64,000 bases of DNA, taken from assembly GCA_024642565.1 (NCBI GenBank), contig JAHEAV010000009.1:21611-85610 (forward strand). The letters are read 5' to 3'. The notes under the pieces are model-generated. The model ran no database searches. It was not told the origin of the DNA and was given only the letters and a program-made list of their open reading frames with translations. This DNA is from Erythrobacter sp. (GTDB taxonomy: Bacteria; Pseudomonadota; Alphaproteobacteria; Sphingomonadales; Sphingomonadaceae). Made by a program: the position numbers and the translations under genes. Shown here piece after piece: positions 1 to 64,000 of the stretch; positions within the stretch are counted from its first letter, which is position 1, and each line of letters starts with the position of its first letter.

Positions 1-574
1 TCGGAGTGGTGAGGATGCGCGCAAGGCGGTCATCCGTTCTGCCCGGCAATTTCATGTTCGAATGATGGAACAGGATCGAAAAGTTGAAGAAACTGCGCCA
101 CAGGCGCAAACTTTTCGGGCTGACCCCTGCCAGCCTGACCTGTGCCAGCCGCCACGGCAAGGAAACCAGCATGTCGACCGGATGGAACCGCACAGCTGTG
201 CTCATATCCATATCCGGGTCGGCATGATGGACCCGGTGGAAACGCCACAGAAATGGCAGCTTGTGAGTGGCTACGTGCCACCAGTAGAAACCGTAATCCA
301 TGGCTGCAATGCCGCCGGCCACGCGCAAGGGGCGCGGCAGTTTTTGCGCGAAGCCGCGCTTGTGTGACAGGTTTTTTGCGGCAATCGCGCGGGTGAGCGG
401 CTGCTCAACCGCCTCCACGATCACGGCGCAGCCCGCACCCAATACGGCGTTGCGGACAGTTCGCGGGATCGCGGGCCGCTTTGCCTTGCGCAAAGGTTGG
501 CGCCGTTCGGCCAGCATGATCCCGCCGATGATGGCCGTAGCCACAATTGCCAGAGCGAACCTGCTGCGCTTCAT
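1..574 (-). CDS. Sterol desaturase / fatty acid hydroxylase superfamily protein (partial, runs off left edge)
   Basis: Manual minus-strand translation from ATG at 574: MKRSRFALAIVATAIIGG...MDYGFYWWHVATHKLPFLWRFHRVHHADPDMDMSTAVRFHPVD; His motifs (WHxxTH, RxHHxD) of the FAH superfamily. Open at the left edge, so absent from the ORF track. Confidence 0.85.
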   Translation of the reverse strand, partial: MKRSRFALAIVATAIIGGIMLAERRQPLRKAKRPAIPRTVRNAVLGAGCAVIVEAVEQPLTRAIAAKNLSHKRGFAQKLPRPLRVAGGIAAMDYGFYWWHVATHKLPFLWRFHRVHHADPDMDMSTAVRFHPVDMLVSLPWRLAQVRLAGVSPKSLRLWRSFFNFSILFHHSNMKLPGRTDDRLARILTTP

Positions 575-627
575 TGTCGGAACCATGCCCTATGGCCGCA
601 CGCCCGTCGAGCCGCTATCGCACCCCA

Positions 628-1206
628 ATGGCCGAACCGCTCATCTCGATCTTTGCCCGCTGGCCAGAACCAGGCGTGGCCAAGACCCGGTTGATCCCGG
701 CTTTCGGGTCGGACGGCGCGGCGGCGATTTACCGCAAGTTGCTGGCACACACAGTGGAAGTTGCGCGGGCAAGCGGGGTGCAGTTCGAATTGCGGATAAC
801 CGGGGCTGAGCCCGCCGCTTTCCGCGCCGCCTTTGGTGATGATCTGATTGTTACCGAACAGGGCAACGGTGATCTGACGGACAGGCTCGACCGTGTCCCC
901 GCTCCGGCGATCCTGATCGGCAGTGATTGCCCGGGCCTGACGCCTGCACTCTTGCGTACCGCCGCCGATTGGTTGGGCAGCCGGCCAATGGTGATTGGCC
1001 CTGCCACCGACGGCGGTTATTACCTCCTCGGCTACCGAAGGCCGGCACCATTTGCCTTCACCGATATGCCGTGGAGCACCGATGCGGTGTTCGCCGAAAC
1101 GCTGCGCCGCTTTGCAGCGCAAGGGGTCGAGCTGGCGGTGCTGCCTGCATTGTCCGATATCGATACGGTAGAGGATCTGGCCCAGTGGCCGGAATACCTG
1201 CCATGA
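628..1206 (+). CDS. TIGR04282-like arsenosugar biosynthesis glycosyltransferase (nucleotidyl/glycosyltransferase fold)
   Basis: MAEPLISIFARWPEPGVAKTRLIPAFG...ILIGSDCPGLTPALL...VIGPATDGGYYLLGY; start trimmed to ATG at 628. Confidence 0.85.
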   Translation: MAEPLISIFARWPEPGVAKTRLIPAFGSDGAAAIYRKLLAHTVEVARASGVQFELRITGAEPAAFRAAFGDDLIVTEQGNGDLTDRLDRVPAPAILIGSDCPGLTPALLRTAADWLGSRPMVIGPATDGGYYLLGYRRPAPFAFTDMPWSTDAVFAETLRRFAAQGVELAVLPALSDIDTVEDLAQWPEYLP

Positions 1207-1928
1207 CGGGCGTGGCGCTGGTAATCCCGGTGCTTAACGAAGAACGCACCCTTCCGGCCCTGATCGCAAATATCGCCATGCTCGACCCGCAGCCGATTGA
1301 AGTCATCGCGGTCGATGGCGGCAGCTCGGATGCAAGCTGCGCCTTGATCCGTGCAGCCGGATGGCACCTTATCGAAACGGCTGCGGGCCGCGGCAACCAG
1401 ATCAATTGCGGAGTTGCCGCCGCGAACGCGCCGCTGGTCTGCGTTCTCCATGCCGACAGTATCCCGCCCGTTGATGCAGCCTCCGTGATAATCGGCACAC
1501 TGGCCGATCCGACAATCGCTCTTGCCAGTTTCACGCCCTTGATACGCGGGCCGGAAAAAACCCGCTGGTTCACGACGTTCCACAATTGGATCAAGACCTG
1601 GTACGCCCCGCTGATCACCCGCCCCCATCTTTTTCTGCGCGGCGTGCGGCTGTTGTTTGGCGACCACGGAATGTTCTTCCGCCGCGCGCAATTTCTACAA
1701 ATCGGGGGCTGCACCCCAAGCGATGCGATAATGGAAGAAGCCGACCTTTGTGTTAAGTTCGCCGCAATGGGGCGCATCCGCATGGTCCGCCGCTGGATCG
1801 TCACATCGGATCGCCGCATTGCCGCCTGGGGACCACTGAAGGCCAATTGGGTCTATTTCAAAGTCGGCATTTTATGGGCCGTGGGGGCGCGATCCCGATT
1901 GGCCAGGCATTACCCGCATATCCGCTGA
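1203..1928 (+). CDS. TIGR04283-like arsenosugar biosynthesis glycosyltransferase (GT2)
   Basis: MTGVALVIPVLNEERTLPALIANI...EVIAVDGGSSDAS...AAGRGNQINCGVAAANAPLVCVLHADS; ATG overlaps the stop of the upstream gene. Confidence 0.85.
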   Translation: MTGVALVIPVLNEERTLPALIANIAMLDPQPIEVIAVDGGSSDASCALIRAAGWHLIETAAGRGNQINCGVAAANAPLVCVLHADSIPPVDAASVIIGTLADPTIALASFTPLIRGPEKTRWFTTFHNWIKTWYAPLITRPHLFLRGVRLLFGDHGMFFRRAQFLQIGGCTPSDAIMEEADLCVKFAAMGRIRMVRRWIVTSDRRIAAWGPLKANWVYFKVGILWAVGARSRLARHYPHIR

Positions 1929-1953
1929 TCTTGCTTCAGCGCGGGATTGTCAG

Positions 1954-2985
1954 TCACACCTGGGCTGCTTCTGCGTTCAGGAAGCCGGTGGTTATGCAAT
2001 AGCGGATCAACCGATGAAGATAGTCCGCTCCGGTGGGCGGGCAAGCCCTCCCGATCCGTGCGCGTAAGGCCGTGTCATCGAAGTGCGGATCCCGCTGGAA
2101 ATAGCTTGCATATAGCCCTGCCACGCGCTTGTAGAGCCGCCGTTCCAGCGGCGGCAGGACTGCCGGATCGAAGGCGTGTGGTTCGACCAATCGGGGCCGC
2201 TGAAATTGCGCGAATGCCGCAATTGCATCGAAGAAATCCGTAACCGGAATGGGCTGGCCCGACACCAGGTGAAACGTTCCGCCTTCCGCCTGCTGCATAT
2301 CCAGCGCCAGATCGACAAGTGCGCCCGCGACATGATCGAGCGGCACAAAGTCGAGACTGGCCCCGGCCCGCACCGGCATGTGGCGGACCCGGCCTTCGGC
2401 AATCAACTTGAACGCCGCATAAGTGGTGTCGAACTGGCGGATCGCGCCGCTTTTGCTGTCGCCCACAACGATGCTGGGCCGCGCAATGGCAAAGGGGATA
2501 CCACTGGCCCGAACGCGCCGTTCAGCCTCGGCCTTGGATTGCTCATAACCGTTCTTGAACCCGCCATCGGGCAAGGGATCGGTTTCCAGAATGCGTCCGT
2601 CCCTTTCGCCGCAGACATAGGCGGTGCTGACATGCAGGATCGGCATGGCGCCGTGCCGGGCGAATTCGACCGCATTGGCCGCGCCGCCCACATTGGTCGC
2701 GGCATAGGCGGCAGCATCAAGGTCAAACCGCACCGTGGCGGCACAATGGATCAACAGGTCGTGGCTGCGGGTAAGCCGGTCATATTCCTGTATCGCCAGC
2801 CCGAAAAGCGGCTGCGTAACGTCGCCGGAAACCGCGGCCTGTACTGGCACTTCGCAGCCATCATTCGCCCGAATATCGCGGTTGGTATGGACCAGGGCTG
2901 TAACCCGGTGCCCCGCAGCAACCAGACGCGCGGCCAATTCGCCGCCAATCAGTCCGGCCGCACCCGTCAGGAAGATATTCAGCAA
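1954..2985 (-). CDS. NAD-dependent epimerase/SDR family oxidoreductase, translationally coupled to arsM
   Basis: LNIFLTGAAGLIGGELAARLVAAGHRVTALVH...STAYVCGERDG..GYEQSKAEAE (Rossmann GxxGxxG, YxxxK). Probable TTG start at 2985 overlapping the arsM stop. Confidence 0.75.
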   Translation of the reverse strand: MLNIFLTGAAGLIGGELAARLVAAGHRVTALVHTNRDIRANDGCEVPVQAAVSGDVTQPLFGLAIQEYDRLTRSHDLLIHCAATVRFDLDAAAYAATNVGGAANAVEFARHGAMPILHVSTAYVCGERDGRILETDPLPDGGFKNGYEQSKAEAERRVRASGIPFAIARPSIVVGDSKSGAIRQFDTTYAAFKLIAEGRVRHMPVRAGASLDFVPLDHVAGALVDLALDMQQAEGGTFHLVSGQPIPVTDFFDAIAAFAQFQRPRLVEPHAFDPAVLPPLERRLYKRVAGLYASYFQRDPHFDDTALRARIGRACPPTGADYLHRLIRYCITTGFLNAEAAQV

Positions 2986-4037
2986 CAGCTGGCTGCCGCA
3001 CTTGAGTCCTTGCCGGCGGCGTTCGCGGCAAAGGGGATCGCTACGCCGCAATCGGGGAATATGCCGTAATGGTGGCTGAAATTACCGAAGAATTCGAAAT
3101 GCGGCGCAAATCGCGTATCCGCCAGCATCCGCCAGCTGTTGCCGCAAATTGGAAACATCCGGCCCGCTTCCAGATGGTGGTGGTTATCAAGTTCGAAAAC
3201 GCGTTCGCTTCCCGGCAATGTACCGCGGTAACGCACCGCCTGACCGTAATCTTCGCATTGCGGTTCCAGACCGTTCAGCTTGAACAGCCGATAGGTCGCC
3301 GAATGGAAGGCAATCCCGCCCAGCTTCTGGGCAATAGCCGGGTCCCCGATAGCCAGAGGCCGGCTGGTCACAAGGCGCGGGTCCGCAAAACCGGCCTGTT
3401 TCGCAAGCGCAAGGAAATCAGCCCAATAGAGCGCGCCCGACAGGCATTCCCCATGCAAAACCGGATCGCTTCGCAAGGCGGCAGGCACCCGGCGATCGGC
3501 GTAGACATCGGAAAAATACAGCTCGCCGCCCTCTTTCAGCAGCCGGTGCGCGGCGGCAAAAACCGCCGCCTTATCCGCCACCAGATTGATCACGCAGTTG
3601 GATACAATCGCATCGTAATGTCCTTCGGGCAGACCCAGCGTATCCAGTTTTTCGATATCCCCTTCGGCAAACCGCACATTCGCCTTGGCATAGCCAAATT
3701 TTTCGCGGTGCCATTCGACATGCTGGTTGGCGATGGCCAATTGTTCGGGCGTGGTATCGATCCCGGTGACAAAGCCATGTTCGCCCACCAGTTGGCTCAG
3801 AATATAGGCATCCTGCCCACTGCCTGAACCAAGATCGAGTATTTGCCCCCCGTCGATTGCCTGCGGGGCAACCAGGCCGCAGCCGTAATAGCGCGCGCGA
3901 ACTTCGGGGTGCACGTTCATCATCGCGGCCATTATCCCTGGCGGCGGTGCCTCCGCCGTGCAGCAGGCATCTGTCTTGAGATCTTCGGAGCCACCCAGGA
4001 CCTTGCCATAATAATTGCGGCTGTTTTCAATATTCAT
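2979..4037 (-). CDS. arsM: Arsenite S-adenosylmethionine methyltransferase ArsM-like
   Basis: MNIENSRNYYGKVLGGSEDLKTDACCTAEAPPP...YYGCGLVAP...ILDLGSGSGQDAYILSQLVG..GIDTTPEQL...SNCVINL...HGECLSGALY; the three conserved Cys contexts of ArsM are present. Confidence 0.92.
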   Translation of the reverse strand: MNIENSRNYYGKVLGGSEDLKTDACCTAEAPPPGIMAAMMNVHPEVRARYYGCGLVAPQAIDGGQILDLGSGSGQDAYILSQLVGEHGFVTGIDTTPEQLAIANQHVEWHREKFGYAKANVRFAEGDIEKLDTLGLPEGHYDAIVSNCVINLVADKAAVFAAAHRLLKEGGELYFSDVYADRRVPAALRSDPVLHGECLSGALYWADFLALAKQAGFADPRLVTSRPLAIGDPAIAQKLGGIAFHSATYRLFKLNGLEPQCEDYGQAVRYRGTLPGSERVFELDNHHHLEAGRMFPICGNSWRMLADTRFAPHFEFFGNFSHHYGIFPDCGVAIPFAANAAGKDSSAAASCC

Positions 4038-4137
4038 GTAACGATGCGCCTTCAGTCTGCGAATGTCCGTGCAAGCAGCAACGCGGGCTTGGCACAAATG
4101 GTTTCGCCGTGCAGCATCCATTTGTTACAGGGGCCTC

Positions 4138-5556
4138 ATGAAATTTACCCATGACGTAATCGTGATCGGCGGCGGGGCCGCAGGTCTGACAGCAGCTGGC
4201 GGCTGCGCGCTGTTCGGCCTGAAGGTGGCGCTGATCGAAGCGCATAAGATGGGCGGCGAATGCCTCAACAATGGCTGCGTGCCGTCCAAGGCGATTATCA
4301 CCGCTGCCAAGCGTGCCCAGGAAGCCCGCCTGGCCGAACGGATGGGAGTAACTCTTGCCCCGCCGCAGGTTGCCTGGGCAGGCGTACACCGGCACATCCA
4401 TGATGCGATCGCGCATATCGAACCCCACGATTCGCAGGAACGATTCGAAGAAATGGGCTGCGAAGTCTTCCGTGAGTGGGCGACACTTACCGGCAAGCAT
4501 TCGGTCACGGTAGGCGGGCGCATGTTGTCAGCCCCGCGGATCGTGATCGCCACCGGTTCGCGGCCGGCAATCCCGCCAATTCCGGGGCTGGAAGCGGTAC
4601 CCTATCTTACCAACGAAAACCTGTTCGATCTGACCGAATTGCCGGGCCATCTGGTCATTATCGGCGGCGGGGTGATTGGCATGGAAATGGCGCAAAGCTT
4701 TCGCCGCCTCGGCAGCGCAGTCACAGTTATAAACCCCGGCCCGCTCTTGGGCCGAGATGATCCGGATTCCGTGGCGGTGGTCAAGGCACGAATGGAGGCA
4801 GAAGGCGTTCAATTCGTGGACGGAATGGCCAGCGCGGTTTCGGGTTCGTCCGGCCATCTTGCCGTGCAGGTGTCAGACGGCACGCTGATCGAAGGTTCGC
4901 ACCTGCTGATCGCTACGGGCCGCATCCCCAACATTGGCAAGCTGGGGCTTGAAACCATCGGCATCGCCACGAACAAAAATGGCATCCTTGTCGATGCCCG
5001 GCGGCGCACATCGGTACGATCCATTTACGCCATTGGCGATTGCCGTGATGGCCCGCGTCTGACCCATGTTTCCGGCTACGAAGGGTCAAATGTTGCGCTG
5101 GAAATCACCACCGGCCTGCCGACCAAGGTCAACTGGAAGGCGCTTCCGTGGTGCACCTATACCGACCCCGAAGTGGCGCAAGTGGGCATGACGGAGAGCG
5201 AAGCAAGGGCGCAATTCGGGGATACAGTGACCGTGATAAAGGAAGGGTTCGACCATAACGAACGCGCGATCGCGGAAGATGCGACCGAAGGTTTCCTCAA
5301 GCTGGTTTTGAAGGGCAAGAAAGTGCTCGGCGTCAGTATCGTCGGCAAGGGCGCTGGCGAATTGCTGCTTCCATGGACCCAATCGATCACCGGCAAAAGC
5401 GGCACGTTCGATATGGGTAGTGCGGTGATTTCCTACCCGACCCGCAGCGAAATCGCGAAAGCCGCCGCCTTTGCGGCGTGGGAGCCCACCGTCTTCGGAT
5501 CGCTGCCCAAGAAATATGTCGCGCTGGTTGCGCGTATCCGCAGGACCCTTGCGTGA
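4138..5556 (+). CDS. FAD-dependent pyridine nucleotide-disulfide oxidoreductase (mercuric reductase / dihydrolipoamide dehydrogenase-like)
   Basis: MKFTHDVIVIGGGAAGLTAAGGCALFG...GGECLNNGCVPSKAI redox CxxxxC; dimerisation domain at C-term. Confidence 0.9.
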   Translation: MKFTHDVIVIGGGAAGLTAAGGCALFGLKVALIEAHKMGGECLNNGCVPSKAIITAAKRAQEARLAERMGVTLAPPQVAWAGVHRHIHDAIAHIEPHDSQERFEEMGCEVFREWATLTGKHSVTVGGRMLSAPRIVIATGSRPAIPPIPGLEAVPYLTNENLFDLTELPGHLVIIGGGVIGMEMAQSFRRLGSAVTVINPGPLLGRDDPDSVAVVKARMEAEGVQFVDGMASAVSGSSGHLAVQVSDGTLIEGSHLLIATGRIPNIGKLGLETIGIATNKNGILVDARRRTSVRSIYAIGDCRDGPRLTHVSGYEGSNVALEITTGLPTKVNWKALPWCTYTDPEVAQVGMTESEARAQFGDTVTVIKEGFDHNERAIAEDATEGFLKLVLKGKKVLGVSIVGKGAGELLLPWTQSITGKSGTFDMGSAVISYPTRSEIAKAAAFAAWEPTVFGSLPKKYVALVARIRRTLA

Positions 5557-6548
5557 ACACCGGCGTCAAGAATTCACGAAACGCACCCACCGGGCCATCC
5601 CCCTTCCGGGTCGAAGGGGCAGACCTTCCCCGTGATAAATTCTCCGATCCCGATTGGACGGCAAAGGGAGAGCCGCGGGCATCGGTTCCACTGACCGGTC
5701 TGGAAACCCTGTGGTTCAATACCGGTACATTGTGCAATCTCGCCTGCGCGACCTGCTACATAGAAAGCAGTCCGAGCAACGATGCCCTGGTCTATATCAC
5801 TGCTGCTGATGTGTCCGCCTATCTGGACGAGGTTGCGGCCCTGGGCCTGCCCGCGCGCGAGATCGGTTATACCGGCGGCGAACCTTTCATGAATCCCGAA
5901 TTCATGGCGATGCTGGAAGACAGCCTTTCACGCGGATACCGCGTGCTGGTGCTGTCCAACGCCATGAAGCCGATGCGGCGGCACGAGGATTCCTTGTTGG
6001 CCCTGCGCGACCGGTTCGGTGAAAAGCTCACTATTCGGGTCAGCCTTGATCACCACACCGCCGCAGCGCACGAGGCAGAGCGCGGGCCGCGCAGTTGGGA
6101 ACCGGCGCTCGCCGGGCTCAAATGGCTGTCGGAAAATGGTTTCTCCATTGCTGCCGCGGGCCGACTGTTACCACAAGAAAGCCTGAACACCGCCCGCACA
6201 GGCTATGCCGCGATGTTTGCGGCTGAAAACATCCGGATCGACGCGATGGATTCAACGCGTCTGGTCCTGTTTCCCGAAATGGACGCGAATAAGGACATCG
6301 CCGAAATTACCACTTCATGCTGGGACATCCTTGGCAAGGATCCGGCGCAGATCATGTGTGCCAGCAGCCGCATGGTCGTCCATCGCAAGGGCGAAAGCAC
6401 ACCCCGCGTCGCCGCCTGCACACTCATTCCCTATGATCCGGGTTTCGACATGGGCGCGACACTGGCCGAGGCATCAGGCGCTGTATCGCTCAACCATCCG
6501 CATTGCGCGCGTTTCTGCGTGCTCGGCGGGGCAAGCTGTTCCGCCTAG
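5553..6548 (+). CDS. Radical SAM protein (CxxxCxxC) of the arsenic-associated locus
   Basis: GTG start overlapping the upstream stop (GTGA); LETLWFNTGTLCNLACATCYIESSPSNDALVYITAADV...IGYTGGEPFMNPEF; Cys-rich C-terminus HCARFCVLGGASCSA. Confidence 0.88.
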   Translation: MNTGVKNSRNAPTGPSPFRVEGADLPRDKFSDPDWTAKGEPRASVPLTGLETLWFNTGTLCNLACATCYIESSPSNDALVYITAADVSAYLDEVAALGLPAREIGYTGGEPFMNPEFMAMLEDSLSRGYRVLVLSNAMKPMRRHEDSLLALRDRFGEKLTIRVSLDHHTAAAHEAERGPRSWEPALAGLKWLSENGFSIAAAGRLLPQESLNTARTGYAAMFAAENIRIDAMDSTRLVLFPEMDANKDIAEITTSCWDILGKDPAQIMCASSRMVVHRKGESTPRVAACTLIPYDPGFDMGATLAEASGAVSLNHPHCARFCVLGGASCSA

Positions 6549-6583
6549 GCTGGCGCAAGGCCGTTCCCCAAGTGCCCTTGCCC

Positions 6584-7453
6584 CTATCGCAAAACTCTGC
6601 CGGCCACTGCATCCAGCTTGGCCAGCAGGGAACGGTCACGCGCATCCGGCGCCGTTATCAGCGCATGGTCCAATACCGTATCGAGCGGTGACGCTGCCCG
6701 CTTTTCCGGTAGCCCCCCCACAAATGCCTCCACTGCCTTGCGCGCGATGTCTCCATTGACCTTCATCTGCGCAATTACTTCGCTGACCTCGACAAAGGCC
6801 GCATCTTCCCGCCAGCAGTCGTAATCGGTCACCATGCCGATCAGCGCGTAAGGAAGCTCCGCCTCCCGCGCGAGCTTGGCTTCCGGCATGGCGGTCATGC
6901 CGATCACATCGGCGCCCCACGAGCGGTATAGATGGCTCTCTGCCCGCGTGGAAAACTGCGGGCCTTCCATGGCCAGATAGGTGCCGCCAACCTTGGCTTC
7001 GCCGCCTGCCGCCACAACCGCTGCCGCCGCCATGCCGGCCATCCGTTCGCACACCGGTTCGGCCATGCTGACATGCGCGACCATTCCCGTGCCGAAGAAG
7101 CTGGAGGTGCGGTTCCTGGTCCAGTCGATAAATTGGTCAACCACCACAAAATGGCCGGGGGGTAGATCTTCCCGGAGCGACCCGACCGAGGAAATCGCCA
7201 GCAGATCAGTGCAGCCAGCGCGTTTGAGCGCGTCCACATTGGCCCGCGAATTGACTTGCGACGGGGCAATGTGGTGCCCGCGGCCGTGGCGCGGAAGGAA
7301 CCGCACATTCACTCCGCCAATCCGGCCGCACAGGATCTCGTCCGAGGGATCACCCCAGGGTGTTTCCACCTTGATCCATTGCGTGTCTTCAAGCGCGTCA
7401 AGCTGGTAGAGGCCAGAGCCGCCGATGATGCCTATGGTCCAGTTACTTTTCAT
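6584..7453 (-). CDS. mtnP: S-methyl-5'-thioadenosine phosphorylase
   Basis: MKSNWTIGIIGGSGLYQLDALEDTQWI...FLPRHGRGHHIAPSQVNSRANVDALK...EGPQFSTRAESHLYRSWGADVIGMTAMPEAKLAREAE. Confidence 0.93.
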   Translation of the reverse strand: MKSNWTIGIIGGSGLYQLDALEDTQWIKVETPWGDPSDEILCGRIGGVNVRFLPRHGRGHHIAPSQVNSRANVDALKRAGCTDLLAISSVGSLREDLPPGHFVVVDQFIDWTRNRTSSFFGTGMVAHVSMAEPVCERMAGMAAAAVVAAGGEAKVGGTYLAMEGPQFSTRAESHLYRSWGADVIGMTAMPEAKLAREAELPYALIGMVTDYDCWREDAAFVEVSEVIAQMKVNGDIARKAVEAFVGGLPEKRAASPLDTVLDHALITAPDARDRSLLAKLDAVAGRVLR

Positions 7454-7502
7454 ACGACCTTCCTAGAGCACCAGATGATTGCAACAATGCGAAAAGGGGT
7501 GG

Positions 7503-8789
7503 TTACCCGAACGTGGCCTTGCGCGGTCCGAGATAGCCGAACAGATACGCGGCCACCTTGCGCATCTGGATTTCCTCCGCGCCTTCGGTGATCCGGTAAC
7601 GGCGGTGGTGGCGATAGATATGTTCGAACGGTTTGTGCCGCGAATAGCCAATCCCGCCATGCACCTGCATCGCCTGATCTGCCGCCTCGCACACCAACCG
7701 GTTCGCCCAGTAATTGCACATGCTGACCTTGTCGGAAAGTTGGCTTTCGATCTGCCGGTGCGGCATCCGGTCCATTTCCCACGCGGTTTTGTAGATCAGC
7801 AGGCGCAGCATCTCGCATTGGGTGGCCAATTCGACCAGCGGGAACTGGATACCCTGATTGCGCGCCAGTTCTTCACCAAAAGGCTTGCGCGCCCGCGCAT
7901 ATTTCACACTTTCTTCCAGACAATAGGTCGCCGCGCCAAGGCTGCTGGCCGCCTGGCGTATCCGGTTCTGATGGACAAAGCTCTGCGCCAGAGCGAGGCC
8001 ATTACCCTCCTCGCCCAGGATCACGCTGTCGGGCACCCAGACATCGGTCAGGCTAAGCCGGGGATGGTCGGTGGGCATGTTGAAAGTCCACATCCATTCC
8101 TCGATCCGGAGGCCTTGGATTGGATGGGGAACGAGAAAGCAGGTGATCCCGCGCGCATCGCCTGCTTCGCCCGAAGTCCGCGCAAAGACCGCGCAATGCG
8201 TGGCAACATGCATTCCGGTGATCCACATCTTTTCACCATTGATCCGCCAACCGGCCGCACCATCGCGCGTTTCGCGGACGGCCACGGTTTCCATAAAGGT
8301 GGCGTCGCTGCCGTGTTCCGGTTCCGTCAGGCCAAAGGCAACGCGGCGATTTCGTGCAAACCCGCCAAGGATAAATTCGCGCTTCTGTTCCTCCGTCCCA
8401 AAAGTGTCGAACATGGCGACGAAAGGAAAATTGCCGACGATCGAATGTTCGTTCTGCAAATCATTGTGAAGCCCAAGACCCTGCTGCGCGAAGTGATCCC
8501 GGATCACGGCCATCCACAGATTTGAGCCATCCTTGCCGCCATAACCCTTCGGGGCGGAAAAGCGCCAATGGCCAGCGTCATCCGCGCGGCGTGTGGCTTC
8601 GGCCAACAAGGCTTCCCAATCCTTGCGCGGCAATCCGCCAGCTTCGAAATCGGTCCGGGCGTATTCGCGGCGATGATCGAAGAAGCGTATATTGTCATCC
8701 TGCTGCTCAAGCGGCCGGATCTCCGCCTCAATGAATGCGTCGAGTTCGGCGAGATAGGCTTGCAGGTCTTGCGGCAGGCTGAAATCCAT
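7503..8789 (-). CDS. Acyl-CoA dehydrogenase family protein
   Basis: MDFSLPQDLQAYLAELDAFIEAEIRP...LTEPEHGSDATFMETVAVR...GEKMWITGMHVATHCAVFART...MQVHGGIGYSRHKPFEHIYRHHRRYRITEGAEEIQMRKVA. Confidence 0.92.
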   Translation of the reverse strand: MDFSLPQDLQAYLAELDAFIEAEIRPLEQQDDNIRFFDHRREYARTDFEAGGLPRKDWEALLAEATRRADDAGHWRFSAPKGYGGKDGSNLWMAVIRDHFAQQGLGLHNDLQNEHSIVGNFPFVAMFDTFGTEEQKREFILGGFARNRRVAFGLTEPEHGSDATFMETVAVRETRDGAAGWRINGEKMWITGMHVATHCAVFARTSGEAGDARGITCFLVPHPIQGLRIEEWMWTFNMPTDHPRLSLTDVWVPDSVILGEEGNGLALAQSFVHQNRIRQAASSLGAATYCLEESVKYARARKPFGEELARNQGIQFPLVELATQCEMLRLLIYKTAWEMDRMPHRQIESQLSDKVSMCNYWANRLVCEAADQAMQVHGGIGYSRHKPFEHIYRHHRRYRITEGAEEIQMRKVAAYLFGYLGPRKATFG

Positions 8790-10165
8790 CAGTTTTCTCC
8801 GGTCCACTTGGCACGCGCCAAAGCGAGCGCAGGATATTTGGGCATGTCGGCCGATAATTTTCTCAGTGCATCGGTCCTCAAACGCGTGAGCAGGCCAGGC
8901 GATGCCAATGTTTGCGCCCCGGCCATGATGTCAGCGGACAGCGCTGGATCGAATGACGAGCGATCCTTGCCGCGCTGGTCCCTCCCGATGATTCCCAGGG
9001 CATTGCGCGCAACTGCCAATTGGAAGCGATCATGGCCTTCGACCTGGCTTTTGATCGTGGCCAGCCATTCGGAGACAGCTTCGGCGAGTTCGCCGATGTT
9101 GGCTTCTCCGCATTCCGGATCCGGCGGTGCGGGTGCGCCAATCATGCGCGCAGCTTCGTCTGCCGGAGCATCGGTCTCTAGCAGTAACAGCAGGTCCAGT
9201 TCCTGTTCACTGGTCCGGCGGGATATGACCACACGCTCCAGCATCCGGTCTTCGCCGCTGCGCCAGTATTTTGCCATTTGCAGGCAGCCCAAGGCCCACC
9301 ACACGGTGCGGTAGACGAGCCAATAGCGAAACCGCCCCCGATCAACCGCCTGACCGCCATTCGCCTCATAAGCGGCGAACCAGTCTTCAAATGATCCCAG
9401 CCCCAGCGCTTCACGGTCGGGCCGGTTGAAGCGCCACACCGTCATGCAGGCAAAGGCAAGATCTTCATGAGGATCGCCCCAATGCGCCAGTTCCCAGTCG
9501 AGTACACCGGTCAGGCGGCCATCTTCAACAAGCAGGTTGCCCAGCCGGAAATCACCATGATTGAGCACCGGATCGACCGGTTCGGGGCAATTTTCGCCAA
9601 GCCAGCGCAGGGCCAGCGCGATCACCGGGCGGTCGGCACCTGCTTCGCGGAACTGATCCCTCAGCCCGGCCAGGGCTTCCCGGTAATCCATACGGACGAT
9701 CCCCGCTGGCAACCCTTCGCGATCAATCGCATGAATTCGTGCCAATTGGGCCGCGCATTGGTTCAGCAAACGGTCCGGCCTATCGCAATCGAGGATGATC
9801 TTCGGATCGGCCGTGCCAGGCAGAGCGCGCATAACATAACCGCTGCCGATCCCGTCGTCCGGCTGCAATTGCGCCACCACCTCCGGCGCGGTCACACCAG
9901 CAGCGTAGGCGGCACGGATGATTGCGGCTTCGGTGGTGTGTCCAAAAGCACGTCCTTCCATGAATTCCGGCGAAGGCGCGCGTCGCAGGACGAACTTCTC
10001 CTCACCGCACGAAAACAGCCAGCTTTCCATCATCGCCCCGCCCGTAAGGCGGGTAAAATCGATTGGTGCGGGCTTGCCAGCACGGGCCATCACTGGCCCG
10101 ATTCCGCAAGACAGCAACGCCGCTGTTGGAGCTTCCTTCGTCATTCCGGGATGGTTGCAGGACAA
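8789..10165 (-). CDS. Aminoglycoside phosphotransferase-fold (APH) family protein paired with acyl-CoA dehydrogenase
   Basis: DFTRLTGGAMMESWLFSCGEEKFVLRRAP...VLNHGDFRLGNLLVEDGRLTGVLDWELAHWGDPHEDLAF (kinase HGDxxxxN / DWE motifs). Overlaps the ACAD gene. Confidence 0.88.
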   Translation of the reverse strand: MSCNHPGMTKEAPTAALLSCGIGPVMARAGKPAPIDFTRLTGGAMMESWLFSCGEEKFVLRRAPSPEFMEGRAFGHTTEAAIIRAAYAAGVTAPEVVAQLQPDDGIGSGYVMRALPGTADPKIILDCDRPDRLLNQCAAQLARIHAIDREGLPAGIVRMDYREALAGLRDQFREAGADRPVIALALRWLGENCPEPVDPVLNHGDFRLGNLLVEDGRLTGVLDWELAHWGDPHEDLAFACMTVWRFNRPDREALGLGSFEDWFAAYEANGGQAVDRGRFRYWLVYRTVWWALGCLQMAKYWRSGEDRMLERVVISRRTSEQELDLLLLLETDAPADEAARMIGAPAPPDPECGEANIGELAEAVSEWLATIKSQVEGHDRFQLAVARNALGIIGRDQRGKDRSSFDPALSADIMAGAQTLASPGLLTRLRTDALRKLSADMPKYPALALARAKWTGEN

Positions 10166-10342
10166 GCGGCCAAGTCACAAGAGCGAATAGATGGCAACAG
10201 AATGGCTGTTTCAGCCGCGTGATCTATAAGCCGCGCGTAATCTTTTGTCGCGCGCCAGACACTTTTCATCAGTTTTGGCTTGTTTGCGCTGTAATCCCGG
10301 CCATTAAGGAAAAAATCACCTTGAATGGGGTAACTTCGAGGA

Positions 10343-11386
10343 ATGCAGATTCAATCACGATTGATCAGCTGGATCGGCGCGGGGCTGGTATGGACCATGG
10401 CACCTTTGGTCATGCCTATCGGCGCCGCACAGGCTCAGGCTCAGACCCAGGGAACCAATTTCGAGGCCGCTTTCGATAGCACTTTCGGAACCGATGTTCG
10501 CGCCCCGCGCGATTTTTCGACAGCCTACAAATCCAATCTGGAACGGAGCATTGCCCAGCTTGCCAACGGCGATCGGGGGCGAATTGGTGTTGCCGCGATT
10601 GACCTTTCAACAGGTCAGCAGGTGTCCGTGCTGGGCGACCAGCGTTTTCCCATGGCCAGCACCAGCAAGATCGCCATTGCGGCAACCTTCATGGAAGGGG
10701 TGGAACAAGGTCGCTGGACATTGTCGAGCGAGTTTCCACTGATGATACCCGTTCGCTCGACGCCCTTCTCCAGCAAGGTCGCGCCGGTTAAGCCCGGCCA
10801 GTATATGGCCGCCGTCGACCTGATCGAACTGATGATCACCCGAAGCAGCAATTCAGCCACGGATGCGCTGCTCAAGGCAGTCGGCGGACCGCAGGCGGTC
10901 AACGACTGGACCCGGCGCGCGGGCGTCCGCGAATTTCGACTGGATCGGGATATCGCAACGCTGGTCCGCGACGATGGGGAAATTGACCCGGCATCGCATA
11001 TTGATCTGCGCGACAGCGCGTCTCCCAAGGCCATGATCGATTTGTTGGTTGGCCTTTATCAGGGCAAGTTCCTGTCGGCAGAAAGCCGCCGAGTTATTCT
11101 GGGTGCGATGGAACGCTGCCGTACGGGTACGCGCCGGATTCCTGCACTGCTGCCGGCATCCGCATCGGTCAAACACAAGACCGGTTCGCTCAACAATACC
11201 TCCAGCGATATCGGTATCATCGAAGCGCCTGATGGCCGCGCCATTGCAGTGGCGATCTATGTCACCGGGCAGGGATCACGCGGCGCGCGGGAAGCCCGAA
11301 TCGCCGAGATCGCCCGGGCATTGTACGAAGGGTATTCACCCGGCAACTCAGGCAATTGGACCAGCGCGACCTATCCGGGCGGCTGA
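10343..11386 (+). CDS. Class A beta-lactamase-fold serine hydrolase (secreted)
   Basis: Signal-like N-term; MASTSKIAIAATFM (SxxK), TRSSNSATDALL (SxN region), VKHKTGSLNNTSSDIGII (KTG). Confidence 0.85.
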   Translation: MQIQSRLISWIGAGLVWTMAPLVMPIGAAQAQAQTQGTNFEAAFDSTFGTDVRAPRDFSTAYKSNLERSIAQLANGDRGRIGVAAIDLSTGQQVSVLGDQRFPMASTSKIAIAATFMEGVEQGRWTLSSEFPLMIPVRSTPFSSKVAPVKPGQYMAAVDLIELMITRSSNSATDALLKAVGGPQAVNDWTRRAGVREFRLDRDIATLVRDDGEIDPASHIDLRDSASPKAMIDLLVGLYQGKFLSAESRRVILGAMERCRTGTRRIPALLPASASVKHKTGSLNNTSSDIGIIEAPDGRAIAVAIYVTGQGSRGAREARIAEIARALYEGYSPGNSGNWTSATYPGG

Positions 11387-11446
11387 ACGGCTAACGGACC
11401 GATCACGGCCCACCACTGCAAAGCGGAATTTGAAATTGGAATCAAA

Positions 11447-11474
11447 AAAGGCGGCGCCTTGCGGCACCGCCTTT
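11447..11474. terminator. Bidirectional rho-independent terminator between convergent genes
   Basis: AAAGGCGGCGCC-TTGC-GGCACCGCCTTT (one mismatch), A6 5' side gives a U-run on the minus strand; lies between ORFs ending at 11386 (+) and 11519 (-). Confidence 0.75.
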
Positions 11475-11518
11475 CCTGTTTTCGAAACGAAAACTAAAGC
11501 TTATTCAGCTTCAGATTC

Positions 11519-11749
11519 TTACGAAGCAGCTTCAACAGCGTCGGTAGCAGCTGCAGCAGCATCGGTAGCGGTCGCAGCAGCATCGGTAGCAACTTCAGCA
11601 GCGGCGTCGGTAGCAGCATCCATGTTGGTTTCTGCATCAGCCATTGCCGAATCGGTTGCTTCAGCAGCGGTATCCGTGGTGCCTTCCGAGCAAGCGGCGA
11701 GCGAGAGAGCGGCGCCGGCAACTGCGGCAGCGAGAACGAACTTGCGCAT
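11519..11749 (-). CDS. Small Ala/Thr/Asp-rich repetitive lipoprotein
   Basis: MRKFVLAAAVAGAALSLAACSEGTTDTAAEATDSAMADAETNMDAATDAAAEVATDAAATATDAAAAATDAVEAAS; lipobox LSLAAC. Confidence 0.8.
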   Translation of the reverse strand: MRKFVLAAAVAGAALSLAACSEGTTDTAAEATDSAMADAETNMDAATDAAAEVATDAAATATDAAAAATDAVEAAS

Positions 11750-12000
11750 GTTTCAAAATCCTTAAACAGCGAGTGAAGATCGCACGCCCTATCAGGGTCG
11801 CACGTTGAGGCCTCCCGGTTGGTCGACTTCTGCTCGGCTGAATAATGGCGATAATGTGACGAAGCAAGCGGTTTTACATTTTTTTGCCATCATTTTGCCG
11901 CATTCTGTCCAGGATCGGCAGAATTCCGCCATTCATGATGGTTGCAAAAGCGATGACAAAGTTGGCTGACCTTGGCCATTTACGCTGCTACCAGCGCTAC

Positions 12001-14832
12001 ATGGCCAAAAAGCAGCATCTCTATCTGGTCGACGGGTCCGCCTATATTTTTCGGGCCTATCACCGTCTTCCACCACTTACCAATCCCGAGGGTACGCCCG
12101 TCGGCGCGGTGTACGGGTATACGACCATGCTCTGGAAGCTGGCGCAGGATCTCGACGATGCCGATGGCCCGACCCATCTGGCGGTCATTCTCGACAAGTC
12201 CGGCAAGAGCTTCCGCAACGATATCTACCCGGAATACAAGGCCAACCGGCCGCCGCCGCCCGAAGATCTGGTGCCGCAATTCCCGCTGATCCGCGATGCA
12301 ACGCGTGCCTTCAGCCTGCCCTGTATCGAGGAACAGGGATTGGAAGCCGATGATCTGATCGCTTCCTATGCCCGGGCCGCCGCCAGGCGGGGCTGGGACG
12401 TGACGGTCGTCTCTTCGGACAAGGACCTGATGCAACTGGTTTCCAAGGGATCCGACGAAACCGGCACCATCGACATGCTCGATACAATGAAGAATCAGCG
12501 GATCGGCATTCCCGAAGTCGAGGAGAAATTCGGTGTCCCGCCGGAAAAGGTCGGTGACGTCCTCGCGCTGATGGGCGATTCGGTCGACAATATCCCCGGC
12601 ATTTACGGCGTAGGGCCGAAGACCGCGACCAAGCTGATCCAGGAATATGGCACTCTGACGTCTGCACTGGATGCGGCACCACAGATGAAACCTTCCAAAC
12701 TGCAGGAACGGTTGGTGGACGGGCGAGCGATGGCAGAGCTCAGCCGCGTGCTGGTCACGCTGAAGGAAGATTGCGACCTGCCGCTTCCACTCGAAGACTT
12801 TCTGCTAGACGGCGTTCCGCCGGAACCGCTCGCTCAATTTCTGGAAATGCATGGATTCGCCAGCCTGTTGAAACGGCTTGATGCTGGCCGTGGCAGCCCC
12901 GAACGGAAGACCAACCTCAATCCGGCCAAGCGGGTCAATTCTGGCGCAGCCGCGGGCATCCGGCAAACGCTTGCGGAGATGCCCGCAGTGGATCGCAGCG
13001 CTTATGCCTGCGTACAGGATATAGAAACCCTGAACCAATGGATCAGCCGCGCCTTTGCCGCGCGCGAAGTGGCGGTGGACACCGAAACCAGTTCGCTAGA
13101 TGCGATGCAAGCCGAACTGGTCGGGGTCAGCCTGGGACTTGGCCCCAACGATGCCTGCTACATCCCGCTGGCGCATGGCGGCCATGATCTGTTGTCGGAA
13201 AAGCCGAAGCAGGTTGACCGCGAAGCTGCGATCATGGCGCTGAAACCGCTGCTGGAAAGTGATGCGGTCATCAAGATCGGTCAGAATATCAAATATGATC
13301 TCAATGTGCTGGCCCGGTACGGGATCGAAATATCGCCCATTGAGGACACGATGGTCATCAGCTTCGACCTCGACGCCGGACGGTCCGAGGAAGGAATTGG
13401 CGGCGGGCACGGGATGGACGAATTGTCCCAGCGCCATCTCGGCCATACGCCGATCGCCTTCAAGGATGTCTGCGGGACCGGCAAGAAAGCAATATCCTTC
13501 GGGGAGGTCGCTCTGGATCGGGCGACCGAATATGCCGCCGAAGATGCCGAAATCACCTGGCGGCTCTATCAGCAGCTCCGGCCGCGCTTGGCCGAAGAAG
13601 GCGGAACAAAGATCTATGAAAGAACCGACCGCCCGTTGATACCGGTGGTGGCAAGGATGGAGCGCGAGGGGGTAAAGGTTGACCGCGCCAGCCTGGCGAA
13701 ACTTTCGGAGGAATTCTCCACCGAAATTGCCAAGCTGGAAGGCGAAATTCATAATCTGGCCGGAACGCCATTTACCATTGGCAGCCCCAAGCAATTGGGC
13801 GACGTGCTGTTCGATACGCTGGGCTACAAAGGTGGCCGGAAAGGCAAGAGCGGCCAATATTCGACCGATCAGGCGGTGCTGGAAAGGCTTTCCGGCGAAG
13901 GCGCGCCAATCGCCAATAAAGTACTGGAATGGCGGCAATTATCGAAACTGAAGTCAACCTATACCGACGCCTTGCAAGCGGCGATCAACCCACGCACGGG
14001 CCGCGTACACACCAGCTATTCGCTTGTTGGTGCACAGACCGGGCGGCTTTCCTCGACCGATCCCAATCTCCAGAACATCCCGATCCGCTCCGCAATCGGG
14101 CGGCAAATTCGTGAAAGCTTTGTCGCTGAACCGGGCAATGTCCTGCTGTCTGCCGACTACAGCCAGATCGAGCTGCGGCTGGCGGCGCATATGGCCGATG
14201 TCCCCGAACTGAAGGCTGCTTTCGCCGAAGGTGAGGATATTCACGCCCGCACCGCACGCGAAATGTATGGCGAAGTTACCCGCGACACGCGCGCGCAGGC
14301 AAAGACCATCAATTTCGCGATCCTCTATGGCATTTCGCGTTGGGGCCTGGCGGGGCGGCTGGGGGTCGAACCGGACGAAGCACAAGCGATCATTGACCGG
14401 TATTTCCAGCGCTTCCCCGGCATCCAGAACTACATCCACTCGACCTTGGAATCGGTGCGGGAACGCGGATATTCGGAAACCCTGTTCGGCCGCAAGACCT
14501 GGTTCCCACGGATCAATTCCAAGAACCCCAACGAACGCCAGGGCAGCGAACGGGCCGCGATCAACGCGCCAATCCAGGGGACCAGCGCCGACATCATCAA
14601 GCGGGCCATGGCGCGAATGCTTCCGGCTTTGGCCAAGGCTGACCTGGGCCACGTGCGCATGTTGCTGCAGGTGCATGACGAACTTGTGTTCGAATTGCCG
14701 GAGGCGGATGTTGCTGCGGCGAGCGTGGTGATCGAAGAGGTGATGGCTGGTGCAGCCAAGCCCGCCGCCCCGCTTTCGGTTCCGCTTGGCGTCGAGATCG
14801 GCAGCGGCGCAAGCTGGGGGGCCGCACACTGA
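12001..14832 (+). CDS. polA: DNA polymerase I
   Basis: MAKKQHLYLVDGSAYIFRAYHRLPPL...; 3'-5' exo and polymerase motifs (LLSADYSQIELRLAAH, QAKTINFAILYG, LLQVHDELVFE). Confidence 0.97.
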   Translation: MAKKQHLYLVDGSAYIFRAYHRLPPLTNPEGTPVGAVYGYTTMLWKLAQDLDDADGPTHLAVILDKSGKSFRNDIYPEYKANRPPPPEDLVPQFPLIRDATRAFSLPCIEEQGLEADDLIASYARAAARRGWDVTVVSSDKDLMQLVSKGSDETGTIDMLDTMKNQRIGIPEVEEKFGVPPEKVGDVLALMGDSVDNIPGIYGVGPKTATKLIQEYGTLTSALDAAPQMKPSKLQERLVDGRAMAELSRVLVTLKEDCDLPLPLEDFLLDGVPPEPLAQFLEMHGFASLLKRLDAGRGSPERKTNLNPAKRVNSGAAAGIRQTLAEMPAVDRSAYACVQDIETLNQWISRAFAAREVAVDTETSSLDAMQAELVGVSLGLGPNDACYIPLAHGGHDLLSEKPKQVDREAAIMALKPLLESDAVIKIGQNIKYDLNVLARYGIEISPIEDTMVISFDLDAGRSEEGIGGGHGMDELSQRHLGHTPIAFKDVCGTGKKAISFGEVALDRATEYAAEDAEITWRLYQQLRPRLAEEGGTKIYERTDRPLIPVVARMEREGVKVDRASLAKLSEEFSTEIAKLEGEIHNLAGTPFTIGSPKQLGDVLFDTLGYKGGRKGKSGQYSTDQAVLERLSGEGAPIANKVLEWRQLSKLKSTYTDALQAAINPRTGRVHTSYSLVGAQTGRLSSTDPNLQNIPIRSAIGRQIRESFVAEPGNVLLSADYSQIELRLAAHMADVPELKAAFAEGEDIHARTAREMYGEVTRDTRAQAKTINFAILYGISRWGLAGRLGVEPDEAQAIIDRYFQRFPGIQNYIHSTLESVRERGYSETLFGRKTWFPRINSKNPNERQGSERAAINAPIQGTSADIIKRAMARMLPALAKADLGHVRMLLQVHDELVFELPEADVAAASVVIEEVMAGAAKPAAPLSVPLGVEIGSGASWGAAH

Positions 14833-14852
14833 CGGACAGTTTCACCAAAGCT

Positions 14853-16121
14853 GTGCCTCCGCGGACGCGCAAGAGCCATGCGCGCTGGGCGAATCTTGCC
14901 CTTTTGGCCGTGATCGGGGCCGCGCTGATTGCCGGGCTATTTTTTGCGTTTCAGACGATCGAGGCCGAACGCACCGAGCGCGAACAGGTCCGCCGGACCA
15001 ATGAAGTGCTGCTGGAATTGCGCAGCCTGAGCAGCGCCGCACTGAACGCCGAAACCGGCCAGCGTGGCTATCTCATCACGCTCGACCGCCGTTACCTGCA
15101 ACCCTATCTTCAAGGGCGGGAGGAATACAGGCCGACACTGGCGCGCCTGCGCGCCTTGATTGGTGACGAAGCAACAGTGCGGCAAGCGGCGCTGCTCGAC
15201 GAAATCGACACGCTGACAGCCGCCAAATTCGCGGAAATGGGCGAATCGGTGCAACTGCTTCAGAACGCGCAATTGCTCGACGCGCGGCGCAAAGTGCTGA
15301 GCGATGAAGGTCAGGAAGTCATGACCCGCCTGCGTCAGGCGATCCACGAAATGGAAACAATCGAAAGCCAGCTACTGGACGAAGCAGCCAACCATACGGC
15401 TGAGGCAGAGAGCCGGGTACTCCCGCTGCTTTCCGGCGTAATGGCATTGCTGCTGGTTGCTCTAATCATGGGCTATCTGCTGGTTGTCCGCACCGCCCGG
15501 GCAGAGGCGCAGGCGCATCAGGCAGCGGCACTGCGCGAAGCGCGGGACCGGGCGGACTTGCTCGCCCGCGAACTCAATCACCGGGTCAAGAACCTGTTTG
15601 CCGTGGCACTGGCGATTGTGCAGATGAGCGGGCGAGACGATCCGGACGCACAGCCTGTGGTTGGCCGGATTTCCGAACGAATTCGTGCGCTGCTGACTGC
15701 GCATGAAGTGACGCAGGGCACCTCCGGCCAGCCGGTTGGATCACTGCGCGCGCTCGTTGAAACCACTCTGGCGCCTTACCGGTCGGAGAATACGCGTGCC
15801 GATATTTCGGGGCCAGAGATACTCTTGCCAGAAAAACAAGTCACCCCGCTGGGTCTGGTGCTGCATGAACTGACCACCAACGCCGTCAAATATGGTGCCT
15901 GGGCGAAGGATGGCGTGGTGTCCGTTGATTGGCGGGTGGATGATGGCAGTGTCGTGCTTGACTGGTGGGAACATGGCCTGGCTTTCTCCGGCGAACCGGA
16001 ACACAAGGGCTTTGGCAGTATGCTGATGGTTAGTGCGGCCCGCCAGTTGGGCGGGACGATCGAGCGGAGTTTTGATGCCCAAGGCCTGCATGTCCGGATC
16101 GAGATCGCCTACCACGCGTGA
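14853..16121 (+). CDS. CHASE3-domain sensor histidine kinase, HWE/HisKA_2 type
   Basis: N-terminal TM then NAETGQRGYLITLDRRYLQPY (CHASE3), second TM, ELNHRVKNLFAVALAIV phosphoacceptor box and WWEHGL in the ATPase domain. Probable GTG start. Confidence 0.85.
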   Translation: MPPRTRKSHARWANLALLAVIGAALIAGLFFAFQTIEAERTEREQVRRTNEVLLELRSLSSAALNAETGQRGYLITLDRRYLQPYLQGREEYRPTLARLRALIGDEATVRQAALLDEIDTLTAAKFAEMGESVQLLQNAQLLDARRKVLSDEGQEVMTRLRQAIHEMETIESQLLDEAANHTAEAESRVLPLLSGVMALLLVALIMGYLLVVRTARAEAQAHQAAALREARDRADLLARELNHRVKNLFAVALAIVQMSGRDDPDAQPVVGRISERIRALLTAHEVTQGTSGQPVGSLRALVETTLAPYRSENTRADISGPEILLPEKQVTPLGLVLHELTTNAVKYGAWAKDGVVSVDWRVDDGSVVLDWWEHGLAFSGEPEHKGFGSMLMVSAARQLGGTIERSFDAQGLHVRIEIAYHA

Positions 16122-16168
16122 CGGCCCAAGGGTTGTAACCATCGCCGGCAAGCCATAGTGGACAGGCC

Positions 16169-17251
16169 ATGTTCGAAAAATACTTCTCCCAGAACACGAC
16201 AATCGCCTGGCCCCAGATCGCCGCTTCCGCAATCGCAGTCACATTTGTCGTAGCCGCAGCCTTGGTATTGCACCGGGTGCTGTTCACGATATTGCGGCGC
16301 ATTGCCAATCTATCCGCCACCCCCGTAGACGGAATGGTGTTCGACCGGCTCCACAGCCCGCTGCGCTGGTCCTTCGTTGCCATCGGTATTTCAGTGCTTT
16401 CGGCGCATGACGCCGAAATTGCTTCTGTATGGAATATCCTGTCGGCCTTTGCCGTACCCGCGCTGCTTGGCTGGGTTACGCTATCGATTACCCGCGCCTT
16501 CACCGATACGCTCGATTACAAGGCAGAAATATCCGAAGACCCGGTCGCTGCGCGTAGCCGCAAGACCAGGATCGCAATCCTGTCGCGCACCGCCACCTTT
16601 GCCATTGTCGTGGTTACAGTCGGCCTGATGCTGTTCGCGATTCCGGCCGTGCGCCAGATCGGGGTGACCTTGATGGCTTCGGCCGGTCTTGCGGCCCTGG
16701 CCGTGGGTGCAGCGGCCCAGCCCGCGCTCAAATCGCTTATCGCAGGTCTGCAGATGGCAATCACCGAACCAATTCGCCTGGGGGATCTTGTGGTGGTGGA
16801 CGGTCAGACCGGCCGCGTCGAGGAAATCCGCATGAGTTTTGTCATCGTGCGCACATGGGACGAACGCTCTGTCATTGTGCCGACATCCCGTTTTATCGAC
16901 AGCAGTTTTGAAAATTGGTCGCGCAAGAATGAAATGCTGTCCGGGCCAGTATTCCTGCACCTTGACCCCGCCGCCGAAGTCTCGCGGATTCGCGCCGAAT
17001 TCGAACGCTTCGTTGCCAGCCGGCCGGATTGGGACAAGCGCACGGCCACTCTGGTTATGACCGCGGCCCATCCGGAAAGCATCGAACTGCGCCTGGCGGT
17101 CAGTTCGGCCACCATCGGCGAATTGTTCAATTTACGCTGCGCCGTCCGCGAACACATGGTCGAATGGTTGCGCATGGAAATGCCGCACGCCTTGATCCGG
17201 CACCGGCTGGAAGTCGAAGCCGCCAACGCGCGTGTGATAGGTACGGAATAG
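16169..17251 (+). CDS. Mechanosensitive ion channel (MscS) family protein
   Basis: ASAGLAALAVGAAAQPALKSLIAGLQMAITEPIRLGDLVVVDGQTGRVEEIRMSFVIVRTWDERSVIVPTSRF. Confidence 0.92.
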   Translation: MFEKYFSQNTTIAWPQIAASAIAVTFVVAAALVLHRVLFTILRRIANLSATPVDGMVFDRLHSPLRWSFVAIGISVLSAHDAEIASVWNILSAFAVPALLGWVTLSITRAFTDTLDYKAEISEDPVAARSRKTRIAILSRTATFAIVVVTVGLMLFAIPAVRQIGVTLMASAGLAALAVGAAAQPALKSLIAGLQMAITEPIRLGDLVVVDGQTGRVEEIRMSFVIVRTWDERSVIVPTSRFIDSSFENWSRKNEMLSGPVFLHLDPAAEVSRIRAEFERFVASRPDWDKRTATLVMTAAHPESIELRLAVSSATIGELFNLRCAVREHMVEWLRMEMPHALIRHRLEVEAANARVIGTE

Positions 17252-17256
17252 CCTCT

Positions 17257-19563
17257 CTAGCTGTGCTTCTTGTCGCGCGTTGATTCAACCATCCCGTCAA
17301 AAACAAAGCCGATCGGATTGACCTCTGCAGCGCGTTTTTTCAGCTCGCCGCGCATACTCTTGTATTCGGCCTCCATCTGCTCGGTAACCGTTGCACGCGA
17401 ATCATCGAGTGCCTTGGCGAAGTCAGCGGCGCTAACCCGCTTAACGCCGCCGCCTGCGCGGCGCAGAGCGTTGAGGCCAGCCCTGCGGACGACATCCTCC
17501 AGATCGGCCCCGGTGAAGCGGTCGGTCTTCGCCGCGACATCCTTCAGCTTCACATCCTTGCCCAGCGGCATGTTCCGGGTGTGGATCTTGAGGATATGCT
17601 CCCGGCCCGGTTCGTCCGGTGTGCCGACATAGACCAGTTCATCGAACCGCCCCGGCCGCAACAGCGCCGGATCGACCAGCGTTGGCCGGTTGGTCGCGCC
17701 AATCACCACCACGGACTGCAATTCCTCCAGCCCGTCCATTTCGGCAAGGATAGTGTTCACCACACGCCCGGTTACTTGCGGTTCGCCCTGACCACTACCG
17801 CGGGCCGGGACCAGCGAGTCAATCTCGTCGATAAAGATCACGCAGGGTGCAACTGCCCGGGCACGAGCGAACATCCGGGCGATCTGCTGCTCGCTTTCAC
17901 CATACCATTTTGACAGAAGGTCAGAGCTTTTCATGGAAATGAAATTGGCCTCGGCCTCCTTCGCCACCGCCTTCGCCAGCAAGGTCTTGCCGGTGCCGGG
18001 TGGGCCATAGAGCAGGAAACCCTTGGCGGGACGGATGCCGAGGCGGCGGAAGGCTTCGGCATTTTTGAGCGGCAGTTCGATGCCCTCTTTCAGCTTGTCG
18101 ACCGCGTCTGCCACGCCGCCGATATCATCCCAGTTTACGTTGGGCACCTGCACCATAACCTCACGCATGGCGCTGGGCTGGATGCGCCGCAATGCGCTGA
18201 GGAAATCTTCGCGGGTAACGCAAAGTTCCTCCAGCACTTCTGGTGGGATTGTGCGTTCATCGAGATCGATCTTGTGCATGATCCCGCGCACAGCATCAAT
18301 CGCCGCTTCCCGGGCCAGAGCAGCAAGGTCGGCTCCGACAAAGCCATGCGTAACCCGGGCCAGTTCGGCAAGATCGACCTTATCGCCCAGCGGCATCCCG
18401 CGCGTGTGGATCGCCAGGATTTCCCGGCGCCCTTTCGCATCGGGCACTCCGATCACGATTTCACGGTCAAATCGTCCCGGGCGCCGCAGGGCCTCGTCGA
18501 TTGCGTCTGGCCGATTGGTGGCCGCGATCACCACCAGATTGGAACGTGCGGCCAGACCGTCCATCAGCGTCAGCAACTGCGCAACCAGCCGCTTTTCCGC
18601 CTCACCATGCACCTGTGTGCGCTTGGGTGCGATCGAATCGATTTCATCGATGAAAATAATCGCCGGTGCCGCCCGGGTCGCTTCCTCGAACACTTCGCGC
18701 AAACGCTTCTCGCTCTCACCATAACCGGACCCCATGATCTCCGGGCCGTTGATCGTGAAGAATTCCGCATCGCTTTCGTTGGCGACAGCTTGGGCCAGGC
18801 GGGTTTTGCCGGTTCCCGGCGGGCCGTGCAGCAACACTCCCTTGGGCGGATCAACACCAAGGCGGGTGAACAATTCCGGATAGCGCAGAGGCAATTCAAC
18901 CATTTCGCGCAACTGTTGAATCGTGTCCTGCATACCGCCGACATCATCATAATTGACCACCGCACGGCCATCGCGCGGCTCTTCGAACTCGGCGCGAAGT
19001 TCAACTTCGGTGTTCTCGTCGATATGGACGATACCCTTTGGCGCGGTGGAAACCACGGTCAGGCGGATTTGCGTAAGCGCATAGGCCGGCGTGTTGAACA
19101 TACGCCGCACTTCAGGCGGCATGTTCTGCACAGGCTGCTGCCCCGTGGTGGCAACCAGATCGCCCGCGACAACGGGCCGCCGGAAGAAATTGCGCTTCAG
19201 CGCCTGGGTCGGCCCCTGAAGCCGCATCTCGCGCTGCGCCGGCGCGAAGACGACGCGGGTTGCGGGGCGCGATGTGGCAACCACAATCGTTACATGTTCG
19301 CCAGAGCCGACTTCGGCATTGCCGCGTTGGAGACCGTCCAGCCTGACGATTTCGAGCGCCTGATCCTCGTCATAGGCAGACATGGCGATTGCCGGCGTGC
19401 TGCGTTTGCCGGTGATTTCCACCACATCGCCTTCGGTGATACCCAATGCCTGAAAGGCTGACCGCGGCAGCCGGGCGATGCCCTGGCCGCTCTCCTCTTG
19501 CCGCGCCGCGGCTACCTGCAGCCGCACTTTCTTCTCGTCTACCAAGGCTTCGGTTTCCGCCAT
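17257..19563 (-). CDS. CDC48/VAT-like double AAA+ ATPase
   Basis: N-domain [27 protein letters not shown]; two Walker A ([33 protein letters not shown]) and Walker B ([16 protein letters not shown]) modules. Confidence 0.95.
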
Positions 19564-19694
19564 CAGGGGCTTGCTCCTGCTATCGTTCCGGTCTCTGTCG
19601 AATCCTAGCTAGGTACCCATGGCGGCGTATGCAAACGAAGCTTGGTCTGATCGGCTGCAGGAACGGATGAATTGCCGCCGGATTGCACAACACA

Positions 19695-19726
19695 GAAAAA
19701 AGGCCCGGTCGTTGCCGACCGGGCCT
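19695..19726 (-). terminator. Rho-independent terminator (minus strand)
   Basis: AGGCCCGGTCG-GCAA-CGACCGGGCCT perfect 11-bp stem followed by T-run (minus strand). Confidence 0.85.
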
Positions 19727-19852
19727 GAAAAGTCTTGGGAGAGGATGCCTAAAAGGCCTGTTCTCTATGTCGGCGAACCATTTTTTGTGCAAGTGCGAAA
19801 AGCGCAGTAGGTGTTGCGTATTATGCAACACTCAGTTTAAACTGATTCAATA
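19695..19852 (-). ncRNA. Candidate minus-strand small RNA with intrinsic terminator
   Basis: Minus-strand TATAAT at 19859-19864, hairpins GTGTTGC-N7-GCAACAC and TGCG-CTTTT-CGCA, unpaired CCTCTCCC, then a perfect 11-bp terminator stem with T6; no convincing ORF between. Confidence 0.45.
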
Positions 19853-20039
19853 GATTGTATTATAACACTCTTTTTTCGGCACTAAGCCGGGATTGCGGAA
19901 TAAAAATTCCTTTCCCAATGGTTGCTGTTGCATCGCACCATATTTATGCCCTTCAATGCTGGGCAAGACAGACTATCGCGCCGAGGGGTGACAGCGATGT
20001 GGCCCTGCTCTAGAAAAATGCCGATTGACTGGAGATTCC

Positions 20040-20747
20040 ATGAACAAGATTTTCCCTGACGCCGCATCCGCTCTCGACGGAGTTCTGGCTGACAATATGC
20101 TGATTGCTTCGGGCGGCTTTGGCCTCTGCGGCATACCCGAACGCCTGCTCGATGCGATCCGCGACAGCGGCGTAACCGGCCTGACCTTTGCCAGCAACAA
20201 CGCCGGCATCGATAATGAAGGGATCGGCAAGCTGCTGCGCACCCGACAAGTCAAGAAGATGATCTCCTCCTATGTCGGGGAAAACAAGGAGTTTGAAAGG
20301 CAGTTCCTCGCAGGCGAACTTGAGGTCGAATTTTGCCCCCAGGGAACCCTTGCCGAACGGATGCGTGCGGGCGGCGCCGGTATTCCCGGTTTCTACACCA
20401 AGACCGGCGTCGGCACCCAAGTTGCTGAAGGCAAGGAAGTGAAACGCTTCAATGGCGAGGATTACATCCTCGAAGAAGGCATTTTCGCCGATCTGGCCAT
20501 CGTCAAGGCGTGGAAGGCCGATGAAACCGGCAACCTCGTCTTCCGCAAAACGGCGCGCAATTTCAATCTGCCCGCCGCGACATGTGGCAAGGTATGCCTG
20601 GTCGAAGTTGAAGAAATTGTTCCTGTCGGCAGCCTCAATCCGGACTGCATCCATTTGCCCGGTGTCTATGTCCAACGGATGATCGTTGGCGCGCCATATG
20701 ACAAGCAAATCGAATTTCGAACGGTGCGCGAAAGGGAGTCGGCTTGA
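20040..20747 (+). CDS. scoA: 3-oxoacid CoA-transferase subunit A
   Basis: [40 protein letters not shown]...[15 protein letters not shown]. Confidence 0.93.
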
Positions 20748-21412
20748 TGACCGTCGATAATAATCAAACCAAGGGCTGGACCCGTGACGAGATGGCAGCC
20801 CGTGCCGCACGCGAGCTTCAAGACGGATATTACGTCAATCTTGGCATCGGCATTCCCACGCTGGTCGCCAATCACATTCCGGCAGACATGCATGTGACCT
20901 TGCAGTCCGAAAATGGAATGCTGGGCATCGGCCCCTTCCCCTATGATGACGAGGTCGATGCTGATCTGATCAATGCCGGCAAGCAGACCATCAGCGAATT
21001 GCCCAACAGTGCCTATTTCGACAGCGCGGCCAGCTTTGCCATGATTCGTGGCGGACACATCGACCTGACTGTGCTCGGCGCCATGGAAGTGGCCGAAAAT
21101 GGCGATATTGCCAACTGGATGGTCCCGGGCAAGATGATCAAGGGCATGGGCGGCGCGATGGACCTTGTCGCCGGGGTCAAGAAGATCATCGTGGTGATGG
21201 AACATGTTGCCAAGGATGGCAGCCCCAAATTCATTCCGGAATGCACCCTGCCGCTGACCGGGCGCAATGTGGTGGACATGGTCATCACCGACCTTGCCGT
21301 GTTCCATCGGCCCGACCACCAGAGCCCGTTCGAACTGGTTGAACTTGCCCCTGGGGTCACGGCCGAAGAAGTCGCCGCGAAAACGACTGCCCATTATCTG
21401 GCCAAAGGCTAG
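20744..21412 (+). CDS. scoB: 3-oxoacid CoA-transferase subunit B
   Basis: [40 protein letters not shown] (SENG active-site Glu). Confidence 0.93.
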
Positions 21413-21416
21413 TGCG

Positions 21417-22100
21417 GTGCCCTACACGCTAATCACCGCCAACCGGAATTACTCAAGCTGGTCCTTGCGGCCATGGGTGCTGATGAAGGCGCTGGGCATT
21501 GATTTTGCCGACCGGATCGAACCTTTTGCCAGCCCGGATAATTACCAGGAATTCCGATCGTTCTCGCCGACCGGACAAGTCCCGGTGTTGCTGGATGGCG
21601 AAAAGGCAGTGTGGGATTCGCTCGGTATCACGCTGTATCTGGCCGATCGGCATGAAGGCATCTGGCCCGCGGATGCCGGGGCACGCAGGTTTGCGCAATG
21701 CGGTGTCAGCGAAATGCATGGCGGCTTTTCCGCCCTGCGCAATCAATGCACCATGAACGTGGGCGTTCGGGTAAAACCCCATCCGCCAGCCGATGCTCTG
21801 AAGCGCGATATCGCCCGGCTGGAAGAACTGTTCACCAAAGGGCTAACGGAATTCGGCGGGCCATGGCTGGCCGGTGCGGAATTTTCTGCGCTTGACGCAT
21901 TCTTTGCGCCCGTGGCTTTTCGCATTCGCACCTATGGCCTTGATGTGGGCGCGGGGCAGGCCTGGACCGAACGCATGCTCGCCCATCCGGCGATGCGGCA
22001 ATGGGAAGATGAAGCGCTGCGCGAAGAATGGCGCGAGATTACGCATGAAGAAGAACTGCGCGCGGCCGGCATGGTAATGGAGGATTTCCGCACACCATAG
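21417..22100 (+). CDS. Glutathione S-transferase family protein
   Basis: GTG start; (V)PYTLITANRNYSSWSLRPWVLMKALGIDF...SPTGQVPVLLDGEKAVWDSLGITLYLADRH. Confidence 0.88.
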   Translation: MPYTLITANRNYSSWSLRPWVLMKALGIDFADRIEPFASPDNYQEFRSFSPTGQVPVLLDGEKAVWDSLGITLYLADRHEGIWPADAGARRFAQCGVSEMHGGFSALRNQCTMNVGVRVKPHPPADALKRDIARLEELFTKGLTEFGGPWLAGAEFSALDAFFAPVAFRIRTYGLDVGAGQAWTERMLAHPAMRQWEDEALREEWREITHEEELRAAGMVMEDFRTP

Positions 22101-22122
22101 CCGGGCCAGCGCCCATTCTCCG

Positions 22123-23343
22123 TCAGGTAAGCGCAGCCTTCAAGGCGTCCACCAGATCGGTCCGTTCCCACGGGAAGGCATCGCCTTCTGCAGTCCGGCC
22201 AAAATGGCCATAGGCCGCCGTCTGCCCGTAGATGGGCTTATTGAGCCCCAGATGCGTACGGATACCGCGCGGTGTCAGCCGCACCAGCTGCGGAATTATG
22301 GCCTCGATCCGCCCTTCCTCGACCGTGCCGGTGCCGTGCAAGTCCACATAGATCGACAGCGGTTCAGCCACGCCAATGGCGTAACTCAATTGGATCGTGC
22401 AGCGCCGCGCAAAGCCGGCCGCGACGATATTCTTGGCCAGATATCGGGTGATGTAAGCCGCCGAACGGTCGACCTTGGTTGGATCCTTGCCGCTGAAGGC
22501 GCCGCCGCCATGCGGAGCCGCGCCGCCATAAGTGTCGACGATGATCTTGCGCCCGGTCAAACCGGCGTCGCCATCGGGGCCACCGATCTCGAAACAGCCG
22601 GTCGGATTGATATGATAAACGGTGTTCTCGGTCAGCAATTCCGCGGGCAGCACATCGGCTATCACGCCCTTCACATAGCTGCGCAGCTCGGCATATTTGG
22701 CCTCGTCACCTTCGCCCTTATGGAAGAAATACCCCGGCGCGTGCTGGGTTGAAACGACAATCGCGGTCGCTTCCACCGGACGTTCGTTGGCGTAGCGCAG
22801 CGTTACCTGGCTCTTGGCGTCGGGTTCCAGGAACGGAGCTTTGCCGGACTTGCGATCAGCCGCCATCCGCTCGAGAATCTTGTGGCTGTAATCCAGCGTC
22901 GCGGGCATGAAATCGGGCGTTTCGTCCGAAGCATAACCGAACATGATGCCCTGGTCGCCTGCGCCTTCGTCTTTGTCTTCGGCGGCATCAACCCCTTGCG
23001 CGATATGCGCCGATTGCGGGTGGAGATTGTTTTCAAAGCGGAGCGTTTTCCAGTGAAAGCCGGTCTGTTCATACCCGATCTCGCGCACAGTATCGCGCAC
23101 GGCATTTTCAACTTCTTGCTCTACGCCTTCGGCCCAGTTTCCATCTTCATCCATGATCCCCTTGCCGCGAATTTCCCCGGCAAGAACAACCAACTGCGTC
23201 GTGGTCAGAGTTTCACAGGCAACGCGCGCTTCCGGATCCTTAGCCAAAAACAGATCGACGATGGCATCGGAAATCTGGTCCGAAACCTTGTCAGGGTGGC
23301 CTTCGGAAACGCTTTCGGAGGTGAACAGGAAATTGTTACGCAT
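22123..23343 (-). CDS. metK: S-adenosylmethionine synthase
   Basis: [37 protein letters not shown]...[12 protein letters not shown]...[19 protein letters not shown]. Confidence 0.97.
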
Positions 23344-23407
23344 GGTGCCTCGATCTTGGGAGTGGATGCTCCGATATAAAGGAATCTTTATGTGTTGGAA
23401 CGGCTTC

Positions 23408-25006
23408 CTAGCCGCGTCGCTGGCGTGTGGCAACAAGGTATCCGGCCCATGCCACCGCCAGCGCCGCAACAGCCCATGCGAGCGACAGGAAATTGCCCAG
23501 TCGGGCAAACCATGTCGCGGCATGCGCTGGCGGAACAGACCCGTCGATGCGGTCGGCGCGGTGCATGTCTACATGCTGCCTCACTACGCCACCGGCATCG
23601 ATAATCGCGCTGATCCCGGTGGTGGTCGATCGCAAAACAGGCAACCCTTCTTCGATCGCCCGCATTCGCGCCTGGCCCAGATGTTGGGGCGGCCCCCAGC
23701 TACCGAACCAACCATCGTTGGACGGATTGAAAATGTAATCGGGCCGGTGCGCCCGGTCCACAACCTGGCCAGCAAAAGTGATTTCATAGCATATTTGGAT
23801 ACCGGCCTGACCCCACGATCCGAGATCGAGTGTCTGCGGGCCGGGGCCGGGAATAAAATCGAGCGTGCCCGCCACCAATCGGCTCGCCCCCAAGGGTTCG
23901 AGCAGCCAGCGCAGCGCCAGATACTCGCCATAGGGAACAAGGTGTGCCTTGTTGTATCCGCCCACGATTTTGCCATCGGCATCGATCGCGGTAACCGCAT
24001 TATAGGCACCGAACGCCCGGCCGTTCCTGATCGCCAGATCAACAGCGCCGGTCATCAGCAGGCTTCCCGAACCAATGGTCTGGCCAATCCGATAGCGCGC
24101 GAATTCCGGATCACCGGCAGCGGTCATCTGGTTGTAATATCGCTGCGGATATCCGTCTCGCAAATAGTCGGGCACGCCCGATTCCGGCCACAGCACCAGC
24201 CGCCGTTCCGGCGCAGCAACCGGCCGGGAAAGGCGGGCAATGCGCTGAAACTGGATTTCGAATTGCGACGGGTCGTTCAGCGAAGCCTGATCAAGATTGG
24301 GCTGAATCAGGGTGAAGCGAAGTTGCCCGTCCTGCGGCGGCGGAGCCGGCCAATACATGCCGGCGGTCAGCAGTGCAGCCGCCACTAGAGTGAGAACGAA
24401 GCGCCGTTCCGCCAGCAGCATGACCAGTCCCGAACCCACAGCGACCACCAGCCCGGAAAGCGCGTATGTGCCCATCCACGGCAGCAAGGCCGCAAGGCCG
24501 GCCCGATCCCATCCGCCAAGCAGGACCAGTCCGAGCGGGTCCCAGGCATAGCCGGTAAAAACCCAGCTGCGCAGCCATTCAGCGATGGTCCAACATGCTG
24601 CAAAGGCAATTGCGCCGCTTGCCAAGGGCCAAAGGCGGGCGACCCGGTGGGCCGCAGCGCCAGCAATCGCCGGATAGATTGCAAGATAAAGGGATGCCAG
24701 CGGCACGGCCACCCAGCCCAGCATTACCGGCATTTCGGCCTGATAGACAAACGCGGTTGCTATCCAGTTGTTGGCGAGCGTGAAGTGGGCGACACCGAAA
24801 AACCAGCCCAAGATGGCCGCCTCACGCGTCGAAGGTGCGGCACGGATCAGGGCGAACAACCCGCCGATTGCCAACAGAGCTATCGGCCATAGCGCCAGCG
24901 GGGGAAAGCCGGTGGCAACCAGTAAACCAAGCGCAATGGCCAGCCAGCGGGGATGCGCTGCCGCCTGATCCTTTACGGTGCGCGCAATGGCATGAAAATA
25001 ATCCAT
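23408..25006 (-). CDS. lnt: Apolipoprotein N-acyltransferase
   Basis: Multi-TM N-term; [55 protein letters not shown]; start ambiguous between 25006 and 25042. Confidence 0.92.
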
Positions 25007-25050
25007 CAACGCGTTTCTCACCTCAGGTGCGAATCGCATCAAACGGCATC

Positions 25051-25797
25051 TCAGCCGATCGCTTCGCTGGCTTCACTATCGTTTGTGCGCTTGCGTCGCG
25101 CGCGCAAGGCGGGCTTGCGGGCTGGCGCTTCGTTCGAACCGCCATCATCGCTTTCGGATTTGCCAAATGCAGGTGGAAGCACGGCAATATCGATCTCGCC
25201 ATTGCCGTTAGCGGGTGCCTTCGCCGAACGGGGCTTGCCCGAACTGCGCATGGCACTGCGCGGTTTGCGCGCTGGTTTCTCTGCCACGCTGTCATCGGAA
25301 CGGTCGCCGTCGAAATCGTCGCTATCGCGGTTGCTGCGTCCGCGATCTTGGCCGCCCCGGTCAGCGTTGCCGCGATCTGCGTCGGAACCGTCATCACCGC
25401 GATCATCGTCTTCGTAGCTGGAACCACGCGAGTGGCGGCTACGGCGGTTGTCGTCATCGCCGCGCTCATTGCCCCGCTCATTGCCCCGATCCGGCGATCC
25501 TTCGCCCTGTTCGTCGCGCTTGGCGCGAGCTTCATCCTGGCGGAGCTTGTTATCGTTGATCACGCGGAAATAATGGTCGGCGAATTGCAGGTAATATTCG
25601 GCCTGCACACGGTCCCCATTATGCTGCGCATCCTGGGCCAGCTTCTTGTATTTATCGAGCAGCTGGGGGGCATTACCCCGCGCCCGGCTGTCGATCCGGT
25701 TGATCTGGTTCCCACCACCGCCGCCACCTTGCGGCCGATTATTGCTTCGGCCACGACGTCGGTTGCTGTTACGATTGCTGCTATTGCTGTTATTCAA
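25051..25797 (-). CDS. DUF4167 domain-containing protein (RG/RD-rich low complexity)
   Basis: NQINRIDSRARGNAPQLLDKYKKLAQDAQHNGDRVQAEYYLQFADHYFRVIND then Asp/Arg/Gly-rich tail. Confidence 0.85.
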   Translation of the reverse strand: MNNSNSSNRNSNRRRGRSNNRPQGGGGGGNQINRIDSRARGNAPQLLDKYKKLAQDAQHNGDRVQAEYYLQFADHYFRVINDNKLRQDEARAKRDEQGEGSPDRGNERGNERGDDDNRRSRHSRGSSYEDDDRGDDGSDADRGNADRGGQDRGRSNRDSDDFDGDRSDDSVAEKPARKPRSAMRSSGKPRSAKAPANGNGEIDIAVLPPAFGKSESDDGGSNEAPARKPALRARRKRTNDSEASEAIG

Positions 25798-26031
25798 GGA
25801 AAAATTCTTCCCTCACTAATGTCTGGCGGCGGCAATTACCGGCGCGAGTGACAAAATTTTCAAGCCATGTCCGCCTTAACGCGGTTCATGGTGCCCCATC
25901 TGCAATCACCTTGCGCGGCAAAGCACAAGTTACCTGACAAATGTTGGAGCTAGACCGGGCGGGTGGCGAACACGCCGCAAACCGCTGGTCTTGACATAGA
26001 GGTAGCCACTGCAAACAGGTTTGCCAAGCCC

Positions 26032-26859
26032 TTAATGCAACACCAGCGCACGGGGCCTGTGGGCAAGATCGCGGTGCAGGCTGGCTTGATAGCCGCCGCC
26101 CAGCGCCAGAGCACTGACGCTTTCGGCCTGAGTTGCACCAATTTCAAGCACTACCACGCCAGCCGGGGCCAGAAGACCGCGCAATTGCGGCACCAGGATC
26201 CGATAATCATCGAGACCATCCCGGCCTGAAAAAAGGGCTTCTGCCGGCTCAAATTCGCGGACCGAAGGTGCCAGCGGGGCGTCAATTTCGACATAGGGCG
26301 GGTTGGCAATGATCAGGTCGAATTGTCCCAGGCCATCGCTCCAGCCCGGTTTCCGCCAGTCACGCAGGAGCATCCGTGCCCGGTCCGCCACGCCAAGCCG
26401 CGCCCCATTGGCTGCCGCCACGGCCAGCGCCCCGATAGAGGCATCAATCCCGATACCTTCCAGCCCAGCCCGTTCTGCCAGCATAGTGATCAGCAGCGCT
26501 CCCGATCCCGTACCGCAGTCGAGCACCCTGCCGGCTGCGGGGGAGACAGCCAGGGCCGCCTCGATCACACTTTCGCTGTCACTACGCGGGATCAGAACTT
26601 CGGGCGTGACCAGGAAATCCCGGCCATAAAATTCCTGATGCCCCAGAATATAGGCAATCGGTTCGTGCCGCATCCGCCGTTCGACCAGCCCGCCAAAGCC
26701 GTCGGGCACGGCATCGTTCATATGGCGTAGAAGGAGTTCGGAACGGGTTACGCCCAGTGCGTCGGCCATCAGCAATTCGGCATCCAGCCGGGCCGTATCG
26801 CTGGTTTCGGCCAGATGTTGCGCCGCTGCGCGAATGGCAGCGGCGACCGTATCAGCCAT
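26032..26859 (-). CDS. prmC: Peptide chain release factor N(5)-glutamine methyltransferase
   Basis: [34 protein letters not shown]...[12 protein letters not shown]...IIANPPYVE; overlaps prfA. Confidence 0.93.
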
Positions 26860-27919
26860 CAAGCGATGCGAGGCGCTTCGCCTCATCCTCTGCAGTCAGC
26901 GCATCGACCAATTCGGCCAGACCCGGCCCGGCGAGAACTTCGTCAAGCTTGTGCAGCGTCAGCCCGATGCGGTGATCGGTCACCCGTCCTTGCGGGAAAT
27001 TGTAAGTCCGGATGCGTTCGCTTCGGTCACCCGAACCGACCATGGCCTTGCGGGCCTCCGCCTCTGCCCCATGCGCCTCTGCGCGCTTGAGATCGTACAG
27101 GCGCGTGCGCAGCACCTGCATCGCCTTGTCCTTGTTCTTGTGCTGGCTGCGCTGATCTTGCTGGATCACCACCAGCCCAGTCGGAATATGGGTCAGCCGC
27201 ACGGCCGAATCGGTGGTGTTGACATGCTGACCACCTGCGCCGCTCGCCCGGTAGATATCGATCTTGAGATCGTTGGGGTCGATTTGCACATCGACCTCAT
27301 CCGGTTCGGGCAGGACCGCCACAGTCGCTGCAGAGGTATGGATACGCCCGCCGCTTTCCGTAACCGGCACGCGCTGAACCCGGTGCACCCCGCTTTCGAA
27401 CTTCAATTTGGCGAATACGCCGGTGCCCTTGATATTGGCCACCACTTCCTTGAAGCCGCCCACGTCCGACGCGCTGAGGCTGACGGTTTCAACCGACCAA
27501 CCCTGCTCGGCGGCGAATTTCTCGTACATACGGAACAGATCGGCGGCGAACAGCCCTGCCTCATCCCCGCCGGTGCCGGCACGGATTTCCAGCATGGCAG
27601 GCCGCGCATCAGCGCTGTCGCGCGGCAACATGGCAATGGCCAGCGCCCGTTCGGCATCGGGCAGGCGCTGGCGCAATTCGGCCAGTTCTTCATCCGCCAT
27701 CGCCTTCATTTCCGGGTCTTCGGTAAGCGCGGACAACTCGGCAATTTCGATCCGCATTTCCCGCACATCACCGGCTATTTTGGCAATGGGTTCAAGTTCC
27801 GCATAATCGCGGCTGGCGCGCACGAAATCCTCGCCCTCCAACGTCCCGGAAGCCATCCGCGCCTCCAGCTCCGCAAAGCGGTTGATGATCTGATGCAGGC
27901 GTTCGGCGGTAATGGTCAT
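26852..27919 (-). CDS. prfA: Peptide chain release factor 1
   Basis: [25 protein letters not shown]...[25 protein letters not shown]...[23 protein letters not shown]. Confidence 0.96.
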
Positions 27920-29151
27920 TCGTGCGTCACGAAAGCAGCGAAGATGTCTGCGACGCGCGCATTTTCGCGAATATGCTTGATAGCCTCGCGTTTTTCACCG
28001 TCACGAATGTCGAGGGAAACAACTGCCGCTGGGTTCACTTTCATAGCGCGGTCGAAGCGTTTTCGTGGGCTTCCAGTGGCGAAAAGTTCTGCCACCACAC
28101 CCGCATTTCGATAGATTGAAACCAGTCGAGCAGCCTCGCCTTCACGCTCGGTATTTTCAGCCACCACTGCAACTTCAAGCTCAGCTTCGCTGCGCTCCCC
28201 CACCAGCATCGCCAACCGCTCGATCCCCGCAGCCCAGCCCACTGCCGGGGTCGCCGGTCCGCCAAGGCTTTCCATCAGCCCGTCATAGCGCCCGCCGCCC
28301 AGCACAGTGCCCTGGGCGCCCAGCCGATCGGTAACAAATTCAAACGCGGTGTGGCGGTAATAATCGAGCCCGCGCACCAGCGCCTTGTTCCGTTCATAAG
28401 CGACCCCTGCCGCATCGAGGCCGCCGATCACCGCGCCGAAGAAATCCTGCGCTTCCCCCGATAGAAAATCGTCGATCTGCGGCGCGTCGGCCACGAATTT
28501 ACGGTCACGCGGGTCTTTGCTGTCGAGTATCCGCAGCGGGTTTTTCTCCAGCCGTTCCTGCGAATCTTCGGACAATTCGCCCTGAACATCGCGGAAATAG
28601 CCCACCAGCGCGGAGCGCCATGCCTCGCGGCTGTCGGCATCGCCCAGCGTATTCAATTGCAGGGTCACGCCGTCTGCCACACCCAATTCCTTGAGCAACT
28701 GGTCCGCCATGGCGAGCAATTCGACATCAGCCTGCGGTTCGGCGGCGCCGATAATCTCTGCGTCAATCTGGTGGAACTGGCGGTAGCGCCCCTTTTGCGG
28801 GCGTTCGTAGCGGAACAGCGGCCCATGCGTCACCAGTTTCAGCGGGGCGTGCTGCTGCCAGCCATTGGTCAGATAAGCGCGGGCAATGCCAGCGGTGAAT
28901 TCCGGCCGCAGGGTCAGTGATTCGCCGCCGCGATCCTCGAACGAATACATTTCCTTCGAGACCACATCGGTGGTTTCCCCGATGGACCGGGCAAAGACCT
29001 CTGTCTTTTCAAACACGGGCATTTCGGCGCGGCGGAAGCGGTAGAGCTTGCGCATATGTTCGAAGGTTTCGACAACGAAGGCGAAGGCTTCGGCATCGGC
29101 ACCAAAGATGTCCTGCGTGCCGCGAATTGCGTGGGGAGTGTTGTTGGCCAT
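27916..29151 (-). CDS. hisS: Histidine--tRNA ligase
   Basis: [15 protein letters not shown]...[17 protein letters not shown]...[26 protein letters not shown]. Confidence 0.96.
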
Positions 29152-29229
29152 GGTGCGTGGCCCCTAATCACTTTTGGCGCGCGTTGGAAGCTTGCGCGAT
29201 GCGGGACACGGCGGCATGAGAAAGTTGAT

Positions 29230-31203
29230 ATGAAAAAATCAATGGTCGCGCGCGCGCTTTTCGCCCCACTTTCACTTACCCTTGGCTTCATCGTTCCGCT
29301 GGCGGTGCAGGCACAAGCACCTCGGTCGGCGCCGGTTACCGTGCCAATTTCGCCCGGCATTCAAGATGCGGTGGATACGCCGTGGCCGGGCGGCACAATC
29401 GCCCTCGACATTGATGCCACCGACATTACCCGCGGCGTGTTTCGCGTGGTGGAAACCATCCCGGTCGCAGCGGGCACCAGCACGCTGATCCTGCAATATC
29501 CGCAGTGGCTGCCGGGCAACCATGGGCCGCGCGGACCGCTGCCGCAGATCGCCGACATGCATTTCTTCGCCGACGGGCAGGAAATCCGGTGGACGCGGGA
29601 TCCGGTGGAAGTTTTCGCCTTCCATCTCGCCCTGCCGCAAGGGACACGGGAAGTGACCGCCCGCTTTGTCCACACGTCACCCCTCCAGACAAGCGAGGGA
29701 CGGATCGTGATGACCCGCGAAATGCTCAATCTCCAGTGGGAAAAGATGAGCCTCTACCCCGCCGGCCATTATGTGCGGCAAATCATGGTCAAGCCGGTGG
29801 TGACATTCCCGCAAGGCTGGGCCGTTTCCACTGCGCTGGACGGTCAGGCGCAAGACGGCAATCGGGTCACCTGGGATGTGGTGGATTACGAACAGCTGGT
29901 CGATTCACCGATCTTCGCCGGCAAATATGCGCGCAATTGGGATCTGGGCCACGGCGTGTCGATGAATGTTGTGGCAGACAAGCCCGAACTGCTCGACGCC
30001 AAGCCGGAGAATATGGCGCGCTATAACACGCTGGTGGACGAGGCACTGGCCACCTTTGGCGCCCGGCATTTCGATCGTTACACCTTCCTCCTCGCACTGA
30101 CCGACCGGATGGGCGGCATCGGGCTGGAACACCAGCGTTCGAGCGAGAACCAATACGAACCCAAGGCGCTGACCCAGTGGGACGAATACGACTGGGGTCG
30201 TAACGTCATTGCCCATGAATTCGTCCACAGCTGGGACGGCAAATATCGCCGCCCGGCCAAAATGTGGACGCCGGATTACCGCCAGCCAATGCAAGGCAAT
30301 CTCCTGTGGGTTTATGAAGGCCAGACCCAGTTCTGGGGCCTGGTTCTGGCAGCACGATCGGGAATCCAGACCAAGGAAACAATATTGGGTGCGCTGGCCG
30401 GTAGCGCCGGGCTCTACAGCGAACTTCCCGGTCGGGAATGGCGCTCTGTCGAAGATACCACGCATGATCCAATCTTCGGAGCACGGCGACCCAAACCCTT
30501 TGCCTCGCTCTCCCGCGGGGAAGACTATTACAATGAAGGTGCATTGGTCTGGCTGGAAGCAGACCAGATCATCCGGGCCGGGACGGGGGGCAAAAAGGGC
30601 CTGGACGATTTCGCCAAGGCATTCTTCGGTGTGCGCGATGGCGATATCGGGCAGCTGACCTATGATTTCGCCGATGTGGTCGGAACGCTTAATTCCATTT
30701 ACCCGTATGATTGGGCCAATTTTCTCGAAACCCGCATCGAGACACCCGGCCAGCCGGCGCCACTCGGCGGTGTTGAACGGGCCGGATACCGGTTGGTCTG
30801 GAAGGATGCGCCCAACCCTTACGACAAGGCGCGAATGGGGTACACCAAGACGCTCAACCTGTATCATTCACTCGGCATCACCCTCAACAAGGATGGCGGC
30901 GTCACGTCGACTCGCTGGGACAGCCCGGCATTCGATGCCGGCATCGTCACCGACGCCAAGATCGTGGCGGTCAACGGAACTGCCTATGACCCGGATATTT
31001 TGAAAGCCGCGATTACCGCTGCCAAGGGTGCCGATGGGGTACCGGTCGAACTGCTGGTCAAGCGCGGTGACAGTTTCCAGACCATCGCCGTCAACTGGAC
31101 GGGCGGATTGCGGTGGCCGTGGCTGGAACCTGTCGGCAAGGGTGAACAAGCCCTCGACCGCCTTCTGGCTTCTCGAACAAAGTCAATTGGCCGAACGAAC
31201 TAG
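29230..31203 (+). CDS. M61 family metallopeptidase (glycyl aminopeptidase-like) with PDZ domain
   Basis: MKKSMVARALFAPLSLTLGFIVPLAVQAQ signal; HQRSSENQ; VIAHEFVHSWDGKYRRPA (HExxH); C-terminal PDZ-like DAGIVTDAKIVAVNG. Confidence 0.92.
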   Translation: MKKSMVARALFAPLSLTLGFIVPLAVQAQAPRSAPVTVPISPGIQDAVDTPWPGGTIALDIDATDITRGVFRVVETIPVAAGTSTLILQYPQWLPGNHGPRGPLPQIADMHFFADGQEIRWTRDPVEVFAFHLALPQGTREVTARFVHTSPLQTSEGRIVMTREMLNLQWEKMSLYPAGHYVRQIMVKPVVTFPQGWAVSTALDGQAQDGNRVTWDVVDYEQLVDSPIFAGKYARNWDLGHGVSMNVVADKPELLDAKPENMARYNTLVDEALATFGARHFDRYTFLLALTDRMGGIGLEHQRSSENQYEPKALTQWDEYDWGRNVIAHEFVHSWDGKYRRPAKMWTPDYRQPMQGNLLWVYEGQTQFWGLVLAARSGIQTKETILGALAGSAGLYSELPGREWRSVEDTTHDPIFGARRPKPFASLSRGEDYYNEGALVWLEADQIIRAGTGGKKGLDDFAKAFFGVRDGDIGQLTYDFADVVGTLNSIYPYDWANFLETRIETPGQPAPLGGVERAGYRLVWKDAPNPYDKARMGYTKTLNLYHSLGITLNKDGGVTSTRWDSPAFDAGIVTDAKIVAVNGTAYDPDILKAAITAAKGADGVPVELLVKRGDSFQTIAVNWTGGLRWPWLEPVGKGEQALDRLLASRTKSIGRTN

Positions 31204-31254
31204 GTTGGCAGAAGTCCTTGCTGCAATGCAACAAGGGGCTTAAGGGCGCTGCCC

Positions 31255-31788
31255 ATGCAGATCGACAAAATTCCCACCGGGGACAATCCGCCCGAAAGCC
31301 TCAATGTCGTCATAGAGGTGCCGACCGGCGGCGAACCCGTCAAATATGAATTCGACAAGGCATCAGGCGCACTGTTTGTTGACCGAATTTTGCACACGCC
31401 CATGCGTTATCCGGCCAATTACGGCTTCGTGCCGCATACACTGAGCCCGGATGGTGATCCGCTCGATGCACTGGTCATCGCCCGTTCGCCCTTTATCGCA
31501 GGCTGCGTGGTCCGTGCCCGCCCGATCGGCGTGCTTAATCTGGAAGATGAGCATGGCGGCGATGAAAAGCTGATCTGTGTGCCGGTCGATTCGACTTTCC
31601 CCTATTATTCGGATGTCGGCGAACGGCAGGATTTGCCATCAATCGTGCTGCAGCAGATCGAACATTTCTTCACCCATTACAAGGACCTGGAAGCCGAGAA
31701 ATGGGTTCGTGTCGGCAAGTGGGGCGATGCCGCCGAAGCGCGTCAAATCGTAATCGAAGCGATTGAACGCGCCAAGAATAAGGGCTGA
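31255..31788 (+). CDS. ppa: Inorganic diphosphatase
   Basis: MQIDKIPTGDNPPESLNVVIEVPTGGEPVKYEFDKASGALFVDRIL..MRYPANYGFVPHTLSPDGDPLDALV. Confidence 0.96.
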   Translation: MQIDKIPTGDNPPESLNVVIEVPTGGEPVKYEFDKASGALFVDRILHTPMRYPANYGFVPHTLSPDGDPLDALVIARSPFIAGCVVRARPIGVLNLEDEHGGDEKLICVPVDSTFPYYSDVGERQDLPSIVLQQIEHFFTHYKDLEAEKWVRVGKWGDAAEARQIVIEAIERAKNKG

Positions 31789-31790
31789 AC

Positions 31791-33134
31791 TTACCCACCT
31801 GCCACGACCATCCCGTCGACCCGCAAAGTGGGCACATTGATCGCGCGGTGCATTTCCAGATCATCCGCTGCCTGCAACGCAGCCAACATCGTCAACAAAT
31901 TGCCGGCAATGGTGAATTCGGCCACCGGCCCGGCCACTTCACCATTCACGATGCGGAAGCCTGATGCACCGCGGCTGTAATCACCAGTCACGCCATTCAC
32001 CCCCTGGCCGGCAAGCTCTGTAACCAGCACGCCTTCGGAAATATCGGCGATCAGCTGTTTCGGTGTGGCAGATCCTGCTTCCATATGGACATTGCTGGCG
32101 GAAATGCCGGGCGCGCCGCTGCCGCCGCGTGCGGCATGGCCGCTGGGCGCAATGCCCAACTGCCGCGATGCCGCCATATTGGTCAGCCAGCCGGTGATCC
32201 GGCCCCCTTCGACCAGCACACGCGGCGCCGTTGGCAGGCCTTCCCCGTCAAAGGGGCGGGAACGCAGCCCGCGCGGGCGATGCGGATCTTCCAAAATCCG
32301 GATTCCCGGAGCCAGAATTTCCTGATCCAGCCGGTCCAGCAGAAAGCTTGATCGCCGCGCAATTGCTGCGCCGGACATTGCCCCCAGTAAATGGCCGACC
32401 AGCGATGCGCCCACACGCGGATCGAACACGACCGGCATTGACCCACTGACCATCCGCCCTGGATTAAGCCGGGCCACGGCCCTTTCACCGGCAAGCCGGC
32501 CAATTTGCGCAGGGGTGAGTAAATCGCCCAAGTGGCGCGCCGTGCGATAGGCATAATCGCGCTGCATGCTGCTGCCTTCGCCGGCAATCACGCTGGCGCT
32601 GATCGAGTGGCTGGTTGCGCCATAACCACCGGCGAAACCCTCGCTTGTGGCCAAGGCAGCAACCGAGCGGCCAAAACCGGCACTGCCGCCTTCGCTGTTG
32701 GTAATTCCGCTGACTTCGCGGGCCGCATCCTCGGCTTCTTCTGCCTGCAAGCGGAGCGTCTGCGGATCCGGCTCGCCGCTGTCTTCAAGATCGAGCATCG
32801 GCCACGGGCCATCAGCCAGCAAGGCCGACGGCGCGAGGCCGGAATAGGGGTCTTCAGGGGCAGCGCGCGCCATGTCCACGGCCCGCTGCGCCAGCTCGGC
32901 AAATCCGGCATCGGAAAAATCACTGGTGCTGACCGAGGCCGAACGTTGGCCGATAAACACTCTAAGGCCGATCTCTTCGCCTTCCGAGCGGTCGATATCT
33001 TCCAACTTGCCAAGCCTGACAGTGACGCTTTCCGAAGAACTGCCCACGGCCAGTGCGTCAGCCGCATTCGCCCCTTTGCCAAGCGCAAGCTCAATCATCC
33101 GGGCGCAGCGCGCCTGTGCTTCTTGCGGCGTAAT
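31791..33134 (-). CDS. pmbA: TldD/PmbA family metalloprotease
   Basis: MITPQEAQARCARMIELALGKGANAADALAV...GLRVFIGQRSASVSTSDFS...GVNGVTGDYSRGASGFRIVNGE. Confidence 0.9.
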   Translation of the reverse strand: MTPQEAQARCARMIELALGKGANAADALAVGSSSESVTVRLGKLEDIDRSEGEEIGLRVFIGQRSASVSTSDFSDAGFAELAQRAVDMARAAPEDPYSGLAPSALLADGPWPMLDLEDSGEPDPQTLRLQAEEAEDAAREVSGITNSEGGSAGFGRSVAALATSEGFAGGYGATSHSISASVIAGEGSSMQRDYAYRTARHLGDLLTPAQIGRLAGERAVARLNPGRMVSGSMPVVFDPRVGASLVGHLLGAMSGAAIARRSSFLLDRLDQEILAPGIRILEDPHRPRGLRSRPFDGEGLPTAPRVLVEGGRITGWLTNMAASRQLGIAPSGHAARGGSGAPGISASNVHMEAGSATPKQLIADISEGVLVTELAGQGVNGVTGDYSRGASGFRIVNGEVAGPVAEFTIAGNLLTMLAALQAADDLEMHRAINVPTLRVDGMVVAGG

Positions 33135-33223
33135 CATCTGTGGGGGAACACCTGGCGAATAGGAGAGCAAATCATGCCCATTGGCCTAAGCGTGGAAACG
33201 GCGCGCCGCAATGGCGCGCAATC

Positions 33224-33604
33224 CTAGATCACCGATGCGATGAACCGGAAAATGCCGGTGAAGGCGAATGGCAAGCCAATGGCCAGACCCCACAACAGAA
33301 TCAGGTCGCGGCGAAAGGCCGGGGCGAGCGCCGGATCCGCCGCCGATTCGTTGCTGAGATTCACCCAGCGACGTTCAAAAGCGCGGCAGGCCGGAATTAT
33401 CCCGACCACTAGAATGACGAGCGCCAACAGGGACAGCGACTTCATCCCGGTGTCTTTCATCGCACCGACGGTCACAAATATATGGATTCCTGTATAAACC
33501 AGCAGGGCATAGGCGACATGGTTACTCATCCCCCGGCGCCAGTCGCGCGAGTCAGAACCGTCAGCCTGCTTCTGCCCAGCCGATCGATCCAGCGCCTTGC
33601 CCAT
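33224..33604 (-). CDS. Hypothetical membrane protein
   Basis: MGKALDRSAGQKQADGSDSRDWRRGMSNHVAYALLVYTGIHIFVTVGAM..; three predicted hydrophobic segments. Confidence 0.7.
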   Translation of the reverse strand: MGKALDRSAGQKQADGSDSRDWRRGMSNHVAYALLVYTGIHIFVTVGAMKDTGMKSLSLLALVILVVGIIPACRAFERRWVNLSNESAADPALAPAFRRDLILLWGLAIGLPFAFTGIFRFIASVI

Positions 33605-33790
33605 GACCCTATCTCCCCAATTCTCTCGCCCTGAAAGAGTATTCCATTCCTTTGCCTGACAGTCAAATACGGTAACCAAACTGTCACATTGCCCAATTCT
33701 GGTAATTTGCCGCCCGTACCATGCACAAAGCTTGCCAAAATTGATGCGTCAGGGGTTTTCTGGCTGCGTGGCGATGCTACATGGGAAGGA

Positions 33791-34606
33791 ATGAAGGATT
33801 CAAACAACAGCGAAGCCGCACTGGGCGTTGCCACTGCCGTCCGCGTTACGCCGGCATCGAAGAATGCCGTGGCCCCTATCCCGCAGGGCGGGCTGGAAGT
33901 GGTTTCGATCGCGAAGAGTTATGACAAGCGGGCCGTGCTGACCGATATCTCGCTTTCTGTGGGCAAAGGCGAAGTCCTCGGTTTGCTTGGCCCCAATGGT
34001 GCGGGCAAGACCACCTGCTTCTATTCGATCATGGGTCTGGTCCGCCCGGATTCCGGCCGTATCCTGATGGATGGGGAGGATGTGACCAAACTGCCAATGT
34101 ATCGCCGCGCCATTCTGGGTCTCGGCTACTTGCCGCAGGAAACCAGCATCTTTCGCGGGATGACGGTGGAACAGAATATCGATTGCGTGCTTGAGATGGT
34201 CGAACCGGACAAAGCGACCCGCGCGGTCGAGCTGGAACGGCTACTTGACGAATTCGGACTGACCCGGCTGCGCGCCTCCCCGGCCATGGCCCTGTCTGGC
34301 GGGGAGCGGCGGCGCTGCGAAATCGCCCGTGCGCTGGCTGCGAAACCTTCGATCATGCTGCTGGACGAACCCTTTGCCGGGATCGACCCTCTATCGATCA
34401 GCGATATTCGCGATCTGGTGATCGATCTGAAAGATCGCGGCATCGGTGTTTTGATCACCGATCATAACGTCCGCGAGACTCTCGATATCGTCGACCGCGC
34501 CTGCATTATCTATGGCGGGCAGGTCTTGTTTGCCGGCACCCCGCAGGATCTGGTTGCGGATGAAAATGTCCGGCGCCTCTATCTTGGCGAAGGGTTCACC
34601 TTATGA
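33791..34606 (+). CDS. lptB: LPS export ABC transporter ATP-binding protein
   Basis: GEVLGLLGPNGAGKTTCFYSIMGLVRPDSGRILMDGEDVTKLPMYRRAILGLGYLPQETSIFRGMTVEQNI; LSGGERRRCEIARALA. Confidence 0.94.
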   Translation: MKDSNNSEAALGVATAVRVTPASKNAVAPIPQGGLEVVSIAKSYDKRAVLTDISLSVGKGEVLGLLGPNGAGKTTCFYSIMGLVRPDSGRILMDGEDVTKLPMYRRAILGLGYLPQETSIFRGMTVEQNIDCVLEMVEPDKATRAVELERLLDEFGLTRLRASPAMALSGGERRRCEIARALAAKPSIMLLDEPFAGIDPLSISDIRDLVIDLKDRGIGVLITDHNVRETLDIVDRACIIYGGQVLFAGTPQDLVADENVRRLYLGEGFTL

Positions 34607-34650
34607 CCCATCCGGACCTTCCAGAGCCCGCGCCAGCCGGAAGCTGATTC

Positions 34651-36129
34651 ATGGCCCTTGGCCCTCGCCTGGACCTTCGCCAATCCCAATCGCTGGTGAT
34701 GACGCCGCAATTGCAGCAGGCAATCAAGCTGCTGGCGCTGTCCAACCTCGAAATCGAAGCCTTTATCGGAGAAGCCCTGGAGGCGAACCCGCTGCTCGAA
34801 GCCGGTGAAGTCACGCGCGACGCCGCAGGCAGCGAAGACATTGCCGACAGCCCGCGTGAAGAAGCCAGCGCGGATCTGCTTATGGCCGAAGGCCGGGGCG
34901 AAGATGACCGGCCGCTCGACATCGCAGTGGAAACGCTCGACCGGGACCGCGATACAGGTGACGGCGAATGGGGCAGCGGGGCCGCCATTGGCATGGGCGC
35001 GGAAGGGCCATCGATTGATGAGCGCGGCTGCGGCGCGATCAGCCTGGCGGATCATTTGCTCGAACAGATCGGCCCGGCCGCGCATGACGAGCGCGAGGCA
35101 GCGCTTGCCCGCTATCTGATCGGGCAGATCGACGATGCCGGCTATCTCACCATGTCGCCGCGAGAGGTGGCGCTGGAACTGGACTTGCCATTGGAGGAGG
35201 TCGAACGCGCACTGGGCGTCGTGCAATCGCTCGATCCCACCGGAGTGGGCGCGCGCGACCTGTCCGAATGCCTCGCGCTACAGGCGAAGGAGGCGGACCG
35301 TTACGATCCCTGCATGGCGCGGCTGATCGACAATCTCGATCTGATCGCCAAGGGTGCGTTCGAACAACTTCGCCGGATGTGCGATGTCGACGCTGAAGAT
35401 TTTGCGGACATGCTGGCCGAACTGCGCAGCTACGATCCGCGCCCCGGCCTGCAATTCGGAGGGGCAGAGGAAAGCCCGGTGGTGCCGGACATCCTGATTG
35501 CCGAGGCCGGTGATGGCGGCTGGTCCATTTCCCTCAACGAAGCGACCCTGCCCCGGCTGGTGGTCAATCGCAGCTATTATCTCGAACTGCGCGATGGCAG
35601 TGCCAACCGGGAATCGCGGGCCTGGCTGCAGGAAAAACTGGGCGATGCCAATTGGCTGATAAAGGCGCTGGACCAGCGCCAGAAAACCATCCTGAAAGTG
35701 GCGGCTGAAATCGTGAAGCAGCAAGACGGCTTCTTCCGGCAGGGCGTATCCGAACTGCGCCCTCTGACTTTGCGCAATGTCGCCGAAGCCATCGAAATGC
35801 ATGAAAGCACCGTCAGCCGGGTTACCAGCAACAAATATCTCAGTTGCAACCGCGGGACATTCGAGCTCAAATATTTCTTCATGAGCGGGGTTGGCGGCAC
35901 AGCCGATGGCGAAGGCGGTGCATCATCCGAAGCGGTCAAGGCGGCGATCAGGGCGCTGATCGATGCGGAGGACCCCAAGAAGATCCTGTCGGACGATACG
36001 CTGGTCGATCTGCTGAAGGAGAAGGGATTCGATCTCGCCCGCCGAACGGTTGCCAAATACCGCGAAGCGCAGGGTATCGGCAGCAGCGTACAACGGCGGC
36101 GGGCCAAGAAAATGGCCGGGATACGATAA
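34651..36129 (+). CDS. rpoN: RNA polymerase sigma-54 factor
   Basis: LDLRQSQSLVMTPQLQQAIKLLALSNLEIEAFI...; RRTVAKYREAQGIGSSVQRRR RpoN box. Confidence 0.96.
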   Translation: MALGPRLDLRQSQSLVMTPQLQQAIKLLALSNLEIEAFIGEALEANPLLEAGEVTRDAAGSEDIADSPREEASADLLMAEGRGEDDRPLDIAVETLDRDRDTGDGEWGSGAAIGMGAEGPSIDERGCGAISLADHLLEQIGPAAHDEREAALARYLIGQIDDAGYLTMSPREVALELDLPLEEVERALGVVQSLDPTGVGARDLSECLALQAKEADRYDPCMARLIDNLDLIAKGAFEQLRRMCDVDAEDFADMLAELRSYDPRPGLQFGGAEESPVVPDILIAEAGDGGWSISLNEATLPRLVVNRSYYLELRDGSANRESRAWLQEKLGDANWLIKALDQRQKTILKVAAEIVKQQDGFFRQGVSELRPLTLRNVAEAIEMHESTVSRVTSNKYLSCNRGTFELKYFFMSGVGGTADGEGGASSEAVKAAIRALIDAEDPKKILSDDTLVDLLKEKGFDLARRTVAKYREAQGIGSSVQRRRAKKMAGIR

Positions 36130-36297
36130 GAACATCAGCCCCCGCGGCACCCCGCGACTCGCAGGAAATCTGCGGTTTACGCAAAATTAACCTTTTCTGT
36201 TCAGAACTCGTGTGGTTAATGCAGGTCAATACCTCTTGCTGAGAGGTTACCGGCCATTGAACAGGCCGCAAGGTTTGGGGTTAAGGGGGACTTTCCC

Positions 36298-36993
36298 ATG
36301 CGTGTATTGCTGATTGAAGACGAGCCGACAACGGCCAAGGCCATCGAGCTGATGCTGACGACGGAAGGCTTTAACGTCTATTCGACCGACTTGGGCGAAG
36401 AAGGTCTGGATCTGGGCAAGCTGTATGATTACGACATCATCCTGCTCGACCTGAACCTGCCTGATATGCACGGATATGACGTGCTCAAGAAATTGCGGGT
36501 GGCAAAGGTTCAGACACCGGTCCTGATCCTGTCCGGCATCGCCGAGATGGACAGCAAGATCCGCAGCTTCGGCTTCGGGGCTGATGATTATGTCACCAAG
36601 CCGTTCCACCGCGAAGAACTGGTCGCCCGCATCCACGCCGTGGTGCGCCGTTCGAAGGGCCATAGCCAGTCGGTCATCCGTACCGGCAAACTGGCGGTGA
36701 ACCTGGATGCCAAGACCGTCGAAGTCGATGGTGCCCGCGTGCATCTGACCGGCAAGGAATATGCGATGCTCGAGCTGCTTTCGCTGCGCAAGGGCACTAC
36801 GCTGACCAAGGAAATGTTCCTCAACCACCTTTATGGCGGGATGGACGAACCTGAACTCAAGATCATCGATGTTTTCATCTGCAAACTGCGGAAAAAGCTT
36901 TCCCATGCCTGTGGCGGTGAAAATTACATCGAGACTGTTTGGGGCCGTGGTTATGTGCTACGGGATCCCGACGTGAAGGCGGAGGCTGCGTAA
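36298..36993 (+). CDS. ctrA: Cell cycle response regulator CtrA
   Basis: [67 protein letters not shown]...; OmpR-type output domain ending [17 protein letters not shown]. Confidence 0.95.
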
Positions 36994-37059
36994 GCCCTCC
37001 CCTTTGCCGCAAAATTTTTCCGGCGATTTTCTTCCCAAAGAGTGTCCTCGGATCAACTT

Positions 37060-37095
37060 ACCGCCCCTCAGCTCAGGCTTCGGGGCGGTTTTTTG
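37060..37095 (+). terminator. Rho-independent terminator downstream of ctrA
   Basis: ACCGCCCC-N14-GGGGCGGT followed by TTTTT. Confidence 0.8.
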
Positions 37096-37180
37096 TCAGG
37101 CCCCCGTCTCTGGCGGGGAAAGAAATATCTTCCGTCACTTCGCTTGAGGGAAAGCCGACAACCCACTAAGCGCAGCGCGC

Positions 37181-37882
37181 ATGACAGCCTATAAATCTGG
37201 TGACCCCACCACGCTCAACCGCCTCTATGGCCGCGCCGTTGGTAAACCACTGCGGGCCGGGCAACAGGAACTGGTCGACCGGCTCTTGCCGCAGATTTCC
37301 GTACCTGCCGAAGGTCCGATAGTGGCCGAGCGGTTGTTCGGCGATGAACGCCCCATGCATTTCGAGATCGGCTTCGGGTCTGGCGAACATATGGCGGACC
37401 GCGCCGATCTGTTGCCCAATCACGGCTTCATCGGGGCCGAACCCTTTCTCAACGGTGTTGCCGCCGCTCTGGTCCATATTCGCGATCGTGCCTTGCCCAA
37501 TATCCGTCTGCACCATGGGGATGCACTGGAAGTGCTGGCCCGCGTGCCGGACGCCTCCCTCAGTTTTGTTTATTTGCTCCACCCCGACCCCTGGCCGAAA
37601 GCGCGCCATGCAAAACGGCGGATGATGAACGACGGGCCGCTAGATCTGATCGCGGCCAAGTTGAAGCCTGGCGGCGAATTCCGCTTCGGTACCGACCATC
37701 CGGTTTACCTGCGCCATGCGCTGATGGTGATGCGGCGGCACTGGCACCAGTTTGAATGGCTGATCGAAGGCCCAAAGGATTTCCAGAACCGCCCCGGCGG
37801 CTGGGGCGAAACCCGTTATGAAAAGAAAGCCCGCAAGCAGGGCCACGAAGTCTGGTATTTCCGGTACCGGCGGCGCGGATAA
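37181..37882 (+). CDS. trmB: tRNA (guanosine(46)-N7)-methyltransferase
   Basis: MTAYKSGDPTTLNRLYGRAVGKPLRAGQQELVDRLLPQ...FEIGFGSGEHMADRA...NHGFIGAEPFLNGV..HPDPWPKARHAKRRMM. Confidence 0.94.
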   Translation: MTAYKSGDPTTLNRLYGRAVGKPLRAGQQELVDRLLPQISVPAEGPIVAERLFGDERPMHFEIGFGSGEHMADRADLLPNHGFIGAEPFLNGVAAALVHIRDRALPNIRLHHGDALEVLARVPDASLSFVYLLHPDPWPKARHAKRRMMNDGPLDLIAAKLKPGGEFRFGTDHPVYLRHALMVMRRHWHQFEWLIEGPKDFQNRPGGWGETRYEKKARKQGHEVWYFRYRRRG

Positions 37883-38113
37883 GCTTCGCAATCGCCGCGC
37901 CTGATTTCCTACTCGGCTGCAACGCGCTATCGCTGTGGCTGGCTCTTTCGCATTGTTGGCATCATGGCACGCTTTTCGCCGCACCCGCATGTGTGTCTTC
38001 CCGCATGTGCGGGGCCTGTAACTGGCGGAATTATGCGCTTTTCGGGTGGCGGACACATTTTGTAGGATGTGTCACTTCTGTCCGCCCTGCTCTGCGGCAC
38101 CGGTGGGCTGCGG

Positions 38114-40375
38114 CTATCCGACCACGCCCGCCGCAGCCAGCACTGCCAGCGTCAGCAAATCGGGCGCAATCGCGGTCATCGGCACGATCTGGACCGGTTT
38201 TTCCATGCCGATCAGCATCGGGCCGATCGTATCGTCACCGCCCAATTCGCGCAAAATCTTGGCCGAGAGATTGGCCGATTGCAGACCCGGCATGATCAGG
38301 ACATTGGCCGGGCCAGACAAACGGCTGAAGGGGTATAGCGCCATCACTTTCGGATTGAGCGCGGCGTCGGGTGCCATTTCCCCTTCATATTCGAAACCGG
38401 GATCTTCGGCATCGAGGATCGCCACCGCTCCGCGGATATTGTCGAGCCATTTGCCGCTGGGGTTACCGAAGGTCGAATAGGACAGGAAGGCAACACGCGG
38501 TTCATGGCCCATGCGGCGGGCCACAGCGGCTGTTTCGCGTGCAATATGGGCCAGTTCTTCCGCGCTGGGCCGTTCGTTGATTGTCGTGTCCGCAAGGAAG
38601 GTGGTGTGGTTCTTGCCGATCATCATGTGAATTCCGAAAGGCAGCGCCCCCTTCTTGGAATCGAGCACCAGATTCACCTCGCGCGCTGTTTGCGCGAAAG
38701 TGCGCGTCACGCCGGAAATCATGGCGTCGCCGTGGCCCAGCGCAACCAACAAGGCGGAAAAGACATTGCGTTCCTGGTTGACCATCCGGCGCACGTCACG
38801 CTCTGTATAGCCGCGCCGCTGCAGCCGCTTGTACAGATAGTCGACCATGGCCGGGACATAATCACTATCGGCCGAATTCTGGATTTCGAAATCGCCGGCA
38901 TTATCCGCCCCGAGCATATGCAATTTGTCCGCAACCGCCTTGGTCCGGCCAACCAGAACCGGGGTGCCATACCCGAAATCCCGGAACTGGATTGCCGCGC
39001 GCAGCACCACATCCTCCTCCGCTTCGGCGAAAACCACACGCTTGGGGTTGGCCTTGGCGATTTCGTATGCGTTGGTCAGTACGGCAGTGGTCGGGTTAAG
39101 GCGCGATTTCAGCGCCAGGCGATAGGCGTCGAAATCCTCAATCGGTGCCTTGGCAACGCCTGAATCCATCGCCGCCTTGGCCACGGCGGAGGACACCACT
39201 TCCATCAGGCGCGGATCGAATGGCGCTGGGATGATGTAATCGGTGCCAAACTTGTGGTTCTTGCCATAAGCTGCCGCCACTTCATCGGGTACGCGTTGAC
39301 GGGCCAATTCGGCAATCGCATGGGCTGCGGCGATCTTCATTTCCTCGTTAATAGCCGTCGCCTGAACATCCAGCGCACCGCGGAAAATGAAGGGGAAGCC
39401 AAGCACATTGTTGACCTGATTGGGATAATCGCTGCGGCCGGTGGCGATGATTGCATCGGGCCTCACCGCTTTCGCATCATCCGGCGTGATTTCGGGATCA
39501 GGATTGGCCATGGCGAAAATGATCGGATTCTTCGCCATTTTTACGACCCATTCGGGCTTCAGCGCGCCCGCTGCCGACAGGCCGAGAAAAATATCCGCTC
39601 CGTTCAAAGCTTCTTCCAGACTGCGTGCCTCGGTCGGCACGGCATGGGCGCTCTTCCATTGGTCGACATTGTCGCGCCCGGGATAAATCGGTCCGGTCCG
39701 GTCGCAGACGATCACGTTTTCATGGCGCACGCCGATCGATTTGATCAACGCGGTGCAGGCAAGCGCAGAGGCGCCCGCGCCGTTGACCACCATTTTCACA
39801 TCCTTGAAGTCCCGCCCGGTCAGATGGCAGGCATTGATCAGACCGGCAGCAGCGATGATCGCGGTGCCGTGCTGGTCATCATGCATGACAGGAATATTCA
39901 TCCGGTCGCGCAGGGCCTGCTCGATGATAAAGCATTCGGGCGCAGCAATGTCTTCGAGATTTATGCCGCCAAAGGTCGGCTCCATCAAGGCAACGGCATT
40001 GATGAAAGCTTCGGGATCCTCCGTGTCGAGTTCGATGTCGATGGAATCGACATCGGCAAAACGCTTGAACAACACCGCCTTGCCTTCCATCACCGGTTTT
40101 GAAGCCAGCGCGCCGAGATTGCCCATCCCGAGGATCGCTGTGCCGTTGGTAATCACGGCGACAAGATTGGCCCGGGCGGTGTATTTCGCAGCATTGGCCG
40201 GATCGTCGGCAATCGCCTGAACCGGTGCGGCGACACCTGGCGAATAGGCAAGCGACAGGTCGCGCTGGGTCGCCATGGGTTTGGAGGCAACAATCTCAAT
40301 CTTACCGGGCCGGATAGTCTCGTGATAGAACAAGGCTTCGCGTGTCGTGAAGCTGGTCTGTTTTTCGTCGGCCAA
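38114..40375 (-). CDS. maeB: NADP-dependent malic enzyme fused to phosphotransacetylase-like domain
   Basis: Probable TTG start; FTTREALFYHETIRPGKIEIVASKPMATQRDLSLAYSPGVAAPV...; C-terminal half with PTA-type YGTPVLVGRTKAV...MPGLQSANLSAKIL. Confidence 0.94.
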   Translation of the reverse strand: MADEKQTSFTTREALFYHETIRPGKIEIVASKPMATQRDLSLAYSPGVAAPVQAIADDPANAAKYTARANLVAVITNGTAILGMGNLGALASKPVMEGKAVLFKRFADVDSIDIELDTEDPEAFINAVALMEPTFGGINLEDIAAPECFIIEQALRDRMNIPVMHDDQHGTAIIAAAGLINACHLTGRDFKDVKMVVNGAGASALACTALIKSIGVRHENVIVCDRTGPIYPGRDNVDQWKSAHAVPTEARSLEEALNGADIFLGLSAAGALKPEWVVKMAKNPIIFAMANPDPEITPDDAKAVRPDAIIATGRSDYPNQVNNVLGFPFIFRGALDVQATAINEEMKIAAAHAIAELARQRVPDEVAAAYGKNHKFGTDYIIPAPFDPRLMEVVSSAVAKAAMDSGVAKAPIEDFDAYRLALKSRLNPTTAVLTNAYEIAKANPKRVVFAEAEEDVVLRAAIQFRDFGYGTPVLVGRTKAVADKLHMLGADNAGDFEIQNSADSDYVPAMVDYLYKRLQRRGYTERDVRRMVNQERNVFSALLVALGHGDAMISGVTRTFAQTAREVNLVLDSKKGALPFGIHMMIGKNHTTFLADTTINERPSAEELAHIARETAAVARRMGHEPRVAFLSYSTFGNPSGKWLDNIRGAVAILDAEDPGFEYEGEMAPDAALNPKVMALYPFSRLSGPANVLIMPGLQSANLSAKILRELGGDDTIGPMLIGMEKPVQIVPMTAIAPDLLTLAVLAAAGVVG

Positions 40376-40488
40376 GTCTGATCCTCCCGTGTTATGCCAA
40401 GCAGTAACGGACGCGGCGCAAAAGCGATAGGGGAAAGCTGGCACGATACCCTTCCCGAATCGCTGGCGGCGCGGCAAGCGCTTCAGCA

Positions 40489-43107
40489 ATGGCGGTTGGC
40501 AAATCAAGCGGGGCGACCCCAATGATGCAGCAGTATCTCGCACTTAAGCGAGAGGCAGAGGGCTGCCTGCTGTTTTACCGGATGGGCGATTTCTTCGAAC
40601 TTTTCTTCGACGATGCGAGGGAAGCGTCCGCCATTCTCGATATCGCTTTGACCAGCCGGGGGGAACACGATGGGGCCCCGGTGGCGATGTGCGGTGTGCC
40701 GGCCCATGCCGCAGAAGGTTACCTAGCGCGGTTGATCAAGGCCGGCTGCCGCGTGGCAATCGCCGAACAGGTGGAAACGCCCGAGGAAGCGAAGCGGCGA
40801 GGCGGCTCAAAGGCACTGGTCGCGCGCAGTATCGTGCGCTTTGTGACGAGCGGTACGCTGACGGAAGAAGCGCTGCTCGAACCGCGCCGGGCAAACATCC
40901 TCGCGGCAATATGCGAAGTGCGCGGGCGTATCGGGATCGCCGCTTGCGACATCTCGACCGGCAGAATGGAACTGGAAGAATGCGCGCCCGAAGCCATGAG
41001 CGCGGCGCTTGCCCGATTGGACCCGAGCGAGTTGGTCGTGCCTGAAGGTTGGGACGGAGCGCCGGATAATGCGATCCAACGGCCGCGTCAGGACTTTGCC
41101 AGCGATGCGGGCGAGCAGCGGCTGAAAGCGGTGCATGGCGTGGCTACGCTTGACGGTTTCGGTACCTTCACGCGGGCTATGTTGTCGGCCGCGGGCGGCC
41201 TGGTTGGGTATCTCGACCATGTCGGGCGCGGTAATCTGCCGCTTCTTTTACCGCCTGTCGCCCATGTGGGCGAGGCCGCGTTGGTGATGGATGAGGCGAC
41301 CCGGGCCAGCCTCGAAATTCTGCAATCGCAACAGGGCGGCCGTACCGGCAGTCTGCTTGCGGCAATAGACCGCTGTGTGACCGGTGCAGGTGCGCGGCAG
41401 CTTGCCGAAGACCTTGCTGCACCCTTGCTCGGCTGCGAAGCAATAAACGCGCGGCTGTTGATGGTGCACTGGCTGCACGATGATCCTTTGCTCCGCGCGG
41501 ATCTGCGAGAAGTGATGCGGGCACTGCCGGATATTGGCCGCGCCTTGGGGCGCGTTGTCGCTGGCCGCGGCAGTCCTCGCGATCTTGGCCAGATTCGCGA
41601 CGGTCTGGCGGAAGCCCGGCGGATTGGTGACTTTCTCTCGGGCAAACCGGATCGCCCCAGCTTGCTGGACCGGTTGCTGCCAGCCTTGGGCGGACATGGC
41701 GCGCTGGTCGATCTGCTGCAACGCGCTTTGGTTGCATCGCCTCCGACTGAACGCAGCCAAGGTGGGTTTATCGCGGAAAGTTTTGATGCCGCACTCGACG
41801 AATTACGAGCCATTTCGGGCAACGCCCGACGCGCGATTGCTGCGCTGGAAAACCGGTACCGCACCGATACCGGAATCGCTGCCCTGAAGATCCGGCACAA
41901 TGGCGTTCTCGGTTACTTCATTGAAGTGCCCGCAAGGCATGGCGATGCGCTGATGTCATCGGATAGCGGTTTCACCCATCGCCAGACGATGGCCGGGGCT
42001 GTACGCTTCAATTCCTTGCAACTTCACGAAGAGGCCGGACGGATAACGGAAGCCGGTGGTCATGCGCTTGCCGCAGAAGACGCCCATTTCGAAGAATTGA
42101 CCGCACATGTGGTTGAGGCGCGAAGTGCCATTGCACAAACTGCCGCAGCCCTTGCCCGCATCGATGTCGCGGCAAGCCAAGCGGAACGCGCCGCCGAAGG
42201 CGGCTGGTGCCGACCCGAAATTGTCGAAGAACCCGTTCTGGCAATCACAAGCGGGCGCCATCCCGTAGTCGAGACAGCCCTGGCGGCATCCGGCGCGCGC
42301 TTCGTAGACAATGATTGCCAATTGTCTCCCGACGACCGACTGTGGCTGATTGGCGGCCCCAATATGGGCGGCAAGTCCACCTTCCTCCGGCAAAATGCGC
42401 TGATCGTAATACTGGCGCAATCCGGGGGTTATGTTCCTGCAGCAAGCGCCACCATCGGATTGGTCGACAAGCTTTTCAGCCGCGTCGGGGCATCGGACAA
42501 TCTGGCGCGCGGCCGCTCCACCTTCATGGTCGAAATGGTCGAAACCGCTGCCATCCTGGCGCAAGCGGGGGAGCGAAGCTTTGTGATTCTGGACGAAGTG
42601 GGACGCGGCACTTCGACTTACGACGGCTTGGCGCTGGCTTGGGCCGTCGTCGAAGCTGTGCATGGCACAAACCGGTCGCGCTGCCTGTTCGCCACGCATT
42701 ATCACGAGCTGTCCCGATTGGCTGACAGCTGCGAAGCGTTATCGCTTCACCATGTTTGCGCCCGCGAGTGGAAGGGAGAGCTGGTGTTGCTGCACGAATT
42801 GGCCGAGGGGCCAGCCGATCGCAGCTATGGATTGGCTGTCGCCAAGCTGGCCGGTTTGCCAAAGGATGTTGTCGCCCGGGCCAAATCCGTGCTCGACAGA
42901 CTGGAGAAGGGCCGCGCGGAAACAGGCGGGCTCGCTGCGGGCCTTGGCGACTTGCCGCTGTTTGCCGCAGCAAGTTACAGCCAGGCCGAATTGCGCGATA
43001 CCTTGCGCGAGCGGCTCGAGGCACTCGATGTGGATGCGCTTAGTCCGCTCGATGCTCTTCAGCTTATTTATGAGCTTAAACGCGATGCGGCAGCAACCGA
43101 ACCTTAA
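40489..43107 (+). CDS. mutS: DNA mismatch repair protein MutS
   Basis: TPMMQQYLALKREAEGCLLFYRMGDFFELFFDDA...LIGGPNMGGKSTFLRQNALIVILAQSGGYVPA. Confidence 0.97.
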   Translation: MAVGKSSGATPMMQQYLALKREAEGCLLFYRMGDFFELFFDDAREASAILDIALTSRGEHDGAPVAMCGVPAHAAEGYLARLIKAGCRVAIAEQVETPEEAKRRGGSKALVARSIVRFVTSGTLTEEALLEPRRANILAAICEVRGRIGIAACDISTGRMELEECAPEAMSAALARLDPSELVVPEGWDGAPDNAIQRPRQDFASDAGEQRLKAVHGVATLDGFGTFTRAMLSAAGGLVGYLDHVGRGNLPLLLPPVAHVGEAALVMDEATRASLEILQSQQGGRTGSLLAAIDRCVTGAGARQLAEDLAAPLLGCEAINARLLMVHWLHDDPLLRADLREVMRALPDIGRALGRVVAGRGSPRDLGQIRDGLAEARRIGDFLSGKPDRPSLLDRLLPALGGHGALVDLLQRALVASPPTERSQGGFIAESFDAALDELRAISGNARRAIAALENRYRTDTGIAALKIRHNGVLGYFIEVPARHGDALMSSDSGFTHRQTMAGAVRFNSLQLHEEAGRITEAGGHALAAEDAHFEELTAHVVEARSAIAQTAAALARIDVAASQAERAAEGGWCRPEIVEEPVLAITSGRHPVVETALAASGARFVDNDCQLSPDDRLWLIGGPNMGGKSTFLRQNALIVILAQSGGYVPAASATIGLVDKLFSRVGASDNLARGRSTFMVEMVETAAILAQAGERSFVILDEVGRGTSTYDGLALAWAVVEAVHGTNRSRCLFATHYHELSRLADSCEALSLHHVCAREWKGELVLLHELAEGPADRSYGLAVAKLAGLPKDVVARAKSVLDRLEKGRAETGGLAAGLGDLPLFAAASYSQAELRDTLRERLEALDVDALSPLDALQLIYELKRDAAATEP

Positions 43108-43132
43108 CCGTGGCCGCTTAGAATTGCGGCAA

Positions 43133-43507
43133 ATGCGCAATTATATGTTCAAGAGCCGGTGGGGGGCGTTACTGTTCGTCTGCCTGATCGCCTTCGGGGC
43201 CGCCAATCTAATCGGCAGTTCTGAAGAGGATGGAGTATTGCTTCAGGCGACGGCGAAAATCGCCAAGGATCAGGACGAATTTGGCCAATTAAGCGACATG
43301 CCGGACAGCACCGGCCCCGCGCCAGATTCGGCATGGGGAACAGAGCCCGATGACACGTCGGTTGACGGTTTTGCTGACGATGCCGATTTAATCAACGATG
43401 CCAGAGGATTTGACCCCACACCCGATTTGGACCCTCAGCAGGAACTCGAAAAAATCAATCGGGATGACGGCGCTGTTATCGTGATCGATCGCGGCGAGGC
43501 TGATTGA
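43133..43507 (+). CDS. Hypothetical single-TM acidic protein
   Basis: MRNYMFKSRWGALLFVCLIAFGAANLIGSSEEDG...; downstream of mutS, start inferred. Confidence 0.6.
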   Translation: MRNYMFKSRWGALLFVCLIAFGAANLIGSSEEDGVLLQATAKIAKDQDEFGQLSDMPDSTGPAPDSAWGTEPDDTSVDGFADDADLINDARGFDPTPDLDPQQELEKINRDDGAVIVIDRGEAD

Positions 43508-43516
43508 TACTGCCCC

Positions 43517-44386
43517 TTACCGCGTCGGAACCGGAGTTTCGCCTGAATAATCATAAAACCCTCTTCCGGTCTTTCGCCCCAGCCAACCGGCTTCGACATA
43601 TTTCACCAGCAAGGGAGCAGGACGGTATTTTGCATCGCCCGTTGTCTGTTGCAGAATTCGGACGATATCCAGCACGGTGTCGAGCCCGACGAAATCGGCC
43701 AGTTCAAGCGGCCCCATCGGGTGGTTGAGGCCGATCCGGCACCCTTTGTCGATATCCGCGATACTGGCGGTACCCTGCCCTAGCACGAACGCCGCCTCAT
43801 TGAGCATCGGGATCAGTATCCGGTTGACCACGAAACCCGGCTCGTCTTGCACTTCGACCACCTGTTTGCCCAGGCTTTCAGCAAAGGCACGGGTGCGTGC
43901 CGTGGTTTCCGGGCTGGTGGCAAGGCCCGGAATGATCTCGATCAGACCCATAACAGGCACCGGGTTGAAGAAATGGAGCCCGATAAAACGCGCGGGGTCT
44001 GGCGAGAAATTTGCCATCCGCGTAATCGGTATAGAGCTGGTGTTACTGGCCATAATGGCACCGGGTGCCAGGACCTTGCTAGCTTCGCCGAAGATCGCCT
44101 GCTTGATCAATTCCTTTTCGGTCGCTGCCTCGATTATCAATTCGGCGTCGGCCATCGCGGCATAGTCGGAAATCGGTGTGATCCGCGCAATCGCCGCTTC
44201 CGCTTCCGCGATTTCCAGTTTTCCGCGCCCGACCAATTTCCCGAGAGCATTTTCAATGCCAGCCTTGGCCTTTGTTGCCACCGCAAGGTCGATGTCAGAC
44301 AACAAAACCTGCATTCCGTGTTGTGCGATTGTCTGGGCAATGCCCGAACCCATCTGTCCGGCCCCGATAACGGCAATCTTCTGCAT
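43517..44386 (-). CDS. 3-hydroxybutyryl-CoA dehydrogenase
   Basis: [34 protein letters not shown]...[21 protein letters not shown]...[16 protein letters not shown]. Confidence 0.95.
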
Positions 44387-44459
44387 TACACCAATCCTTC
44401 GCAGTTGCAGCAAGCGCGCCTGTTAGCGGCTCGTCACAACCATGCCTAGTGGTGCATTT

Positions 44460-45044
44460 TTATCGATTTGCGCCGGGGATCCATTTTACATCGCCCGCGC
44501 CAGCATGGTTCGCCACACGGGCAAGTACAAAGAGATAGTCGGATAGGCGGTTGATATAGGCGATAGCGGCCGGATTGACGGGTTCCGCACCAGCCAGCGC
44601 TGTGACCTTTCGCTCAGCCCGGCGCACAGAGGCACGCGCGACATGGGTCCGTGCCGCCGCTTCGCTGCCGCCTGGCAACACGAAACTGGTCAAGGGCGAA
44701 AGTCCTTCGTTCAGGCCGTCAATTGCGGTTTCCAGCCATTTTACCTGTGCTGGGACCACGCGAAGGACCATTTCCGACGGGGAGAAATCCTGTCCGCCAA
44801 CATCTCCAAGCGGGGTTGCCAGATCAGCACCCAGATCAAACATGTCATTCTGGATGCGGAAAAGCGCGCTGGCATGGTTGCTGCCCGCCAGAGCCACTGC
44901 GGCCAATCCAATCGCGCTGTTGGCCTCGTCCACCGCACCGATCGCTTCGATCCGCAACGCATGTTTTGAACAGCGCGAACCGTCGACCAGACCGGTCGAG
45001 CCATCATCGCCGGTTCGGGTATAGATCTTGTTGAGCTTGACCAC
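44460..45044 (-). CDS. Cob(I)yrinic acid a,c-diamide adenosyltransferase (PduO type)
   Basis: MVKLNKIYTRTGDDGSTGLVDGSRCSKHALRIEAIGAVDEANSAIGLA...FVLPGGSEAAARTHVARASVRRAER. Confidence 0.94.
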   Translation of the reverse strand: MVKLNKIYTRTGDDGSTGLVDGSRCSKHALRIEAIGAVDEANSAIGLAAVALAGSNHASALFRIQNDMFDLGADLATPLGDVGGQDFSPSEMVLRVVPAQVKWLETAIDGLNEGLSPLTSFVLPGGSEAAARTHVARASVRRAERKVTALAGAEPVNPAAIAYINRLSDYLFVLARVANHAGAGDVKWIPGANR

Positions 45045-45056
45045 GTTGAGACCGCG

Positions 45057-45302
45057 TCAACCGCGTCCGCTTACCGCCAGGATCACGGCCACCACGGCAA
45101 TTGCCATGGCCTGATATTTGATGCGATTGAACATCATCTTGTTCTGCAGCAACTGCATTTCGCTCGCCTGATCGCTCCCGCCGGCTTCGAGATCCATCTT
45201 GGTGCTCTTCAGGAATGCCGCGATTCCGCGCACCAACGAAAAAACGACTAGTGCACAGAGCACAACGAGGATGAGAATAAGTAGAGTTGTCATTTCCTTC
45301 AT
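45057..45302 (-). CDS. HIG1 / twin transmembrane domain protein
   Basis: Two TM segments separated by ..SEMQLLQNKMMFNRIKYQAMAIAVVAVIL, HIG1-like Q..RxxxQ region. Confidence 0.7.
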   Translation of the reverse strand: MKEMTTLLILILVVLCALVVFSLVRGIAAFLKSTKMDLEAGGSDQASEMQLLQNKMMFNRIKYQAMAIAVVAVILAVSGRG

Positions 45303-46133
45303 TTAGGATTGCTGCAGCGAAATACCAGAAGGAAAGAGATTCCTGCGCAGGTTTGCCGCCAGCGATGACCCATCTTCCCCCGCCTTTCGCCGATCGGCCA
45401 GCGCGGGGGAACCGCGCCGCTTGGCAAGTTTTGTTCCGGAACCATCAACCAGAAGTGGATGATGATGCCAGCGCGGCACTGGAATATTCAACAACTCCTG
45501 CAACAGGCGATGGATATGGGTAGCGGCAAACAGGTCACGGCCGCGGGTTACCAGCGTGACGCCATCAGCCGCATCGTCCAGCGTGACCGCAAGATGATAG
45601 CTGGCGGGTGCTTCCTTGCGTAGCAGCACCACATCGCCCAACTGATCGGCACGCGCGATCTGTTCGCCCGCAAGGGCATCGATCCACGTCAGTTCGCCCG
45701 TGCGTTTCAAAGCCGCAGAAACATCCAGCCGCCAGGCCGCACCCTGCGTGTTGTCCGGCGGACAACGCTTGCAAGTTCCAGGGTAGATCGGACCCTCTGG
45801 CCCCATAGTGGTGATGGCAGCAGCAATTTCGGTTCGGGTGCAGACGCATGGATAAAGAAGGCCCTGCGCCTTTAACCGGCTGGCAGCCTTTGCATAGCTG
45901 GTGATCCTTGTGGATTGTGCCGGCACTTCCTCCCATTCCAACCCTAGCCAGGCGAGGTCTGCGCGAAACGCATCTGAAAGTTCGGGTTTGCTGCGCGTGC
46001 CGTCAATATCTTCCACCCGCAAAAGGAATCGTCCGCCTGCTTCCCGTGCCAGATCATGGGCAACGATTGCCGAATAGGCATGACCCAGATGCAACGGGCC
46101 ATTCGGGCTAGGGGCAAAGCGAGTGACCATCAT
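45303..46133 (-). CDS. gluQRS: tRNA glutamyl-Q(34) synthetase
   Basis: MVTRFAPSPNGPLHLGHAYSAIVAHDLAREAGGRFLLRVEDIDGTRSKPEL; truncated GluRS-like with Cys-containing zinc site (YPCVCTR..YPGTCK). Confidence 0.92.
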   Translation of the reverse strand: MMVTRFAPSPNGPLHLGHAYSAIVAHDLAREAGGRFLLRVEDIDGTRSKPELSDAFRADLAWLGLEWEEVPAQSTRITSYAKAASRLKAQGLLYPCVCTRTEIAAAITTMGPEGPIYPGTCKRCPPDNTQGAAWRLDVSAALKRTGELTWIDALAGEQIARADQLGDVVLLRKEAPASYHLAVTLDDAADGVTLVTRGRDLFAATHIHRLLQELLNIPVPRWHHHPLLVDGSGTKLAKRRGSPALADRRKAGEDGSSLAANLRRNLFPSGISLQQS

Positions 46134-46258
46134 GTTTCGGACAGAATTTGGTAAAACCTTGCGAATCGGCAAAAAGCCTGTGGATTCCGCCTCTGTAACA
46201 GGCTTGACGCTTTTCCGCGCAAATGCTCCGTTACAGGCAATCGGGAGGAGCACCGCAC

Positions 46259-46864
46259 GTGTTCAAAGCCGAATTGATGGAACGGGCGGCCCAGTTTCGA
46301 AGCGCCGCAGAAGATCCGACACGCAACGTTTCGGGATGTCCGGCGCTCGTGCTGAATGCGGACTACACGCCGCTGTCCTATTATCCGCTCAGCATTTGGC
46401 CATGGCAAACTGCGATCAAGGCGATTTTCCTCGACCGGGTCGATGTGGTCGCGAGTTACGACCGCGAAGTGCACTCCCCTTCGCTCGACATGAAAATCCC
46501 TTCGGTAATCGCTCTCAAGCAATATGTCCGTCAAAGCGAATTTCCTGCGTTTACGCGTTTCAACGTGTTCCTGCGCGATCGTTTCACCTGTCAGTACTGC
46601 GGCGATCCGCATCACCTGACTTTTGACCACGTTACCCCGCGGCGGCTTGGCGGCAAGACCAGTTGGGAAAATATCGTTGCTGCCTGCGCACCGTGCAACA
46701 TGAAGAAGGGTGGCCGCACGCCCAAACAAGCGCATATGCCCGGGGTTAATCCAATTCGCCCCACGAACTGGCAATTGCAGCAGGCAGGCAAAGGGTTTCC
46801 GCCAAACTATCTCCACGAAACGTGGCGGGACTGGCTTTATTGGGACATTGAGCTGGAGGCTTGA
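46259..46864 (+). CDS. HNH endonuclease family protein
   Basis: GTG start behind GGGAGGAG; RDRFTCQYCGDPHHLTFDHVTPRRLGGKTSWENIVAACAPCNMKKGGRTP. Confidence 0.9.
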   Translation: MFKAELMERAAQFRSAAEDPTRNVSGCPALVLNADYTPLSYYPLSIWPWQTAIKAIFLDRVDVVASYDREVHSPSLDMKIPSVIALKQYVRQSEFPAFTRFNVFLRDRFTCQYCGDPHHLTFDHVTPRRLGGKTSWENIVAACAPCNMKKGGRTPKQAHMPGVNPIRPTNWQLQQAGKGFPPNYLHETWRDWLYWDIELEA

Positions 46865-46894
46865 ACGGTCTCTCCAGGAATCAACTTCAGATAG

Positions 46895-48115
46895 CTATGT
46901 GACCGCTGCCCGTTCCTGAAATTCGGGTCGGCGCCATTCACCAGTTACGATTACGTCAGCTAATGCACGTGCCGCCCCAAACACATCCTCAAAAGATACA
47001 TAGGCTGGCGCAAAGCCGAATCTCAATATATCCGGGTCGCGGAAGTCGCCTATGATACCGCGAGCGATCAGAGCCTGGCAGATGGCGTAAGCTTGGGTGT
47101 GGCGGAAGGACAGCTGGCTGCCTCTCGCCATCGGATCAGGCGAACTGACGAGCTCCAGATCGGGGAGACGATCCGCCACCGCCTGCCGGAAAAATTCGCT
47201 CAGCGCTCGGGACTTTGACGCCAGCCGGTCAACCCCGATCTCCGCGATCAGATCCACGCCCACTTCCAGAGCCGCAAGACCGAGAATTCCCGGCGTTCCC
47301 GCCAACAGCCGGTCGATCCCCGGTGCCGGGGTATAATCGTCCGTGAAGGCAAAGGGGGCGGCATGACCCATCCAGCCGGTCAGCGGCTGCGAAAGGGCTT
47401 CTTGGTGGCGTCTGGCAACATAGGCGTAGGCTGGCGCACCGGGGCCGCCGTTGAGATATTTGTAGCCGCAGCCTACCGCGAAGTCGGCATTCGCAGCGTT
47501 CAGGTCAACCGGAAGCGCGCCGCCGCTATGCGACAAGTCCCAAAGTACCAAAGCGCCTACATCATGCGCGGCCTTGGTCAGCGCGACCATATCGAACGGC
47601 TCCCCATACTTGTAATGGACATGGGTCAGCAGAAGCAGTGCAACGCTTTCATCGAGCGCCGCCTCAATCCGTTCGCGTGACGCAAGCCGGCGGGTCGCAA
47701 GGCCTTGCGCCTCAAGGCCGGCGATCATGTAAAGGTCGGTGGGAAAGTTGCCCGGTTCGGACAGAATGACCTTCCGCTGAGGCTGCATCGACAACGCCGC
47801 ACCAATCAGTTTGAACAGGTTGACCGAAACACTGTCGCACGCAATCACCTCATCCGCCTGGGCGCCGATCAGTGGCGCAATCTTGGCGCCGACGCGCTGC
47901 GGCAAGTTTATCCAGTCCGCATCGTTCCAACTGCGGATCAACCCTTCACCCCATTCGCCGCGCACAACCTGCTCCAACCGGGCAGGCGTGTCCTTCGGCA
48001 AGGCGCCCAGCGAATTGCCGTCAAGGTAGACCACTCCTTGCGGCAGGCTGAATCTCTCACGAAAGGCTCGCAAGGGATCAGAGGCATCGAGATTGCGCGC
48101 AAGGTCGAGCGTCAT
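46895..48115 (-). CDS. kynU: Kynureninase
   Basis: FSLPQGVVYLDGNSLGALPKDTPARLEQVV..WGEGLIRSWNDADWINLPQRVGAKIAPLIGA...WDLSHSGGALPVDLN. Confidence 0.95.
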   Translation of the reverse strand: MTLDLARNLDASDPLRAFRERFSLPQGVVYLDGNSLGALPKDTPARLEQVVRGEWGEGLIRSWNDADWINLPQRVGAKIAPLIGAQADEVIACDSVSVNLFKLIGAALSMQPQRKVILSEPGNFPTDLYMIAGLEAQGLATRRLASRERIEAALDESVALLLLTHVHYKYGEPFDMVALTKAAHDVGALVLWDLSHSGGALPVDLNAANADFAVGCGYKYLNGGPGAPAYAYVARRHQEALSQPLTGWMGHAAPFAFTDDYTPAPGIDRLLAGTPGILGLAALEVGVDLIAEIGVDRLASKSRALSEFFRQAVADRLPDLELVSSPDPMARGSQLSFRHTQAYAICQALIARGIIGDFRDPDILRFGFAPAYVSFEDVFGAARALADVIVTGEWRRPEFQERAAVT

Positions 48116-48741
48116 CCGGCAAATTCCCGCAAGATCGCCCGAACCGGCGAAGCGTCTGCCCCGGCAATGGCGAGAGGCAGCGCGATCAGTTCATATCGGC
48201 CTGCCGGCACATCATCGAGTACCAGCCCTTCGAGCACACGCATATTGGCAGCCAGCACAGCCAGATGTGCATCCATCGACTTGGAATCCTGGGGATCAAG
48301 CGACGGTGTGTCTATGCCGATCAGCTGGACCCCTCGCGCAGTTAGATCGCGGATCGTATCGGGCGCAACGGCCGTAAAATCGGCTTCCCACACATCATGC
48401 GGAAAAGCCGCATAGGTGCGGAACAGCACTCGTGCGGGCAATGGCCCCCGAGGCAAATCGGCCACTTCAATCCTGCCTGCCGAATGGCGCGCATCGACCA
48501 CCAGGCATTCTCCCAGATATGGCTCAAGGTCGACCGTGGCGATATCCGAACCTTGGGCGCAATAGTGCAACGGCGCATCGGCATGACTCCCACTATGGGT
48601 CGACATCGTCAGCGCGGAGACATTAACCGGAGAACCTTCGGCCATGTTCCAGGTACCCGTATGGGTAAACTCCGTATCGCCCGGCCAAACTGGCAGGCCG
48701 GGCCGCATAACCTGGGAAATGTCCCAGATTCGCCCATTCAT
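48112..48741 (-). CDS. kynB: Arylformamidase (kynurenine formamidase)
   Basis: MNGRIWDISQVMRPGLPVWPGDTEFTHTGTW...STHSGSHADAPLHY. Confidence 0.93.
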   Translation of the reverse strand: MNGRIWDISQVMRPGLPVWPGDTEFTHTGTWNMAEGSPVNVSALTMSTHSGSHADAPLHYCAQGSDIATVDLEPYLGECLVVDARHSAGRIEVADLPRGPLPARVLFRTYAAFPHDVWEADFTAVAPDTIRDLTARGVQLIGIDTPSLDPQDSKSMDAHLAVLAANMRVLEGLVLDDVPAGRYELIALPLAIAGADASPVRAILREFAG

Positions 48742-49547
48742 ATTGCGGTCCGAACGGAAAGAAGTTCGGGAAAAAATGTCTGTTTCAGCACCCCTTCTAG
48801 GTAAGCCACTCCGGCCGTACCGCCCGTGCCGCGTTTGAAACCGATGATCCGTTCGACCGTCTTGAGGTGGCCAAACCGCCAACGCTGGAAATGATATTCA
48901 AGATCGACCAGCTTTTCGGCCAATTCATAAAGGTCCCAGTGCTTGTTCGGGTGGCGATAGACCTCAGCCCAAGCTTCCTCGACATGCCGGGAAGTGGCCC
49001 ATTGTTTTGTCACGTCACGGTCCAAGACCTCTTTGGGAATGTCAAAGCCGCGCCTGGCCAGCAGCCGCGCCGCTTCGTCATACAAACTCGGCGCGTGCAT
49101 TTCAGCCCGCAGCATCACAGCAACTTGCGGCGTCGCTTCGTGCATTGTCACCATATCGGGATTTCGTCCGCCCAGAAGGAATTCCATCAATCGGTACTGC
49201 GCCGACTGAAACCCGGACGATGTTCCCAGATGCGGGCGCACCAGCGAATAATCATGCGGGGTCATGGTGGACAGCACATCCCAGCTACTGATCAGTTGGT
49301 TCTGCGCACGGGCAACCCGGGCAAGCATCTTGAAGGCCGGGCGCAAATTGTCTGCCACGACACACTCCCGCGCAGCCTGCAATTCATGCAGACACAGCTT
49401 GAGCCATAATTCGCTCGCCTGATGCACGATAATAAACAACATCTCGTCATGCGCACCCGACACGGGATGCTGCGCCGAGAGGACCTGATCAAGATCGAGG
49501 TAGGAGGAATAGGTTACACCATCAGTCATGGGCAAACCTATAGGCAC
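48738..49547 (-). CDS. kynA: Tryptophan 2,3-dioxygenase
   Basis: TYSSYLDLDQVLSAQHPVSGAHDEMLFIIVHQASELWLKLCLHEL...SSGFQSAQYRLMEFLLG. Confidence 0.95.
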   Translation of the reverse strand: MPIGLPMTDGVTYSSYLDLDQVLSAQHPVSGAHDEMLFIIVHQASELWLKLCLHELQAARECVVADNLRPAFKMLARVARAQNQLISSWDVLSTMTPHDYSLVRPHLGTSSGFQSAQYRLMEFLLGGRNPDMVTMHEATPQVAVMLRAEMHAPSLYDEAARLLARRGFDIPKEVLDRDVTKQWATSRHVEEAWAEVYRHPNKHWDLYELAEKLVDLEYHFQRWRFGHLKTVERIIGFKRGTGGTAGVAYLEGVLKQTFFPELLSVRTAI

Positions 49548-49565
49548 ATGCGGCGGGCTTTGGAA

Positions 49566-49982
49566 CTAGCCCTCGATCACCCGTGTTGCCGGATGATGCT
49601 TGTCCAGGTGTTTCTTGACGATCTTGAGGTTCCGGCTGTTCGACCGGAAGAATAAATCGAAGGCATCGCCTGCCACCGGTACCGCACCCAGCGCCGTATC
49701 GAACACGATGTTGCCGGCCATGCGCCACAATTTCCATCGCGGTAGATCAAGATTGCGCGCTTCCCAAACGATATAGGCGCCCATCGCCGCAGTGATGAGG
49801 TCGCCTACGACCGGCACCAGTCCGACGATCGAATCCAAACCCACTTTGTATCCAACACCGGGAATGGTGAAACTGCGTTCAAGCAATATTTCCATCGCTT
49901 CGATCCGCTTGCGCACCGATAATGCGTCAGACCCTGTGGGAAGTGAGATGCTCATCCTTTGCGGCCGAACCGGATCAACCAT
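49566..49982 (-). CDS. DUF4112 domain-containing protein
   Basis: LERSFTIPGVGYKVGLDSIVGLVPVVGDLITAAMGAYIVWEARNLDLPRWKLWRMAGNIVFDTALGAVPVAGDAFDLFF. Confidence 0.85.
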   Translation of the reverse strand: MVDPVRPQRMSISLPTGSDALSVRKRIEAMEILLERSFTIPGVGYKVGLDSIVGLVPVVGDLITAAMGAYIVWEARNLDLPRWKLWRMAGNIVFDTALGAVPVAGDAFDLFFRSNSRNLKIVKKHLDKHHPATRVIEG

Positions 49983-50001
49983 TGCTTTCTCCTCTTACCC
50001 C

Positions 50002-51486
50002 TTACTTGGGGCGCAGGGACATCGGGAACAAGGGATGTAGGCCCCAGCTGTTCTCTGCAAATCCATCAACCCCGCCGCGGACCAGAGACCAGCGGATCGG
50101 GGCGCCGATGGGGATGTACACATTTGCCGCGGTTAGTTCGGCTTCGGCTTGGGACAATAGGGCCTCCGTTTCGATTGGGTCCATGGACAGGGTAGCCTGC
50201 CGCACGATCGCATCGGCCTTGGCTGAACAGAGTCCCCGTTTTAGCGCGCAGTTGAACTGGTTGAGGAACCAGTTTGGATCGGCATAGCGCGCCAGTTGAT
50301 CGATCATTTGCAAATCTGCCGGGCCGCCGGTTTTGGCGCGTTTCAGGTTCAACCCGATTACCCTCAGATCCTTCGCCAATTCGCGAAACAGGAGATCCGA
50401 TCCGGGGCCGGCCGGCATGCCGATGGTCAAGGTTCTCGCAGAATCAGTTCCGCCAGCGAAGGTTGCTACCCTGCGGGTGGCTTCGGCCTGCCGTTGCGCA
50501 AGAGGCATATTCCCCCAGCGTTCGCCAACGGTCCCCGGATCGCCCGGAAGGCCTGGGGCGACAATACGCGTGGTCGGTACCCAGCCGCCGATGTTGAATG
50601 GCCCCAGCAAGGTCGGTCTATCGATCGCCATCGCCACAGCTTCACGCCCGGCAGACGTCGCGAGCAGCCCGCGTTCGCCGGTTACCTGAAGCCCCATGAG
50701 GCCAATTGCGGCATCGAGCCGGACAGTCCCGCGCGAAAGGGCCCCGGTATCGGCAAAGGGCATCACCGCAAGTGTTCCGTTGAACACGGTATTGACCAGG
50801 CCTGTGTCAAAGGCCTTTACCGCTTTTTGCGGCGACAATGCCCGCACCCGCACCTGCCGGACGCGTGATAGCCATTCTTCATCCGTCGAAAGCCCACGGC
50901 TGTCCGGCGGCAAAGGATCGAGCAGAGCCACATCCCCGTCGCGCCTGACTTTCATTGGGCCCGTGCCTTTGCCCTTACGGCGCAGACCAAGTTCCGGTTG
51001 AGCCAATAATTGCAGGAACTCGGGCATTGGACTGGTCAGCCGGATTTCAATCACGCGGCCTGTCATGGCGCGGACCTCAGCGATTCTCTTGAGATCAAGG
51101 CCGAGCGAAGTTCCCCGCAGCGCATTGGTATTGCGAAGCAAGGCTTCCCGTACATTCTGCCCGGTCAATCTGGTCCCGTCTGTCCACTGTGAATTGCGCA
51201 GTCGAAAAATGTAACTGAGGCCGTCCTCCGTCACAATCCAACGTTCCGCGAGCGCCGGGATGACTTCACCTTTTTCATCCAGGGCGACCAACCCTTCGGC
51301 CGTTGCTGCACGCAGTTGCTGGCCTGCCGAACTGAGACGCATACCCGGTTCAAACAGCGATTCGGTTGTGCCGATGAAAGCTACATCAACGACCGTATCA
51401 TCCGCGCCCCTTCCGCAAGCTGCAAGCGATAGCAGACCGGAAACAACGGTCAGGCACATCAATGGCAGGCGAAAAACGCGGTTCAT
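50002..51486 (-). CDS. ABC transporter substrate-binding lipoprotein (SBP family 5)
   Basis: MCLTVVSGLLSLAACGRG lipobox; LVALDEKGEVIPALAERWIVTEDGLSYIFRLRNSQWTDGTRLTGQNVREALLR. Confidence 0.85.
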   Translation of the reverse strand: MNRVFRLPLMCLTVVSGLLSLAACGRGADDTVVDVAFIGTTESLFEPGMRLSSAGQQLRAATAEGLVALDEKGEVIPALAERWIVTEDGLSYIFRLRNSQWTDGTRLTGQNVREALLRNTNALRGTSLGLDLKRIAEVRAMTGRVIEIRLTSPMPEFLQLLAQPELGLRRKGKGTGPMKVRRDGDVALLDPLPPDSRGLSTDEEWLSRVRQVRVRALSPQKAVKAFDTGLVNTVFNGTLAVMPFADTGALSRGTVRLDAAIGLMGLQVTGERGLLATSAGREAVAMAIDRPTLLGPFNIGGWVPTTRIVAPGLPGDPGTVGERWGNMPLAQRQAEATRRVATFAGGTDSARTLTIGMPAGPGSDLLFRELAKDLRVIGLNLKRAKTGGPADLQMIDQLARYADPNWFLNQFNCALKRGLCSAKADAIVRQATLSMDPIETEALLSQAEAELTAANVYIPIGAPIRWSLVRGGVDGFAENSWGLHPLFPMSLRPK

Positions 51487-51554
51487 GATTACGGCGCGTA
51501 GCAGTTTGTTGCGGCGCGGTCAGGGGCGTTTATCGAACGATTTAGAAAACAGGA

Positions 51555-51998
51555 TCAGATTTTGCGGATGTCTGCCAGTCCGCCGGCCTTATGCCGCAGG
51601 TTTGCGGCATGGCTGCGAAGAAATTCGGTGTTGGTCAATTCGGGGGCCGGGTTGGAACCGCTTGGTGCACGCGCCAATTTGGCATTGATTTCCCGATCAA
51701 AGGCAATGCCGAAACGGTTTTCCTGAACCCACGCTACCGCGCCATCGACCCAGCCGATATTGCGCAAATTGATCTGAAGCCTGTTGCCTGGAACAACGGG
51801 AACCGGTCCTTCGGCCATCATTCCGCCGCCCGAAAGATTGCGCACCTTGACTTTGTGTTCGCCGCGCGTGCCAGCCAAACGGAGTTCGGCCAGCAGAAAC
51901 AGGCTATCGCGGGTAATATTTCTGGTGTCGACACCGGACATTGTCGCTTCTGCACCTTTCGCAAACTTTGCAACTTCCCTTGCGATCTCTGAGATCAC
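51555..51998 (-). CDS. PilZ domain-containing protein
   Basis: ITRDSLFLLAELRLAGTRGEHKVKVRNLSGGGMMAEGPVPVVPGNRLQINL; start uncertain. Confidence 0.75.
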   Translation of the reverse strand: MISEIAREVAKFAKGAEATMSGVDTRNITRDSLFLLAELRLAGTRGEHKVKVRNLSGGGMMAEGPVPVVPGNRLQINLRNIGWVDGAVAWVQENRFGIAFDREINAKLARAPSGSNPAPELTNTEFLRSHAANLRHKAGGLADIRKI

Positions 51999-52066
51999 GA
52001 GAAAGTGGTTATCATGCGATTGCCTAACGAAGCTTTAAGCTTGTCAGGCCGGGATCAAGGCAGAGT

Positions 52067-52528
52067 TCAGTCGTCCCGGGAAATTTTCTCTTTTCTCTCA
52101 TGCGCTTCCTGCGCTTCAACGGTCATAGTCGCGACTGGTCGCGCAATCAGACGTTTGATCCCGATCGGATCGCCAGTCACTTCGCAGTAGCCATATTCAC
52201 CTTCGTCGATCCGGCGCAGTGCCGAATCGATTTTGGCAATCAGCTTACGCTGCCGGTCCCGGGTCCTGAGTTCGATGCTCCAGTCCGTTTCGCTGGAAGC
52301 GCGATCATTCAGATCGGCCTCACGGATCGGCCCATCCTGTAGTGATTGCAGGGTAGCGCTGGAGGCAGAATGGATAGAACGTTTCCATTCCAGCAAAAGC
52401 AGCCGGAAATAGCTTAGCTGAGCTTCGCCCATATAGGGCTCATCCTCGCTTGGTACGTAATCGTCCGAGAGCGATCTTTTCGCTTTTTCTAGATTATCCA
52501 ATTCTGTGGAAGCGGAAGTAGCCATCAA
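52067..52528 (-). CDS. dksA: DksA/TraR family RNA polymerase-binding protein
   Basis: EDEPYMGEAQLSYFRLLLLEWKRSI...DRASSETDWSIELRTRDRQRKLIAKIDSALRRIDEGEYGYCEVTGDPIGIKRLIARPVATMTVEAQEAHE. Confidence 0.93.
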   Translation of the reverse strand: MMATSASTELDNLEKAKRSLSDDYVPSEDEPYMGEAQLSYFRLLLLEWKRSIHSASSATLQSLQDGPIREADLNDRASSETDWSIELRTRDRQRKLIAKIDSALRRIDEGEYGYCEVTGDPIGIKRLIARPVATMTVEAQEAHERKEKISRDD

Positions 52529-52732
52529 ATCCTCTCAAAGTGGACAAATTCTGAAATTCCACCTGCACGGCTGCCCCGGATTTGTCCGGTGGCAAGATTG
52601 CGCCATTCGGCGGGCCTATAGTCGGGGGCGATTCTCCACACAAGCACCAATCCACAGAAGCGCTTCTATCAGGTGAGAATTAAGGTCAGCCGAACAAAAC
52701 TCGGCAATTGCAGCAACTTTTTCGATCCGTCG

Positions 52733-52747
52733 TTAACCATTTGTTGA
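52733..52747 (+). promoter_or_regulatory. Candidate CtrA-binding site
   Basis: TTAA-CCATTTG-TTGA, one mismatch to TTAA-N7-TTAA, 59 nt upstream of the next ATG. Confidence 0.45.
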
Positions 52748-52805
52748 CCATAACTGGCCGAAGCTTCCTCATCGGCGGCAAGGGGGTCGCTTCATTGGGG
52801 GATTA

Positions 52806-53138
52806 ATGATGAAACTGACTATTGTTGACGATGGAACCGCAACACCATTCCATAACAAAGCTGCCGACATGCTTGTCGCCAATTGCCTTGCCGCCGCCGC
52901 GCAGGGCGATATTTCGGCTTATTATGATCTGGGCGTTGCCTTTTCGACTGGCAGCCACGGGGTGGAATGCGATTTGGTCGAAGCGCATAAATGGTTCAAT
53001 CTGGCTGCTGTCAAAGGCCACGAAGAAGCAACCTGGTGCCGCGCCGACGTTTCCGAAGAAATGACCGCCCGCGAGATTGCCGAAGCCCAGCGCCGTGCCC
53101 GTGAATGGCTAAAGGTTGGAATCCGTTACGTCGCTTGA
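52806..53138 (+). CDS. Sel1-like repeat small protein
   Basis: AAAQGDISAYYDLGVAFSTGSHGVECDLVEAHKWFNLAAVKGHEEATWCRADV. Confidence 0.8.
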   Translation: MMKLTIVDDGTATPFHNKAADMLVANCLAAAAQGDISAYYDLGVAFSTGSHGVECDLVEAHKWFNLAAVKGHEEATWCRADVSEEMTAREIAEAQRRAREWLKVGIRYVA

Positions 53139-53152
53139 TCTGACCGCATACA

Positions 53153-54289
53153 CTAGGCTTTCCGAAACGGCGTGCGTTCACCCAGAAATATCTGGTCTGC
53201 TTTGACGCCTTGGCGTTCCCTTTCGAGAAATTCGGAAACCGCAGCGCGGAAGCCAGGGTCGGCTATCCAGTGCGCCGACCAAGTCTGAACCGGTTCATAG
53301 CCGCGAGCAAGCTTGTGAGGCCCTTGTGCACCAGCTTCAACGCGGGCAAGCCCGCGATCGATCGCCGCTTCGATTGCTTGGTAATAACAGAGTTCAAAAT
53401 GCAGGAAGGGCCGATCCTGTGCGCAGCCCCAATAGCGGCCATATAACGCACTTTCCCCGATAAAATTGAGTGCGCCAGCAATCGGTGTCTGCCCGTCATA
53501 AGCAAGCATCAACAAGGTGCTGTCGCCCATCCGCTCACCGAGAAGCGAAAATGCTTCGCGCGTAAGATAGGGTGATCCCCATTTCCGCGAGCCGGTATCC
53601 TGATAGAAATTCCAGAACGCATCCCAATGCGCCTCAGTAATGTCCGTACCAGTGAGATGGCTGAACGTAAGCCCTTGCGCTGCGGTTAGCCGTTCCTTGC
53701 GGATTGCCTTCCTCTTCCGTGAGGCCAGTTCGGCGAGAAAATCATCGAAGCTTTTGTAGTTGCGGTTGATCCAATGGAACTGGATATCGCTGCGCTGCAA
53801 CCAGCCCGCTTGCTCGAAAAAAGGCAACTGGTCCGGATCTATGAATGTCGCATGGGCCGACGAGAAACCATTGCTGGTGCATAATTGTTCAGCCGCCCGC
53901 AGCAACGGCACGCCGTACGCCGCATGTCCGGTCAGCAACCGCGGCCCAGTTGCCGGGGTGAACGGGACAGCGATCTGCAATTTGGGGTAGTAGTGACCAC
54001 CAGCCCGGTGCCAGGCATCGGCCCAGGCATGATCAAACACATATTCGCCCTGACTGTGTCCCTTGGCGTAGGATGGCACGGCGCCGTGCAGGCTGCCGTC
54101 CGCATCTTCGATAACAATAGGCGCGGGGTCCCAACCGGTTCCCGGCCCTACGCTACCAGAATCTTCCAAAGCCGTTAGAAATGCATGGGAAACAAAGGGA
54201 TTTTCACATCCTGCCAAGGCATCCCATACGCCTTTATCGATCGACCCGACCGAAGGAACGACCCGCGCGACCAGCGAAGTCTGGCTCAC
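53153..54289 (-). CDS. GNAT/peptidogalycan biosynthesis-like (DUF482) acyltransferase
   Basis: NPFVSHAFLTALEDSGSVGPGTGWDP..YVFDHAWADAWHRAGGHYYPKLQIAVPFTPATGPRLL. Confidence 0.9.
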   Translation of the reverse strand: MSQTSLVARVVPSVGSIDKGVWDALAGCENPFVSHAFLTALEDSGSVGPGTGWDPAPIVIEDADGSLHGAVPSYAKGHSQGEYVFDHAWADAWHRAGGHYYPKLQIAVPFTPATGPRLLTGHAAYGVPLLRAAEQLCTSNGFSSAHATFIDPDQLPFFEQAGWLQRSDIQFHWINRNYKSFDDFLAELASRKRKAIRKERLTAAQGLTFSHLTGTDITEAHWDAFWNFYQDTGSRKWGSPYLTREAFSLLGERMGDSTLLMLAYDGQTPIAGALNFIGESALYGRYWGCAQDRPFLHFELCYYQAIEAAIDRGLARVEAGAQGPHKLARGYEPVQTWSAHWIADPGFRAAVSEFLERERQGVKADQIFLGERTPFRKA

Positions 54290-55077
54290 GTCAGGCCCTC
54301 TCCCTCGGCAATCGCGGCATCGGCATGCTGTGCAGCACGTGCACGCAAGGCCGGGGTGCGGACGGTCCAGCTAAGTACTGGAATACCCCTCTGGCGCTGT
54401 GCTGCGGCAAACGGGCTGGGCAAATCACGAATGTCATAGGCAAGGAAATCGGGCTTGGCGAGCCAGAGTGCGGAATGCCGGCGCCAATTGCCAAGCATAT
54501 TTCCAGTTCCCTCCTCGGTCACAACCAGCCCTCGCACGGTACCGGGTGAATGGGCCGCAAACCAGCTGCCAACACGGGGGTCGAAGCTCATGACACCATG
54601 GTGGCCGCGATATCCTTCCAATGCGCGCCGAACCGCAAGGCATAATGGCACGACGCGGCGATCCTTGCGGCTTTTGACTTCAATCAGCACCGGCACCCTG
54701 CCTGCAATCCGGTCCAGAAATTCCTCCAGATCGAGGATGGGATCGCCATTGCCGGCCAGAGCGATTCTGGCGATCTCCTCTGCCCGCCGCTGGTATATCG
54801 GACCGGTTTCGGCGGTTAACCGGTCAAGTTCCCAATCGTGAAACACCATCGCCCGGCCATCGGCACTGCGCTGGACATCGCACTCAATGCCAAGCCCCGC
54901 CGCAATCGCCTTATCAAAGGCGGTGGGGCTGTTTTCGGGCACGTGCCCCTCGTGCATCCCGCGATGGGCATAGGTCCATTGGTGCATCCAGCCGACCCTC
55001 TTTGCGGTCGGTGCCGGTGCCCGCCAGGCGTCAATCCGGTTTAACAGCAACAATTGCATCCACTTCGACGGCTGCAT
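54286..55077 (-). CDS. Glycerophosphodiester phosphodiesterase family protein
   Basis: YAHRGMHEGHVPENSPTAFDKAIAAGLGIECDVQRSADGRAMVFHDWELDRLTAETG. Confidence 0.92.
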   Translation of the reverse strand: MQPSKWMQLLLLNRIDAWRAPAPTAKRVGWMHQWTYAHRGMHEGHVPENSPTAFDKAIAAGLGIECDVQRSADGRAMVFHDWELDRLTAETGPIYQRRAEEIARIALAGNGDPILDLEEFLDRIAGRVPVLIEVKSRKDRRVVPLCLAVRRALEGYRGHHGVMSFDPRVGSWFAAHSPGTVRGLVVTEEGTGNMLGNWRRHSALWLAKPDFLAYDIRDLPSPFAAAQRQRGIPVLSWTVRTPALRARAAQHADAAIAEGEGLT

Positions 55078-55492
55078 TCAGCGGCAAAACCGGCACCCCG
55101 ACGGCGCTGCGTGCATGGCGGCCCGCATCGCCAAACACTTCTGCCATCAGCTCCGAAGCACCATTGGCGATCTTGGGCTGGTCTGTGAATTCCAAGGTAG
55201 AGCTGACGAAGGCACCGAGTTTGACGATCCGTTCCACCCGATCAAGCGAACCCAATGCCGCCTGAAGCTGTGCCAGAATCATCAGACCGCACGCGCGGGC
55301 CGCTTCTGTACCCTTATCCAGGCTTACATCTTCCCCCAAACGGCCTGTAACCAAGGCGCCGTCGATAAAGGGAAGTTGCCCCGACACATAAGCCATGCCG
55401 CCCTGCACCACCACGGGAACATAACTGGCAACCGGCGCTGCAGCCTGGGGCAACACGATGCCAAGTTCGGCCAGTCTAGCATCCACGTTCAT
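55031..55492 (-). CDS. RidA family protein
   Basis: VVVQGGMAYVSGQLPFIDGALVTGRLGEDVSLDKGTEAARACGLMILAQLQAALG. Confidence 0.9.
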   Translation of the reverse strand: MNVDARLAELGIVLPQAAAPVASYVPVVVQGGMAYVSGQLPFIDGALVTGRLGEDVSLDKGTEAARACGLMILAQLQAALGSLDRVERIVKLGAFVSSTLEFTDQPKIANGASELMAEVFGDAGRHARSAVGVPVLPLNAAVEVDAIVAVKPD

Positions 55493-56121
55493 TCAAAATC
55501 CTCCTGCAACAATTGTTCGAGTAGCCACGGTGTCGCTTCGGCCCAGTTATCGATCCGCGCATGGGCATCGCCAGCCTCATGCGCACAGTTGATATGGGGT
55601 GCAAGCATGGGCTCACCACATAGATGAAGACGCCGGACATGCGGCACAATTTCCGCTGCTGATTTGATGTGTTGCGGTAAATCATCGATGAAAATCGCAC
55701 GGCTTGGGGCGTATTCTGCCAAAATTGCGGCCAGCGCCGGGCCCTTTGGCCCCTGGTTGGTGAACACGCGCGCGTGAACGCCGTGATCGGCGAGTTGCTG
55801 TTTCCGGCGGACCTGCCGTTCGTCATTAAGATTGGTCAGGATCACAACATCGGCATGTTCGGCCAGCGCATTTATTCCTTGGACAGAGCCGTTGATCGGG
55901 GTCTGACGGCCCATTTCTGTGTCGAAGAACCCGCCAAGCAAGCGCCAGATATCACGCTCTCCAACCGGCTCGCCGCTCTCTGTCCAGCGCATTGCATCGG
56001 CAAAGCTGTTGCCAACCATGCGGAATGTGACGCCTTGGCTTTCCCCCAGCCATTGCTGAAACGGAACGATCATGTGCAGCAGCACTTCATCGCAATCGGA
56101 AATAATCAGTGGCTTGGTCAT
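55489..56121 (-). CDS. HAD family hydrolase
   Basis: MTKPLIISDCDEVLLHMIVPFQQWLGESQGVTF...VVILTNLNDERQVRRKQQLADHGVHARVFTNQGPKG..IFIDDLPQH. Confidence 0.85.
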   Translation of the reverse strand: MTKPLIISDCDEVLLHMIVPFQQWLGESQGVTFRMVGNSFADAMRWTESGEPVGERDIWRLLGGFFDTEMGRQTPINGSVQGINALAEHADVVILTNLNDERQVRRKQQLADHGVHARVFTNQGPKGPALAAILAEYAPSRAIFIDDLPQHIKSAAEIVPHVRRLHLCGEPMLAPHINCAHEAGDAHARIDNWAEATPWLLEQLLQEDFE

Positions 56122-56131
56122 TGGGTCATTC

Positions 56132-56434
56132 TCATTGGGCAAGATTTTCATGGGCTGCAATCAAGGCAGAGGGTTCGATGTTGAGCGCATCGGCCGCCAG
56201 CACCAGATCGGGTTCGTGATTGGCAAGAAATTCGAGCACGGCGGCCAGCACGGGTCGGGCAGTCAGATTATCCCGCAAAACCTCTGGCGTAAGACCGGTC
56301 AACGAAAGCAGTCGATCAGCGCGTGCGGTATCGCCCAGCACCCATGCCAAGGCGGATAGCGCAAGCGCCTCAGGATCGCTGGATTTGTGGGTTTGGTGTT
56401 TCACGGAAATGTCCTGCCAGTGGAATAGACTCAT
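56132..56434 (-). CDS. DUF3572 family protein
   Basis: DPEALALSALAWVLGDTARADRLLSLTGLTPEVLRDNLTARPVLAAVLEFLANHEPDLVLAADALNIEP. Confidence 0.85.
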   Translation of the reverse strand: MSLFHWQDISVKHQTHKSSDPEALALSALAWVLGDTARADRLLSLTGLTPEVLRDNLTARPVLAAVLEFLANHEPDLVLAADALNIEPSALIAAHENLAQ

Positions 56435-56503
56435 TGTTTAATTGTCACTGCCTCGCTTCACACATAATGCGCAACTGTAAGCAACCAAGGGGAGCGGCCA
56501 CCT

Positions 56504-56899
56504 GTGACCGGGGAAAATGTAATTGGGGCAGTGGCAAAGAGGATCCTCGTTGTCGAGGATAACGACCTGAACCGGAAATTGTTCTGCGATGTTCTGAAAG
56601 CGAGCGGTTTCTTGGTTGAACCTTGCGCTGATGGCGAACTGGCATTGGCGGCGGCAAGGGCATTTGGCCCGGATCTTGTCATCATGGATATTCAGCTGCC
56701 GAATATATCCGGCATGGACCTGATTGCCCAAATGAAGCGCGATGCAGGACTTTCCGCCGTTCCGGTGCTGGCGGTCACGGCTTATGCGGGCAAGGGCGAT
56801 GAGGAGAAAATCCGCGACGCGGGTGCGGAAGCTTACCTTTCCAAGCCGGTTTCGATAGGCCCTTTCATGCGCGCCGCGCGGGGGTTGCTGGGCGTTTGA
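56504..56899 (+). CDS. divK: Single-domain response regulator DivK
   Basis: KRILVVEDNDLNRKLFCDVLKASGFLVEPCADGELALAAARAFGPDLVIMDIQLPNISGMDLIAQMK; divergent from DUF3572 gene. Confidence 0.88.
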   Translation: MTGENVIGAVAKRILVVEDNDLNRKLFCDVLKASGFLVEPCADGELALAAARAFGPDLVIMDIQLPNISGMDLIAQMKRDAGLSAVPVLAVTAYAGKGDEEKIRDAGAEAYLSKPVSIGPFMRAARGLLGV

Positions 56900-56905
56900 T
56901 CCAGC

Positions 56906-57511
56906 CTAAATGCCGAACAGCAGTTCCGCGCCAAAGACCGCAAGTGTCATGAACAGACCAAAAATGAATATGCGATAGGCGATACCCAGAAATCGGTATT
57001 TCCTGCGCTGCAGAATTTGTCCGTTCTGATAGATATCCCGCATCATGGCGCGAAAAACCGTTTCGTCGCTCTTCAAATCTTCCAGCAGGCTCAATTTCCA
57101 CTCTTCTTCATCGAATGAAGTGAAATGGCCGAAGAACAGTTTGTTATGCCGGCTTGGCAAACCGGGATCCTCCGGCCTCGGCTTGCCAACGGCAGGCATC
57201 ACCGCCATCACCGCGAAGAGAGAACTTAGAAAGGAAAAGCCGGCCAACAGGATCAGCGAAAACGGCATATCCCCGTTCAACAGCCGACTGATCGTGAGCG
57301 AAAAAACCAGAAAGGTCGCGCCCATCAGAATCGACGCCTTCTGATCCGCCATTTGCGACAGGGCCAGTGTGTTGTTTTGCGTAGTGCGCAGCAAATGGAT
57401 CGCGTGAATGGAATATTCGCTGTTGTGATACACATGGGCCAGGCTTGCCGCCACCGTGGACCCGGGCGTTTCCGGCGTTTCCGCTGTCTTTGATGTCGTG
57501 TCGGAACCCAT
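56906..57511 (-). CDS. PycTM (DUF5706) domain membrane protein, Pycsar-effector-like
   Basis: MGSDTTSKTAETPETPGS...LALSQMADQKASILMGATFLVFSLTISRLL...NKLFFGHFTSFDEEEWKLSLLEDLKSDETVFRAMMRDIYQNGQILQRRKYRFLGIAYRIF; two TM regions, FFGH and Y..G.IL..KYR signature. Start trimmed to ATG at 57511. Confidence 0.8.
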   Translation of the reverse strand: MGSDTTSKTAETPETPGSTVAASLAHVYHNSEYSIHAIHLLRTTQNNTLALSQMADQKASILMGATFLVFSLTISRLLNGDMPFSLILLAGFSFLSSLFAVMAVMPAVGKPRPEDPGLPSRHNKLFFGHFTSFDEEEWKLSLLEDLKSDETVFRAMMRDIYQNGQILQRRKYRFLGIAYRIFIFGLFMTLAVFGAELLFGI

Positions 57512-57685
57512 CCAGATTGCCTCCCTTGACCGGCGCGAACCCAGCACGGATTGGCTTGCCAGCCGCGCTTGGTCTTGACAAGCGGTGACAGGAACCGCTT
57601 TGGCCGGACAACGACCTTGCGCAACTGCGGAGCATTCGCCTCCCGCTGCCAGAAGCGCCGCAACTTGAAGATTGGAATTACCCGT

Positions 57686-57925
57686 ATGGACCGTGCCGAA
57701 GTCGACAGTTCCATCCGCTCGCTGATCGAGCCTTTCAACAAAAAAGGTGTCGAGGTGGCGGACAACACCACGTTCGCCAATGATCTTGAATTCGATAGCC
57801 TGACGGTGATGGATTTCGTTGCCGCTATCGAAGATGAATTCGATATCATCATCAGCATGAATCAGCAGGCCGAGATTGAAAACTACGGCCAGTTGGTCGA
57901 CGCTGTAACCAAACTGCAGAACTGA
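57686..57925 (+). CDS. Acyl carrier protein (serine palmitoyltransferase-associated)
   Basis: MDRAEVDSSIRSLIEPFNKKGVEVADNTTFANDLEFDSLTVMDFVAAIEDEFDI; DSL phosphopantetheine site; 2 bp before spt. Confidence 0.92.
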   Translation: MDRAEVDSSIRSLIEPFNKKGVEVADNTTFANDLEFDSLTVMDFVAAIEDEFDIIISMNQQAEIENYGQLVDAVTKLQN

Positions 57926-57927
57926 CA

Positions 57928-59157
57928 ATGAGTAACCCAATCGATCAGGCGAGCGCGGCCACCGACCTCTTCAGCAAATTCGATCCACTGATCCAGCAAC
58001 GCCAGCAATTGCTGGATGCAGGGGTCCAGGATCCGTTCAGCCTGGTCATGGAGAAGGTCCTTTCGCCCACTCGTGCGATTTGCAACGGGCGTGAAACGAT
58101 TCTCCTCGGCACCTACAATTACATGGGGATGACCTTTGATCCCGAGGTCATCGAAGCGGGCAAGCAAGCGCTGGACGATTATGGCACCGGCACCACCGGT
58201 AGCCGGGTGCTCAACGGCACCTACCAGGGCCACAAGGAATGCGAAGACGCGCTCAAGGAATTCTACGGGATGGACCATGCCATGGTCTTTTCCACGGGTT
58301 ACCAGGCCAATCTCGGCATCATCAGCACGATCGCCGGAAAAGGCGATTACGTAGTGCTCGATATCGACAGCCACGCCAGCATCTGGGACGGGTGCGCCAT
58401 GGGCAATGCGGAAATCGTGCCCTTCAAGCACAATGATATCGAAGCCATGGAAAAACGGCTGAAACGCATTCCGGAAGGGGCAGGCAAACTGGTCGTTCTC
58501 GAAGGTGTCTATTCGATGCTTGGCGATATTGCGCCGCTCAAGGAAATGGTCCGGGTGGCCAAGGAAAACGGCGCGATGGTGCTGGTGGATGAAGCGCATT
58601 CCATGGGTTTCATCGGTGAAAACGGTCGCGGCGTGGCTGAAGCCGAAGGCGTTATGGACGATGTCGATTTCGTGATTGGAACTTTTTCCAAAAGCGTCGG
58701 GACGGTCGGCGGATTTTGCGTTTCCAACCACCCCAAGTTCGAAATAATGCGGTTGGTGTGCCGCCCTTATGTATTTACCGCCAGCTTGCCGCCCAGTGTG
58801 GTGGCCACAGCAGCAACGTCGATCCGCAAGTTGATGCACGGTTCAAACAAGCGGGCACATTTGTGGGAGAATTCGAAGAATCTCCACGGCGGGCTCAAGG
58901 CACTGGGCTTCCAGCTTGGCACCGATTCTCCGCAAAGCGCGATTATCGCGGTAATCATGCCTGATCTGGAGCGCGGGGCAATGATGTGGGAGGCGCTGCT
59001 CAACGAAGGTCTCTACGTCAATCTCGCGCGTCCGCCGGCAACGCCGGCAAATATGACCTTGCTGCGCTGTTCGCTATGTGCCGAACATAGCGAGGAGGAG
59101 GTACGCACCATCCTTGGCATGTTTGAACGGGCTGGAAAGGCCGTGGGGATTATCTAG
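57928..59157 (+). CDS. spt: Serine palmitoyltransferase (alpha-oxoamine synthase)
   Basis: LLGTYNYMGMTFDPEVIEAGKQALDDYGTGTTGSRVLNGTYQGHKECEDALKEFYG...LVDEAHSMGFIGENGRG...GTFSKSVGTVGGF. Confidence 0.93.
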   Translation: MSNPIDQASAATDLFSKFDPLIQQRQQLLDAGVQDPFSLVMEKVLSPTRAICNGRETILLGTYNYMGMTFDPEVIEAGKQALDDYGTGTTGSRVLNGTYQGHKECEDALKEFYGMDHAMVFSTGYQANLGIISTIAGKGDYVVLDIDSHASIWDGCAMGNAEIVPFKHNDIEAMEKRLKRIPEGAGKLVVLEGVYSMLGDIAPLKEMVRVAKENGAMVLVDEAHSMGFIGENGRGVAEAEGVMDDVDFVIGTFSKSVGTVGGFCVSNHPKFEIMRLVCRPYVFTASLPPSVVATAATSIRKLMHGSNKRAHLWENSKNLHGGLKALGFQLGTDSPQSAIIAVIMPDLERGAMMWEALLNEGLYVNLARPPATPANMTLLRCSLCAEHSEEEVRTILGMFERAGKAVGII

Positions 59158-59300
59158 AGATACCAGCCGATCAGGCCCGCCAAAAGGTATCCTTACTGCG
59201 ATCTGGCAGGCGCGGCTGGTTGTTGCCGCTGATCTGCGATCATCCCTCTACAGTGCCCAAGCTTGACTTATATTAGCACATTCTTATTTAGTGCTTCCTA

Positions 59301-59636
59301 ATGACCCAGCTACTGAAGACACCAATGGATCCAGCCACCTTTGCCGCCCATGCGGAAGCGGTGGCAGAGTTGCTCAAAGCCCTTGGGAATCAGAAGCGGC
59401 TCATGGTCATGTGCAAGCTCGCAGAGCATGGCGAGATGACTGTCGGTGATCTCGCAACGGATGTGGGCCTGTCGCAATCGGCCTTGTCACAGCACCTCGC
59501 CCGGCTTCGGGCGGAGGATCTGGTTGCCTATCGCCGGGAGGCGCAAGTCCTTTGGTACCGGATCGCAGATCCGCGCTGCGAGACGCTTCTGGCCACACTT
59601 TATCAATTGTATTGTAACCACGGGGCGCAAGAATGA
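59301..59636 (+). CDS. ArsR/SmtB-fold regulator, BigR/SqrR-like
   Basis: VAELLKALGNQKRLMVMCKLAEHGEMTVGDLATDVGLSQSALSQHLARLRAEDLVAYRREAQVLWYRIADPRCETLLATLYQLYCNHG; Cys38/Cys93/Cys105. Confidence 0.88.
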   Translation: MTQLLKTPMDPATFAAHAEAVAELLKALGNQKRLMVMCKLAEHGEMTVGDLATDVGLSQSALSQHLARLRAEDLVAYRREAQVLWYRIADPRCETLLATLYQLYCNHGAQE

Positions 59637-59667
59637 CCTTGGCCGCCAAAAGCGATGGCTTGATCTG

Positions 59668-60450
59668 ATGGATCCGGAAACGATCGCAGCCGCGCTGTTT
59701 GCGGGATCGTTAATCGGTTTCGTGCTGGGCCTGGTTGGCGGCGGCGGGTCGATTATGGCAGTGCCGCTGCTGGTATATCTGGTTGGCGTGCATTCGCCGC
59801 ATATGGCGATCGGAACAGCGGCTGTTGCTGTGGCGCTGAATGCGCTGGTCGGCCTGGTTGGCCATGCTCGGTCAAACAACGTAAAATGGCCCTGTGCGCT
59901 GGTTTTCGCGGGATCCGGCATGGTCGGTGCCGCGACAGGCGCGGCAGCGGGTAAGGCCATGGACGGAGGCCATTTGCTTGGGCTCTTCGGTCTTCTGATG
60001 GTCGGCGTTGGCTTGGCCATGCTGCGCGGCCGCAAGTCGGGTGAGGTTCCCGATGTGCACCTGACCAAGCAAAGCGCACCCACCTTGTTGCCTCGTTTGA
60101 TCCCGATAGGGCTTGGTGTCGGCCTGCTGGCTGGTTTTTTCGGAATTGGCGGGGGTTTCCTGATCGTTCCCGGCCTTATACTTGCAACCGGAATGCCCAT
60201 CACAATGGCGATTGGAACGTCCTTGGTGGTTGTTACCGCCTTGGGCGCCACCACCGCAGGTTCTTATGCGATGTCCGGCTTTGTAGATTGGCAATTGGTC
60301 GCCTGGCTGGTGGCTGGCGGGGTCGCGGGTAGTTTTGCCGGACGAAAGGCGGGCCAATTGTTCGAGAGCCGCAAGCGGCTGCTCGAACAAGGTTTTGCCG
60401 CTCTGGTTATTGGTGTCGGGCTATTTGTCGGTTGGAGTGCACTTAGCTAG
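59668..60450 (+). CDS. Sulfite exporter TauE/SafE (TSUP) family permease
   Basis: FAGSLIGFVLGLVGGGGSIMAVPLLVYLVGVHSPHMAIGTAAVAVALNALVG...GLLAGFFGIGGGFLIVPGLIL. Confidence 0.92.
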   Translation: MDPETIAAALFAGSLIGFVLGLVGGGGSIMAVPLLVYLVGVHSPHMAIGTAAVAVALNALVGLVGHARSNNVKWPCALVFAGSGMVGAATGAAAGKAMDGGHLLGLFGLLMVGVGLAMLRGRKSGEVPDVHLTKQSAPTLLPRLIPIGLGVGLLAGFFGIGGGFLIVPGLILATGMPITMAIGTSLVVVTALGATTAGSYAMSGFVDWQLVAWLVAGGVAGSFAGRKAGQLFESRKRLLEQGFAALVIGVGLFVGWSALS

Positions 60451-60488
60451 GTCATGATAGATTTGCTGCTCGCCCGCTTTGCACCGGA

Positions 60489-61319
60489 TCAGGCGGTCTC
60501 AGGATGCGCTTCGTTTTCGAATTTGCCTTCTGGGAACAGCGGCCAGGCCAATTGTTGGCCGAGCGAGGCTTTCGGCAGATTTTCCACCCCATAACTGCGC
60601 GGATAGGTGCGTGTAATTTTTGCAGTACCAAACAACACATCCCAGAAGAAAAGTAGATTGCCGTAATTGCCCTTGTAATGGACTGCCGGGTCGTCTGCAT
60701 GGCGGCCATGATGGGCATGATGCGTTGCCGGGGTCGAGATGGTGCGTTCGACAAGCCACATCAGGGGTGACAGCCAGGCGGTTCGGTAGAGCGGCTTGTC
60801 CCAGGCGACATCGCTATGCGCCCCGGTAATCACCAACAGCTTTACCACAATGTAGCCGGCATATACCCACCCGAGGCCCAGATAGATCAACACACCCGAC
60901 AACCAAATTCCTGGCATCATCATGTAATAGAACAGATTATTCCGATAGACGAGGCGGACGCTCATATAGCGGGCATTGTGATGGGCACGATGAAGGTTGT
61001 AGAGCCATTTGGTCGAATGGCTGGCCCGGTGCCACCAATATTGCGTCATGTCGTCAACCACGAGAAACAGCGCAACGGCGGCGAAAATATTGAGACCTGC
61101 AAGTGCCCCAGCCCATTGCGGGGCCGCCCATCCCGCCAAAGTGGCGGAGGTGAACAGCACGGCGGGCTGGGTAAGCCCCAGCAGCATGACGGTGCTGACC
61201 AGTTCGACAATCCCGTCATCGCGGGTCTGTTCGTCCTTGTTAAACAAGCCGGAGCGCCACAATTCGAGCAAGCAATAGCCGAAATAGATGCACAATATCG
61301 CGATAGTCGATGTTTTCAT
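60489..61319 (-). CDS. Sterol desaturase family protein
   Basis: DDMTQYWWHRASHSTKWLYNLHRAHHNARYMSVRLVYRNN...TPATHHAHHGRHADD. Confidence 0.9.
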   Translation of the reverse strand: MKTSTIAILCIYFGYCLLELWRSGLFNKDEQTRDDGIVELVSTVMLLGLTQPAVLFTSATLAGWAAPQWAGALAGLNIFAAVALFLVVDDMTQYWWHRASHSTKWLYNLHRAHHNARYMSVRLVYRNNLFYYMMMPGIWLSGVLIYLGLGWVYAGYIVVKLLVITGAHSDVAWDKPLYRTAWLSPLMWLVERTISTPATHHAHHGRHADDPAVHYKGNYGNLLFFWDVLFGTAKITRTYPRSYGVENLPKASLGQQLAWPLFPEGKFENEAHPETA

Positions 61320-61372
61320 GACGTGGCCTCTCCCTTGTCGGCGGCCCTTCTAGCCGATACATCGAGAATGAA

Positions 61373-62056
61373 ATGTCAGAAACTTTACATTTGGGATCGG
61401 GTCGGTCGCTGGTGGCGCCAACCCTGTTTGGCCAGCTTGATCCGCAGTTGCGCACGGAGCTGATAGGCAACGCGCCCTTGCGTCAGTTCGCCGATGGCGC
61501 ATTGATCCAGCAACGCGGTGATACACCGAGCGGTTTCTGGCTGATCAAGGAGGGCCGCGTAACCGTGGGGCAATTCCTTGCCGACGGGACATTTCGAGCA
61601 TTGGCAGTTCTGGGTTCTGGCGATTCCTACGGAGAGCTGGCGCTGTTTTCCGGTCGTCGTCGGGTTGTCGATGCTCTTGCCAGAGGGCCAGCCGATTTGC
61701 TCTGGATCGACGGGGCACGGTTCGAAGCTGCGCTGGGCCACAGCCCGCAATCGATGCGGCGGCTGCTCGGTGCTTTGGCGGAGGAGCTGCAGGAAATGCT
61801 CGATGTCGTCGCTGGATTACGCCGGGGCAGCGCGTCCCGCAGGATCGCTGCGATGCTGGTCAATCTGGCCGGGACCGGTCCAGTGCCAATCCGTGTGGCC
61901 ATCGGGCAGGAGGAATTGGGCGAGCTGGCCGGAGTTACACGTGCGACAGTCAACAAGGTATTGGCCGTGCTGGAAGCCAAGGCGATCTTGCAGCGCGGCT
62001 ATGGCGTTCTGGAGATCGCCGACCTTGGCCGATTGCGGATTGAGAGCGGTAAATAA
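61373..62056 (+). CDS. Crp/Fnr family transcriptional regulator
   Basis: cNMP-like N-domain (GFWLIKEGRVTVGQFLADGTFRALAVLGSGDSYGELALFSGRRRVVDALA) and HTH GQEELGELAGVTRATVNKVLAVLE. Confidence 0.9.
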   Translation: MSETLHLGSGRSLVAPTLFGQLDPQLRTELIGNAPLRQFADGALIQQRGDTPSGFWLIKEGRVTVGQFLADGTFRALAVLGSGDSYGELALFSGRRRVVDALARGPADLLWIDGARFEAALGHSPQSMRRLLGALAEELQEMLDVVAGLRRGSASRRIAAMLVNLAGTGPVPIRVAIGQEELGELAGVTRATVNKVLAVLEAKAILQRGYGVLEIADLGRLRIESGK

Positions 62057-62145
62057 GGCCTAGAGTTACCTGGCGTCCATTCCGCCGATCGCTCCTTCTG
62101 CCATAGGTACCGCGCTGATCTGGAAATACGGGTTTGCCGCTGGGA

Positions 62146-62820
62146 TTACTTCTGGTTCGCCAGGGCAGTATTGGCCGCGGCACATTTGTGCTGCGCGCCG
62201 GGATCACCGCCATCCAACAGGCTGATCGCCAGAATACCGCCCACCACGAAAACGATGAAGGCAGCGGTTACCAAGCCAAGATATTTGTCAATGAAGCGTT
62301 TGATCGGGGCCCCGAACAAACGAAACAGAATGCCCACGATCATGAAGCTGATCGATCTACTGACAATGCTGGCCAGGATGAATGGGACCAACGGCATATG
62401 GATGAAACCGGCTGTGATCGTCAGCAGCTTGAACGGTATCGGGGTCGCACCCTTGATCATGATGATCTCTGCCCCGTATTCCCGCAAATAGCACGCGGCG
62501 ACCGGGAAGCTTTCGGTCATGCCCAGCCAACCGAGCAACTGGGTGCCGATCGTGTCATACAGTCCCCAGCCGATGGCATAACCCAGCAGCCCGCCCGCCA
62601 CCGATGCCAAAGTGCCAACCACGGCAAACCGGATCGCCCGTTTCGGTTCGGCAAGGCACATCAATCCCAGCAACGGATGTGGCGGAATCGGGAAAAAACT
62701 CGCCTCGACAAAGGAAAACATCGCCAGCCACCATATGGCATGACGGTGCGCAGCCTTTTCCAATGTCCAGTTATACAGTCCGCGCAGCAAGGGGGTTCTC
62801 CCGCAATATTGCGCGCCCAT
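62146..62820 (-). CDS. YqaA/DedA (VTT/SNARE-associated) family membrane protein
   Basis: MFSFVEASFFPIPPHPLLGLMCLAEPKRAIRFAVVGTLASVAGGLLGYAIGWGLYD...KGATPIPFKLLTITAG. Confidence 0.85.
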   Translation of the reverse strand: MGAQYCGRTPLLRGLYNWTLEKAAHRHAIWWLAMFSFVEASFFPIPPHPLLGLMCLAEPKRAIRFAVVGTLASVAGGLLGYAIGWGLYDTIGTQLLGWLGMTESFPVAACYLREYGAEIIMIKGATPIPFKLLTITAGFIHMPLVPFILASIVSRSISFMIVGILFRLFGAPIKRFIDKYLGLVTAAFIVFVVGGILAISLLDGGDPGAQHKCAAANTALANQK

Positions 62821-62896
62821 TAGGCCAGCGCCCCACAGCGAGCAAGCGACAATGGCATCCTAATCCCAACTGATTAACCTATTTGGTACTTTTGTA

Positions 62897-62925
62897 TTGA
62901 CATCGTCACGCTATTTGGTTAGAGA
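62897..62925 (+). promoter_or_regulatory. Putative promoter of the terminase/GTA gene set
   Basis: TTGACA-N17-TAGAGA; upstream of the small terminase. Confidence 0.35.
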
Positions 62926-62952
62926 AACGGAACATCGCGATAGTGTGATTCG

Positions 62953-62979
62953 AACGGGCGGCCCAGTGGGTCGCCCGTT
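62953..62979 (+). other. Leader hairpin upstream of small terminase
   Basis: AACGGGCG-G-CCC-AGT-GGG-T-CGCCCGTT, 12-bp stem with one G-T wobble. Confidence 0.6.
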
Positions 62980-63016
62980 TGCGTTTCACGTCACACAGAC
63001 TGACGGGAAGATCGAC

Positions 63017-63538
63017 ATGGCTGGATCCGCCAAATCTGGAAAACGACACTACATCGAAATCAGACCCGAATTGTGCGAGGGCGAAACGGGGAAACTGACG
63101 CGCCATTGGCGTGATCTGTTCCTCGACATTCTGGGCGAGACATCCAATGTGCGCGAGGCCGCCCGCCGGGCCGGGGTCAACCCCAGCCGCGCTTACAAGA
63201 TCCGCCGGGAAGATCCCGGCTTTGCCGAACAATGGCACAAGGCGCTGATCGAAGGTTACGCGCATCTCGAGATGGAGACGCTCTATCGATTGCGCACCGG
63301 CACCGCCGCCGATGACAACAAGTTCGACCTGGGCAGTGCGCTGCGGCTCTTGTCCATGCACAAGGAAACAGTCGCCCGCGAACGTGCACTGCGCGGGGAA
63401 GAGAGCGAGGATGATATTCTTGCTTCGATCAACGCCAAGATTGCGGCCATGCGCGCCCGCGAACGCGCCATCGCGGAAGAATTTTCTCAGGACGGGGCCT
63501 TCTCCTTGCTGACCGACAGGAATGGTGAAATTGACTGA
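63017..63538 (+). CDS. Terminase small subunit-like protein (GTA/prophage)
   Basis: GKLTRHWRDLFLDILGETSNVREAARRAGVNPSRAYKIRREDPGFAEQWHKALIEGYAHLEMETLYRLRTG; HTH DNA-binding terminase-small/GTA ORFg1-like. Confidence 0.8.
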   Translation: MAGSAKSGKRHYIEIRPELCEGETGKLTRHWRDLFLDILGETSNVREAARRAGVNPSRAYKIRREDPGFAEQWHKALIEGYAHLEMETLYRLRTGTAADDNKFDLGSALRLLSMHKETVARERALRGEESEDDILASINAKIAAMRARERAIAEEFSQDGAFSLLTDRNGEID

Positions 63539-64000
63539 TGGCGCGGGGGAGCTGTTCGACCTTGCCCAATGGTTCAAGGCGCTGGGGGACAGCGGCCGGG
63601 CCAATTTGTACAAACAGCTCAGCAAAAAGGAACGCGATGAACTGCGCTGGTATTGGGATTTGTGGGCGCGGCCTGCCCAATCCCCTCCGCATGGCGCCTG
63701 GCAGATCTGGCTGATTTGTGCCGGGCGCGGCTTTGGCAAGACCAGGGCCGGGGCCGAGTGGGTCCGGCAGATGGCCCGAAGCCGTGCAGCACATATTGCG
63801 CTGGTCGGGGCATCGCTGGGCGAAGTCCGATCGGTCATGGTCGAAGGGGAAAGCGGCTTGCTGGCCACCGCCCCGCCCCATCGCCGGCCGCAATTCGAAC
63901 CGTCCCTGAGGCGATTGCGCTGGCCCAACGGCGCCCAGGCAACGCTCTATTCCGCTGGCGAGCCGGAAAGCCTGCGCGGCCCGCAGCACAGCCATGCCTG
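63522..64000 (+). CDS. Phage/GTA terminase large subunit (partial, runs off right edge)
   Basis: Manual translation: MVKLTDGAGELFDLAQWFKALGDSGRANLYKQLSKKERDELRWYWDLWARPAQSPPHGAWQIWLICAGRGFGKTRAGAEWVRQMARSRAAHIALVGASLGEVRSVMVEGESGLL; Walker A GRGFGKT. Confidence 0.88.
   Translation, partial: MVKLTDGAGELFDLAQWFKALGDSGRANLYKQLSKKERDELRWYWDLWARPAQSPPHGAWQIWLICAGRGFGKTRAGAEWVRQMARSRAAHIALVGASLGEVRSVMVEGESGLLATAPPHRRPQFEPSLRRLRWPNGAQATLYSAGEPESLRGPQHSHA

Follow-up and report, generated by a model that had tools for sequence, protein, structure and literature searches.

A conserved Sphingomonadales gene module with a divergent radical SAM enzyme and an optional ArsM as a candidate locus for organoarsenical biosynthesis

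What is documented of arsenosugar synthesis in bacteria comes mainly from cyanobacteria. The chemistry of the radical SAM enzyme ArsS uses a dimethylarsenical, and we know of no enzymes assigned to the pathway steps beyond it. According to the work cited in PMC8552651 and PMC12159101, ArsM and a radical SAM enzyme are the proposed first steps in Synechocystis, and ArsS is described as adenosylating arsenic in arsenosugar biosynthesis (cited in PMC12159101). A further related system is the arsinothricin cluster arsQML, in which ArsM lies beside a CX3CX2C radical SAM enzyme; this enzyme, ArsL, moves an aminocarboxypropyl group, and just three of its cysteines are conserved (PMC8552651). With regard to regulation, the heavy-metal promoter of the Caulobacter sigma-F factor reads GTAACC-N16-CGAA, and the sigma-F regulon comprises few genes, arsenic not being mentioned in the paper (PMC3511200).

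The locus studied here spans 628-7453 of the window, the whole stretch of 64,000 nucleotides that was analysed and to which all positions refer. ArsM and a radical SAM enzyme (rSAM) occur together in it, as in the Synechocystis pathway, with the difference that the rSAM belongs to another family and that the downstream genes are clustered; this likeness is drawn from the cited descriptions. The arsinothricin cluster shares the combination of ArsM with a CX3CX2C enzyme, whereas the rSAM of the window has nine conserved cysteines and the module holds no ArsQ-like gene. Identity with an arsinothricin cluster was rejected, as ArsM reached 119.7 bits against the NF040538 cut-off of 500 and ArsL was not among the matches listed for rSAM.

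Families were assigned by profile searches against curated cut-offs and genes were delimited by codon-scored calls (Table 1). The seven ORFs claimed in the first-pass annotation of this DNA were all found in place, and its description of overlapping pairs on alternating strands also holds: GT1/GT2 overlap by 4 bp, ArsM/SDR by 7 bp and Lpd/rSAM by 4 bp, while MTAP lies outside the pairs and is convergent with rSAM. Likewise, the reported lack of arsenite efflux and ArsR genes was borne out by zero profile matches in a scan of ten proteins encoded at 628-11386. No transporter profile match was obtained in the module, and Acr3, the sole efflux family searched genome-wide, was not found in the whole genome.

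Table 1. Features of the locus (positions in the window)
Feature	Position	Strand	Description	Basis
GT1	628..1206	+	TIGR04282 family (CofC-like NTP-transferase/glycosyltransferase fold)	profile; conserved beside GT2
GT2	1203..1928	+	TIGR04283-like family 2 glycosyltransferase	best match TIGR04283
SDR	1954..2985	-	NAD_binding_4, thioester-reductase/male-sterility-like	PF07993
ArsM	2979..4037	-	arsenite S-adenosylmethionine methyltransferase	full-length homology, cysteines
Box	4038..4063	+	GTAACG-N16-CGAA, predicted ECF sigma-F-type promoter toward Lpd-rSAM	motif
Mirrored box	4103..4128	-	GTAACA-N16-CGAA, predicted promoter toward ArsM-SDR	motif
Lpd	4138..5556	+	Lpd/MerA-like FAD disulfide reductase, CLNNGC redox motif	profiles, PDB
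rSAM	5553..6548	+	A-type radical SAM enzyme with CX3CX2C motif; six cysteines in a C-terminal region resembling that of SPASM/twitch enzymes and ArsS	PF04055
MTAP	6584..7453	-	5'-methylthioadenosine phosphorylase, optional partner	TIGR01694

Of the glycosyltransferases described as TIGR04282- and TIGR04283-like, GT1 passes the TIGR04282 cut-off (180.7 bits, cut-off 134) and matches the putative nucleotide-diphospho-sugar transferase 3cgx (E 2.7e-19), whereas TIGR04283 is the best match of GT2 at a score just below its cut-off (161.4 bits, cut-off 182), the Glycos_transf_2 cut-off being passed. SDR, whose start (TTG at 2985) was picked by codon score, gave 146.8 bits with Pfam PF07993 and MxaA (4u7w) as best PDB match, and is conserved beside ArsM or Lpd. 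MTAP passes TIGR01694 (290.9 bits, cut-off 274.85). Lpd, rSAM and ArsM each score below the curated cut-off of the nearest family. In the case of Lpd these scores are 381 bits for NF004991 (cut-off 620), 331 for TIGR01350 (409) and 321 for the mercuric reductase family TIGR02053 (454), in which we therefore did not place it. The nearest PDB entry is nevertheless the mercuric reductase 5x1y, and the protein is a disulfide reductase of uncertain subfamily. The ArsM call of the first pass stands on a full-length match to the solved arsenite methyltransferase 5evj (349.6 bits, residues 7-348) and on the key residues Cys25, Cys26, Cys148 and Cys198, which are invariant in the alignment, but finds no backing in the curated cut-offs: the best profile, arsenite methyltransferase NF008823, reaches 151 bits (cut-off 263) and arsenosugar ArsM NF038099 reaches 76 (cut-off 400). 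Judged from homology we nonetheless regard the identification as firm.

As a candidate member of the ArsS family (TIGR04167), rSAM scored only 58.2 bits, and because this is far below the cut-off of 300 it was kept out of the family. Scores over the ArsS cut-off in a phylum sample all came from outside the window's class, genomes of the same class peaking at about 61 bits. The best curated profile for rSAM is the Rv1681 family (NF049973; 82 bits), which is also the best match of a second, B-type rSAM, about 35% identical, that emerged from the survey of the order; the A-type of the window and the B-type share it with 82-110 bits, yet stay far short of the cut-off of 380. In a profile alignment with ArsS (E 6e-15) 214 columns are covered, ending short of the C-terminus, and the similarity lies mostly in the radical SAM core common to many enzymes. 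Nine cysteines are kept in 66 relatives (Cys61, 65, 68, 256, 269, 289, 318, 322 and 329), three in the radical SAM motif CNLACATC and six toward the C-terminus. The latter read MC...C...HCxxFCVLGGxxC, compared with MC...C...HCxGCTAGxGSSC in ArsS, a similar layout of a kind common in SPASM/twitch enzymes. An AlphaFold2 model (pLDDT 85) has BlsE, SuiB and SkfB as closest folds. We treat rSAM as a candidate equivalent of ArsS, divergent and outside the ArsS family.

For comparison, 20 ArsS loci were fetched and their companions counted within 8 kb. Two of them, L113 and L115, hold MTAP, ArsS, TVP38, MerA-like, TIGR04283-like and TIGR04282-like genes together, with MTAP adjoining ArsS in both; L115 further has an ArsM that shares 61% identity with that of the window. 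Most remaining ArsS loci have fewer of these companions. The B-type rSAM directly follows ArsM in several genomes and has TIGR04282/TIGR04283-like genes nearby in two loci (L150 and L151), the latter adding TVP38 and a MerA-like gene. It is chiefly because the same companions surround true ArsS in other Proteobacteria and the B-type rSAM that we read the module as arsenosugar-type. The window's module has companion families in common with ArsS-type clusters, GT2 scoring just below the TIGR04283 cut-off. Its rSAM shares the radical SAM core with ArsS and resembles it in the arrangement of C-terminal cysteines, as other SPASM/twitch enzymes may do. It differs from them in the low ArsS score of its rSAM, in lacking TVP38, in its divergent operons with sigma-F-type boxes, in an ArsM that is optional and in an additional SDR, a gene not found near ArsS in the fetched loci.

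The search with rSAM yielded 67 loci. Counted against 66 rSAM loci, GT2 recurs in 53, GT1 in 51, SDR in 49 and Lpd in 47, in several flanking contexts and gene orders, whereas, downstream of MTAP, the genes for acyl-CoA dehydrogenase and phosphotransferase do not extend beyond the nearest clade. GT1-GT2-SDR-(ArsM)-Lpd-rSAM is a real, conserved module of Sphingomonadales. One locus (L051) carries a complete TIGR04282 domain (184.6 bits) fused to an A-type rSAM, beside a TIGR04283 gene (270 bits), both passing their cut-offs. Beyond Sphingomonadales, rSAM is mostly solitary. MTAP, which had been counted among the pathway genes, is kept much less than the rest. Since most modules have no MTAP nearby, we rejected it as an obligatory member, although it adjoins rSAM in separate contexts (the window clade, L046, L047 and L056, in the last of which it follows rSAM in the same orientation after 24 bp) and is best described as a recurrent but optional neighbour. 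It is present in single copy in the genome of the window and therefore probably doubles as a housekeeping enzyme.

ArsM and rSAM tend to occur together. Among 251 sampled Sphingomonadales genomes 67 have rSAM, 46 ArsM and 38 both (Fisher p = 4e-19, genomes being treated as independent and kinship uncorrected). The association differs between the two types: nine of ten B-type genomes have ArsM, as opposed to 29 A-type genomes with and 28 of 57 without detectable ArsM, several of the ArsM-less ones being single contigs. In the window's own genome together with those of 46 loci, most Qipengyuania ones included, ArsM is found in 13 of 47. On the rSAM tree the label for ArsM in the locus switches 8 times, at least 6 of these being forced by supported branches; a few loci on short contigs were scored for ArsM by locus only, and L014 was labelled positive as tblastn shows ArsM where the gene caller preferred an overlapping frame. 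L023 lacks ArsM while its close relative L028 has it. The gap between SDR and Lpd measures about 107-159 bp in five ArsM-less loci, and the promoter boxes are usually retained. ArsM is dispensable while the remaining operon stays. For the original view of ArsM as first step this means that the full-length gene is present here, and that about every second genome keeping this rSAM type is without it. However, 34 of 80 ArsS-bearing genomes also have no detected ArsM, and its absence is therefore no argument against arsenic chemistry.

The two boxes between ArsM and Lpd fit the Caulobacter sigma-F motif except for the sixth base, which is G or A instead of C. GTAAC-N17-CGAA occurs three times in the window, where 0.25 occurrences would be expected; besides these two boxes there is one within a coding sequence read as SAM synthetase. 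Across 47 loci, 62 boxes (GTAAC or GAAAC) lie upstream near the Lpd start, compared with 24 in the remaining ~1.28 Mb; they occupy both strands in 28 of the 47 Lpd loci, related loci being non-independent, and in L016 and L031 both boxes shift together to GAAAC. In relatives the same box is found near sigma/NrsF genes and DUF2282 genes. Unlike Caulobacter, the genome of the window has no anti-sigma factor NrsF and no close sigma-F was found in it (nearest sigma 27% identical); they were either lost, are missing from the draft or have been replaced. At the level of the family, 13 of 15 rSAM genomes have NrsF versus 10 of 24 others (p = 0.006, hand tally with kinship uncorrected). Perfect boxes number 14 sites in the window's own genome and 42 in a reversed control, so that boxes outside the ArsM/Lpd intergenic region look like chance, and no sigma gene was found behind them. 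Rfam gave no RNA element over 1-14000, and the idea of a riboswitch in the ArsM/Lpd interval was accordingly given up for that of promoter boxes. The predicted sigma-F promoters would link the module to metal stress.

We read the locus, with a probability of roughly 0.6, as a module for organoarsenical biosynthesis of the arsenosugar type, with a divergent rSAM standing in for ArsS. This reading builds on gene identities, conservation, co-occurrence, the fusion, the ArsS-cluster companions and the promoter motif, from which we infer each catalytic step, the step order and the product. ArsM would convert arsenite to a dimethylarsenical, which the MerA/Lpd-like reductase would hold in trivalent form while rSAM attaches a 5'-deoxyadenosyl group to the arsenic. 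MTAP could then remove adenine to give an arseno-ribose-1-phosphate, to be turned into a nucleotide sugar by the TIGR04282 enzyme, a role as nucleotidyltransferase that we propose because of its CofC-like family and the 3cgx match. The TIGR04283-like enzyme would transfer the arseno-sugar to an acceptor, e.g. glycerol or a phospholipid, and SDR may tailor the product or the acceptor. Both divergent operons would be driven by the mirrored pair of sigma-F-type (metal-stress) promoters, and ArsM-less strains would use the dimethylarsenical of neighbours. With its single MTAP and no Acr3, the only efflux family searched, the cell may rely on the module for arsenic handling. The grouping of all seven genes into one pathway, as first proposed, agrees with the ArsS-cluster companions, the co-occurrence of ArsM and rSAM and the TIGR04282-rSAM fusion, and has to be amended in that rSAM is not ArsS and that MTAP and ArsM are both optional. 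We count against the arsenosugar-type reading the ArsM-less genomes, the 58/300 ArsS score and a similarity that lies mostly in the common core, as well as the solitary rSAM outside Sphingomonadales, the lack of TVP38, the lack of SDR near ArsS and a sole MTAP that may simply be housekeeping.

ArsM is repeatedly lost from an otherwise intact core: its presence changes a minimum of 6-8 times along the tree (L023 versus L028), and half of the A-type genomes are without it. This could also mean that the product of GT1-GT2-SDR-Lpd-rSAM is a glycosylated metabolite free of arsenic that serves in metal or envelope stress, ArsM being a separate detoxification gene that lies in the operon because of the shared stress promoter. 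The motif, which belongs to a sigma factor for metal stress in general and also precedes sigma-F/NrsF and DUF2282 operons in relatives, would suit this. We consider such a function unlikely, given that rSAM is present in 38 of the 46 ArsM genomes, that the B-type directly follows ArsM and that true-ArsS clusters have the same companions; moreover, no ArsM was detected in 34 of the 80 genomes that carry ArsS itself. The same dispensability of ArsM is compatible with an rSAM acting directly on inorganic arsenite or monomethylarsenite, ArsM being an optional later step. Precedent for this order exists in arsinothricin biosynthesis, where methylation by ArsM comes after ArsL has created the initial C-As bond on As(III) (PMC8552651). 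ArsM-less strains may, on the other hand, import the dimethylarsenical of neighbours. As ArsS chemistry also uses a dimethylarsenical, we hold such direct action to be clearly improbable.

That the genes are unrelated and merely lie side by side, with rSAM as a SPASM-type peptide maturase, might be suspected from the closest folds, of which SuiB and SkfB are peptide maturases of the SPASM type, and from the many genomes in which rSAM is solitary. But the module stays together while its flanks vary, and none of its genes, with short ORFs covered unsystematically, was recognised as encoding a small precursor peptide; co-occurrence and the TIGR04282-rSAM fusion argue strongly against this explanation, to which we give very little credence.

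Under the preferred arsenosugar-type reading the kind of pathway is already known and the variant is new, with its divergent rSAM and optional ArsM. Being compact, conserved and present in bacteria that can be cultured, the module offers, together with the TIGR04282-rSAM fusion, candidates for the steps after the radical SAM enzyme. Intact operons that are repeatedly without ArsM raise the question of the arsenic source. It is conceivable, though we think it rather doubtful, that the A-type rSAM is a separate enzyme for C-As bond formation, needs no ArsM from the same cell and adenosylates arsenic that is inorganic or comes from the environment. Erythrobacteraceae would then produce compounds resembling arsenosugars, controlled by sigma-F in metal stress, with no arsenic methylation of their own. 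Related strains with and without ArsM, such as those of L028 and L023, make the arsenic source directly testable.

The A-type radical SAM enzyme, of which the window carries a member, is found in fused form in other genomes: in locus L051 a single open frame joins it to TIGR04282 (184.6 bits), with a TIGR04283 gene adjoining, and in L063 it follows a calcineurin-like phosphoesterase domain. Stand-alone radical SAM genes are overlapped at their 3' end by other genes in L062 and L053. A second, B-type radical SAM family, about 35% identical, is accompanied by TIGR04282-like genes (L150, L151, L154, L155 and L156). ArsM adjoins the B-type gene in L150 and L151, and L151 also has a DUF547 gene adjoining TVP38 and a MerA-like reductase.

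Coordinates of fusions and neighboring genes
Locus	Position	Feature
L051	1896-3455	TIGR04282-radical SAM fusion
L063	9074-10882	phosphoesterase-radical SAM fusion
L062	10918-11595	DUF938 protein gene
L053	1029-2195	FAD pyridine-nucleotide oxidoreductase gene
L112	6616-7767	transposase-like gene (assigned by eye), immediately upstream of an ArsS-ArsM pair
Window	7503-10165	two overlapping genes, one for an acyl-CoA dehydrogenase, the other for a phosphotransferase with an APH fold and a DUF6285 tail
Window	10343-11386	class A beta-lactamase-like gene (profile search, 194.2 bits, below the cut-off of 200)

In the window, the acyl-CoA dehydrogenase/phosphotransferase pair adjoins the MTA phosphorylase gene, and the pair is retained in this position in the nearest clade. 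The GTAACC-N16-CGAA box, published as the Caulobacter sigma-F promoter, is also present in relatives on operons of sigma-F/NrsF and DUF2282 (bufferin-like) genes (L190-L197).
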